The translations under genes were made by a program, and so were the position numbers. A stretch of 46,876 nt of DNA from Deltaproteobacteria bacterium (GTDB lineage Bacteria > Desulfobacterota > Desulfobulbia > Desulfobulbales > VMSU01): positions 1 through 46,876 of the forward strand of contig JAJXUT010000008.1 of NCBI GenBank assembly GCA_021782655.1, in the 5' to 3' direction. Below, piece after piece: positions 1 to 46,876 of this stretch; the stretch's first letter is position 1; each line of letters opens with the position of its first letter. A model generated the notes under the pieces. The model searched no databases, was not told the origin of the DNA, and worked only from the letters and a program-made list of their open reading frames with translations.

Positions 1-2
1 TC

Positions 3-209
3 GTTATCGTCGAGACCGAGCATGAGGCGGAGACCCGGCGCATGGGGGTGGTGGTGGACTCGGTGTCGGAGGTGCTGACCTTCAAGGCGGCGGAGATCGA
101 GGGGCCGTCCAGCCTCGGGGCCGGCATTGACACCCGCTGCCTCCTGGGCCTGGCCAAGAGCGGCTCCCAAGTCAAGATCCTGCTCGACATCGACCAGACC
201 CTGCGCTAA
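3..209 (+). CDS. CheW-like chemotaxis coupling protein, C-terminal part
   Basis: The reading frame is open from the left edge of the window and ends at a TAA, so only about 68 C-terminal residues are visible. They read as the end of a CheW beta-barrel domain: a strand with GVVVDSVSEVL, then a loop and the closing strand VKILLDIDQTL. This matches the same region of the complete CheW at 45415-45906 (ADSVREVL ... IIILDIDRVF). CheW couples receptors to the CheA kinase. A CheW domain at the end of a longer protein (CheV or CheA) cannot be excluded because the start is missing. It is not in the supplied ORF track because it has no start codon in the window. Confidence 0.75.
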   Translation, partial: VIVETEHEAETRRMGVVVDSVSEVLTFKAAEIEGPSSLGAGIDTRCLLGLAKSGSQVKILLDIDQTLR

Positions 210-233
210 CCCGTCCACCTTCCCTTTCTTTTC

Positions 234-264
234 GGCCCCCGGATGTCCTCCGGGGGCCTTTTTT
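234..264 (+). terminator. Rho-independent terminator after the cheW-like gene
   Basis: A perfect 7-bp stem (GGCCCCC ... GGGGGCC) with an 11-base loop is followed directly by TTTTTT. It lies 25 bases after the cheW-like stop codon. It separates the chemotaxis gene from the dcw cluster transcription unit. Confidence 0.85.
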
Positions 265-424
265 GTGTCTGCATCTATTTCTCCCTCCACTTTGCGCCAC
301 CAAGTAGGTCGCAATCGTTACTATGTTGTAATTGTTAGCAATATGTGGAAAATCGTTGCGTGCTCGTCCACCTTGCCGGGCGGTCGGTTGTTGTGGTGGC
401 CTGAGTTGAGGTGGCCTTGGGGCC

Positions 425-468
425 CCACCGGTGGTAAGTGAAGTTTGGCTGTCTTACCACCGGTGGTA
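425..468. repeat. Paired palindrome (CCACCGGTGG twice) upstream of mraZ
   Basis: The 10-bp palindrome CCACCGGTGG occurs at 425-434 and again at 457-466, the second inside a 14-bp perfect palindrome TACCACCGGTGGTA (455-468). The two copies also form a larger inverted repeat: CCACCGGTGGTAAG (425-438) is the exact reverse complement of CTTACCACCGGTGG (453-466), with a 14-base spacer. Centre-to-centre distance is 32 bp, about three helical turns. No T-tract follows, so a terminator is unlikely. Two operators for a dimeric repressor or activator, about 75 bp upstream of the mraZ -35 box, is the most natural reading; the regulator is unknown. Confidence 0.6.
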
Positions 469-543
469 GAATTGAGAATAATATCTTTAATGTCAAGCCG
501 TTATCTTTACAGTTGGCTTCGGGTTGGCGGGCGGTTTTTTTTC

Positions 544-573
544 TTGACAGCGGTGGGTTTGTTTCACTATAGA
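544..573 (+). promoter_or_regulatory. Sigma-70-type promoter for mraZ / dcw cluster
   Basis: A perfect -35 TTGACA (544-549) is followed after 17-18 bases by CTATAG/TATAGA (567-573). It sits 50 bases upstream of the chosen mraZ start and is the only strong consensus promoter seen before the cluster. Confidence 0.6.
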
Positions 574-584
574 AGACTATGATG

Positions 585-599
585 TGGCGTAAAGTGGGG
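585..599 (+). promoter_or_regulatory. Candidate MraZ-binding boxes
   Basis: TGGCG (585-589) and TGGGG (595-599) are spaced exactly 10 bp start to start, between the -10 box and the start codon. A looser TTGGA follows about one turn later. MraZ proteins of other bacteria bind direct repeats of the TGGGN type with this spacing and repress their own operon, so autoregulation is likely. This rests on family knowledge plus the visible repeat. Confidence 0.45.
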
Positions 600-622
600 C
601 AAAAAGGTTTTGGAGGGTGGTG

Positions 623-1102
623 GTGACCGACAACCCGATCGCGTCTCCGGCCCGGCACTTTCGGGGCCGCTCCGAGCACAGCTTAGACGGCAAGGGCCGA
701 CTGAACATCCCGACCCGTTTCCGCGAGATCCTGCGCGAGCACTACGACGAGCGGCTGATGGTCACCCCCTGGCACCAGTGTCTCAGGGTCTATCCGGTGG
801 CCCAGTGGGAGGAGTTGGAGCGCAACCTGCTCGCCAACCGCCAGAGCCAGCCTCACATGGGCAAGATGATCCGCTACATGTTGGGTGGGGTGGTGGAGTG
901 CCCCTTGGACCGGCAGGGCCGCATCCTCCTTTCGCCCAAGCTCAGGGAGGAGGGCGGGCTGGCCGGACGGGAGGTGGTGATCACCGGGGTGATGACCTAC
1001 TTCGAGATCCTGGACAAGCAGACCTGGGAGGCCGACAACAAGCCTACCGCCGCCGACTTCGCGGACTTCGAGGTCAGCCTGCTCAAGTCCGGGCTCTTGT
1101 GA
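623..1102 (+). CDS. mraZ: MraZ, transcriptional regulator of the dcw cluster
   Basis: MraZ is a ring-forming DNA-binding protein of the AbrB-like fold that is usually the first gene of the dcw cluster and regulates it. Two copies of the family DxxxR signature are visible: SLDGKGRLNIP in the N-terminal half and PLDRQGRILLS in the C-terminal half. The length of about 159 residues is normal. Three GTG codons stand in a row (617, 620, 623). The ribosome-binding site GGAGG at 612-616 abuts the first and lies 6 bases before the third, so I chose 623. The next gene follows after 37 bases. Autoregulation through the boxes at 585-599 is plausible. Confidence 0.93.
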   Translation: MTDNPIASPARHFRGRSEHSLDGKGRLNIPTRFREILREHYDERLMVTPWHQCLRVYPVAQWEELERNLLANRQSQPHMGKMIRYMLGGVVECPLDRQGRILLSPKLREEGGLAGREVVITGVMTYFEILDKQTWEADNKPTAADFADFEVSLLKSGLL

Positions 1103-1139
1103 GGCCATCCGATCGGGAGGCCAAGGGCCAGGGCCGGCC

Positions 1140-2024
1140 ATGACCCACCTGCCGGTGCTGGCCCGGGAGACGATCGAGTTCCTGGGACCTGTCTCGGGCG
1201 GGGTCTATGTCGATACCAACCTAGGCCTGGGCGGCCATAGCGAGCTGATCTTGGCCGCCAGCGCCCCGGCGGGCCGGGTGATCGCCTTCGAGTGGGACCC
1301 CGAGGCCAGGCACCGGGCCGAGGCGCGGCTGGCCCCTTTTGCCGAGCGGCTTACCGTCGTGCCCCGCAACTTCACGACCTTGGCCGCCAGCTTGGCCGAG
1401 CTGGGGATTGGGGAGGTGGATGGGATCATCTCCGACCTGGGGCTCTCATCGTATCAGTTGGATGAGAGTCGGCGGGGGTTCAGCTTCCGGGGCGATGAGC
1501 CCTTGGACATGCGGATGGACCCCGGCCAGGGGCGGACGGCGGGCGAGCTGCTGTCCCGACTCTCGGAAGAGGAGCTGGCGGATATATTTTTTTATTTCGG
1601 CGAGGAACGTCAGGCCCGGCGTATCGCCGCCCTGATCGTCGCCCGGCGTAAGACGCGGGCCTTTAAAAGCACCGCCGAGCTGGTTAACCTGGTGGAGGAG
1701 GCGGTACCCAGGCGCTTCCATCCCCCCAAGATTCATGTGGCGACCAAGGTGTTTCAGGCCCTGCGCATCGCGGTCAACCGCGAGCTGGACAACCTGCTCG
1801 CCCTTTTGGAGTCGGCCCCGCAACTGTTGAAAAATGATGCGAAATTCTGTGTGCTTTCATTTCATTCCTTGGAAGATCGGTTGGTCAAGCGGGCCTTCGC
1901 CGGCCACCCGGCGCTCGAGGCGCTGACCAGGCGGCCGTTGGTCGCCTCGGAGGCGGAGTTGGCCGTAAATCCAAGGGCAAGGAGCGCCAAGCTCAGAGTC
2001 GCACGGAAAGTGGAGGGGAGATGA
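1140..2024 (+). CDS. rsmH: 16S rRNA m4C1402 methyltransferase RsmH (MraW)
   Basis: RsmH N4-methylates cytosine 1402 of 16S rRNA using S-adenosylmethionine. The 294 residues match the family length. Visible motifs are the opening HLPVLARETIEFL, the SAM-binding loop YVDTNLGLGGHSELIL, DGIISDLGLSSYQLD and RGFSFRGDEPLDMRMD, and the C-terminal CVLSFHSLEDRLVKRAF. In many relatives the SAM loop reads DATxGxGGHS; here it is DTNLGLGGHS, a mild variation. It is the usual second gene of the dcw cluster. Its stop overlaps the ftsL start (ATGA), implying translational coupling. Confidence 0.95.
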   Translation: MTHLPVLARETIEFLGPVSGGVYVDTNLGLGGHSELILAASAPAGRVIAFEWDPEARHRAEARLAPFAERLTVVPRNFTTLAASLAELGIGEVDGIISDLGLSSYQLDESRRGFSFRGDEPLDMRMDPGQGRTAGELLSRLSEEELADIFFYFGEERQARRIAALIVARRKTRAFKSTAELVNLVEEAVPRRFHPPKIHVATKVFQALRIAVNRELDNLLALLESAPQLLKNDAKFCVLSFHSLEDRLVKRAFAGHPALEALTRRPLVASEAELAVNPRARSAKLRVARKVEGR

Positions 2025-2356
2025 TTCAGGATTTTTCTAGTGTTTTTGTCGTCAAGCAGACGGTGCGGGCCCGAACGGTGCCGATTCGTGGCAACCTGGC
2101 GGCCAGGCGGCTGTTCGGCTCGGTGATGGTGGCTGGGCTGGGTCTGGCGATCGTGGCCTCGCTCGCCTGCGGGATGCTGATCCGCGCCGGACAGCGGGAG
2201 CTGGCGGAACAGAACGCCTTTAAGCAAAAGTTGATCAAGGAGCAGGAGCACCTGTACGGCCAGCGCGGCGCCCTGCTCGATCAGAACAGCCTGGTGGCGG
2301 CGGCGGGCAAGCTTGGGCTCTACCTGCCGGAAACGGGCCAGGTGCGGCACCTGTAG
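2021..2356 (+). CDS. ftsL: FtsL-like cell division protein
   Basis: A small bitopic protein of 111 residues with a short basic cytoplasmic tail, one membrane segment at about residues 33-53 (GSVMVAGLGLAIVASLACGM) and a periplasmic helical stretch rich in Gln, Glu and Lys that could form a coiled coil. This size, topology and position between rsmH and ftsI identify it as FtsL, which in other bacteria forms the FtsQLB complex and activates the FtsW/FtsI synthase. The start overlaps the rsmH stop and has an excellent site (GGAGGGGAG) just upstream. Primary sequence conservation in FtsL is low, so the call leans on context. It is noteworthy that its usual downstream partners are altered or absent here. 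Confidence 0.8.
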   Translation: MIQDFSSVFVVKQTVRARTVPIRGNLAARRLFGSVMVAGLGLAIVASLACGMLIRAGQRELAEQNAFKQKLIKEQEHLYGQRGALLDQNSLVAAAGKLGLYLPETGQVRHL

Positions 2357-2362
2357 GCATGG

Positions 2363-4384
2363 ATGATCCCTGGTCAGAGGCCCAGAAAGAGGCGCCGGAC
2401 TGGGCTGCCGATCGTGGTCTGGCTGTTGCTGCTGGCCCTGGGCGGGGTGCTCGGCTGGACGGTGCTGCATAGGCTCTTCCCCGGCCCGGCCACGAAGGTC
2501 GCTGCCCCCGCCGGTCAGGAGCCGCCCCCACCCGCCGCTGGGGAGAAGCCGCCCGCCGGCAAGTTTCGGCAGCCCATCTTTGATCGCAATATGACCGCCC
2601 TGGCGGTCAGCTTCAAACAGGCCTCGGTGTACCTGAGCCCCATGGAGTTGCAGGAGGCCCAGCGGCCAGTCGAGCACCTGGCCGCCATCCTAGGTTTAAC
2701 CCCGGAGAAACTTCGGGCCGAGCTGCGCACCGAGCGGAAATTCGTCTGGCTGAAGCGCAACCTCGACCTGGCCACGGCCCGCAAGATCGCCGACGCCAAG
2801 CTGGACGGGGTGTACCTGGTGGACGAGCAGCACCGCTTCTACCCGTTTCACGACCATGCCGCCCACGTCGTCGGTTTTGAAAAGGAGGACCAGGGGCTGG
2901 CGGGCGCGGAATTTCTCTATAACAGCATTCTGCGCGGGGATCGGACCTTGGCCACCCAATACCTTAACCTGCCGGGTCTCAACGTCGCCGACATCCCGAT
3001 CACCGGGGCGGCGGCGGTCGTCTCCATCGACATCGACCTGCAAACCCTCCTGGAGCGGAAGCTGCAAGCGCTGCTCCAGCAGACCCGGGCCCAGTCGGCG
3101 AGTGCCGTGGTCATGGATGCGGATAGCGGGGAGATCCTCGCCATGTCCGATCTGCCGTCCTACGATCCCAACACCTACTGGAAGGCCTCGGCCTCGGCCT
3201 ATCAGAATCGCCTAGTCAACGACCCCGTCCCGTTGCTGGGCCTAAACGCCTTCTTCAAGGCCGCCGCCGAGCTGGCCGCCGGCAACCTGCCTTCCGATCT
3301 TTCGGCCACCGCCGGTGACGATCCCGACCCGGGGCAGGTCATCGCCCCCCGGGCCTTCAAGATTGTCAAGGGCGAGACCGCCGCTACCGCCGCCACCCCT
3401 GAATCGCAGGTCTGGCGGCCTGGCATCCATCTGAGCCCGCCCTTTCAGTGGTCACGGCCCTACACCGTGCCGGAGCAGAGGCTGGAGGGCTTTTGCCGTC
3501 AGTTGGGTCTGGCCGCCGCCGGCTCCGGCCTGGGCGAGACCCGGCTGGGCGGCGAGGTTGGCAAGCCGGCTGCTGGCGAACCCTGCCGCCTGGATGACGA
3601 TCACTGGCGGGTGATGCCCTTGAATGTCCTGGCCGCCTTCAGTTCGCTCACCAACGGCGGGGCGGGCGTTTCTCCCCATTTGCTCAAGGGCCTTTGGCGG
3701 ATGGAGGACAGCAGTTTTCATCCCCTCTCCTTTCCGAGGAGCGAGGGGGTAGGCCAGGAGGCCAGCACCCGTTTTCTCAGTTTTGTGGAGGGCCTGGAGC
3801 CGCCGGGCCCGGACGACGCCCTGGTGGTCGAGTCGATCCGGGCCAGCAAGCCTCCGCCCCCGCCGGGGGCGGTGCCGGCCAAGGTGTCGGAGGGGGGCGA
3901 GACCGGGGAGTCGATTGAAGACCTCTTTCGCTTCGCCATCACCACTCTGGGCGAGGGCCGGGAGAACGGCCATCAACTGGCGGTGATCCTGCTCTTGGAC
4001 GGGGCGAGCCTGGACCTTTCCCTGCCCTCGCCCACCCGCAAGACGGTCGCTGAGCTGATCAGCCAGGGGCAGGGCCTGCTGGCCAAGCGCTGGGACGCCA
4101 AGCTCAAGCCCCCGCATCTGGAGTCGGATCAGGTGCTCTACCAGGACTGGCTGGAGTCTCAGGCCCAGGAGCCCATAAGCCAGCCGGCCAGCAACGTCGG
4201 CGCCCTGGAGATGCCGAACGTGGTGGGCTTGAGTCTGCGCAAGGCCATGCAGGCCTTGCAGGGCTTCAATCTGAAGGTCGGTATTCAGGGTTCGGGACGG
4301 GTGGCGGAACAAAGCCCGGTAGCGGGGGTCAAGCTCAAGGACGTGGACGAGATCAAGCTCAAGTTGGCGCCAGACAAACCTTGA
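2363..4384 (+). CDS. ftsI: FtsI/PBP2-like class B penicillin-binding protein lacking all transpeptidase motifs (predicted pseudoenzyme)
   Basis: The 673-residue protein has the full class B PBP layout: basic N-terminus, membrane anchor (about 14-34), dimerisation domain with an FDRNMTALAVS motif (73-83) and HRFYPFHDHAAHVVGF (157-172), a transpeptidase-fold domain (about 215-560), and a C-terminal PASTA domain (about 613-670, MPNVVGLSLRKAMQAL). The frame is intact and homology runs through the transpeptidase domain (VVMDADSGEILAMSD; MPLNVLAAFSSLTNGG). Yet the catalytic motifs are missing. The expected GSTFK (SxxK) aligns with NAFFK at 295-299, with Ala for the nucleophilic Ser. The SSN region reads WSRP (363-366). 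The KTG motif aligns with ETG at 513-515. I infer no transpeptidase or penicillin-binding activity and perhaps a scaffold role. Its stop codon overlaps a palindromic repeat. Confidence 0.85.
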   Translation: MIPGQRPRKRRRTGLPIVVWLLLLALGGVLGWTVLHRLFPGPATKVAAPAGQEPPPPAAGEKPPAGKFRQPIFDRNMTALAVSFKQASVYLSPMELQEAQRPVEHLAAILGLTPEKLRAELRTERKFVWLKRNLDLATARKIADAKLDGVYLVDEQHRFYPFHDHAAHVVGFEKEDQGLAGAEFLYNSILRGDRTLATQYLNLPGLNVADIPITGAAAVVSIDIDLQTLLERKLQALLQQTRAQSASAVVMDADSGEILAMSDLPSYDPNTYWKASASAYQNRLVNDPVPLLGLNAFFKAAAELAAGNLPSDLSATAGDDPDPGQVIAPRAFKIVKGETAATAATPESQVWRPGIHLSPPFQWSRPYTVPEQRLEGFCRQLGLAAAGSGLGETRLGGEVGKPAAGEPCRLDDDHWRVMPLNVLAAFSSLTNGGAGVSPHLLKGLWRMEDSSFHPLSFPRSEGVGQEASTRFLSFVEGLEPPGPDDALVVESIRASKPPPPPGAVPAKVSEGGETGESIEDLFRFAITTLGEGRENGHQLAVILLLDGASLDLSLPSPTRKTVAELISQGQGLLAKRWDAKLKPPHLESDQVLYQDWLESQAQEPISQPASNVGALEMPNVVGLSLRKAMQALQGFNLKVGIQGSGRVAEQSPVAGVKLKDVDEIKLKLAPDKP

Positions 4385-4506
4385 TGGTGTCGCAAAAGTC
4401 CGATCTGCGACGCAGGGCAGTTAGGGTCGTTCGGCATGCCGCAGGTATAGTCTCACTCGCCAACCGCACCCCGCGCCTTGCCTGTTGGCCCTTTTGTTGA
4501 GCCATC
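4383..4506. repeat. Intergenic palindromic repeat, copy A (after ftsI)
   Basis: About 124 bases running from GATGG (overlapping the ftsI TGA stop) to GCCATC. It matches the segment after ftsZ (17098-17225) over its whole length with a few gaps. Shared blocks include AAAAGTCCGATCT, CTCACTCGCCAA and GCACCCCGC. The element is an imperfect long palindrome: the reverse complement of the right end (GATGGCT..AAAAGGGCC) resembles the left end. The left arm of this copy is more decayed than in copy B. It fills the ftsI-murE gap. Confidence 0.8.
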
Positions 4507-4537
4507 AAACCTTAACCCAGAGCGAGGTCGAGCCAGG

Positions 4538-7500
4538 GTGGCAAAACTGCTTGCCGACATCCTGCGGGGGATAACTCACACCCCGGCGGCACTGGCGGAT
4601 GGCCTGTGGATAGAGGCCATCACCGCCGATTCTCGGACGGTTAAGCCGGGCAGCCTCTTTGTCTGCCTAAGGGGCGGGGCGACGGACGGCCATGACTTCG
4701 CGGCCCAGGCGGCGGAGAAGGGGGCCACGGCCATGGTCGTCAACCAGAGCCGGATGGCCGCCCTGGATCTTGGCGGGCGGGAAATTCCGCTGATCGGGGT
4801 GGACGACACCCGCGAGGCCCTGGGGCGGATGGCCTGCGCCTTTTACGATCACCCGGGTCGCGGGCTGGTGATGATCGGGCTCACCGGCACCAACGGCAAG
4901 ACCACCACCACCTTCCTGCTGGAGGCGATCATCAGGGCGGCGGGGGGCACGCCGGGGGTCATCGGCACCATTAACTACCGTTACCAGGGCCAGGAGGCCG
5001 CCGCCAGCTTCACCACCCCGGAGCCGCTGGAGCTTCAGGCCCTGCTAGCACGGATGCGGGCCGCGGGGGTGACCCACGTGGTGATGGAGGTCTCCTCCCA
5101 CGCCCTGACCTTGGGGCGGGTCGCGGGGCTTGACTTCGACGCCGCCCTGTTCACCAACCTGACCCGCGACCATCTGGACTTCCACCGGGACATGGAGGAT
5201 TATTACCAGGCCAAGCGGCGACTGTTCACCGACCACCTGCGGCCGGGGGCGGTGGCGGTGATCATCGACGACGGGGAGGAAGCCGTAGGCTGGGGCCGGC
5301 GGCTTAAGGCGGAGCTGCGACACCTGCCGGGCGGGCCCCGGGTGATAAGCTGCGGGTTCTTGGCTCGCCACGAGGTCAGCGTCCAGAAGCCGCTCTTGGG
5401 GCTGGATGCCACCTCCGCCAACATCCGGGTGCGGGCAGGGGTGGGCCTGGGGCTCGGCAACGGCGAGACGCGGCTTAAAAATAAAAAATTGCCGGCTAAA
5501 GACCGGCTATTTGCTATCCGCAGCAACCTGGTGGGGCGTTTCAACCTGAAGAACGTCCTGGGGGCGGTGGGGCTGGCACTGGGTCTGGGCATCGCGCCTG
5601 CGGCCATCAGCCGGGGGCTTAAGCGGGTCATCCGGGTGCCGGGTCGCCTGGAGCCAGTGGTCGGAGGCGGCAGGCTGGGTCTGCCCGCCGTGTTCGTCGA
5701 TTACGCCCACACCCCGGACGCCTTGCAGCACGTCCTCGCCACCCTGCGGGGGCTAAACCCCAAGCGGCTGCTGCTGGTCTTTGGTTGCGGCGGCGACCGC
5801 GACTCCGGCAAGCGGCCCTTGATGGGCGAGATTGCTGGCCGGCTGGCCACGGTGGCGATCATCACCGCCGACAATTCCCGCTCCGAGTCCACCGAGGGGA
5901 TCATGGCCGCCATCGAGGCGGGGGTGGTGGCCGCCGGGATGAGGCCGCTGGCCGGGCCGGGGGAGGCGTCTGGCCGTGGCTATCTCGCCATTCCCGCCCG
6001 GGGCGAGGCCATTGCCCGGGCGATATCCCTGGCCGGGGAGGGCGACATCGTCCTGATCAGCGGCAAGGGCCATGAGACCTATCAGCTTCTGGGCGGGGAG
6101 CGGCTCTTTTTCGACGACCGCCAGGAGGCGGCGAAATGCCTGCGGGCCAAGGCCAGGGGGCTTGACCGCCAGTCTCCGGCCCCCAAGCGCTACTGGAGCC
6201 TGACCCGGATCCTGGCTGCCACCGGCGGCCGACTGGCCGGGGAGGCGGCCGGGCGGCTGGTCGTGGGCGGCATCGTTACTGACAGCCGGAAAATCACGCC
6301 TGGCGACGCCTTTCTCGCCCTGGCCGGCGAGCGTTTCGACGGGGTGGATTTCGCGGACGAGGCCCAGCGTCGGGGGGCGAGGTTGATGATCGCCGAGCGG
6401 CGGCCCGCCCCTGGACTTGGGCTGCCGGTGGTCGTGGTGCCCGACAGTCTGCGGGCGCTGGGGGATCTCGCCGCCTACCGCCGTCGTCAGATGCAGGGGC
6501 TGACGGTGGTGGCGGTCACCGGCAGCTCCGGCAAGACCACGGTTAAGGAGATGACCGCCGCCATCCTGGAGCGGCGCGGCGAGACGCTCAAGACTCAAGG
6601 CAATTTCAACAACTTGATCGGCCTGCCCCTGTCGCTGCTGCCGGTTGAGCCCCGGCACCGTTTCGCGGTGCTGGAGATGGGCATGAACCGGCCAGGCGAG
6701 ATTGCCAGGCTCGCCGGGATCGCCGATCCAGACGCGGCCTGCATCAACAACGTTCAGCCCGCCCATCTGGAGGGTCTGGGGTCGCTGGAGGGGGTGGCGC
6801 GGGCCAAGGGCGAGCTTTTTTCAGGCTGCCGGGCCGGCGCCACCCTGGTATTAAATCTTGAAGATCCCTGGGTGCGGCGGCTGGCCAAGGGCCTGCCCAA
6901 CCCGCAGATTGGTTTTGGCTTTCGCGCCGCTGCCGAGGTTCGGGCCACCCGCGTTCGGCCCCTGGGCCGGGAAGGGCTGGCCTTCACCCTCCACCTGGGC
7001 GGCGGGACGCGGCGAGTTCGGCTTGGGGTCATTGGCCGGCACAACGTTCTAAACGCCCTGGCGGCGGCCAGTCTGGCCCTGGCGGCGGGCGCGGAGGTGG
7101 AGGAGATCGTGGCCGGGCTGGAGGCCTTCCGTCCGGGGGAAAACCGCCTGGGCCACCGCCGCCTGGCCTCGGGGCTGGTGGTGATCAACGACTCCTACAA
7201 CGCCAACCCTGGCTCCATGGCCGCGGCCCTGCGCTCGGTGGCGGAGATCAGGGGGGCGGGACGCCTGCTGGCGGTGCTGGGCGATATGCTGGAACTGGGG
7301 GCGGCGAGCCGCGCGGCCCATCGGGCCATCGGCCAGGAGGCGGCGCGGCTGGGCTTCGATTTCCTCCTGGCCCTGGGCGACCAGGCCCCGGCCTTGGTCG
7401 AGGCCGCCTGGGAGGCGGGGATGAGCCGGGAGGCGGCCCAGGTCTGCGCCGGCAAGGCGGAGGCGGCAGCGAGGATCGCGGGCCTGCTCGCCGCGGGCCG

Positions 7501-7615
7501 GCTGGCACCCGGCGACCTGGTGCTAATCAAGGGCTCGCGCGGCATGCGGATGGAAGAGGTGCTGGCGGCGCTCGAGGGGCAAGGGAAAGATTCAGATCGG
7601 CCGATTCCGGCGTAG
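4538..7615 (+). CDS. murE-murF: MurE-MurF fusion: UDP-MurNAc-tripeptide synthetase joined to UDP-MurNAc-tripeptide D-Ala-D-Ala ligase
   Basis: One uninterrupted frame encodes two Mur ligases. The N-terminal half (about 1-520) is MurE: an AITADSRTVKPGSLF entry motif, the ATP loop GLTGTNGKTTTTF, YYQAKRRLF with the lysine expected to be carbamylated, GCGGDRDSGKRPLMG, and ADNSRSES at the site that reads DNPR in diaminopimelate-adding enzymes. The C-terminal half (about 550-1025) is MurF: IVTDSRKITPGDAF, the ATP loop VAVTGSSGKTTVKEM, LEMGMNRPGEI and VINDSYNANPGSM. Together they would turn UDP-MurNAc-dipeptide into the pentapeptide. The ORF track starts at a TTG at 4478 inside the repeat. I prefer GTG 4538 (protein MAKLLADILRGI), the usual MurE beginning, with GAGG 10 bases upstream. 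MurE-MurF fusions occur in some other bacteria. Confidence 0.93.
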   Translation: MAKLLADILRGITHTPAALADGLWIEAITADSRTVKPGSLFVCLRGGATDGHDFAAQAAEKGATAMVVNQSRMAALDLGGREIPLIGVDDTREALGRMACAFYDHPGRGLVMIGLTGTNGKTTTTFLLEAIIRAAGGTPGVIGTINYRYQGQEAAASFTTPEPLELQALLARMRAAGVTHVVMEVSSHALTLGRVAGLDFDAALFTNLTRDHLDFHRDMEDYYQAKRRLFTDHLRPGAVAVIIDDGEEAVGWGRRLKAELRHLPGGPRVISCGFLARHEVSVQKPLLGLDATSANIRVRAGVGLGLGNGETRLKNKKLPAKDRLFAIRSNLVGRFNLKNVLGAVGLALGLGIAPAAISRGLKRVIRVPGRLEPVVGGGRLGLPAVFVDYAHTPDALQHVLATLRGLNPKRLLLVFGCGGDRDSGKRPLMGEIAGRLATVAIITADNSRSESTEGIMAAIEAGVVAAGMRPLAGPGEASGRGYLAIPARGEAIARAISLAGEGDIVLISGKGHETYQLLGGERLFFDDRQEAAKCLRAKARGLDRQSPAPKRYWSLTRILAATGGRLAGEAAGRLVVGGIVTDSRKITPGDAFLALAGERFDGVDFADEAQRRGARLMIAERRPAPGLGLPVVVVPDSLRALGDLAAYRRRQMQGLTVVAVTGSSGKTTVKEMTAAILERRGETLKTQGNFNNLIGLPLSLLPVEPRHRFAVLEMGMNRPGEIARLAGIADPDAACINNVQPAHLEGLGSLEGVARAKGELFSGCRAGATLVLNLEDPWVRRLAKGLPNPQIGFGFRAAAEVRATRVRPLGREGLAFTLHLGGGTRRVRLGVIGRHNVLNALAAASLALAAGAEVEEIVAGLEAFRPGENRLGHRRLASGLVVINDSYNANPGSMAAALRSVAEIRGAGRLLAVLGDMLELGAASRAAHRAIGQEAARLGFDFLLALGDQAPALVEAAWEAGMSREAAQVCAGKAEAAARIAGLLAAGRLAPGDLVLIKGSRGMRMEEVLAALEGQGKDSDRPIPA

Positions 7616-7630
7616 AGAAATAACTAATCC

Positions 7631-8710
7631 ATGCTCTATCACCTCCTCTACTCGCTGCACCCCTTATTCGGCGGCTTCAACGTCTTCCGCTACATCACCT
7701 TCCGCTGCGTGGGGGCGACGGTGACCGCCTTTCTGATCGTCATCCTGGCCGGGCCCCGGTTCATCGCCCTGCTCAAGGGCGCGCATATCGGCCAGGTCAT
7801 CCGCGAGGACGGGCCGGCGAGCCACTTCAGCAAGCAGGGGGTGCCGACCATGGGCGGGGCGCTGATCCTGGCCTCCATGGTGCTGACCACCCTGCTGTGG
7901 GTGGACCTGTCGGTGCGCCACGTCTGGATCGTGCTTCTGGTCACCTTGTGGTTCGGGCTGATCGGCGGTTACGACGACTATCGCAAGATCAAGAAGCAGA
8001 ACAGCAAGGGGCTGAGCGCCCGGGGCAAGATGCTGCTCCAGGTGCTGGGGGGGGTCTCGGCGGGTTGGGCGGTTTACCGGGACCCCGGCTTCAACAGCGA
8101 GCTGTTTATGCCCTTTTTTAAGCACGTCGTCCTGCCCCTGGGAGTGGGCTATATCTTCTTCGTCGCCCTGGTGCTGGTGGCCGCCTCCAACGCCGTCAAC
8201 CTCACCGACGGCTTGGACGGCCTGGTCTCCGGGCCGGTGGTGATTACCGGCTCCGTTTACCTGGTGTTTTCCTATCTGGCCGGGCACGCCACCCTGTCGG
8301 CCTACCTCCAGATCCCCTTCGTGCCGGGGGCCGGCGAGGTGGCGGTGCTCTGCGGGGCGATGGTGGGCGCCTGCCTGGGCTTCTTGTGGTTCAACGCCTT
8401 CCCCGCCGAGGTGTTCATGGGCGATACCGGGGCCCTGGCCCTGGGCGCGGCCCTGGGCTGCGTGGCGGTGATGATCAAGCAGGAGATCCTGCTGGCCCTG
8501 GTGGGCGGCATCTTCGTGATGGAGGCCCTGTCGGTGATCATCCAGGTGGGCTACTTCAAGATGAGCGGCGGCAAGCGCGTCTTTCTGATGGCCCCCTTCC
8601 ACCACCACTTCGAGAAGAAGGGCTGGACCGAGCCCAAGGTGGTGGTGCGCTTCTGGATCATCTCCATCATCCTGGGGCTGTCGGCCCTGGCCACCCTGAA
8701 ACTGCGCTGA
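7631..8710 (+). CDS. mraY: Phospho-MurNAc-pentapeptide transferase MraY
   Basis: MraY makes lipid I by moving phospho-MurNAc-pentapeptide to undecaprenyl phosphate at the inner face of the cytoplasmic membrane. The 359-residue length, about ten hydrophobic segments and family motifs are present: KQGVPTMGGALIL, the Asp pair in GYDDYRK, NAVNLTDGLDGL, FNAFPAEVFMGDTGALALGAALG, and the cytoplasmic APFHHHFEKKGW histidine loop. The ATG lies 15 bases after the murE-murF stop; the ribosome-binding site is weak. Confidence 0.97.
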   Translation: MLYHLLYSLHPLFGGFNVFRYITFRCVGATVTAFLIVILAGPRFIALLKGAHIGQVIREDGPASHFSKQGVPTMGGALILASMVLTTLLWVDLSVRHVWIVLLVTLWFGLIGGYDDYRKIKKQNSKGLSARGKMLLQVLGGVSAGWAVYRDPGFNSELFMPFFKHVVLPLGVGYIFFVALVLVAASNAVNLTDGLDGLVSGPVVITGSVYLVFSYLAGHATLSAYLQIPFVPGAGEVAVLCGAMVGACLGFLWFNAFPAEVFMGDTGALALGAALGCVAVMIKQEILLALVGGIFVMEALSVIIQVGYFKMSGGKRVFLMAPFHHHFEKKGWTEPKVVVRFWIISIILGLSALATLKLR

Positions 8711-8722
8711 CGGGGAGAGGGA

Positions 8723-10120
8723 ATGCGGCAGGCAACGGGCAGGGAGCTTTCGGGAAAACGGGTGCTGGTGGCGGGATTGGGCAAGTCCGGACGCTCGGCC
8801 ATCCGTTTCTGCCAGGCCCAGGGCGCCGTGGCTTGCCTTTCCGATTCCGGCCCCGCCACCCCGGAGGCCAGCGCTTGGCTTGAGGAAATGGGGGTAAAAT
8901 ATGAGTTTGGCGGCCATCGCGACCGTTTCTGCCACGCCGTTGACCTGATCCTGTTAAGCCCAGGGGTGCCCCATGACCTGCCGGTGTGGGCGCGGGCGAA
9001 AGATAAGGCCATTCCGGTGATCGGCGAGTTGGCGCTCGCCCCCCGCTATCTGCGCACCCCGGTGATCGCGGTCACCGGCACCAACGGTAAGACCACGGTT
9101 GCCACCCTGATCGGCGACCTGCTCAAGGGGGCGGACAAGAAGGTGTTCGTGGGCGGCAACATCGGCACCCCGCTTACCGATTACCTGATGACCGGGCAGA
9201 CCGCCGAATGGCTGGTGCTCGAGGTCAGTAGCTTCCAGCTCGACGCGGCGGGGGATTTCCGGCCCGAGATCGGCCTGCTGCTGAATATCTCCCCCGACCA
9301 CCTGGATCGCTATCCCTCCTACGAGGACTACGCCCTGGCCAAGTTCAAGCTCTTCGCCCATCAGCGGATGAACGACGTGTCGATCGTCAACCGCGACGAC
9401 CAGGACGCCCGGCGGCTGTTTGCGGAGGCGAAGAGTATCCGGCCCGGCTGGGAGCCTAGGCGTTGCCTGTCGTTTGGCGCCTTAAGACAGCCAGGCGAGG
9501 ACGGGGCCGAGATCAGGGAGGAGACGGTGCGCTTGACCGGGGGCTGGCTGAGCGGGCCGGACGAGATCTACGATCTGCGCGGCACCCGGCTGGCCAGTTC
9601 GCCCAACCGGGAGAACGCCGCCGCTGCCCTGCTGGCGGCCCGGGCGACGGGTTGCCAGCCGGAGGGGCTCCGCTTGGGGCTGGCGGGCTTTAGGCCCCTG
9701 GCGCACCGAATGACGGAGGTGGCCGAGGTCGGCGGGGTGCGGTATATTGACGACTCCAAGGCCACCAACATCGGTGCGGTGGTGGCGGCCCTGGCGGCCC
9801 TGCCGGGGCCGGTGGTGCTGATCGCCGGGGGCCGGGATAAGGGCGGGGAGTACCGGCTGCTTGCCGATCAGGTGCGGGCCAAGGTCAAGGCCATGTTGTT
9901 AATTGGCGAGGCCCGGGAACGGATGGCTCTGGCCTTTCAGGGCCTGACCCAGGTGGAGCTGCTCGACTCCCTGCCCCAGGCGGTCGCCAAGGCCCACGAG
10001 TTGGCCAATCCAGGCGAGGTGGTCTTGCTGTCCCCGGCCTGTTCGAGCTTTGACATGTTCTCCGGCTACGCCGAGCGGGGGGAGGTCTTCGCCCGCCTGG
10101 TCATGGGGCTTAAGGCCTGA
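8723..10120 (+). CDS. murD: UDP-MurNAc-L-alanine:D-glutamate ligase MurD
   Basis: MurD adds D-glutamate to UDP-MurNAc-L-Ala. The 465-residue protein shows the N-terminal dinucleotide-like fold (RVLVAGLGKSGRSA), the ATP loop VIAVTGTNGKTTVATL, LEVSSFQLD, LNISPDHLDRY and the C-terminal YIDDSKATN and IAGGRDKGGEY motifs. The ATG has a good site, GGGGAGAGGG, directly upstream. In most dcw clusters ftsW follows murD; here the next start codon (murG) begins four bases after the stop. Confidence 0.96.
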   Translation: MRQATGRELSGKRVLVAGLGKSGRSAIRFCQAQGAVACLSDSGPATPEASAWLEEMGVKYEFGGHRDRFCHAVDLILLSPGVPHDLPVWARAKDKAIPVIGELALAPRYLRTPVIAVTGTNGKTTVATLIGDLLKGADKKVFVGGNIGTPLTDYLMTGQTAEWLVLEVSSFQLDAAGDFRPEIGLLLNISPDHLDRYPSYEDYALAKFKLFAHQRMNDVSIVNRDDQDARRLFAEAKSIRPGWEPRRCLSFGALRQPGEDGAEIREETVRLTGGWLSGPDEIYDLRGTRLASSPNRENAAAALLAARATGCQPEGLRLGLAGFRPLAHRMTEVAEVGGVRYIDDSKATNIGAVVAALAALPGPVVLIAGGRDKGGEYRLLADQVRAKVKAMLLIGEARERMALAFQGLTQVELLDSLPQAVAKAHELANPGEVVLLSPACSSFDMFSGYAERGEVFARLVMGLKA

Positions 10121-10124
10121 GGCG

Positions 10125-11246
10125 ATGGTCGAGTCCGGGGCCGGGTTCACCCTGGTGGTCACCGGCGGCGGCACCGGCGGCCATATCTTCCCCGGCATCG
10201 CCGTGGCCCAGGCGATGATGGCCCGGCGGCCCGGCGGCCGGGTGGTGTTCATCGGCACCGAGCGGGCGGTGGATCAGAACGCCATGCGCCATTACCGCTT
10301 CGAAAGCCGGGCGGTGCCTTGCGGGTCGCTGAAGGGCCGGGGGTGGCTGGCCCGGATCAAGACCCTGGTCCAGTTGCCCGCAAGCCTTATGGCCGCCCGG
10401 CGGGTGCTGGCCGAGATCAGGCCCCAGGTGGTGCTGGGGGTGGGCGGTTACGTAACTGGGCCGGTGGTGCTGGCGGCCAAGACGCTTAAGATCGCCACCT
10501 GCATCCACGAGCAGAATTCGGTGCCCGGCCTGACCAACCGCCGGCTGGGGGGCCTGGTGGAGCGGGTGTTTTTGTCGATTCCGGGTAGCGAGGCGTATTT
10601 CCCCAAGGAGCGCTGCCTGCTGAGCGGCAACCCTCTGCGCCGGGAGATCCTGGAGCTAGCCGGGCAGCCGACGGAGGAGGGGCGGGCCATTCTGATCCTG
10701 GGCGGCAGCCAGGGGGCGCACCGGTTGAACACCCTGCTGCCCGCAGCCATCGCCGGGCTGGGCAGGCTGGCCTCGGACTGGCGGGTGATCCACCAGACCG
10801 GGGCCGCCGACGAGGCGCTGGTGCGGGAGGCTTACCAGAACGCCGGGATTCGGGCCGAGGTGGCGGCCTTCTTCACCGACATGGCGGCGGTTTACCGGCG
10901 GGCGGGGCTGGTGGTCTCCCGGGCCGGGGCCACCAGCCTGGCCGAGCTGACCGCCCTGGGCAAGCCCGCCATTTTGGTGCCCTTCCCGTTCGCCGCCGAC
11001 GACCACCAGCGTTACAACGCCCTGGCCTTGGTCAAGGCGGGGGCGGCCCTGATGCTTGACGAGGCCGGGCTTGGGGCCGAGGTTTTGACCCGCGAGATTG
11101 CCGCCCTCCTGGGGGACGATAGCCGGCGGCGGGAGATGGGCCGGGCGGCCAGGGGCCTGGCCAGGCCGGCGGCGGCGGAGACCATTGTTGACGAGTGCCT
11201 GGCCCTGGCGGAAAGGAGAGGAGCGAGCCATGTACAAGAAAAATAA
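10125..11246 (+). CDS. murG: UDP-GlcNAc:lipid I N-acetylglucosaminyltransferase MurG
   Basis: MurG adds GlcNAc to lipid I to form lipid II at the cytoplasmic membrane face. GT28-family features are visible: N-terminal [57 protein letters not shown], and the C-terminal [24 protein letters not shown] and ADDHQRYNA. The ORF track begins at 10050 inside murD; the family N-terminus begins at ATG 10125, four bases after the murD stop, giving 373 residues. The 3' end overlaps murC by 17 bases. Confidence 0.96.
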
Positions 11247-12624
11247 GCACATCCACTTCGTGGGCATCGGCGGCATCGGCATGAGCGGCATCGCCGAGCT
11301 ACTCTTGAACCTGGGCTACACGGTTAGCGGCTCCGACCTCAGGGAGAGCCCCATCACTAAACGGCTGGCCGGGCTGGGCGGCCAGGTGCATATCGGCCAC
11401 CGGGCCGAGTGGATCAAGGGTGCCGACGTGGTGGTGATCTCGACCGCGGTCAAGGGTGACAACCCCGAGGTGCTGGCCGCCATTCAGTCCCAGATCCCCA
11501 TCGTCCGCCGGGCCGAGATGCTGGCCGAGCTGATGCGGCTCAAGCGTTTCGGGATCGCGGTGGCCGGCAGCCACGGCAAGACCACCACCACCTCGATGGT
11601 GGGCTGGGTCCTGGCCCAGGCCGGGCTCGACCCCACCGTGGTCATCGGCGGCCAGGTCAACAGCCTGGGCGGCAGCAATGCCAAGCTCGGCCAAGGCGAA
11701 TTCCTGGTGGCCGAGGCCGACGAGAGCGACGGCTCCTTCCTGCACCTGTCGCCGGTGGTGGAGGTGGTGACCAACATCGACCTGGAGCACCTCGACTACT
11801 ACCGGGACATCGAGCAGATCAAGGGGGTGTTTCTGGAGTTCATCCACAAGATCCCCTTCTACGGGGCGGCGGTAATCTGCCTGGACGACCCGGAGGTGGC
11901 CGACCTGGTACCCCTGATTAAGAAGCGGATCATCACTTACGGGATGAGCGCCCAGGCCCAGATCCGGGCCCGGGAGATCAGCGGCGACGGGCTGGTCACC
12001 CGCTTCGAGGTTTGCCGGGGGGACGAGACCTTGGGCCGCATCGTCCTGCCGCTGGCCGGGATCCATAACGTCTACAACACCCTGGCGGCGGTGGGGGTGG
12101 GCCTGGAGCTGGACATCCCCTTCCCGGTAATTGCCCAGGCCATGTCCACCTTCACCGGGGTGCAGCGCCGTTTGCAGGTCAAGGGCGAGATCAACGGCAT
12201 CACGGTGGTGGACGACTACGGCCATCATCCCACCGAGATCCGGGCCACGCTCTCCGCCATGCGCGCCGCCTGGCCCAAGCGGCGGCTGGTGGTCTTCTTC
12301 CAGCCCCACCGCTACAGCCGCACCCACGGCCTGCTGCGCGAGTTCAGCACCGCCTTCTACGAGGCGGACGTGCTCTACGTGGCCGAGATCTACCCCGCCG
12401 GGGAGAAGCCCATCGAGGGGGTGAACGCCGCGGCCTTGATCGAGTCGATCCAGGCCTACGGCCACAAGCAGGTCTATCCGGCCCGCGATCTGGAGCACAT
12501 CGCCGCCCTGGCCATCCCGGCCCTGGAGCCGGGCGACGTGGCCCTGACCCTGGGGGCGGGCAACATCTGGCGGGCCGGGGAGCAGATACTAAAGGGCCTG
12601 CGCGAGCTGGAGGCCACGGCCTGA
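11230..12624 (+). CDS. murC: UDP-MurNAc:L-alanine ligase MurC
   Basis: MurC adds the first amino acid, L-alanine, to UDP-MurNAc. The start at ATG 11230 ([20 protein letters not shown]) gives the standard N-terminus and has AAAGGAGAGGAG upstream within murG; the track start at 11098 is too early. Visible motifs are [14 protein letters not shown], the ATP loop [42 protein letters not shown] and FQPHRYSRT. Its length of 464 residues is normal. It overlaps murG, suggesting translational coupling. Confidence 0.96.
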
Positions 12625-12625
12625 G

Positions 12626-13561
12626 GTGCCCTCGCTTAGGGAGCGGATTCGCGGCTGCTGGCCAGGGGAGATACACTGGGATTGTCCGTTGGTCCGCTAT
12701 TCCACACTGCGGGTGGGCGGCTCGGCCGACGCCCTGATCGAACCCGCCGGGCGGGAGGAGCTGGCGGGGCTGGTGCGCCGCCTAAGCGAGAATCTGATCC
12801 CTTGGCTGGTGATTGGCCGGGGCAGCAATATCCTGGCCTCGGATCGGGGGGTGGCGGGGGTGGTCATCGTCCTGGGCCGGCGCTTTTCGGCCCTCGATTG
12901 GGCCGGGACGGCTGAGGCCCCCGGTTGCCTGGTCGAGGCCGGGTGCAGCCTGCCCCGGCTGCTTGCCTGGTGCGCCGGACATGGGATAAGCGGCCTGGAG
13001 TTCCTGGCCGGCATCCCCGGCACGGTGGGGGGGGCGATAATGATGAACGCCGGGGCCTTTGGGGGCGAGATCTCCCAGGTGCTGCGCCTGGCCGAGCTGC
13101 TGGACGGAGCAGGGAGGATCGAGGCCCGGCGCTTGAGTGCCGAGGATTTCTGCTACCGGGGCTGGCGGGAGCCGCACCACAAGGTGGTGGTCGCGGGGCT
13201 GTTTGCAGGGCGAGCCGGCGAACCGCAGGAGATCGTCCGCCGATGCCAGGATTACGTCCGGCAGCGGCGGGCCAAGCAGCCCAGGGCGGTGGCCAGCGCC
13301 GGCTCCTTCTTCCGTAACCCGCCCGGCGAGGCGGCGGGCCGGCTGATCGAGCAGACGGGGCTCAAGGGCCTGACGGTGGGCGGGGCCCAGGTGTCGCCGG
13401 CGCACGCCAACTTCCTGGTCAACCGGGGCCAGGCCACCGCTTACGACTTCTGGCGGCTGATGCGCCTGGTGCAAAGCCGAGTCGAGGATCGCTTCGGCGT
13501 CCGTCTGGAGCCGGAGGTAAGGTTCGTCGGGCGCTGGGACGAGCTGGAAATTAGCCGGTAA
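12626..13561 (+). CDS. murB: UDP-N-acetylenolpyruvoylglucosamine reductase MurB
   Basis: MurB is the FAD- and NADPH-dependent reductase that forms UDP-MurNAc. FAD-binding motifs are seen: LRVGGSADALIEP, VIGRGSNILASDRG and GLEFLAGIPGTVGGA with MNAGAFGGE. The catalytic serine lies in SAGSFFRNP and the C-terminal glutamate in EPEVRFVG. The GSFFRNP form and 311-residue length fit the shorter, Bacillus-like MurB type rather than the longer E. coli type. The start is a GTG one base after the murC stop, with GGAGG 12 bases upstream inside murC. Confidence 0.95.
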   Translation: MPSLRERIRGCWPGEIHWDCPLVRYSTLRVGGSADALIEPAGREELAGLVRRLSENLIPWLVIGRGSNILASDRGVAGVVIVLGRRFSALDWAGTAEAPGCLVEAGCSLPRLLAWCAGHGISGLEFLAGIPGTVGGAIMMNAGAFGGEISQVLRLAELLDGAGRIEARRLSAEDFCYRGWREPHHKVVVAGLFAGRAGEPQEIVRRCQDYVRQRRAKQPRAVASAGSFFRNPPGEAAGRLIEQTGLKGLTVGGAQVSPAHANFLVNRGQATAYDFWRLMRLVQSRVEDRFGVRLEPEVRFVGRWDELEISR

Positions 13562-13588
13562 TGCTGGGATAATCAGGGGAGATCGAGC

Positions 13589-14446
13589 ATGGCCAGGGGC
13601 ATAAAACAGGAATGGCGCGGCAACCCGTTGCATCGCAACAGCCTAAGCGAGCCTGAGGTCAAAAAGGGCTTGCTCCTCCTCCTGGTGTTAAGCGGGCTCA
13701 TGGCGGGCGGGTTTATCGGTGGCCTGGTGTTTTGCTATCACGGGCTGTGCCAGTCGGACTTCTTCCACGTCACCGCCATCGACATCACCGGCAACCAGGA
13801 GGTGTCCAAGGACGCCATCCTCAGGATGGCCCAGGTCAAGGCCCACGCCAACCTGCTGGCTCTAGACCTGGGCGCTATCCGTTCGCGGATCGAGGGCTGC
13901 GGCTGGATCGAGAGCGTTAACTTGCGCAGGGACTGGCCCAGCCATCTGCGCATCGAGGTGCGGGAGCGGCGACCGGTGGCCCTGATCGATACCGACCAGG
14001 GCCTGTACTACCTGGATGGCAAGGGTAAGCCCTTTGCCCCCCTGACCGGGCAGGCGGAGCTCGATTTTCCGGTGATCACCGGCCTGAAGGCGTCGGCCAG
14101 TGCCAAGGGTCAGCCCCCCAGCGTGTCGGACCCTGACACCCTGACGGCGGCCCTGCGCTTCCTCCGCTTCGCGGCCCGGGGCAGCTCCTCGCTGCCGGCC
14201 CAGAACATCTCGGAGCTGCACTTTTCAGGCCCGGGGGGGGCCACCATGTTTTTGGCCGACCGGCCTTTTCCCATCTTGCTGGGCCATGATCTGGGGGAAA
14301 AGTCGTATTATCGTCTAGCCAAGGTGCTGTACTGGTTGTATAAGAAAAAGGAATTTCAGACCGTGGCCTATATCCGTATGGATTATCTGGAAAACAAGGT
14401 GCTGGTCGGCCAGGAGAATTCTGCTCCGGGCAAAAAAAACGGTTGA
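13589..14446 (+). CDS. ftsQ: Cell division protein FtsQ (DivIB)
   Basis: FtsQ is a bitopic division protein that links early and late divisome parts. The 285-residue sequence has a basic cytoplasmic tail (about 1-28), one membrane segment (about 30-52), then a POTRA domain opening with FFHVTAIDITGNQEVSKDAILRMA (about 60-130), followed by the FtsQ beta domain with WIESVNLRRDWPSHLRIEVRERRPVA. Position between murB and ftsA is standard. ATG 13589 is preceded by AGGGGAGATCGAGC. No ddl gene lies between murB and ftsQ, unlike in enterobacteria. Confidence 0.9.
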   Translation: MARGIKQEWRGNPLHRNSLSEPEVKKGLLLLLVLSGLMAGGFIGGLVFCYHGLCQSDFFHVTAIDITGNQEVSKDAILRMAQVKAHANLLALDLGAIRSRIEGCGWIESVNLRRDWPSHLRIEVRERRPVALIDTDQGLYYLDGKGKPFAPLTGQAELDFPVITGLKASASAKGQPPSVSDPDTLTAALRFLRFAARGSSSLPAQNISELHFSGPGGATMFLADRPFPILLGHDLGEKSYYRLAKVLYWLYKKKEFQTVAYIRMDYLENKVLVGQENSAPGKKNG

Positions 14447-14468
14447 GCGGGCGGCAAAGGTGACAGGC

Positions 14469-15716
14469 ATGGGGCGGGAAGACTCGGAACTGATAGTCGG
14501 GCTCGACATCGGCACCACCAAGATCTGCGTGGTGGTGGCCGACGTTACCGACGGCAAGGTTAATATCATCGGCATGGGCGTTCACCCCTCCATCGGGCTG
14601 CGCAAGGGGGTGGTGGTCAACATCGAGAACACGGTGAACTCCATCGCCGAGGCCGTCCACGAGGCGGAGCAGATGGCGGGCTGCACCATCTCCACCGTCT
14701 ATGTGGGCATCGCCGGCAGCCACATCAACGGCTTCAACAGCCATGGCCTGATCGCCATCAAGCAGGAGGAGATCCTGCGGGACGACATCGCCCGGGTGGT
14801 GGAGGCGGCGAGCGCGGTGCCCATCTCGCCCGACCAGAAGGTGATCCACGTCCTGCCCCAGGACTTCACGGTGGACGACCACGCCGGCATCCAGGACCCC
14901 CAGGGCATGACCGGGGTCAGGCTGGAGGCCAACGTCCACATCGTCACCGGTTCTGCCACCTCCATCCACAACATCGTCAAGTGCTGCAATCTGGCCCACC
15001 TAGAGGTGGCGGGCATCGTGCTTGAGCAACTGGCCTCCGCCGAGGCGGTGCTCACCCCCGAGGAGCGGGAGCTGGGGGTGGCCCTCTTGGACATCGGCGG
15101 CGGCACCTCCGACCTGGCCATCTTTTCCGACGGGGCGATCAAGCACACCTACGTGTTGGGCCTGGGCGGCAACAACCTGACCAACGACCTGTCCATCGGC
15201 CTGCGCACCCCGATGAAGGACGCCGAGCGCCTAAAGGAGATGCACGGCAGCGCCTTGGCGGCCATGATCGACAAGGATCAAACCATCGAGGTGCCCAGCG
15301 TCGGGGGCCGCAGCCCGCGTAAGCTGTCCCGCAAAGTGATGGGTGAGATCCTGGAGCCCCGGACGGAGGAGATGCTCTCCTTGATCAATCGGGAGATGTG
15401 CGAGGTCAAGGTGGGCGACACCCGGGTCAAGGACCTGGTCAACGTCGGGGTGGTGCTGACCGGCGGCACCGCCCTCTTGGCTAACATTCAGGAGCTGGCG
15501 GAGCAGATCTTCGATTTGCCGGTACGGGTGGGGATGCCGCACGGGGTGGGGGGGGTAAACGACATCATCAACACCCCCCAATGCGCCACCGCCGTGGGCC
15601 TCCTTCTGTACGGCCTGCGCAACCGCGCCGACGCCCTGGCCAGCGCTAACCGGCACAAGGGGGCCCTGGGGCGGATTGCCAGCCAGGTCAAGGGGCTGAT
15701 CGGCAGGATGCTGTAA
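14469..15716 (+). CDS. ftsA: Cell division actin homologue FtsA
   Basis: FtsA anchors FtsZ to the membrane and recruits later divisome proteins. Actin-fold motifs are clear: phosphate 1 loop VGLDIGTTKICVVVADV, phosphate 2 loop ALLDIGGGTSDLAIF and the adenosine loop VVLTGGTALLANI. The C-terminus (ASQVKGLIGRML) is an amphipathic membrane-targeting helix. The track start is GTG 14460; I prefer ATG 14469, which has AAAGG about 8 bases before it. The protein is 415 residues, a normal length. Confidence 0.95.
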   Translation: MGREDSELIVGLDIGTTKICVVVADVTDGKVNIIGMGVHPSIGLRKGVVVNIENTVNSIAEAVHEAEQMAGCTISTVYVGIAGSHINGFNSHGLIAIKQEEILRDDIARVVEAASAVPISPDQKVIHVLPQDFTVDDHAGIQDPQGMTGVRLEANVHIVTGSATSIHNIVKCCNLAHLEVAGIVLEQLASAEAVLTPEERELGVALLDIGGGTSDLAIFSDGAIKHTYVLGLGGNNLTNDLSIGLRTPMKDAERLKEMHGSALAAMIDKDQTIEVPSVGGRSPRKLSRKVMGEILEPRTEEMLSLINREMCEVKVGDTRVKDLVNVGVVLTGGTALLANIQELAEQIFDLPVRVGMPHGVGGVNDIINTPQCATAVGLLLYGLRNRADALASANRHKGALGRIASQVKGLIGRML

Positions 15717-15857
15717 CTGAGTGGTAGGGGCGGCCAGCCGGGGATTTTGGTCGCAACTAGCTTAAATTAAAAACTATCTTCGGCCAGGTAAGGTGCATTT
15801 TACCGTTGCAAAAAATCACGAATTCGGGTTGAACCGGAAAGAAACAGGGAGGGCGAC
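15717..15857 (+). promoter_or_regulatory. ftsA-ftsZ spacer, possible ftsZ leader or promoter region
   Basis: The 141-base gap is the longest within the cluster and is AT-rich around 15760-15835. A small inverted repeat, GGTAA (15787-15791) with TTACC (15800-15804), lies before a run of A. No good -35/-10 pair can be assigned (TTGGTC near 15747 with poor -10 candidates). An internal ftsZ promoter is common in dcw clusters, so one may lie here. The ftsZ ribosome-binding site CAGGGAGGGCGAC is strong. Confidence 0.35.
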
Positions 15858-17099
15858 ATGACGGGTGGCAACACGACCTTTGCAATGGCGGCGCAACTGG
15901 ATACCAGGGCCAAGATCACGGTCATCGGGGTGGGCGGCGGTGGCGGCAACGCGGTCAATACCATGGTGGACAGCGGCCTGGCGGGGGTGAACTTCATCGC
16001 CGCCAACACCGACCTCCAGGCCCTGGAGTCCTCCAAGGCCGAGGTCTTAATCCAGCTGGGCCCCAAGAAGACCAAGGGCCTGGGCGCCGGGGCCAACCCC
16101 GAGCTGGGCCGCGAGTCGGCGGAGGAGAGCATCCAGGAGATCCGCGACGCCCTGGCGGGCTCGGACATGGTCTTTGTCACCGCCGGCATGGGCGGCGGCA
16201 CCGGCACCGGCGCCGCCCCGGTGGTGGCCAGGATCAGCCGCGAACTGGGGGCGCTTACCGTGGGGGTGGTCACCAAGCCCTTCATCTTCGAGGGCCGGGC
16301 CCGGATGAGGAACGCCGAGACCGGCTGGGGCAAGCTCAAGGAGCATGTGGACACCATCATCACCATTCCCAACGACCGGCTGACCGCCATGAGCCACAAG
16401 GGCACCACCTTCATCGAGGGGATGAAGATGGCCGACGAGGTGCTGGTGCAGGCGGTGAAGGGCATCTCCGATCTGATCAACATGCGGGGCTACATCAACC
16501 CCGACTTCGCCGACGTCCGGGCGATCATGAACGAGATGGGCACGGCCCTGATGGGCGCCGGCCAGTGCCTGGGCGAGAACCGGGCGGTGGAGGCGGTCAA
16601 CCAGGCCATTGCCAGCCCGCTGCTTCAGGACATCAGCATCAGCGGCGCCAAGGGGGTGTTGGTCAACATCTCGGCCAGCGAGGCCTCCCTGACCATGGCC
16701 GAGGTCAACGAGGCCACCACCCGCATCTACCAGGAGGTTCACGACGAGGCGAACATCATCCTGGGGGTGATCTTCGACGAGACCCTGGCCGAATCCATGC
16801 GGATCACGGTCATCGCCACCGGCATCAAGGAGGAGGAGCAGTTGGAGACCCTGCCCGGCAACGTCACCTCCCTGCTGCGCAAGAAGGAGTCGGAGCAAGA
16901 GGTGGCGGCGGCCAAGCCCGCCCCCCTCCCCCCGGCCCCGGCCCGGAGACCGGAGCCGGGCGAGCGGGGCGGCGACTTCGCCACCACCCAGACCACCTCC
17001 CTGCGCGCCCGCCGGCCCCTGTTCGCCCAGACCAGAACCCCCATCCCCACCGAGGACGAACTGGAGGTGCCCACCTATCTGCGCCGCAACGAAAACTGA
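15858..17099 (+). CDS. ftsZ: Cell division tubulin homologue FtsZ
   Basis: FtsZ is the GTPase that polymerises into the division ring. The tubulin signature [14 protein letters not shown], the N-terminal [13 protein letters not shown] and the synergy-loop region ([18 protein letters not shown]) are present. The 413 residues comprise the GTPase and C-terminal domains, a Pro-rich linker (about 345-395) and a conserved C-terminal peptide, [11 protein letters not shown], used to bind FtsA and other tethers. Its TGA stop overlaps the first bases of palindromic repeat copy B. Confidence 0.97.
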
Positions 17100-17225
17100 T
17101 GGCGTCGCCAAAAGTCCGATCTACGGCGACGCGGGGCGGTCTGGCGAGTTCGGCAGGCCATAGGTGTGGCCTCACTCGCCAAGCGCACCCCGCACCTTGC
17201 TTGTCGGCCCTTGTGCTTAGCCATC
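17098..17225. repeat. Intergenic palindromic repeat, copy B (after ftsZ)
   Basis: A 128-base element from GATGGC to GCCATC. The two halves are near reverse complements. Paired blocks include GATGGC with GCCATC, GCGGGGC with CACCCCGC, TGGCGAGT with ACTCGCCA, and GGCC-type blocks near the centre, so the transcript could form one long hairpin. A smaller hairpin, GGCGTCGCC with GGCGACGC, is nested at the left end. It matches copy A (4383-4506) over its full length in the same orientation. It may act as the transcription end for the dcw cluster. Confidence 0.85.
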
Positions 17226-17313
17226 GGCTGATTTTTGGCGAGACCATCAAAACTGCGGGCCAAGGCCAGCCGCTGGCAGGTTGCGAGGTGCTGCCAACTC
17301 TCCGCCGCGCCCG

Positions 17314-19053
17314 ATGAGCCAGGGACGCCGAGACCGATCCCCGTCCGGCGACCGGTTCGCCGCCGAGACCGGTGGCCTGAGGCGCAAGTGGAAGGATCGG
17401 CTGCCGGTGGCCCTGCTCTTTCCGAACACCTACCACCTGGGGATGTCCAACCTGGGTTTGCAGCTCGTCTGGGCGCGGCTCAACCGGCATTCGCACCTGG
17501 TCTGCGAGCGGTTCTTCCTCCCCGACCGGCCCGGCGATCCCCCCCTTTCCGTTGAGTCCAACCGGCCCCTGCGGGACTTCCCGATTCTCCTCTTCTCGGT
17601 CAGCTTCGAGCGCGATTTTTTGGGGGTGATCGACCTGCTCCGCCGGGGTGGCATCGAGCCGGTGGCCAGGCGGCGGGCGGCGGAACCTTGCGCCCCGCTG
17701 GTGGTAGGCGGCGGGGTGGCGACTTTCATCAATCCCGAGCCGTTAGCCCCCTTCATGGACCTGTTTCTGCTCGGGGAGTTCGAGCCGGTGGCGGAGCGGT
17801 TCGTGGCCAGCCTGCCTGGGCTTCTGGCCGCCGGGAAGCCCCTTGCCGAGCGGCTCCTGGAGCTGGCCCGCAACCTGCCTGGCTGCTACGTACCCTCGCT
17901 TTATGAGCCGCGTTACGGCGAGGATGGCCGCCTGCTGGCCATGGAGCCGGCCCCCGGTCTTCCGGCCCGGGTCAGGCGCAACCTGCATCCGGGCGGCCCG
18001 GTGGCGGGGCACTCGCAGATCCTAAGCCCGGAGACCGAGTTCGCGGGTCTGCATCTGGTCGAGCTGGGCCGGGGCTGTAGCCGGGGCTGCCGGTTCTGCG
18101 CCGCAGGCTTCGTCTATCGCCCGCCCCGGCTCTGGCCCGCCCCGGCGATCACCGCCGCCGTCGAGGCCCGGCCCCCGGACTGCCGGCGGGTGGGTCTGTT
18201 GGGCATGGAGATGGCCCGGCCCGAGGAGCTTGACCGGGTGAGTGAGTTTTTGCTGGCTGCGGGGTGTAGCCTGTCCTTTTCCTCGCTGCGCGCCGACGCC
18301 GTCCACGGCCCATTGCTTGAGCTGCTGGCCCAAAGCGAGGTGAAGACAGCGGTGATCGCCCCGGACGGGGGCTCGGAGCGCCTGCGCCGGGTGATTAACA
18401 AGGGGCTCACCCGCGAGGACTGCCTGCAGGCCGCGATTAACCTAGCGAAGTCTGGGATCCATACCCTGAAACTCTACTTTATGATCGGCCTGCCCACCGA
18501 GACCGACGACGATTTGACGGAGATGATTGGCCTGATCCGTGAGCTGCAAATGGCGGTGGTCGAGGTGGGCCGGCCCCGGGGCCGGGTCTGCCGGCTGGCC
18601 TTGAGTGTCAACTGCTTCGTGCCCAAGGCCTGGACCCCCTTTCAGTTCGCCCCCTTCTGCCCGGTTGACCAGCTTAAGGCCAAGATCAAGTTTCTGCGCG
18701 CCGGGCTTGCCGACTGCCACCACCTGCAACTCTCCTTCGACCGCCCCGACGAGGCCCTTTTCCAGGCCACCCTGGCCCGGGGCGACCGGCGGGTGGGGAT
18801 GGCCCTGCTTGAGCTTAGCGAGACGGGCGGCAACTGGCGGCAGGCCTTCCGGCGGGCGGGGGTGGTCCCGGAGGATTACGCCCTGAGGGGGCGCGAGGAG
18901 CGGGAGCCGCTGCCCTGGGAGGTCGTCGATCATGGCCTAAGCCGCGACTACCTGTGGCGCGAGTACCAACTGGCCTTGCGGGCCAAGCCCTCCCGGCCAT
19001 GCGAGATCGGGGAGACGCCAAACTGCCGGCGGTGCGGGGTCTGCCATGACTGA
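17314..19053 (+). CDS. B12-binding-type radical SAM protein
   Basis: The cluster-binding CxxxCxxC motif is in RGCSRGCRFCAAGFVYRP (about residues 255-272), which would hold a 4Fe-4S cluster that cleaves S-adenosylmethionine. The N-terminal part (about 35-150, VALLFPNTYHLGMSNLGLQ, VVGGGVATFINPEPL) resembles the cobalamin-binding-like domain of this family. The C-terminus carries CRRCGVC, a possible extra metal or cluster site. This general family includes uncharacterised radical SAM enzymes of the TIGR03960 type; the substrate is unknown. ATG 17314 is chosen over the TTG at 17281; neither has a clear ribosome-binding site. The stop overlaps the next start (ATGACTGA), so it is co-transcribed with the kinase. 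Confidence 0.75.
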   Translation: MSQGRRDRSPSGDRFAAETGGLRRKWKDRLPVALLFPNTYHLGMSNLGLQLVWARLNRHSHLVCERFFLPDRPGDPPLSVESNRPLRDFPILLFSVSFERDFLGVIDLLRRGGIEPVARRRAAEPCAPLVVGGGVATFINPEPLAPFMDLFLLGEFEPVAERFVASLPGLLAAGKPLAERLLELARNLPGCYVPSLYEPRYGEDGRLLAMEPAPGLPARVRRNLHPGGPVAGHSQILSPETEFAGLHLVELGRGCSRGCRFCAAGFVYRPPRLWPAPAITAAVEARPPDCRRVGLLGMEMARPEELDRVSEFLLAAGCSLSFSSLRADAVHGPLLELLAQSEVKTAVIAPDGGSERLRRVINKGLTREDCLQAAINLAKSGIHTLKLYFMIGLPTETDDDLTEMIGLIRELQMAVVEVGRPRGRVCRLALSVNCFVPKAWTPFQFAPFCPVDQLKAKIKFLRAGLADCHHLQLSFDRPDEALFQATLARGDRRVGMALLELSETGGNWRQAFRRAGVVPEDYALRGREEREPLPWEVVDHGLSRDYLWREYQLALRAKPSRPCEIGETPNCRRCGVCHD

Positions 19054-20491
19054 GCCTTCCCGCGACCTCACGCCCGAGAACCTGGATCAGAAGCCCTTCG
19101 AGCTGGTCAAGTACTTCTCCTTTTCGGCCCTGGCCGTCCTCTTGGTGTTCTCCGGCCTCTTGGTGTGGCTGATCTCCGACAAGACCAAGGAGATGCTCCT
19201 CCAGCGCAGCGAGGCCTACGCCCTGGTGCTGGCCGAGAACCTGAATCACCAGGTCTATCAGCAGTTTGTCATCCCCACCTACCTGCGTTTCAGCGAGATC
19301 GCCCTGCGCAAGCCGGAGCAGTTTCAGCGCCTGGACGCCATCATCAAGAACACCACTCACGGCCTGAACATCCAGTCGGTCACCATCTACGAAAATAACG
19401 CCCCCCGGGTGGCCTACAGCACCATCTCCGAGCGGGTGGGCCGGCTAGAGGAGGCGAGCTCCGGCTACCGGCAGGCCAGGGAGGGAGGCAACATCTCGAC
19501 CCTGAGCACCAGCGGCAACCTGTTCGACCTGCTGCCGGGCCGGCATGGGCTGCACGGGCAGTTGCGTACCTTTATCCCCTTCCGTCTCGAACGGGGCCTG
19601 GGCGAGGATACCGGCCCCATCCTGGGGGTGTTCGAGATCGTCCAGGACTTGACCCCCGACCTGAGGGCCATGACCCGGCTGGAGGCCTTGATCCTCCTGA
19701 TCTGCGTCGCCATGATGTCGGGGCTGTTCGTGGCCCTGCGGCTGATCGTGGCCCGGGGCGACCGGATCATCGCCCGGCGGGCCGCCGAACGGCTCAAGAT
19801 GGAGGAGCGGATCAACCACATCGAGAGGCTGGCGGGCCTGGGCAAGATGGTGGCTGCCGTGTCCCACGAGATCAAGAACCCGCTGGGGATCATCCGCAGC
19901 ACCGCCGAGGTGCTGGGCAAAAGGGTGGCCAAGCTGGCCCCCGGCAACGAGCACCTGACCGCCATCATTGTCCAGGAGACCCGGCGCCTGGACCGGATCG
20001 TCACCGAATTTCTGGATTTCGCCAGGCCCCAGAAGATGCGGTTCGCCCCCGCCGCTGTCGGCGAACTGCTCAACCGGGCGCTGGCCTTCATGGAGCCGGA
20101 GTTCAGCAAGGCGGGGATCACCATTGAGCGGGAGATCGAGGCCGCAGTCACCGCCGCCGTGGACAGCGATCACCTCTACCAGGCGATATTAAACATCCTG
20201 GTCAACGCCGTCCACGCCATGCCCGAGGGGGGGGTGCTGACTGTCCGGCTGGCCTCAGAACGGCGCACCCGTTCGCTGAAGATCGAAATCGCCGACACCG
20301 GCCAGGGGATGAGCGAGGAGGTGCTGGGCCAGATCTTCACCCCATTTTTTACTAGAAAAAATAGGGGCACGGGCCTGGGCCTGGCGATCGTGAAGAACAT
20401 CGTCGACTCGCATCTGGGCCAGATCGAGGTCGATTCCGCCGAGGGCCAGGGCACGGTGTTCACCATTCGCCTGCCGCAGACCGACGATTAG
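19046..20491 (+). CDS. Membrane sensor histidine kinase
   Basis: The protein of 481 residues has two membrane segments (about 24-43 and 213-235) that enclose an extracytoplasmic sensor of about 165 residues. The kinase core shows the H-box AAVSHEIKNPLGII with the phosphorylated His near residue 274, the N-box NILVNAVHAM, the G1 box ADTGQGM and the F/G2 boxes FFTRKNRGTGLGLAIVKN. This NtrB/ZraS-like arrangement often partners with sigma-54 response regulators. The one at 31686-33116 is a candidate partner in this window, but no response regulator lies next to it. It overlaps the radical SAM gene by 8 bases. Confidence 0.9.
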   Translation: MTEPSRDLTPENLDQKPFELVKYFSFSALAVLLVFSGLLVWLISDKTKEMLLQRSEAYALVLAENLNHQVYQQFVIPTYLRFSEIALRKPEQFQRLDAIIKNTTHGLNIQSVTIYENNAPRVAYSTISERVGRLEEASSGYRQAREGGNISTLSTSGNLFDLLPGRHGLHGQLRTFIPFRLERGLGEDTGPILGVFEIVQDLTPDLRAMTRLEALILLICVAMMSGLFVALRLIVARGDRIIARRAAERLKMEERINHIERLAGLGKMVAAVSHEIKNPLGIIRSTAEVLGKRVAKLAPGNEHLTAIIVQETRRLDRIVTEFLDFARPQKMRFAPAAVGELLNRALAFMEPEFSKAGITIEREIEAAVTAAVDSDHLYQAILNILVNAVHAMPEGGVLTVRLASERRTRSLKIEIADTGQGMSEEVLGQIFTPFFTRKNRGTGLGLAIVKNIVDSHLGQIEVDSAEGQGTVFTIRLPQTDD

Positions 20492-20509
20492 CTCCCCCCC
20501 TGATTTTCC

Positions 20510-20567
20510 CTGGCATTTTTTTTGTGGAGCCTAGGGTTGACATGTGGTAAGCAAGTCCCAACATATT
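20510..20567 (+). promoter_or_regulatory. Promoter region of the PilZ gene
   Basis: A perfect -35 TTGACA (20537-20542) is followed at 18-19 bases by ACATATT (20561-20567) as a fair -10. Just upstream, CTGGCA followed by eight T and GT (20510-20525) resembles a sigma-54 -24/-12 element with correct GG-to-GC spacing, but the -12 reads GT, not GC. The sigma-70 reading is the better supported one. Confidence 0.45.
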
Positions 20568-20615
20568 TCACACCCGAATTGTCAGGCCTACAACCTTTTG
20601 CGAGGGGAGGAGACG

Positions 20616-21275
20616 ATGACGTTGGTCAGTGAGAAGCCCTGTTGGGAAATTATGCGCTGTAGCGGCGATGGCTGCGTGGCGCGCCGGCATCCCGAGACGC
20701 CATGCTGGGAGCACGCCGAGGCCTTGAACTACACGGTTAGCGTCCACGGGGTGTGCTCCGATTGCATCGTCTTCGTGGCCAAGCGCAGCCCGGCGGTGTT
20801 TTCCGACCGCAAGCTGACTCAGATCCTGATCCATCACAAGGTTTACGGCCTAAGTCACCCCAAGTGCCCGGCCCAGATCTTCAAACGGCGGCTGTGGCCC
20901 ATCGCCTCGGAGCGCCGGGAGGCGGCCCGCTACCGGCTGCGTGGCCAGGCCAACGCCCTGATCACCGATCAGACCCGGCCCTCGGGGCTTGTCCTCGATT
21001 TAAGCCACAAGGGGCTGGCCTTCAGCCACAACGGTGCCTCCGCCTGGCCGCGCCGGACGATCCAGATGGACATCCGGGGCGACAACTTCGCCATCACCGG
21101 CCTGCCGGCCCAGATCGTCTCCGACCGACCGCTGTCCGAATCCCGGGTGGGCGACCGGCGCTGCGGCGTCCGCTTCGCCTCTCTCTCCCTGCTGCAGCGA
21201 GACCTGCTGGAGACGGTGATCGACCAGCACGGCCAGGAGGAGTCCCTGCCCGGCGCGGTTGTTTCTTACTGCTGA
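20616..21275 (+). CDS. Cysteine-rich 'two-CW' domain protein with a C-terminal PilZ domain
   Basis: The N-terminal half (about 1-90) is Cys-rich with two CW dipeptides (CWEIMRCSGDGC ... PCWEHAEAL ... GVCSDCIVF), as in two-CW proteins of sulfate-reducing bacteria; it could bind a metal. The C-terminal half (about 110-210) is a PilZ domain with both c-di-GMP contact motifs: RxxxR in RREAAR and D-x-S-x-x-G in LDLSHKGLAF. The track start (20544) is too early: ATG 20616 has GAGGGGAGGAGACG upstream. It is probably a c-di-GMP effector, perhaps for motility or surface behaviour, but its target is not shown by the sequence. Confidence 0.8.
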   Translation: MTLVSEKPCWEIMRCSGDGCVARRHPETPCWEHAEALNYTVSVHGVCSDCIVFVAKRSPAVFSDRKLTQILIHHKVYGLSHPKCPAQIFKRRLWPIASERREAARYRLRGQANALITDQTRPSGLVLDLSHKGLAFSHNGASAWPRRTIQMDIRGDNFAITGLPAQIVSDRPLSESRVGDRRCGVRFASLSLLQRDLLETVIDQHGQEESLPGAVVSYC

Positions 21276-21322
21276 TTCCTGCCTACGCTCTCAGGGCGAC
21301 CTCGCCTTACCCTTCCCCTCCT

Positions 21323-23911
<2,589 letters not shown>

Positions 23912-23970
23912 GTTTTTTCTCCGTTGCTGAGGGGCGGCCACGCGTTCCGGCCCATTTTTAAGTATGCAAA

Positions 23971-23999
23971 CAGATAAGCTCCGCCGCCGGGGCTGTCAA
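23971..23999 (-). promoter_or_regulatory. Promoter for clpB
   Basis: On the minus strand, TTGACA (complement of 23994-23999), a 17-base spacer and TATCTG (complement of 23971-23976). It is about 60 bases upstream of the clpB start. The surrounding CTTGACAGCCCC partly resembles a heat-shock sigma-32 element, but the standard sigma-70 reading fits better. No CIRCE operator was seen. Confidence 0.5.
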
Positions 24000-24042
24000 G
24001 CGGCGGGTGGGGACGAGGCCCCGCTCGCTGCCGATGCCGGCA

Positions 24043-24071
24043 TTGACAAACCCTGGCAAATCTTCTAATCA
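24043..24071 (+). promoter_or_regulatory. Promoter for dapL
   Basis: A perfect TTGACA (24043-24048), 17-base spacer and TAATCA (24066-24071), 62 bases before the dapL start. It points away from the clpB promoter about 45 bases to its left. Confidence 0.65.
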
Positions 24072-24133
24072 GGGCCTGCGGAGAGGCCCCGGTTAGGCCG
24101 GGAACATCAAGATTGAGGAAGGAGAGGAGAGCT

Positions 24134-25369
24134 ATGGCCCGCTTGAACGACAACTATCTTAAACTCAAGGCCGGATACCTGTTTCCGGAGATCGCCCGGC
24201 GGGTCAAGGCCTTTGCCGAGGCCCACCCCCAGGCCCAGATCATCCGGCTGGGGATCGGCGATGTCACCCGGCCCCTGGCGCCGGCAGTCATCCGGGCCTT
24301 CCACCAGGGGGTTGACGAGCTGGCTCAGGCTGGCACCTTCCACGGCTACGGCCCCGAGCAGGGCTACGATTGGCTGATTGACACCATCATCGCCAAGTCG
24401 TACCGGCCCTTAGGCGTCGAGCTGGCCGCCAGCGAGGTCTTCATCTCCGACGGCTCGAAGTGCGACACCGCCAATATCCTGGACATCTTCGACCTCGGCA
24501 ACCGGGTGGCGATCTGCGATCCGGTCTATCCGGTCTATAACGACACCAACGTCATGGCGGGCCGTACCGGCGAGGCCGACGACCGGGGCTATTATCAGGG
24601 CCTGGTGTACATGCCCTGCACCGCCGAAAACCACTTCGCCCCCGCCTTCCCCAGGGAGCGGGTCGATCTCATTTACCTCTGCTACCCCAACAACCCCACC
24701 GGCGCCGTGGCCAGCCGGGAGCAGTTGCGGGGCTGGGTCGATTACGCCATCGACTCCCAGGCGATCATCCTCTTCGACGCCGCCTACGAGGCCTTCATCA
24801 CCGAGCCCGGCGTGCCGCATTCGATCTACGAGCTCCCGGGCGCCCGTCAGTGTGCCATCGAGTTCCGTTCCTTCTCCAAGACCGCCGGCTTCACCGGGGT
24901 TCGCTGCGGGCTGACCGTGGTGCCGGAGGAGCTGACCGCCACCACCGCCCAAGGGGAGAGGGTTGCCTTGAACCGGCTGTGGAACCGGCGGCAGTGCACC
25001 AAGTTCAACGGGGTGTCCTACCCGGTGCAGCGGGCAGCGGCGGCGGTCTATTCGGAGGAGGGCGCCCCCCAGGTGCGAGAGACTATCGACTTCTACATGG
25101 AGAACGCCCGCCTGATCCGCGAGGGGCTGACGGAGGCGGGAATCGTCTGTTACGGGGGGGTGAACGCCCCTTACATCTGGCTTAAGACGCCTGGCGGCAT
25201 GGGGAGCTGGGAGTTTTTTGACCGGCTGCTGGCCGAGTGCCAGGTGGTGGGCACCCCGGGCAGCGGCTTTGGGCCCAGCGGCGAGGGATATTTCCGGCTC
25301 TCGGCCTTCGGCGAGCGGGGGCAGGTGGTGGAGGCCATCCAGCGGATTAGGAATAGGTGGGGGAAATAA
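24134..25369 (+). CDS. dapL: LL-diaminopimelate aminotransferase DapL
   Basis: DapL is a PLP enzyme that converts tetrahydrodipicolinate straight to LL-diaminopimelate, bypassing the acyl routes of lysine and peptidoglycan precursor synthesis. The 411-residue fold-type I aminotransferase shows [17 protein letters not shown] at its N-terminus, [35 protein letters not shown] and the PLP lysine in [11 protein letters not shown]. These are close to DapL, not to ordinary aspartate aminotransferases. ATG 24134 has GGAAGGAGAGGAG upstream. This would supply diaminopimelate for the MurE half of the fused ligase. Confidence 0.93.
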
Positions 25370-25401
25370 GCCGGCAGCTAGGCGGTGAGCGAGCGCCGGC
25401 T
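25369..25401. terminator. Possible bidirectional terminator between dapL and envC-like gene
   Basis: AGCCGGC (25369-25375) and GCCGGCT (25395-25401) form a 7-bp stem in the convergent gap, starting at the dapL stop codon. Only a weak T-rich tail follows on the + strand (GGTTGGTTT), so this is tentative. Confidence 0.35.
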
Positions 25402-25409
25402 CGGTTGGT

Positions 25410-26642
25410 TTACGGCTTGAGCCGGCGAGAGTCGAACCAGAGCAGGGGGTCGAGGGCCGTGGAGCCGTGCCGGATCTCCAGATGCAGGCCGGGGTGGCCC
25501 CCGCCCTCGTCGCCGCCGGCAAGGCCGATCTCCTCGCCGGCCCGCACCTGGTCGCCCTTTTTCTTTTTAAGGGCCGCCAGGCCGGAGGCCAGGCTGTAGT
25601 ACTGGTCGCCGTGGTCGATGATAACCATCTGGCCGTAGCCCGGCATTAGCCCGGCGAAGATCACCCGCCCGGCGTGGATCGCCCTTACCTCGCTCTTGGC
25701 CGGCACCGTAAGGTCCAGGCCCTCGTTGTGCAACTGGTTGCCGAAATTGTCCTGATACGGCCCGAATTTGCGTAGTACCTTGCCGGCGGCGGGTGGCGGC
25801 AGCCGGCCCTTTTGCCCGGCGAACCCGGTGCCGGGCTCGATGGGGGAGAGACGCCCGGCCTGGTACTTCTTGGCCGAGGCCCGTCTCTTAGCGGCCAGGG
25901 CCTCGGCCCGCCGGGCCTGGGCGATGGTCTTGGTGAGTCTTTCGGCGTCGGCCTCCAGGGACTGCAAGGCCTGCTGGTAGAGCTTCTCCTCGGCCTTGGC
26001 CTTGGCCAGCAGGTTATCCCGCTCCTCCTGGCTCTTGGCTAAGGCCGCCTCGCCCTCCTTGACCTGGCCGATCAGGGCCTGGGAGCGTTCCTTGGCCTTG
26101 ACCAGCTCGGCCTGGGCGGCGGCCAACAGGTCGAGCTGCCGGCGGAACTCGCCCAGGGACTGCTGGTCGTGTTGGAAGAGTTTTTGGACGTATTCCTGGA
26201 GGTTGAGCAGTTCGCCCAGATTGCCGGAGGCGAACAGGGCGTTTAGAACCCCCACCTCCCCGGTCTGGTAGAAGGCGGCCAGCCGTTTCTTGACGTGCTC
26301 CGCCGCCACCTCCTTCTGCTCGCCGAGGGCCGCGATCTCCTGCTCCTTGCCCCGGATGCCAGCCTCTTGGCGTTGGAGGGCGGCTTGCAGGCCCTGCAGG
26401 GTCGTCTGGCTCTTTTTCATCTGGCTGACGATCCGGTCGATTTCCTGCCTGAGGTTTAAGATTTTGATCCGGGCGTCTTCGAGTTTGTCCCGTTGGGAAT
26501 GGATCTGGCTCTGCACCTGCTTGAGCTGGGCCTCGTCCTGGTGGCCGTGCTTAGGCTGGCCGGCCCGCCCCGCGGACGGCGTCGTCAGGGCGAGAATGGC
26601 GGCCAGGATGGCGAAGGGGGCGAGGCGCGGGGGACAGGGCAT
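25410..26642 (-). CDS. envC: EnvC-like murein hydrolase activator (degenerate LytM/M23 domain)
   Basis: The 410-residue exported protein has a signal peptide (about 1-27, ending SAGRAG), a long coiled coil (about 35-250) and a C-terminal LytM/M23-fold domain (about 300-405). The zinc ligands of active M23 peptidases are mostly lost: the first HxxxD reads NEGLD, and the HxH motif reads GLH. This is the pattern of EnvC, which does not cut peptidoglycan but activates amidases under FtsEX control. It is the third gene of an ftsE-ftsX-envC operon, which supports that role. It follows ftsX by 3 bases without a clear ribosome-binding site, suggesting coupled translation. Confidence 0.87.
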   Translation of the reverse strand: MPCPPRLAPFAILAAILALTTPSAGRAGQPKHGHQDEAQLKQVQSQIHSQRDKLEDARIKILNLRQEIDRIVSQMKKSQTTLQGLQAALQRQEAGIRGKEQEIAALGEQKEVAAEHVKKRLAAFYQTGEVGVLNALFASGNLGELLNLQEYVQKLFQHDQQSLGEFRRQLDLLAAAQAELVKAKERSQALIGQVKEGEAALAKSQEERDNLLAKAKAEEKLYQQALQSLEADAERLTKTIAQARRAEALAAKRRASAKKYQAGRLSPIEPGTGFAGQKGRLPPPAAGKVLRKFGPYQDNFGNQLHNEGLDLTVPAKSEVRAIHAGRVIFAGLMPGYGQMVIIDHGDQYYSLASGLAALKKKKGDQVRAGEEIGLAGGDEGGGHPGLHLEIRHGSTALDPLLWFDSRRLKP

Positions 26643-26645
26643 GGC

Positions 26646-27530
26646 TTAGACGCGCAGGGCCTTGCGGATCGAGATCAGGCTGCCGGCGGTGCAGAGCAGG
26701 ATGCTGGCCACAAAGATCAGCAGCACCAGGGGGGTGGGCAGGAAGGAGAAGGCGATGGTGTCGAGCAGGCTTTGGCCGTGGAAGTGGCCCTTGATCCAGA
26801 AGAACATCAGGTACAGGCAGCACAATCCCAGGCCCGGGCCCAGGACGCCCTGCAACAGGCCCTCCAGGAACAGCGGGACGCGGATATAGGTGGAGTCGGC
26901 GCCCAGCAGCCTAAGGATCTCCAATTCCCCCTGGCGGGTGGCCACGGTCAGGCGGATGGTGCTGGAGACCATGAAGGTCGAGGTCAGGATCAGGATGCCG
27001 CCGCTTAGGTAAACGATCACCCGCATCAGTTGGGTAAGGGTGGCCAGCCGTTCGATCCACTCCCGGCCGTACTGCACCTTCTTGGCCTTGGGTAGGGTGA
27101 GCAGAAAGTCGGAGAACTCCTTGATCTTGGAGATGGCCTTCAGGTTTCGGGCCGGATAGACCTCGATCGAGGGGGGCAGGAAGTCGGGGGTGAGATCGGT
27201 CAAGAGGTCGCGGTCGGGGCCAAGCTGGCGGCTCAACTGCTCGAAGGCGTCCTGGCGGGACTTGAAGACGATTTTCTCCACCGGCGAGAACCCTTGGATC
27301 TTCTGTTCGAGCATCGCCCGTTCGGCGGCGGAGGGCTCTTCGTTCAGATAGACGATCAGCTTGATGTACTCGCCGAACTGGGCCCCCGCCCGTCGCAGGT
27401 TGAAGAACACCAGGCAGAAGAAGGCGAAGATCAAGACCGAGAGGCTGACCGTGATCAGGGTCATGACCTGCGAGCCTAGGGTCTGGCGGAGGTTGCGGGC
27501 CGTTTGGGTGAGGATGGTAGTAGTGTTCAT
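26646..27530 (-). CDS. ftsX: Cell division ABC transporter-like permease FtsX
   Basis: The 294-residue protein has the FtsX layout: a cytoplasmic N-terminus, membrane segment 1 (about 21-45), a periplasmic domain of about 120 residues, then three membrane segments (about 170-195, 218-240, 262-284). The signature stretch TRQGELEILRLLGADSTYIRVPLFLEG lies between segments 2 and 3. FtsX with FtsE signals across the membrane to EnvC or similar coiled-coil hydrolase regulators. It lies between ftsE and the envC-like gene with 3-base gaps on both sides. Confidence 0.92.
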   Translation of the reverse strand: MNTTTILTQTARNLRQTLGSQVMTLITVSLSVLIFAFFCLVFFNLRRAGAQFGEYIKLIVYLNEEPSAAERAMLEQKIQGFSPVEKIVFKSRQDAFEQLSRQLGPDRDLLTDLTPDFLPPSIEVYPARNLKAISKIKEFSDFLLTLPKAKKVQYGREWIERLATLTQLMRVIVYLSGGILILTSTFMVSSTIRLTVATRQGELEILRLLGADSTYIRVPLFLEGLLQGVLGPGLGLCCLYLMFFWIKGHFHGQSLLDTIAFSFLPTPLVLLIFVASILLCTAGSLISIRKALRV

Positions 27531-27533
27531 GGG

Positions 27534-28241
<708 letters not shown>

Positions 28242-28379
28242 AGGCTCGTGAGACGGAAGCTGGTTGGCCATTAAGCCCGTCTGGCCAGGGAGTTGGTTGG
28301 CGTTTGCCCTTGGCGGCGCCAAGTCCCGCTCACCATACCCCGTTCGGCCGGACTCGTAAACCTTCAACCTCGCCTGGTC

Positions 28380-28408
28380 GTTAAAAATGCCGTCCGCAGC
28401 CCGGTCAA
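28380..28408 (-). promoter_or_regulatory. Promoter for the ftsE-ftsX-envC operon
   Basis: On the minus strand, TTGACC (complement of 28403-28408), a 17-base spacer and TTTAAC (complement of 28380-28385). If used, transcription would start near 28373, leaving a leader of about 130 bases before the preferred ftsE ATG. Confidence 0.4.
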
Positions 28409-28422
28409 TGGCCCATAACCAC

Positions 28423-28452
28423 TTGACTAGGTGCCAATTTTTTATGGATATT
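28423..28452 (+). promoter_or_regulatory. Promoter for the sigma-54 activator gene
   Basis: TTGACT (28423-28428) and GATATT (28447-28452) are separated by 18 bases. The gene starts about 100 bases downstream. No sigma-54 element was found here. Confidence 0.35.
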
Positions 28453-28554
28453 GTCCGGGAAAGGGCGTATAAAAATCTTGGCGGGCGGGAATTTCCGACG
28501 CCGTGGCTAGACGGCTAGCGCTCGTCCGGCCCAAGTCATTTTCCGGGAACTCCC

Positions 28555-29552
<998 letters not shown>

Positions 29553-29556
<4 letters not shown>

Positions 29557-31652
29557 AACTGGCCGCCATGACCAGAGCCTGTCACCTTGCCATCTTTTTC
29601 TGCTGCCTGCTGGTGGCGGGGGTAACCTCGCCGCCGGGGTTGGCGCGGGCGCAGGCGAAGGCCGAGAAGCCGGCGGCCAGCAAGAAGGCCCCGCCCGAGC
29701 TGCCCAAGCCGCCCCTGGAGAAGCTGGAGGAGCTGGCCCGGGAGTCGCTGGCCATGGGCGACACCGAGACCGCGGCCCGGGCCCTGTATCTGGTCCAGTA
29801 CCACTACCCGGACAGTCCCCGGGCCGAGCCCGACCTCTGGCTGTCGGCCAACCTCTTGCAGGAGCGGGCCCAGGCGGCCAAGAACCCCAACTGGGACACG
29901 GTGCTGGATCGCTTCCGGCTCTACCTGAACTACTATCCCAAGTCGCCGCACGCGGCCGAGGCCTACTTCGACCTGGGCAAGACCTACCAGGCCATGCGTT
30001 ACTCCCTGGAGGCCCAGGCCTACTTCAAGCTCTTCCTGGAGCGCTACCCAGATTCGCCCTTGGCCACCCAGGCCCGGCGCTGGTGCCGGAACGCCCTGCT
30101 CAAGCAGGGTGCCGATCATCAGGAGGAGGCGAAGGCGGTCTTCGCCAGTTGGCGGGCGCTGAGTGACCCCCAGGCCCAGACCCTGGGCCGGGCGGGCGAG
30201 GGGATGCTCAAGTCGATGGCCGGGGATTACCAGGGCGCCCTGACCATCTATCAACAGCTCCTGTCCGCCGATCCCAACTATCCGCTCCTCGATCCCGACA
30301 TCCTGCGCTACGCCGGGATCGCCAACCTTAAGCTCGGCAATGTCGAGGCGGGACGGGAGCAGCTCTACCACTACCTGAATCTGGCCGGGGTGGTGGCCGA
30401 ACGGCCCGAGGTGCTGCTTGCCTTGGCGGAGAGCTACTTCAAGGGCGGCAACCAGGCTGAGGCCCAGAGGCTCTACGGCCTGATCGTCGCCGAGGGGGGG
30501 GAGAACGAACGGGCGGTGCTGGTCAGCGCCCTGCGCCAGGCCCAGTATCTGGACGACCCGGAGAGCGTCCTGGAGAAGTGGCAGGGCCACAACGACCTGC
30601 GCGACCCGGAGGGTGACCGCCCCTATCTGGCGGTGCTGGAGAAGCTGTTCCGCGACCCGGTGGCCCAAGACGCCCGCTTCGGGCTCTTTCTCCGCTACCA
30701 GGCCCGGGGTGACTTGGACGCCGCCTACGAGATGGGCGGCAATTTTCTGCGCAATGCCAAGTCCGCCCCCGCCGATTCCCCGGACGGCAAAAGGATCACC
30801 CGCCTGCTTCTCTCCCTGGTCGAGGCGTTGCTGAAGAACAAGCGCTACCAGGACATCTGTGACCTGTACACCAGCGAATATCCGGTAATCAAGGGGTGTG
30901 ACAGCGGCCGTCTCCTCGCCATGATCGGCGAGGCGATGGAGGCCCTGGAGCTCTACCAGCCGGCCGCCTCCCTTTATTACCTGGCGGCCCAGCATCCCAT
31001 GGACGACAAGGCCAAGACCGAGCTTTATTTTCGGCGGGCCAAGGACTATCTGGAGGTCAAGGACTACGATTCCCTGGCGCGGCTGCTCACCCACCTCGAC
31101 AAGGTCTATCAGGGCAAGCCGGAGATGGGCGAGATCGACTATCTCTCGGCCCGGCTGGCGGTGGCCAAGGGCCAGATCGACCAGGCCCGGGAACTTTACG
31201 GACGGGCCTTAAGCCACCCCACCTTACCGGAAGAGCGGCCCCGGATCGCCGCCCGGGCGGTGGAGGACATGGCGGGGCACGACCGGCTGGCGGCGGCGGA
31301 GGGATTTTTGGATTCGGCGGCCTCTGGCGGCGGGATGTCACCCGAGACCCGGCAGGCCTGGCTGTTGCGGCTGGGCGATGGCTGGCGGCGGGCGGGAGAC
31401 TTAAAGCGGGCCGCTGCCGATTATCGTCAGGGGCTGGATAAGGGGATGCCGGAGGCCGGGGCCACGGCTCAGGCCCTGCACCTGTTCCTGGGCGACGTGT
31501 TGAGCGCCCAGGGCGAGGCCAAGCAGGGGCTGGAGCAGTATCAGGCGGCCAGCCAGGGCGAGGTCTCCCAGTGGCAGAAGATGGCCCTAGAGCGTTTAAC
31601 CCAGCGCGAGCTGGACGCCGAGATGGCCAAGGTTGTTCCGGCCGGCAAATGA
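29553..31652 (+). CDS. Exported tetratricopeptide-repeat protein
   Basis: The protein of about 700 residues starts with a signal peptide (CHLAIFFCCLLVAGVTSPPGLARA) and is then nearly all helical repeats of TPR type, such as KTYQAMRYSLEAQAYFKLFL and later YLAAQHPMDDKAKTELYFRRAKDYLE. It probably acts in the periplasm. GTG 29553 overlaps the previous stop; ATG 29568 is an equally good start. It lies between two sigma-54 activators and just upstream of the flagellar operon, so a role in flagellar assembly or its control is possible. I cannot name a specific function. Confidence 0.7.
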
Positions 31653-31685
31653 GGGTCAAGGGACAAGGATGGATATGGATTGGCG

Positions 31686-33116
<1,431 letters not shown>

Positions 33117-33201
33117 TCGCCGGCCAGCGCCCGTCTTTCCCGCCCCTCAATCTCCCCCCCGCCCCTCCCCTTCCTGCCGCTTCGTTTGCGGTTTTTTGCT
33201 T

Positions 33202-33218
33202 CCGGCATTACTTTTGCA
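33202..33218 (+). promoter_or_regulatory. Sigma-54 promoter of the flagellar operon
   Basis: CCGGCATTACTTTTGCA carries GG (33204-33205) and GC (33216-33217) with the required 10 bases between them and fits about 15 of 17 positions of the -24/-12 consensus. It lies about 45 bases before the flgB start. Two sigma-54 activators are encoded just upstream. Confidence 0.8.
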
Positions 33219-33262
33219 AACAAGGCGGTCAACCAGTTGTTTCATCATCAGGAGGAGGGGCA

Positions 33263-33676
33263 ATGTCAATTAACAATGTCACCACTAAGACGCTCGACAG
33301 CCGGATGTTCGGGGGCATCGTCGAGACCGGACGGTTGGCTTTAGATGTCAGCATGGAGCGCCAGGGTCTGATTCAATCGAACATCGCCAACATCGAGACC
33401 CCTGGCTATCTGGGGCAGGATTTTTCCTTTGCGGCGGTGATGAATAACGCCCTGCGGAATCGGGGCGAGCTGTCCCGCACCGATTCCCGCCATGTCGGGC
33501 TCGATCCGGTGAGCGTCAGCGAGAACATGGAGCTTAGCCGAGATAAGCGACCGGTTGATTTGGACGAGGAGATGCAGAAGCTGTCGGAGAACCAGTTGCT
33601 GTTCCAGACGGTGAGCAAGATCATCGGCAACCGCTTCGACTCTTTGAAAATGGCCATTGACGAGGGAGGTAAATAG
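33263..33676 (+). CDS. flgB: Flagellar basal-body rod protein FlgB
   Basis: FlgB is a proximal rod subunit. The 137 residues contain the rod-protein N-terminal motif QSNIANIETPGYLGQDFSF and a C-terminal helix with SENQLLFQTVSKIIGNRFDSLKMAI, as usual for FlgB. It is the first gene of the flagellar operon, with a strong GGAGGAGGGG site. It is followed two bases later by flgC. Confidence 0.94.
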   Translation: MSINNVTTKTLDSRMFGGIVETGRLALDVSMERQGLIQSNIANIETPGYLGQDFSFAAVMNNALRNRGELSRTDSRHVGLDPVSVSENMELSRDKRPVDLDEEMQKLSENQLLFQTVSKIIGNRFDSLKMAIDEGGK

Positions 33677-33678
33677 CC

Positions 33679-34113
33679 ATGGACTTTATGACCGCCATGC
33701 GGATCAGCGGTTCGGCCCTGAAGGCGGAGCGCACCCGGATCAACATCGCCTCCATGAACCTGGCCAACGCCAATACCACCCGCACCATCGAGGGCGGCCC
33801 CTACCGGGCCAAGTCGGTGGTCTTCGGCGCCGCGCCCCTGGCCAATGGTTTTCAGGAGACCTATGACTCGGTGAGCGACCGGCTCCGGCAGGTAGAGGTG
33901 GTGAAGGTGGTGGACGATCCCACCCCCTTCAAGGAGGTTTACGACCCCTCGCATCCGGACGCCGACGCCAACGGCATGGTCAAGATGCCTAACGTCAACA
34001 CCGCCGAGCAGATGGTGGATTTGATGAGCGCCCGCCGCGACTTCGATGCCAACGTGGCGGCCATGGACTCCATCAAGGCCATGGCCCTGCGTTCCCTGGA
34101 CATCAGCCGCTAG
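33679..34113 (+). CDS. flgC: Flagellar basal-body rod protein FlgC
   Basis: FlgC is a proximal rod subunit. The 144-residue sequence has the N-terminal rod motif SALKAERTRINIASMNLANANTT and the conserved C-terminal NVNTAEQMVDLMSARRDFDANVAAMDSIK. It is placed between flgB and fliE as in most flagellated bacteria. Confidence 0.96.
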   Translation: MDFMTAMRISGSALKAERTRINIASMNLANANTTRTIEGGPYRAKSVVFGAAPLANGFQETYDSVSDRLRQVEVVKVVDDPTPFKEVYDPSHPDADANGMVKMPNVNTAEQMVDLMSARRDFDANVAAMDSIKAMALRSLDISR

Positions 34114-34137
34114 GCGGGCGGATTATGAGGAGAAGCG

Positions 34138-34431
34138 ATGAACATCACCGGCATTGATCTCACCCCGGCGGGCCTGACCCCGCTAACCCCCAAGGCGCCG
34201 CCGGCCCAAGGCTCGGGCTTTGGCGATCTCTTGACCAAGGCGGTGGAGGCGGTCAACCGTAAGGGCCAGGAGGCGGAGGCCTTGAGCACGGGCCTGGCCA
34301 CTGGCCAACAGTCCAACATCCACGAGACCATGATCGCCATGGAGGAGAGCGGCATCGCCTTTCGGATGCTGGCCAAGGTGGAGAGCAAGGTGATCGATGC
34401 CTACAAGGAGGTCATGCGGCTGCAACTATGA
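34138..34431 (+). CDS. fliE: Flagellar hook-basal body protein FliE
   Basis: FliE joins the MS ring to the rod. The 97-residue protein is of the usual length; FGDLLTKAVEAVNRKGQEAE and the C-terminal IHETMIAMEESGIAFRMLAKV match the family. The ATG has AGGAGAAGCG before it. Confidence 0.95.
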   Translation: MNITGIDLTPAGLTPLTPKAPPAQGSGFGDLLTKAVEAVNRKGQEAEALSTGLATGQQSNIHETMIAMEESGIAFRMLAKVESKVIDAYKEVMRLQL

Positions 34432-34481
34432 TTTGCCGCCCTGACCTTTTACCCTGATTAAATAATCAGATAGGAGTGTAG

Positions 34482-36095
34482 ATGGCCAGTCCCAAGGAGA
34501 TGCTCGCCCAGGTGGTCGCGGTTGCCAAGGAGTTCAGCCCGCTGCAGAAGATCATGGCCGTGGGCCTGGTCGTGATGGTCATGGGCGGGCTGCTCACCAT
34601 GATCATGCGGGGCGGCAAGGTCGCCAATTACCAGGTGCTTTATTCCTCCCTGAGCCAGGAGGACGCGGCGGAGGTGGTGGCCAAGCTCAAGGAGCAGCAC
34701 ATCCCCTACGAGCTGGCCATGAACGGCAGCGTGATCAAGGTGCCGGAGGACAAGGTGCTGGACACCCGGCTTACCCTGGCCGGGGACGGGCTGCCCCGGG
34801 GGGGCGGGGTGGGCTTTGAGATCTTTGACAAGAACGCCTTCGGCACCACCGATTTTGTGCAGAAGATGAACTACCAGCGGGCCTTGCAGGGCGAGCTGGT
34901 CCGGACGATCCGCCAGTTCCAGCAGGTGCAGGACGCCCGGGTGCACATCGCCACCCCGCCGGACTCGGTGTTCATCGACGATCAGAAGCCGCCCACCGCC
35001 TCGGTCAGCCTGAAGCTGCGGGGCGCGGCTCGGCTGGAGCCCAAGCAGGTGCAGGCGATCGTTAATCTAGTGGCCTGCGCGGTGCCGGGGCTGACCGCCG
35101 ACAACATCACCGTGGTGGACACCGCGGGCCATCTTCTGTTCCGCAAGCACAGCGGCGAGGCGGGGGCCTTGTCCGACAGTCAGTTCGAGTATCAGCAGGG
35201 GCTGGAGAAGTCCATGCGCGACAAGCTGGAGAGCATGTTCGGCGAGGTGGTCGGGCAGGGCAAGGTCATCGCCCGGGTGTCGGTGGATCTGGACTTCAAC
35301 CAGGTGGACACCACCGAGGAGGTGTTCGACCCGGACGGACAGGTGGTGCGCAGCGAGCAGACCTTGAACGAGGACAACTCCCAGGGCGGCTCGCCCCAGG
35401 GGATTCCGGGGGTCAAGGGCAATCTTGCCACCTTCAACGAGACCCCGGCGGGCGGTTCCTCGGCCCAGGGCAGTGCCGCCAAGCGTAACAACGTCATCCG
35501 CAACTACGAGATCAGCAAGACCGTCAAGCGCACCAAGGACGCCTTGGGCACCGTCAAGCGGCTGTCGGTGGCGGTGATGGTGGACGGCACCTACCAGAAG
35601 TCGGTGGGCAAGGACGGCAAGACGGAGATGAAGTACGCACCCAGGAGCCCGGAGGAGTTGCAGCTCTACGAAAAGATGGCCAAGGACGCGGTGGGTTTCA
35701 ACCCCGACCGGGGCGACCAGCTCGAGGTGGTGAGCGCCAGTTTCGCCTCCTCGACCGAGCCGGAGTTCAAGCCCGACAACCTGGCGCGCTGGCAGCGGCT
35801 GGTGGAGGCCATGGCCCAGCCCTTGGTCTACCTCTTGGTGGCGGTCTGCTTCGTGTTCTTCGTGATTCGGCCCTTCTTCCGTATCCTCTCCGGGCGTCAG
35901 CTTGACGAGCAACGGCGGGCACTGGCCGCCAGCCGGCCTGGGGGGGCGGTGGCCGACGAGGAGGCGGTTTCGGAGGAAGACCTGTCGCTCAAGCCCATCG
36001 GCATCACCGACAAGGAGAAGATCTACAAGCTGGCCCAGAGCGACCCCGACCGGGCGGCGGATCTGGTGCGGCGCTGGCTGCGGCAAGAGGCGTAA
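34482..36095 (+). CDS. fliF: Flagellar MS-ring protein FliF
   Basis: FliF forms the membrane-supramembrane ring that starts flagellar assembly. Two membrane segments flank the periplasmic ring-building domain: about 24-42 (IMAVGLVVMVMGGLLTMIM) and about 448-468 (LVYLLVAVCFVFFVIRPFF). Typical motifs include YQVLYSSLSQEDAAEVVAKL, NYQRALQGELVRTI and ARVHIATP. The cytoplasmic tail ends in a FliG-binding helix (DPDRAADLVRRWL). Length is 537 residues. Confidence 0.97.
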   Translation: MASPKEMLAQVVAVAKEFSPLQKIMAVGLVVMVMGGLLTMIMRGGKVANYQVLYSSLSQEDAAEVVAKLKEQHIPYELAMNGSVIKVPEDKVLDTRLTLAGDGLPRGGGVGFEIFDKNAFGTTDFVQKMNYQRALQGELVRTIRQFQQVQDARVHIATPPDSVFIDDQKPPTASVSLKLRGAARLEPKQVQAIVNLVACAVPGLTADNITVVDTAGHLLFRKHSGEAGALSDSQFEYQQGLEKSMRDKLESMFGEVVGQGKVIARVSVDLDFNQVDTTEEVFDPDGQVVRSEQTLNEDNSQGGSPQGIPGVKGNLATFNETPAGGSSAQGSAAKRNNVIRNYEISKTVKRTKDALGTVKRLSVAVMVDGTYQKSVGKDGKTEMKYAPRSPEELQLYEKMAKDAVGFNPDRGDQLEVVSASFASSTEPEFKPDNLARWQRLVEAMAQPLVYLLVAVCFVFFVIRPFFRILSGRQLDEQRRALAASRPGGAVADEEAVSEEDLSLKPIGITDKEKIYKLAQSDPDRAADLVRRWLRQEA

Positions 36096-36098
36096 GGG

Positions 36099-37121
36099 AT
36101 GGCGAAAAAAGAGCAACAGGGTGAAGATGCGCTCTCCGGGCCGGAGAAGGCGGCGATCTTTCTCCTGACCCTGGGCGAGGAGTTCGCGGCCAAGGTCTTT
36201 CAGCGCCTGGACGTGGAGGAGATCAAGATCGTGGGCCGGCAGATGGCCAAGATCGACCACGTCGAGAAGGACGACATCGCCAACCTGCTCAAGGAGTTTC
36301 GCTCCGACGAGGGCGGCGAGGGCCTGTTTCTCTCCGGCGACGATCTCTTGGAGGCGGCCCTGAAGAAGGCCCTGGAGTCGGACAAGGCCAACGCCATCCT
36401 GGAGGACATCCGTTCCGACTGGCGGCTGACCCTGTTTCAGAAGGCCAGAAAACTCGACCCCCGCATCCTGGTAAACTTCCTGCGCAACGAGCACCCCCAG
36501 ACCATCGCCCTGGTGATGGCGGTGTTGGAGCAATCCCAGGCGGCGGTGATCCTGGGCGAGTTGAAGGAGGAGCAGCGGGTGGAGGTCATCATCCGCATGA
36601 GCGAGCTGGACAAGGTCAGTCCCGAGATCCTAGTCGAGATCGACCGGGTATTGCAGGAGGAGTTGCTCTCGGTGGAGGGGGTCGAGGGCCAGCGTCTGGG
36701 CGGGGTTGAGGCGGTGGCCGAGATCTTGAACAATGCCGACCGGGCCTTGGAGTCCTCGATCCTGGAGGCGGTGGAGGAGCAGCGTGAGGAACTGGCCGAC
36801 GAGATCAGGCGCCTGATGTTCGTCTTCGACGACCTGATCGGGGTGGATGATCGCGGCATCATGGCCATCTTGAAGGAGGTCAGCTCCGATGACCTGAAGC
36901 TGGCCTTGAAGACCGCAGCCCCTGATCTTCAGGCCAAGATCTTCAAGAACATGTCCCAGCGGGCGGTGGAGATGCTTAAGGAAGACATGGAGATGATGGG
37001 CCCCACCCGCTTGAAGGACGTGGAGGCGGCCCAGCAGTCGATCTTAAAGATCGCCAAGCGTCTGGAGCAGGAGGGTAAGGTGCAGCTCTCCGCCGGCGGG
37101 GGTGATGATGAGTTCGTCTAG
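36099..37121 (+). CDS. fliG: Flagellar motor switch protein FliG
   Basis: FliG is the switch-complex rotor protein that interacts with the stator. The 340 residues include the N-terminal domain (KAAIFLLTLGEEFAAKVF), the EHPQ motif in NEHPQTIALVM of the middle domain, and the C-terminal torque-helix region VFDDLIGVDDRGIMAILKEV with charged residues. It follows fliF after three bases. Confidence 0.97.
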   Translation: MAKKEQQGEDALSGPEKAAIFLLTLGEEFAAKVFQRLDVEEIKIVGRQMAKIDHVEKDDIANLLKEFRSDEGGEGLFLSGDDLLEAALKKALESDKANAILEDIRSDWRLTLFQKARKLDPRILVNFLRNEHPQTIALVMAVLEQSQAAVILGELKEEQRVEVIIRMSELDKVSPEILVEIDRVLQEELLSVEGVEGQRLGGVEAVAEILNNADRALESSILEAVEEQREELADEIRRLMFVFDDLIGVDDRGIMAILKEVSSDDLKLALKTAAPDLQAKIFKNMSQRAVEMLKEDMEMMGPTRLKDVEAAQQSILKIAKRLEQEGKVQLSAGGGDDEFV

Positions 37122-37881
37122 GGTCATCAAGTCGGCGCGGCAGGGCGGCGGCCATAATATCCTGGTCAGCCGTCCGGCGGGCGAGCGGCCGGCCACGGGT
37201 GATTTTCACGCCCTGGCCTCCCTGTGGCAGTCGGACGACCGGGAGCTAGCCGCGGCCGTAGGCGAGCTGGAGACGGCCCGCGAGCGTTTGCGCCAGGAGA
37301 GGGAGCAAGCCAAGGCGGAGTGCGAGGCCCTGGTGGCCGCAGCCCAGGCCCGGGTGGAAGAAATCGAAAAAACGGCCTTTGAAGCAGGTTTTTTGGCAGG
37401 TAAAAACGAGGCCGAGACGGAGGGACGGCGGCGGCTCGCCGAGTTCGCGGCCCAGATCGACACCCTGCTGGCCGGCATCGAGCAGGATCGCCAGCGGCTC
37501 CACGACCGTTACGAGGCCGACATTCTGACCCTGGTCAAGGCCATGGTCGATCGGGCGCTGTTCCACGAGGCGCGGGTCAACCCCCAGGCCATCGAGGTCT
37601 GCCTCAAGACCGCCCTCGCCTATGTGGTGGAGAATTCCAGCGTCACCGCCCGGCTGCACGGCGAGGACCTGGCGCGGCTTAGGCAGGTGGCGATGGAGCG
37701 GCCTGAGCTTTTGGCCGGGCACCGCAAAATCGAGCTGGTCGAAGACCCGATGATCTCGCCTGGCGGCTGTCTGCTCGAGACCTCCTTCGGCGAGGTTGAC
37801 GCCACCCTGGAATCCCGGCGCGACAAGGTCTTCGCCGCCATCGACGCGGTGTTGCGACAGGCGGCGCAACTTGCGCCATGA
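37102..37881 (+). CDS. fliH: Flagellar assembly protein FliH
   Basis: FliH is the stator-like regulator of the export ATPase FliI. The 259-residue protein has a long charged helix (about 50-110) and a C-terminal FliH/V-ATPase E-like domain with a VEDPMISPGGCLLETSFGEVDATLESRRD motif split over about 30 residues. The start overlaps fliG by 20 bases; GTG 37102, ATG 37105 and ATG 37108 are all possible. Its stop overlaps the fliI start. Confidence 0.88.
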   Translation: MMMSSSRVIKSARQGGGHNILVSRPAGERPATGDFHALASLWQSDDRELAAAVGELETARERLRQEREQAKAECEALVAAAQARVEEIEKTAFEAGFLAGKNEAETEGRRRLAEFAAQIDTLLAGIEQDRQRLHDRYEADILTLVKAMVDRALFHEARVNPQAIEVCLKTALAYVVENSSVTARLHGEDLARLRQVAMERPELLAGHRKIELVEDPMISPGGCLLETSFGEVDATLESRRDKVFAAIDAVLRQAAQLAP

Positions 37882-39182
37882 ACTTCGAGCATTGCCTGCA
37901 AGCGGTGCGCGACGCCGAGCTGATCGCGGTGCGGGGCCGGGTCAGCCAGGTGATCGGCATGGTGGTGGAGAGCCAGGGGCCGGGCATCCCGGTGGGCAGT
38001 ATGTGCGAAATCAGCACCTTCCGGGGCCAGGGCCGGGTGCCGGCGGAGGTGGTCGGTTTCCGGGAGGGCCGGGCCCTACTTATGCCCCTGGGCGAGATGC
38101 GGGGGGTGGAGCCGGGCAGCGTCATCCAGCAGGTGGGCGGCCAGGCGGCGGCCCCGGTGTCCGAGTCCATGTTGGGCCGGGTGATCGACGGCCTGGGCCA
38201 TCCGGTGGACGGCAAGGGGCCGTTGATGACCAAGACCAGCTACCCCCTGTACGCCGAGCCCTTAAACCCCATGGAGCGGGAGAGGATCACCGAGCCTATC
38301 GATGTCGGGGTGCGGGCCATCAACGGGCTGCTCACCCTGGGCAAGGGTCAGCGGATCGGCATCCTGGCCGGTTCCGGGGTGGGCAAGAGCACCTTGCTCG
38401 GCATGATCGCCCGCCACACCGCCGCCGATGTCAGCGTCATCGCCCTGGTGGGTGAACGGGGCCGGGAGTTGAAGGACTTCATCGAGCGTGACCTGGGGCC
38501 GGAGGGCCTGGCCCGTTCGGTGGTGGTGGTGGCCACCTCGGATCAGCCGCCCCTGGTGCGGATGCGGGGGGCGTATCTGGCCACCGCCATCGCCGAGTAT
38601 TTCCGCGACCTGGGCCGGGACGTGATCATGATGATGGACTCGGTCACCCGGTTTGCCATGTCCAGTAGGGAGGTGGGCCTGGCGATCGGCGAGCCGCCCA
38701 CCTCCCGGGGCTACACCCCCTCGGTGTTCTCCCAGTTGCCCAAGCTCCTGGAACGGGCCGGCACCTGCCGGGGCCGTGGCAGCATCACTGGCATCTACAC
38801 GGTGCTGGTGGAGGGTGACGACATGAACGAGCCGATCGGCGACGCGGTGCGCTCCATCGTGGACGGCCATATCGCCCTCTCCCGCGACCTGGCCAGCCAG
38901 GGCCATTACCCGGCCATTGAGATCCTGGGCAGCATCAGCCGTTGCATGAGCGACGTGATGCCCAAGGAGCATATGGGCCGGGCGCATCGTTTTTTGGAGA
39001 CCCTGGCCACCTACCGCAAATCGGAGGATCTGATCAATATCGGCGCCTACGCCAAGGGCAGCAACCCCAGGATCGACAAGGCGATCACCATGATCGACGG
39101 CCTAAACGCCTTCCTCCGGCAGGAGGTGGACGAACGGGTGTCGCTGGCCGAGAGCGAGGGCGCCCTGGCGGCGCTGGTGTGA
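37878..39182 (+). CDS. fliI: Flagellum-specific export ATPase FliI
   Basis: FliI powers flagellar type III export. The 434-residue protein resembles F-type beta subunits: Walker A LAGSGVGKSTLLGM, GERGRELKDFIERDL, Walker B VIMMMDSVTRFAM, and PTSRGYTPSVFSQLPKLLERAG. Its ATG overlaps the fliH TGA (ATGA), implying coupled translation. Confidence 0.97.
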   Translation: MNFEHCLQAVRDAELIAVRGRVSQVIGMVVESQGPGIPVGSMCEISTFRGQGRVPAEVVGFREGRALLMPLGEMRGVEPGSVIQQVGGQAAAPVSESMLGRVIDGLGHPVDGKGPLMTKTSYPLYAEPLNPMERERITEPIDVGVRAINGLLTLGKGQRIGILAGSGVGKSTLLGMIARHTAADVSVIALVGERGRELKDFIERDLGPEGLARSVVVVATSDQPPLVRMRGAYLATAIAEYFRDLGRDVIMMMDSVTRFAMSSREVGLAIGEPPTSRGYTPSVFSQLPKLLERAGTCRGRGSITGIYTVLVEGDDMNEPIGDAVRSIVDGHIALSRDLASQGHYPAIEILGSISRCMSDVMPKEHMGRAHRFLETLATYRKSEDLINIGAYAKGSNPRIDKAITMIDGLNAFLRQEVDERVSLAESEGALAALV

Positions 39183-39220
39183 GGCGGGGCGCCGTGAACC
39201 ACCGCCAGCTGTAACCACTC

Positions 39221-39667
39221 ATGGCCTACCACTATAGACTAGAGACCCTGCTGACCGTGCGCCGCAACTTCGAGGAGCAGGCCAAGCAACGGCTGGCGCG
39301 CGAGTTGTTCGTGCTGGAGAACCACCAGCTCCACCTGCGGGAGTTGGTGGAACGGCGGCTGGCGCTTTGCGCGGCCTTCGAGGAGCGTCAGCAACAGACG
39401 ATCTCCGCCCCCATGTTTGGTTTCTACGTCGAGGCCATCCACCTGAAAAACCGGGAGATCGTCTTCCAGAACCAGGCCGTCCTGGCCCAGCAGGAGTTGA
39501 TCGAGGGGGCGCGGGCCGAGCTGCTGGCCAGGGTCAGGGCCCGCCAGGTGGTGGAGCGGCTAAGGGAGAAGGATTTTCTCCGCTGGCGGCAAGAGGTGGC
39601 CAAGAAGGAACAGGTCGAGGGCGACGAGCAGGTGATGATGCGTTTCGGCAGGGAGGAGAGGCGATGA
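39221..39667 (+). CDS. fliJ: Flagellar export protein FliJ
   Basis: A 148-residue protein made of two long charged helices (YRLETLLTVRRNFEEQAKQ at the N-terminus), as expected for FliJ, which helps the FliI-FliH ATPase and export gate. Sequence conservation is low, so the call rests on coiled-coil form, length and its place after fliI. No clear ribosome-binding site is seen. Its stop overlaps the next start. Confidence 0.85.
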   Translation: MAYHYRLETLLTVRRNFEEQAKQRLARELFVLENHQLHLRELVERRLALCAAFEERQQQTISAPMFGFYVEAIHLKNREIVFQNQAVLAQQELIEGARAELLARVRARQVVERLREKDFLRWRQEVAKKEQVEGDEQVMMRFGREERR

Positions 39668-40164
39668 TCAAGAAGACCCTGGTGCTGGCGGCGGTGACCG
39701 TGGGCTTGATGGCGGGCGGCGGGGCGGCGCTTCACGCCTTGGATCGGCAGCCGGTCAAGGCGGTGACCCCCGACGATGTCGCCAAGGCCCTGCAGATCAA
39801 GGCCCGGGAGGCGACGGTGGCCAAGAAGGAGGCGGAGTTGGTCAAACAGGAGGCGGGCCAGGCCCAGTTGCAGAAGGATCTGGACGATAAGCTCGCCCGC
39901 CTCGCCGCCATGCAGGCCGAGTTGAAGAACCAGTTGGCCGCCTTGAAGGGCGCCCAGCGTCAGGAGTTCGTCAATCTGATCAAGATCTACAGCGCCATGA
40001 GCCCGACCAAGGTGGCGCCCCTGCTCGACGGCATGGATGACGGCCAGGTGGTCAAGATCCTGCGGGCCATGAAGCCCGCCCAGGTGGCCAAGATCATGCC
40101 CAAGCTCAAGCAGGAGAAGGCGGTCTCGGTCAGCCAGGAGATGGGACTCTTGAAGCAGCCGTGA
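39664..40164 (+). CDS. MotE-like periplasmic protein with an MgtE-N-type domain
   Basis: The 166-residue protein has an N-terminal membrane segment or signal (about 5-25), a coiled coil (about 45-105) and a C-terminal helical domain (YSAMSPTKVAPLLDGMDDGQVVKILRAM, quoted in part) of MgtE-N/FliG-like type. MotE of other bacteria has this plan and is a chaperone or structural partner of the motor protein MotC or stators, encoded after fliJ. The true start is ATG 39664, overlapping the fliJ stop; the track start at 39367 is out of place. Confidence 0.8.
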   Translation: MIKKTLVLAAVTVGLMAGGGAALHALDRQPVKAVTPDDVAKALQIKAREATVAKKEAELVKQEAGQAQLQKDLDDKLARLAAMQAELKNQLAALKGAQRQEFVNLIKIYSAMSPTKVAPLLDGMDDGQVVKILRAMKPAQVAKIMPKLKQEKAVSVSQEMGLLKQP

Positions 40165-40619
40165 GGGCGGAAGACGGATCTTGGCTGGGGCTGGGCGCAA
40201 CCACCCCCGGCGCCGTCTCTGGCCGCCCTTCCTTCTTCCTTCGTTTTGCTTGCCTGGCTCCTTGTTCGATTTTCTCGCCAATTAGACCGGTTAGCTACCT
40301 ATTGCCAGTTGCCCTGGTTTTACTCCCAAACTGGCGGCCCTGATTTTTAGTCGTTTTTGCCCTCCTTTTACCTGAGTTTCCCCTCTTTTTTTCTTATCAA
40401 TTCCGGCAACAAATTATAATTTATACTGCTATTGCAGTAGGTTAAGCCTTACTCCCCCGCATAACTGATAAAGCATATCATTATCTTTTCTAGCTGCCTT
40501 AAACTGAAAAAAAACTCCAAAATTATTTGACACGCTGTTGCCTCTCTGCCAGACTGGCCTAAGTAGGAATACTTGGGCCAACCCAGTTGTTTTTCTCTCC
40601 TCCCGCCATTTTGGTAGCC
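40165..40619. other. AT-rich spacer between flagellar and chemotaxis operons
   Basis: A 455-base stretch without a credible gene and with markedly lower GC than its flanks, above all 40370-40535. It holds an inverted repeat GCCAGTT (40304-40310) / AACTGGC (40329-40335) followed nine bases later by a T-tract, possibly ending the flagellar transcript. A perfect 16-bp hairpin TACTGC-TATT-GCAGTA (40424-40439) and a small AAGTA/TACTT repeat (40561-40574) are also seen. TTGACA at 40527 may be a -35 box, but no good -10 follows. No sigma-54 or sigma-28 element was found. Confidence 0.5.
40304..40348 (+). terminator. Possible terminator of the flagellar operon
   Basis: A 7-bp stem GCCAGTT (40304-40310) / AACTGGC (40329-40335) with an 18-base loop, then GGCCCTGATTTTTAG. 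The loop is long and the T-tract is displaced, so the call is tentative. Confidence 0.3.
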
Positions 40620-42425
40620 ATGACCGAAGACGCCGTCCCCGCCAGTCCTGTTCAGCTCGCCGAGCGGCTGGAGCTGTTTCTGGAAGGCCCGCGCAGCCTG
40701 GGGCCGCGTACCGAGCCTGACTTCATGGACATGGGGCAGGCCTTGCGGGAGGTGTACGACCAGGCCGGGGCCTTGAGTGGTGGGATGCGGGAGACGGTTG
40801 ACCTGCTGGGCGACCCGGAAAGCGGCGTCCTGAGCGTCCTGGGGCGGCTGGCCGAGGACAGTCTCGCCGAGCTGAAGGGCCGAGAGCAGGCGATCGGTGC
40901 CAACTTCGAGGCGGTCAAGGAGGTCTTTCTCCAGGTGGCCAACCTTAACTACCAGGCCGATTCCCTGGGGCAGATCGGCCTGTTTTTGCGGGTCATCGGG
41001 CTTAACTTCAACATCGAGTGCGCCCATATCCACGAGTCCGGGGGTGAGTTCGCGATGGTGGCCCAGGAGCTGTTGCAGCTCGCGGGCCGGATCTCTCAGG
41101 TGGCGGCGGAGATCGCCGAGGATTGCCTGCTGATGAGCGCCGACCAGGGCCAGACCCGGGGCGGCATCGTCCGGGAGATGAGGGCCTTGACCGCCCTGGC
41201 CCGGGAGACCGAGGGCACGGTGATCGCGGCGGTCAATAAGACCAGGGGGATCATGGAGCGGGCCCTGGCCGCCCTTTCCGAGGCCGAGGCCCACTCGCGG
41301 GCCATCGCCGGCCAGGTGGGCGAAATTGTGGTCCGCATCCAGCTCCACGACAGCATGAGCCAAAGGCTGGCCCACCTGGCGCAGGCCATGAGCACGGTGA
41401 TCGCCACCCTGCGTCAGACCGGCCAGGGGCCGGCGGAGGGGGAGCAGCTCAAGGCCCTGGCCGGGGCCTGGCGGATTGTGGTACTGCAAGGCGGCCAGCT
41501 CGACCGGATCATCGAGGAGATCGAGGAGGCGGGCGGCCAGAGCCTCGCCTCCTTTCAGGTGATCGACCAAGAAATTGCCGCCCTGAGCGAGGGGTTCGCC
41601 GTCCTGGGGGGCCGGGAGCAGGGGGAGGCCCTGTCCTTCCTGCATCAGTCGCTGGCCGGGCTTGGCGACACCATGGGCCAGGCGGCAGCCATCATCGCCA
41701 CCTTGAAGGCCAGCACCGGCCAGGTGGGCGGCATGGTGGGCCGGCTTAACCGGCACATGCGGCAGATCGAGGATGTCGGCTTTGAGATTCATCTCAAGGC
41801 CTTAAACGCCATCATCAAGGCGGCGGGGCTGTTTGGGGATTGCTCCCGCATCCTGGATGTGCTGGCCCTGGAGACCAAGGAGTTGGCCGACCGGGCCGGG
41901 GCCTTCGTGGCCAGGGCCAGCCAGATTCATCAGGTGATGGGCGGGGCGATTGGCCGCTTGCGCAAGGATGACGACGGCGACTTGGCCCTGCAGACGCATC
42001 AGGGGCGGCTGACGGCGGCGGTTGACGAGATCGCCGGGCGGCTGGCTAAGTTCCGTCGGGATACCGACCGGTGCGCCGGGGATTCCCAGGCCCTGCGCCA
42101 GACGATCGGCCAGGTTAGCGACCGCCTGCGCCGGTTTCTGCCGGGGCTGGTCGAGGAACTGGCCGGCCAGCGGCGGCAGTTAGAGGCGTTTGCCGAGGAG
42201 ATGGCGGTCTGGGGCCGGCAGTTGAGTGAGGCGGAGCTAAACGAGGTGGCCATCGGCCTGATGCAGATCTACACCACTGACCAGGAGCGGGAGTTGCACG
42301 CCGCCTTCCTGGGGATAAGCGAGGCCAAGGCCCCGGAAGGCGGGAAGTCCGAGGCGGACGAGGCGCTGTTCTTCGATCCCCCGGCGGAGCAGGAGGAGTT
42401 GGGCGACAACGTCGAGTTGTTCTGA
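40620..42425 (+). CDS. Soluble receptor-like chemotaxis protein with two MCP-tip-like hairpins and a CheZ-like motif
   Basis: The 601-residue, almost wholly helical protein has no membrane segment. Two regions resemble the conserved hairpin tip of chemoreceptors (ALNAAVEAARAGE..GRGFAVVA): residues about 127-160 (GLNFNIECAHIHESGGEFAM, then VAQELLQLA) and about 393-426 (ALNAIIKAAGLFGDCSRILD, then ETKELADRA). Both keep the pattern but lack the Arg/Glu consensus that binds CheA/CheW. Between them lies QLHDSMSQRL (241-250), with the D-x-x-x-Q spacing of the CheZ phosphatase motif. The protein ends in an acidic tail with terminal DNVELF, vaguely like the CheY-binding tail of CheZ. It heads the operon with STAS, cheY, cheA and cheW genes. 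ATG 40620 is preferred to the track TTG at 40587. Confidence 0.65.
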   Translation: MTEDAVPASPVQLAERLELFLEGPRSLGPRTEPDFMDMGQALREVYDQAGALSGGMRETVDLLGDPESGVLSVLGRLAEDSLAELKGREQAIGANFEAVKEVFLQVANLNYQADSLGQIGLFLRVIGLNFNIECAHIHESGGEFAMVAQELLQLAGRISQVAAEIAEDCLLMSADQGQTRGGIVREMRALTALARETEGTVIAAVNKTRGIMERALAALSEAEAHSRAIAGQVGEIVVRIQLHDSMSQRLAHLAQAMSTVIATLRQTGQGPAEGEQLKALAGAWRIVVLQGGQLDRIIEEIEEAGGQSLASFQVIDQEIAALSEGFAVLGGREQGEALSFLHQSLAGLGDTMGQAAAIIATLKASTGQVGGMVGRLNRHMRQIEDVGFEIHLKALNAIIKAAGLFGDCSRILDVLALETKELADRAGAFVARASQIHQVMGGAIGRLRKDDDGDLALQTHQGRLTAAVDEIAGRLAKFRRDTDRCAGDSQALRQTIGQVSDRLRRFLPGLVEELAGQRRQLEAFAEEMAVWGRQLSEAELNEVAIGLMQIYTTDQERELHAAFLGISEAKAPEGGKSEADEALFFDPPAEQEELGDNVELF

Positions 42426-42440
42426 GTCGGACTTTTTAAG

Positions 42441-42477
42441 GCGGGCCTCCTGCCCCTGTGGGCGGCGAGAGGCCCGC
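42441..42477 (+). repeat. Intra-operon hairpin before the STAS gene
   Basis: A perfect 9-bp stem, GCGGGCCTC (42441-42449) with GAGGCCCGC (42469-42477), and a 19-base loop. No T-tract follows, so it is more likely an RNA-stability or processing structure than a terminator. Confidence 0.5.
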
Positions 42478-42504
42478 GTTCTCGGACATATAGGAGGGAC
42501 GGAC

Positions 42505-42852
42505 ATGGAATGGACGCTTGAGCATGGGGGGCCGGAGTCGGCCCGGTTGAAACTTGGCGGGGCCTTGACCCTGGAGTTTGCCGTCGAGTTGCGGGAGGTG
42601 CTGAGGCAGGCCATCAACACCGTGCCTGACTTGGTGATCGAGCTGGACCGCGGCGCCGAGGCGGATCTCTCCTGCCTGCAACTCTTCTGCGCCGCCCACC
42701 GGGCGGCCTTTTCTGCGGGCCGCAAACTCGCCCTCGATCCCCAGCGGCCGGAGTCGTTCCATCTCCTGGCCAACGCGGCGGGGCTGTGCCGCCGTCAGGG
42801 CTGCACCATCGACCCCAAGGTGCGTTGCATTTTGTCGGGAGGGGAGGCGTGA
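42505..42852 (+). CDS. STAS-domain protein of the chemotaxis operon
   Basis: The 115-residue protein looks like a stand-alone STAS domain (anti-sigma-factor-antagonist / MlaB type): RLKLGGALTLEFAVELREVL, a central strand LVIELDRG, then ADLSCLQLFCAAHRAAF, where a Ser at the usual phosphorylation position follows the Asp. In some deltaproteobacterial chemotaxis operons a STAS protein sits beside CheY and CheA. Its role is not known. AGGAGGGACGGAC lies before the ATG. The stop overlaps the cheY start (TGATG). Confidence 0.75.
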   Translation: MEWTLEHGGPESARLKLGGALTLEFAVELREVLRQAINTVPDLVIELDRGAEADLSCLQLFCAAHRAAFSAGRKLALDPQRPESFHLLANAAGLCRRQGCTIDPKVRCILSGGEA

Positions 42853-43217
42853 TGGCCAAGTGCATCCTGACGGTGGATGATTCGGCTAGCATCCGGCAGA
42901 TGGTGGGCTTCACCCTGAAGGCGGCGGGTTACGAGGTGATCGAGGCGGTGGACGGCGTCGACGCCCTGGCCAAGTTGAACGGGAGCAAGGTCGGGATGAT
43001 CATCACCGACCTCAACATGCCCAACATGAACGGCATCGAGCTGACCCGGGCCGTCCGGGCCGAGGCGGCCCACAAGTTCGTGCCCATTGTCCTGCTCACC
43101 ACCGAGAGCCAGGACGGCAAGAAGCAAGAGGGCCGGGCCGCCGGGGCCACCGGCTGGATCGTCAAGCCCTTCAAGCCCGAGCAGTTGCTGGCGGTGGTCA
43201 AGAAGCTGATCGGCTGA
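42852..43217 (+). CDS. cheY: Chemotaxis response regulator CheY
   Basis: A single-domain receiver of 121 residues with the acidic pair in LTVDDSASIRQ, phospho-acceptor Asp in IITDLNMPNMNG, Thr in VLLTTES and Lys in WIVKPF. It lacks any output domain and is encoded just before cheA, so it should carry the phosphate signal to the flagellar switch. Start ATG 42852 overlaps the STAS stop; the track start at 42786 is too early. Confidence 0.93.
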   Translation: MAKCILTVDDSASIRQMVGFTLKAAGYEVIEAVDGVDALAKLNGSKVGMIITDLNMPNMNGIELTRAVRAEAAHKFVPIVLLTTESQDGKKQEGRAAGATGWIVKPFKPEQLLAVVKKLIG

Positions 43218-43254
43218 CCTTGGCGGCCGGATTAAAACTGAGAGACGCAATACT

Positions 43255-45348
43255 ATGGATGATGCCCAAAACGTCTATCGCGAGGAGGCCCGGGAGCTGC
43301 TGGCCGAGCTTGAGACCTCGCTGCTGGAGCTGGAGGAGAACCCCGGCGACCGGGAGCTGATCGGCCGCATTTTCCGGGCCATGCACACCATCAAGGGCTC
43401 GGGGGCCATGTTCGGGTTCACCGATATCGCCGCCTTCACCCACGAGGTGGAGACCATCTACGACCTGGTGCGGGAGGGTAAGATGGCGGTCAGCGCCAAG
43501 CTGGTCAACCTGTCGCTTGCGGCCCGCGACCAGATCCGGGCCATGCTTGAGGCCGCCGACTCCGGGGTGCCGGCGGAGGCTACCGAATCGGCCCGGATCA
43601 TCAGCGAGCTCACGGCCTTGCGGCAGGAGTCGATCCCGGAGGCCGCCGCCCGCCCGGCCCCTGCCGTTTCTCCTCCCCCGGTGGCGGAGGGCGGCAGCGA
43701 GGCGGTGTATCGGATCCGTTTCAAGCCCAAGCTAGACCTGTTCCGTTCCGGCACCAACCCGCTCCTGCTGCTCGCCGAGCTGCAAGAGATGGGCGAGTGC
43801 ACGGTGATCGCCAACACCGAGCGGGTGCCCAATATCGAGGCCATCGACCCCGAGGGTTGCTTCATCTTCTGGGATGTCACCCTCACCACCGACCGGGGCC
43901 GGGAGGCGATCCGCGATGTCTTCATCTTTGTCGAGGATCTCTGCGAGCTGAGCATCGAGGTGGCCGCCAGTTGCGAGATGGCGGAGGACGAGGCCCACAA
44001 GAAACTGGGCGAGATCCTGATCGAACGCGGCGATCTCTCGCCCGAGACCTTAAGCGTCCAGCTCAAGAGCCAGAAGCGAATCGGCGAGGTCTTGGTCGAG
44101 CAGCAGATCGTCAGCCAGGACGCGGTGGACGCGGCCCTGGCCGAGCAGCGGCACGTCAAGGAGCTGTGCGGCAAGCGCCAGAAGGAGGCGCAGTCGGCAA
44201 GCATCCGGGTGGATGCCATCCGGCTGGACGGGCTGGTCAACCTGGTGGGCGAGCTGGTGACGGTGCAGGCCCGGCTCTCCCAGTACTCCCAGCAGAGCAG
44301 CGACCCTGAGCTGCACACCATCGCCGAGGAGGTGGAGCGGCTGACCGGGGAGCTGCGCGACAACACCATGGGGATCCGGATGATGCCCATCGGCGGCATT
44401 TTCTCCAAGTTCAGGCGTCTGGTGCGCGACCTCTCCCGCGACCTGGGCAAGGAGGTGGCCATGACCACCGCCGGCGAGGAGACCGAGCTCGACAAGACGG
44501 TGATCGAGAAGCTGAACGACCCCTTTGTCCACTTAATCCGCAACAGCATCGACCACGGCATCGAGCCGCCCGAGGCGCGGGCAGCCAAGGGCAAGCCCCG
44601 CCAGGGGGTGGTGCACCTCTCGGCGGCCCACTCCGGGGACTCGGTGCTCATTGAGATCAAGGACGACGGGGCGGGCTTGAATCGCGAGGCCCTGCGGCGC
44701 AAGGCGAGCGAGCGGGGCCTGCTCTCGGAGGGCGGCAATATCTCTGACTCGGAGCTCTACCAGATGATCTTTGCGCCCGGTTTTTCCACCGCCGCCTCGG
44801 TGACCAACGTCTCGGGCCGGGGGGTGGGGATGGATGTGGTAAAAAGGGGCATCGACGCCCTGCGGGGCTCCATCTCGCTGACCAGCGAGCCGGGGGCGGG
44901 CACTACCATCCGCATCCGCCTGCCCCTGACCTTGGCGATCATCGAATCACTGCTGGTCAAGATCGGCGAGGACGGTTTCGTGCTGCCGCTGGGCGCGGTT
45001 GAGGAGTGCATCGAGCTGAGCCGGAACGGGGCGGCTAACGGCCAGGCCCGAGACCTGATCGGCGTCCGCGGGCACCTGGTGCCCTACGTCTCGCTGCGGG
45101 AACGCTTCGGCATCGTAGGCGAGCCGCCGGCCATCGAGCAGATCGTCATTACTAGCGTCAACGGCCACAAGGTGGGGCTGGTGGTCGATCAGGTGGTCGG
45201 CCAGCACCAGACGGTGATCAAGACCCTGGGGCCGCTGCACCGGCAGGTGCGGGGCATCTCCGGGGCCACCATCCTGGGCGACGGCTCGGTGGCGCTGATC
45301 GTCGATATCGGGCAGATAATCGAGGATGCCAGCCTGGATTCGTTCTGA
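43255..45348 (+). CDS. cheA: Chemotaxis histidine kinase CheA with an unusual regulatory linker
   Basis: Domains in order: Hpt (about 1-105) with the phospho-His in FRAMHTIKGSGAM (His44); a Pro/Ala linker; an extra alpha/beta domain (about 150-238, FKPKLDLFRSGTNPLLLLAE) in place of a typical CheY-binding P2; two MshEN-like half-repeats (LGEILIERGDLSPETL, about 251-273, and IGEVLVEQQIVSQDAV, about 276-298); dimerisation helices; the ATPase domain with N-box HLIRNSIDHGIEPPEAR, KDDGAGLNREAL and GRGVGMDVV; and a C-terminal CheW-like P5 domain. It lies between cheY and cheW. The ribosome-binding site is weak. Confidence 0.95.
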   Translation: MDDAQNVYREEARELLAELETSLLELEENPGDRELIGRIFRAMHTIKGSGAMFGFTDIAAFTHEVETIYDLVREGKMAVSAKLVNLSLAARDQIRAMLEAADSGVPAEATESARIISELTALRQESIPEAAARPAPAVSPPPVAEGGSEAVYRIRFKPKLDLFRSGTNPLLLLAELQEMGECTVIANTERVPNIEAIDPEGCFIFWDVTLTTDRGREAIRDVFIFVEDLCELSIEVAASCEMAEDEAHKKLGEILIERGDLSPETLSVQLKSQKRIGEVLVEQQIVSQDAVDAALAEQRHVKELCGKRQKEAQSASIRVDAIRLDGLVNLVGELVTVQARLSQYSQQSSDPELHTIAEEVERLTGELRDNTMGIRMMPIGGIFSKFRRLVRDLSRDLGKEVAMTTAGEETELDKTVIEKLNDPFVHLIRNSIDHGIEPPEARAAKGKPRQGVVHLSAAHSGDSVLIEIKDDGAGLNREALRRKASERGLLSEGGNISDSELYQMIFAPGFSTAASVTNVSGRGVGMDVVKRGIDALRGSISLTSEPGAGTTIRIRLPLTLAIIESLLVKIGEDGFVLPLGAVEECIELSRNGAANGQARDLIGVRGHLVPYVSLRERFGIVGEPPAIEQIVITSVNGHKVGLVVDQVVGQHQTVIKTLGPLHRQVRGISGATILGDGSVALIVDIGQIIEDASLDSF

Positions 45349-45414
45349 GGGCGGGGAAGAATCGGCCCGCCGTGCATACATGGACATAAACAAACCATAA
45401 TCAAGGAGGAAAAC

Positions 45415-45906
45415 ATGGGGGTGGAAGGGATTAATCAGACCGACCAGTACCTGACCTTCCGGCTGGGCGAGGAGGTGTTCGCCCTGGAGATAGGCAAGGT
45501 GCGGGAGGTGCTGGATTTCACCAACATCACTAAGGTGCCGCAGACCCCGCCCTTCATGCGGGGGGTGATCAACCTGCGGGGCAGCGTGGTGCCGGTGATG
45601 GACATGAATTTGAAGTTCGGGATGCCGGAGACGGCCAAGACGGTGAACACCTGCATCATCATCGCCGAGATCGTGGTGGAGGGCGAGACGACGGTGGTGG
45701 GGGCGCTGGCGGATTCGGTGCGCGAGGTGCTGGACCTGGAGCCCGGCCAGATCGAGCCGGCCCCCAAGATCGGCACCCGCCTGAACACCGACTTTATCAA
45801 GGGGATGGGCAAGACCGACGACACCTTCATCATCATCCTGGACATCGACCGGGTGTTCTCGGAGGAGGAGAAGGCCGCTATCCGCGCCGTCGAGTCTGGT
45901 GAGTAA
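45415..45906 (+). CDS. cheW: Chemotaxis coupling protein CheW
   Basis: CheW links CheA to receptors. The 163-residue SH3-like protein has YLTFRLGEEVFALEIGKVREVL at the N-terminus, PFMRGVINLRGSVVPVMDMN and the closing IIILDIDRVFS. AAGGAGGAAAAC is right before the ATG. It is followed after 87 bases by a transmembrane chemoreceptor gene. Confidence 0.95.
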   Translation: MGVEGINQTDQYLTFRLGEEVFALEIGKVREVLDFTNITKVPQTPPFMRGVINLRGSVVPVMDMNLKFGMPETAKTVNTCIIIAEIVVEGETTVVGALADSVREVLDLEPGQIEPAPKIGTRLNTDFIKGMGKTDDTFIIILDIDRVFSEEEKAAIRAVESGE

Positions 45907-45993
45907 GGGGCGAGGAGAGGTACGGGATATGGCGTTTATGACTTCCTGCCCAGGTGAGTGGGTGGCTATAACACGATGCAAATGGGGGGAGCG

Positions 45994-46876
45994 ATGTTCA
46001 AGAACGTAAAGATTGCGACCAAGCTCTGGGGCGGATTCGTCGTTGTCTTCGTCACGATGCTGATCTTGGAAACGATGACTTATCTTAAGGTGCATGTTCT
46101 GGATAAGGATGTCTATCTGCTGGCCAGGGATAATTTTCAGCGGAACGTCCAAGCCTACGAGTTGCTAGATCAGGTAAACATTATCGCCAGGGCTGCTCGC
46201 AATGCCATGTTGTTTGACGAGGCGGAGCAGAAACGGAAGGAGTTAAGTGTCATCCCCGAGACGGTGAAGAAGATCAAGGGCCTGGTCGCCAGCCTTGAGG
46301 AGGGGGAAAAGGGGGCGGACGGTAAGGCCAGGGTTGGGGTGCTGTCCGATACCGAGGGGGGCTATCTGGAAAGCGTCGATCAACTGATTGGGATCATTAA
46401 TTCGGGGGACAATGCCCAGGCCAAGACTATGCTGGCAGGCAGGGTCAGAGAGAAACAGAATGCCTATGTGCAGGTGGTGGATGGCCTGATTCAGAACCAG
46501 GCTGTCCGGGTGGAGGGACTGGGGAGGGAGGGTGCCCGGGTGGGCGAGGGCATCCGGCGGATGATTGTCGGCATGACCATAGCCGGCCTTCTGCTGGCCT
46601 TGGCGGTCGTATTGCTTCTAGTCCGCGCCATCACCCAACCGATCCGGCATTGCATGGCCGTCGCCGACAGTATTGCCGCCGGCAACATGGAGGTCGTCCT
46701 TGATGGCAGTGCCCAGGATGAGACAGGAAGGCTGCAGGCCTCAATGTCTAGGATGGCGGAGGCCATCAAGGGCTTGCTCGTCGATACCGGCCAGATTGTG
46801 GCGGCGGCGGTCGAGGGACGTTTGACCTTCCGTGCCGATGCGGCGCGGCACCAGGGGGAATACCGTAAGATCATCG
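45994..46876 (+). CDS. Methyl-accepting chemotaxis protein, N-terminal part
   Basis: An open frame starts at ATG 45994 and runs off the right edge of the window (about 294 codons); the ORF track omits it since there is no stop. It encodes a short cytoplasmic tail, membrane segment 1 (about 12-30), a periplasmic helical domain of about 155 residues that looks like a four-helix-bundle ligand-binding domain (AARNAMLFDEAEQKRKEL), membrane segment 2 (about 190-212) and a HAMP domain (VRAITQPIRHCMAVADSIAA). The signalling hairpin would lie beyond the window. It should feed the CheA-CheW complex encoded upstream. Confidence 0.9.
   Translation, partial: MFKNVKIATKLWGGFVVVFVTMLILETMTYLKVHVLDKDVYLLARDNFQRNVQAYELLDQVNIIARAARNAMLFDEAEQKRKELSVIPETVKKIKGLVASLEEGEKGADGKARVGVLSDTEGGYLESVDQLIGIINSGDNAQAKTMLAGRVREKQNAYVQVVDGLIQNQAVRVEGLGREGARVGEGIRRMIVGMTIAGLLLALAVVLLLVRAITQPIRHCMAVADSIAAGNMEVVLDGSAQDETGRLQASMSRMAEAIKGLLVDTGQIVAAAVEGRLTFRADAARHQGEYRKII

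Follow-up and report, generated by a model that had tools for sequence, protein, structure and literature searches.

A candidate CheY-P phosphatase built from a duplicated chemoreceptor hairpin in Desulfobacterota

Background

The DxxxQ sequence is an established phosphatase motif in CheZ and in HisKA_3 kinases (PMC3510030), and CheZ further possesses a linker and a C-terminal helix that binds CheY (PMC7750401). When the chemotaxis genes of Geobacter were compared in 2008, cheZ was not among them, and the conclusion drawn was that a CheZ-independent mechanism must be at work (PMC2577667). CheT of Sinorhizobium meliloti, a DxxxQ CheZ-like phosphatase that was recognised late, is encoded in a che operon with cheS, cheY and cheA; it is CheZ-like in predicted structure, with no reported receptor hairpin duplication, and the CheS of that operon is a STAS protein that binds CheA (PMC12654446). 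Soluble single-chain double MCPs, such as the R. centenum protein, were also already known, without an assigned function and, as far as found, without a reported CheZ-like site.

The window analysed here (46,876 nucleotides of contig JAJXUT010000008.1, assembly GCA_021782655.1, from a deltaproteobacterium of the Desulfobulbales) encodes a protein that resembles the double MCPs in having two receptor signalling hairpins in one soluble chain. It resembles CheT, from which it is distinct, in its DxxxQ motif and its che operon. Judged from its sequence and those of its relatives, this double-hairpin protein, a duplicated chemoreceptor hairpin, is likely to act as a CheY-P phosphatase in the manner of CheZ. 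As far as found in a search largely of openly accessible literature, a CheZ-like site in an MCP-like protein appears to be unreported.

Gene and operon

The open reading frame at 40620-42425 of the forward strand encodes 601 amino acids, and the coordinates, frame and numbering given in the initial annotation (601 residues, D244, Q248, C-terminus DNVELF) were all correct. Hydropathy over 19 residues peaks at 1.29, in keeping with the claim that the protein is soluble and has no membrane segment. A fliJ gene lies upstream (Pfam), and the same strand continues 3' with a STAS gene, cheY, cheA, cheW and a receptor gene that runs off the end of the window (Table 1). The STAS stop and the cheY start overlap (TGATG), and the other gaps from the double-hairpin gene through the receptor gene span 37 to 79 bases in the ORF table. 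That the gene heads this operon, as had been proposed, is supported by co-direction and by a gap of about 455 bases upstream; a sigma-70 promoter was looked for ahead of the gene and none was found. The STAS protein of the window matches CheS of S. meliloti (PMC12654446).

Table 1. Features of the double-hairpin gene and its downstream neighbours (positions in the window)
Feature	Position	Strand	Basis or remark
Single-chain double-hairpin receptor-like protein with CheZ-like site	40620..42425	+	601 aa
Hairpin copy 1, bears motif (about residues 10-266)	40647..41417	+	AlphaFold helices, hhalign
Receptor-like tip 1 (residues 123-154)	40986..41081	+	Family consensus LRMLGIxTKIESARLGExGxGFxxLA
CheZ-like motif Q241-L-H-D244-S-M-S-Q248-R-L-A-H252	41340..41375	+	Q241, D244, Q248 invariant (59 rows)
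D244 codon; Q248 codon	41349-41351; 41361-41363	+	
Hairpin copy 2 (about residues 275-532)	41442..42215	+	AlphaFold helices, hhalign
Conserved LQxxQ (residues 289-293)	41484..41498	+	Near base of ascending arm of hairpin 2, about level with motif
Receptor-like tip 2 (residues 388-420)	41781..41879	+	Family consensus ALNAxIKAAHxGxxGAALGVLAEAI
Conserved YTxxxERxxH motif (residues 551-560)	42270..42299	+	Alignment
Disordered acidic tail	42312..42422	+	pLDDT below 50 from residue 569
NVELF, conserved short motif at tail end	42408-42422	+	N597, F601 invariant
STAS-domain protein, CheS-like position	42505..42852	+	Pfam STAS_2, 38 bits
CheY, likely substrate	42852..43217	+	Pfam Response_reg; neighbour conserved in 55 of 58 loci
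CheA kinase	43255..45348	+	Pfam Hpt, H-kinase_dim, HATPase_c, CheW
CheW	45415..45906	+	Pfam CheW, 131 bits

Two receptor-like hairpins

Comparison of the two halves of the family alignment by hhalign (copy 1, columns 10-268; copy 2, columns 272-535) gave a probability of 98.7% and an E value of 1.5e-16 over 245 columns, with the receptor tips in register, and the proposal of a duplicated receptor hairpin was thereby borne out. Copy 2 has no DxxxQ at the position equivalent to the copy 1 motif. The AlphaFold model of the window protein (59 rows, mean pLDDT 83, pTM 0.62) shows helices at 70-136 and 141-240 and again at 332-402 and 407-449. Its turns, at 137-140 and 403-406, fall exactly at both tips. 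A second model, of the Trichlorobacter thiogenes homologue (L083), is all-helical, with long helices spanning both hairpins and no break at the tips by DSSP, so that the turns are seen in the first model only. The best meaningful Foldseek matches in the PDB were chemoreceptors (e.g., 8c5v, 2ch7, 3zx6, 3g67), and structure prediction, taken over the two models and these matches, shows the receptor-like hairpins. At a pTM of 0.62, the two hairpins may come together within the chain as a four-helix bundle, forming a receptor pseudo-dimer.

Pfam MCPsignal scores 27.5 bits against the window protein, below its cut-off of 34.6, and matches all 59 aligned relatives (E up to 0.01); with the AlphaFold turns and the homologous halves, this indicates that the two receptor-tip-like segments are real. 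The tips had been described as lacking the consensus charged residues. This holds for tip 2, where E is replaced by K400 and R by G403 and one residue is inserted, but not for tip 1, which keeps E133 (the position of E385 in Tsr) and, family-wide, mostly keeps R136 and E139.

Conservation of D244 and Q248

The initial annotation had drawn attention to HDSMSQ for its D-x-x-x-Q spacing. DxxxQ occurs four times in the window protein (at 114, 244, 350 and 454), so the spacing by itself is at chance level and was rejected as stand-alone evidence; what does hold is that 244/248 is the sole conserved pair. D244 and Q248, the two residues for which conservation in orthologues was to be checked, do not vary in any of the 59 aligned relatives, whose identity goes as low as about 15%, and are among only 11 invariant columns (V237, Q241, D244, Q248, A394, A401, G406, A416, E556, N597, F601). 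One of the two patterns used in the scan for relatives contained the motif, a possible bias in this set; at least 33 of the 59 members do not fit that pattern, and further full-length members from a motif-independent survey of the phylum also keep D and Q. In 58 of the 59 sequences exactly 100 residues separate F144 from D244, and the distance from D244 to tip 2 varies between 141 and 164. A rigid helical arm carrying its site at a defined height would call for just such a constant spacing to the tip. Three members read QFQDITRQ at the motif, where CheZ reads DFQDLTGQ.

Relation to CheZ and to single-hairpin receptors

In its DxxxQ within a helical hairpin, its flanks ([SGA]xxF[HQ]D; AxxFQD in CheZ), its flexible linker, its C-terminal peptide ending in F and an adjacent cheY (as for CheZ in E. 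coli), the window protein is like CheZ (PF04344). It differs in length (601 residues against 214), in its receptor-type tips, in having two hairpins and one predicted active site per chain, and in a conserved NVELF tail in place of a C-terminal CheY-binding helix of the DDLLxSLGF type. The distance from hairpin turn to motif is also greater, at about 105 residues; that in CheZ is about 40 by our own estimate. No match above the curated Pfam CheZ cut-off was found for the window protein, and CheZ is absent from its Foldseek top 50, where receptors were found instead. Among the 59 members the Pfam CheZ model matches three (best 4e-4), and it crosses the motif in three survey loci.

Profile comparison with a CheZ reference alignment (E. 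coli CheZ and eight CheZ proteins from the phylum) gave a modest 50.7% for copy 1 (P 1.6e-4), placing D244 on D143 and Q248 on Q147 of E. coli CheZ, and 0.3% for copy 2. The copy 1 score of 35.2 was reached by none of 150 heptad-block shuffles (maximum 32.5) and is mostly motif-derived, dropping to 23.9 when the motif was masked.

The strongest profile link to CheZ was supplied by a class of single-hairpin receptors. A DNA pattern for QF[HQ]DxxRQ occurred at 55 places in 197 genomes of the phylum, against 4 for a reversed control, and the real proteins among the loci read were either double-hairpin family members or single-hairpin receptors. In the single-hairpin receptors the tip lies 114-116 residues ahead of the motif and the C-terminus is a hydrophobic motif whose last residue is F (in one case F plus S); chance matches had neither such a tip nor such an ending. 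Ten were aligned (alignment A3: L102, L108, L119, L120, L136, L139-L143). They are mostly membrane-anchored and have in common a receptor tip of canonical sequence, the motif QFQDxxRQ or SQ, Y[TV]M and a terminal F. With the window protein they share a nearly equal distance from tip to motif, Y[TV]M..[EQ]R and a hydrophobic C-terminus whose last residue is F; they differ from it in their one hairpin, canonical tip and N-terminal hydrophobic segments. Their profile matches were 99.8% for copy 1, 99.4% for copy 2 and 90.6% for CheZ (P 1.3e-6, 117 columns); this last value fell to 38.9% with the 8-residue motif masked and to 1.2% with the motif onward removed, and the best of 100 shuffles reached 15.6%. 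Taken with the Pfam matches and the copy 1 result, these comparisons are read to mean that the motif arm and CheZ probably share an ancestor, as distinct from membership of the CheZ family. A paper describing this class was not found in a search largely of openly accessible literature. A broader proposal, held only tentatively, is that receptor-type hairpins carry CheY-P phosphatase sites, with a membrane class and a soluble offshoot that join arrays and dephosphorylate CheY, and that CheZ shares a receptor-like hairpin ancestor with them.

The acidic tail

The acidic tail ending in DNVELF was confirmed, and all 59 aligned members end in N[VIF][ED][LF]F. One member, from a record labelled Nitrospiraceae (L074:21-1601), ends in NVELFS, one residue beyond the usual terminal F. 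Longer tails repeat DVELW-like units, with eight copies including the last in Malonomonas (L050:7929-10082) and five in L052:6279-8327. Such short repeats along an acidic, disordered tail point to avid binding of a partner, in the manner of a multivalent short linear motif. Given the linker and CheY-binding helix of CheZ (PMC7750401), CheY would be the most likely partner by analogy. A reading of NVELF as a CheR/CheB pentapeptide was set aside, since the aromatic W at position 2 of that pentapeptide is missing: position 598 is V, I or once F, and never W.

Distribution and the neighbouring CheY

Scanning 84,980 species genomes turned up 58 loci. Most belong to Desulfobacterota (Geobacter, Geotalea, Trichlorobacter, Malonomonas, Fundidesulfovibrio and Desulfobacterales), and one record each carries the label Nitrospiraceae, Methylomirabilis, Bacteroidetes, Ignavibacteriales, Lentisphaerae or Spirochaetes; the last of these loci (L091) encodes a single-hairpin relative and not a full member. 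A relatives search found some match in 22 of 58 genomes, strong in seven besides the window's own. Within the phylum, about 22 of 197 genomes have a full-length member, including one split across contig ends, and plasmid searches returned no relatives. In 55 of the 58 loci a CheY 59-81% identical to that of the window lies 12-781 bases downstream, whereas the median identity for the remaining CheYs of these loci is 30%. Two of the loci without it (L034, L084) end soon after the gene, and L046 may be a true exception.

Genus-mates of the window's organism have members of unequal kind: 46% and 93% identical in G001:C78 (L003) and G003:C26 (L002), and a Geobacter-type member of 23% identity in G002:C50 (L007). 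This difference suggests replacement or horizontal transfer.

Proposed function and alternatives

Two receptor-like hairpins together with a conserved CheZ-type motif indicate that the protein is probably an enzyme that switches off CheY-P, and the candidate enzyme probably serves sulfate- and iron-reducing bacteria, many of them without a recognised CheZ. The NVELF motif would capture CheY-P in the way that CheZ does with its C-terminal helix; Q248 would position the attacking water at the CheY phospho-aspartate (D53 of the neighbouring CheY), and D244 would contact its conserved lysine, K105. Hydrolysis of CheY-P would be sped up and the signal would end. More speculatively, the receptor-like tips might bring the enzyme to CheA-CheW arrays, and the state of the array could then influence its activity.

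The gene could instead encode a non-catalytic protein that binds CheA and CheW, either a soluble single-chain chemoreceptor or an array scaffold, with D244 and Q248 serving in helix packing or partner binding. The MCPsignal matches throughout the family favor this, as does gene order: in alpha-proteobacterial che operons a receptor gene is followed by cheS-cheY-cheA, and it is the receptor gene's place that the double-hairpin gene occupies. However, the tip residues show degeneration, most of all in tip 2 and in the window protein, the window protein has neither a methylation consensus nor a sensor domain found by Pfam (the latter not required of soluble receptors), and a packing role does not predict an invariant polar D and Q in the CheZ register, which together make a purely structural role unlikely. 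An adaptor or sink for CheY-P, in which the tail and the D/Q site hold or localise CheY-P with no gain in hydrolysis, would be in accord with the linked, conserved CheY and with up to eight tail motifs in some members. A binder would tolerate changes of D to E or Q to N, but both catalytic residues are exactly kept and no such change occurs among the 59 members, so that this reading is considered improbable.

The letters HDSMSQ also resemble the H-box of HisKA_3 kinases, and H243-D244-x-x-x-Q248 might on that account act in histidine phosphotransfer, as a DHp-like element. HisKA_3 does share DxxxQ (PMC3510030). However, three members have Q in place of H243, as do all ten single-hairpin relatives in the alignment. 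Because these natural variants keep D and Q, the HisKA_3-like reading was rejected as largely refuted; neither an HATPase domain nor HisKA_3 was matched by Pfam in the window protein, and phosphotransfer of this kind is very improbable. Pfam likewise gave no match to a CheC/CheX domain (ExxN) there.

Situated next to cheY in Geobacteraceae and in other Desulfobacterota, the family offers a concrete candidate, open to testing, for filling part of the Geobacter CheZ gap. It also points to a possible function for the soluble single-chain receptor-like proteins, hitherto without one, and suggests that a single protein can be both receptor and phosphatase.

Other possible CheY-P phosphatases in the genome and phylum

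CheZ, CheC and CheX are absent from the window, as initially annotated, and no CheZ was found in the whole genome. The accompanying hint that the organism has no other CheY-P phosphatase fails genome-wide, for three CheX-like genes lie elsewhere (G000: C25, C34, C44; L147-L149), one beside ATP synthase genes and one adjoining a cheB-like gene. These genes outside the operon are possible extra CheY-P phosphatases, and the double-hairpin protein therefore need not be the only one. Across the 197 phylum genomes, CheZ scored above its cut-off in 8 of the 22 with a family member and in 41 of the 175 others. With CheZ and the family not mutually exclusive, and CheX in the organism's own genome, an argument from a missing phosphatase was rejected.

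Many CheZ-like proteins of Desulfobacterota are themselves unusual in size, at 500-690 residues, and about 1 kb separates the two halves of the CheZ profile in them (e.g., G011:C5, G013:C1, G068:C1, G133:C54, G156:C140, G199:C1, G212:C221; L105), which points to a large insertion that splits CheZ.
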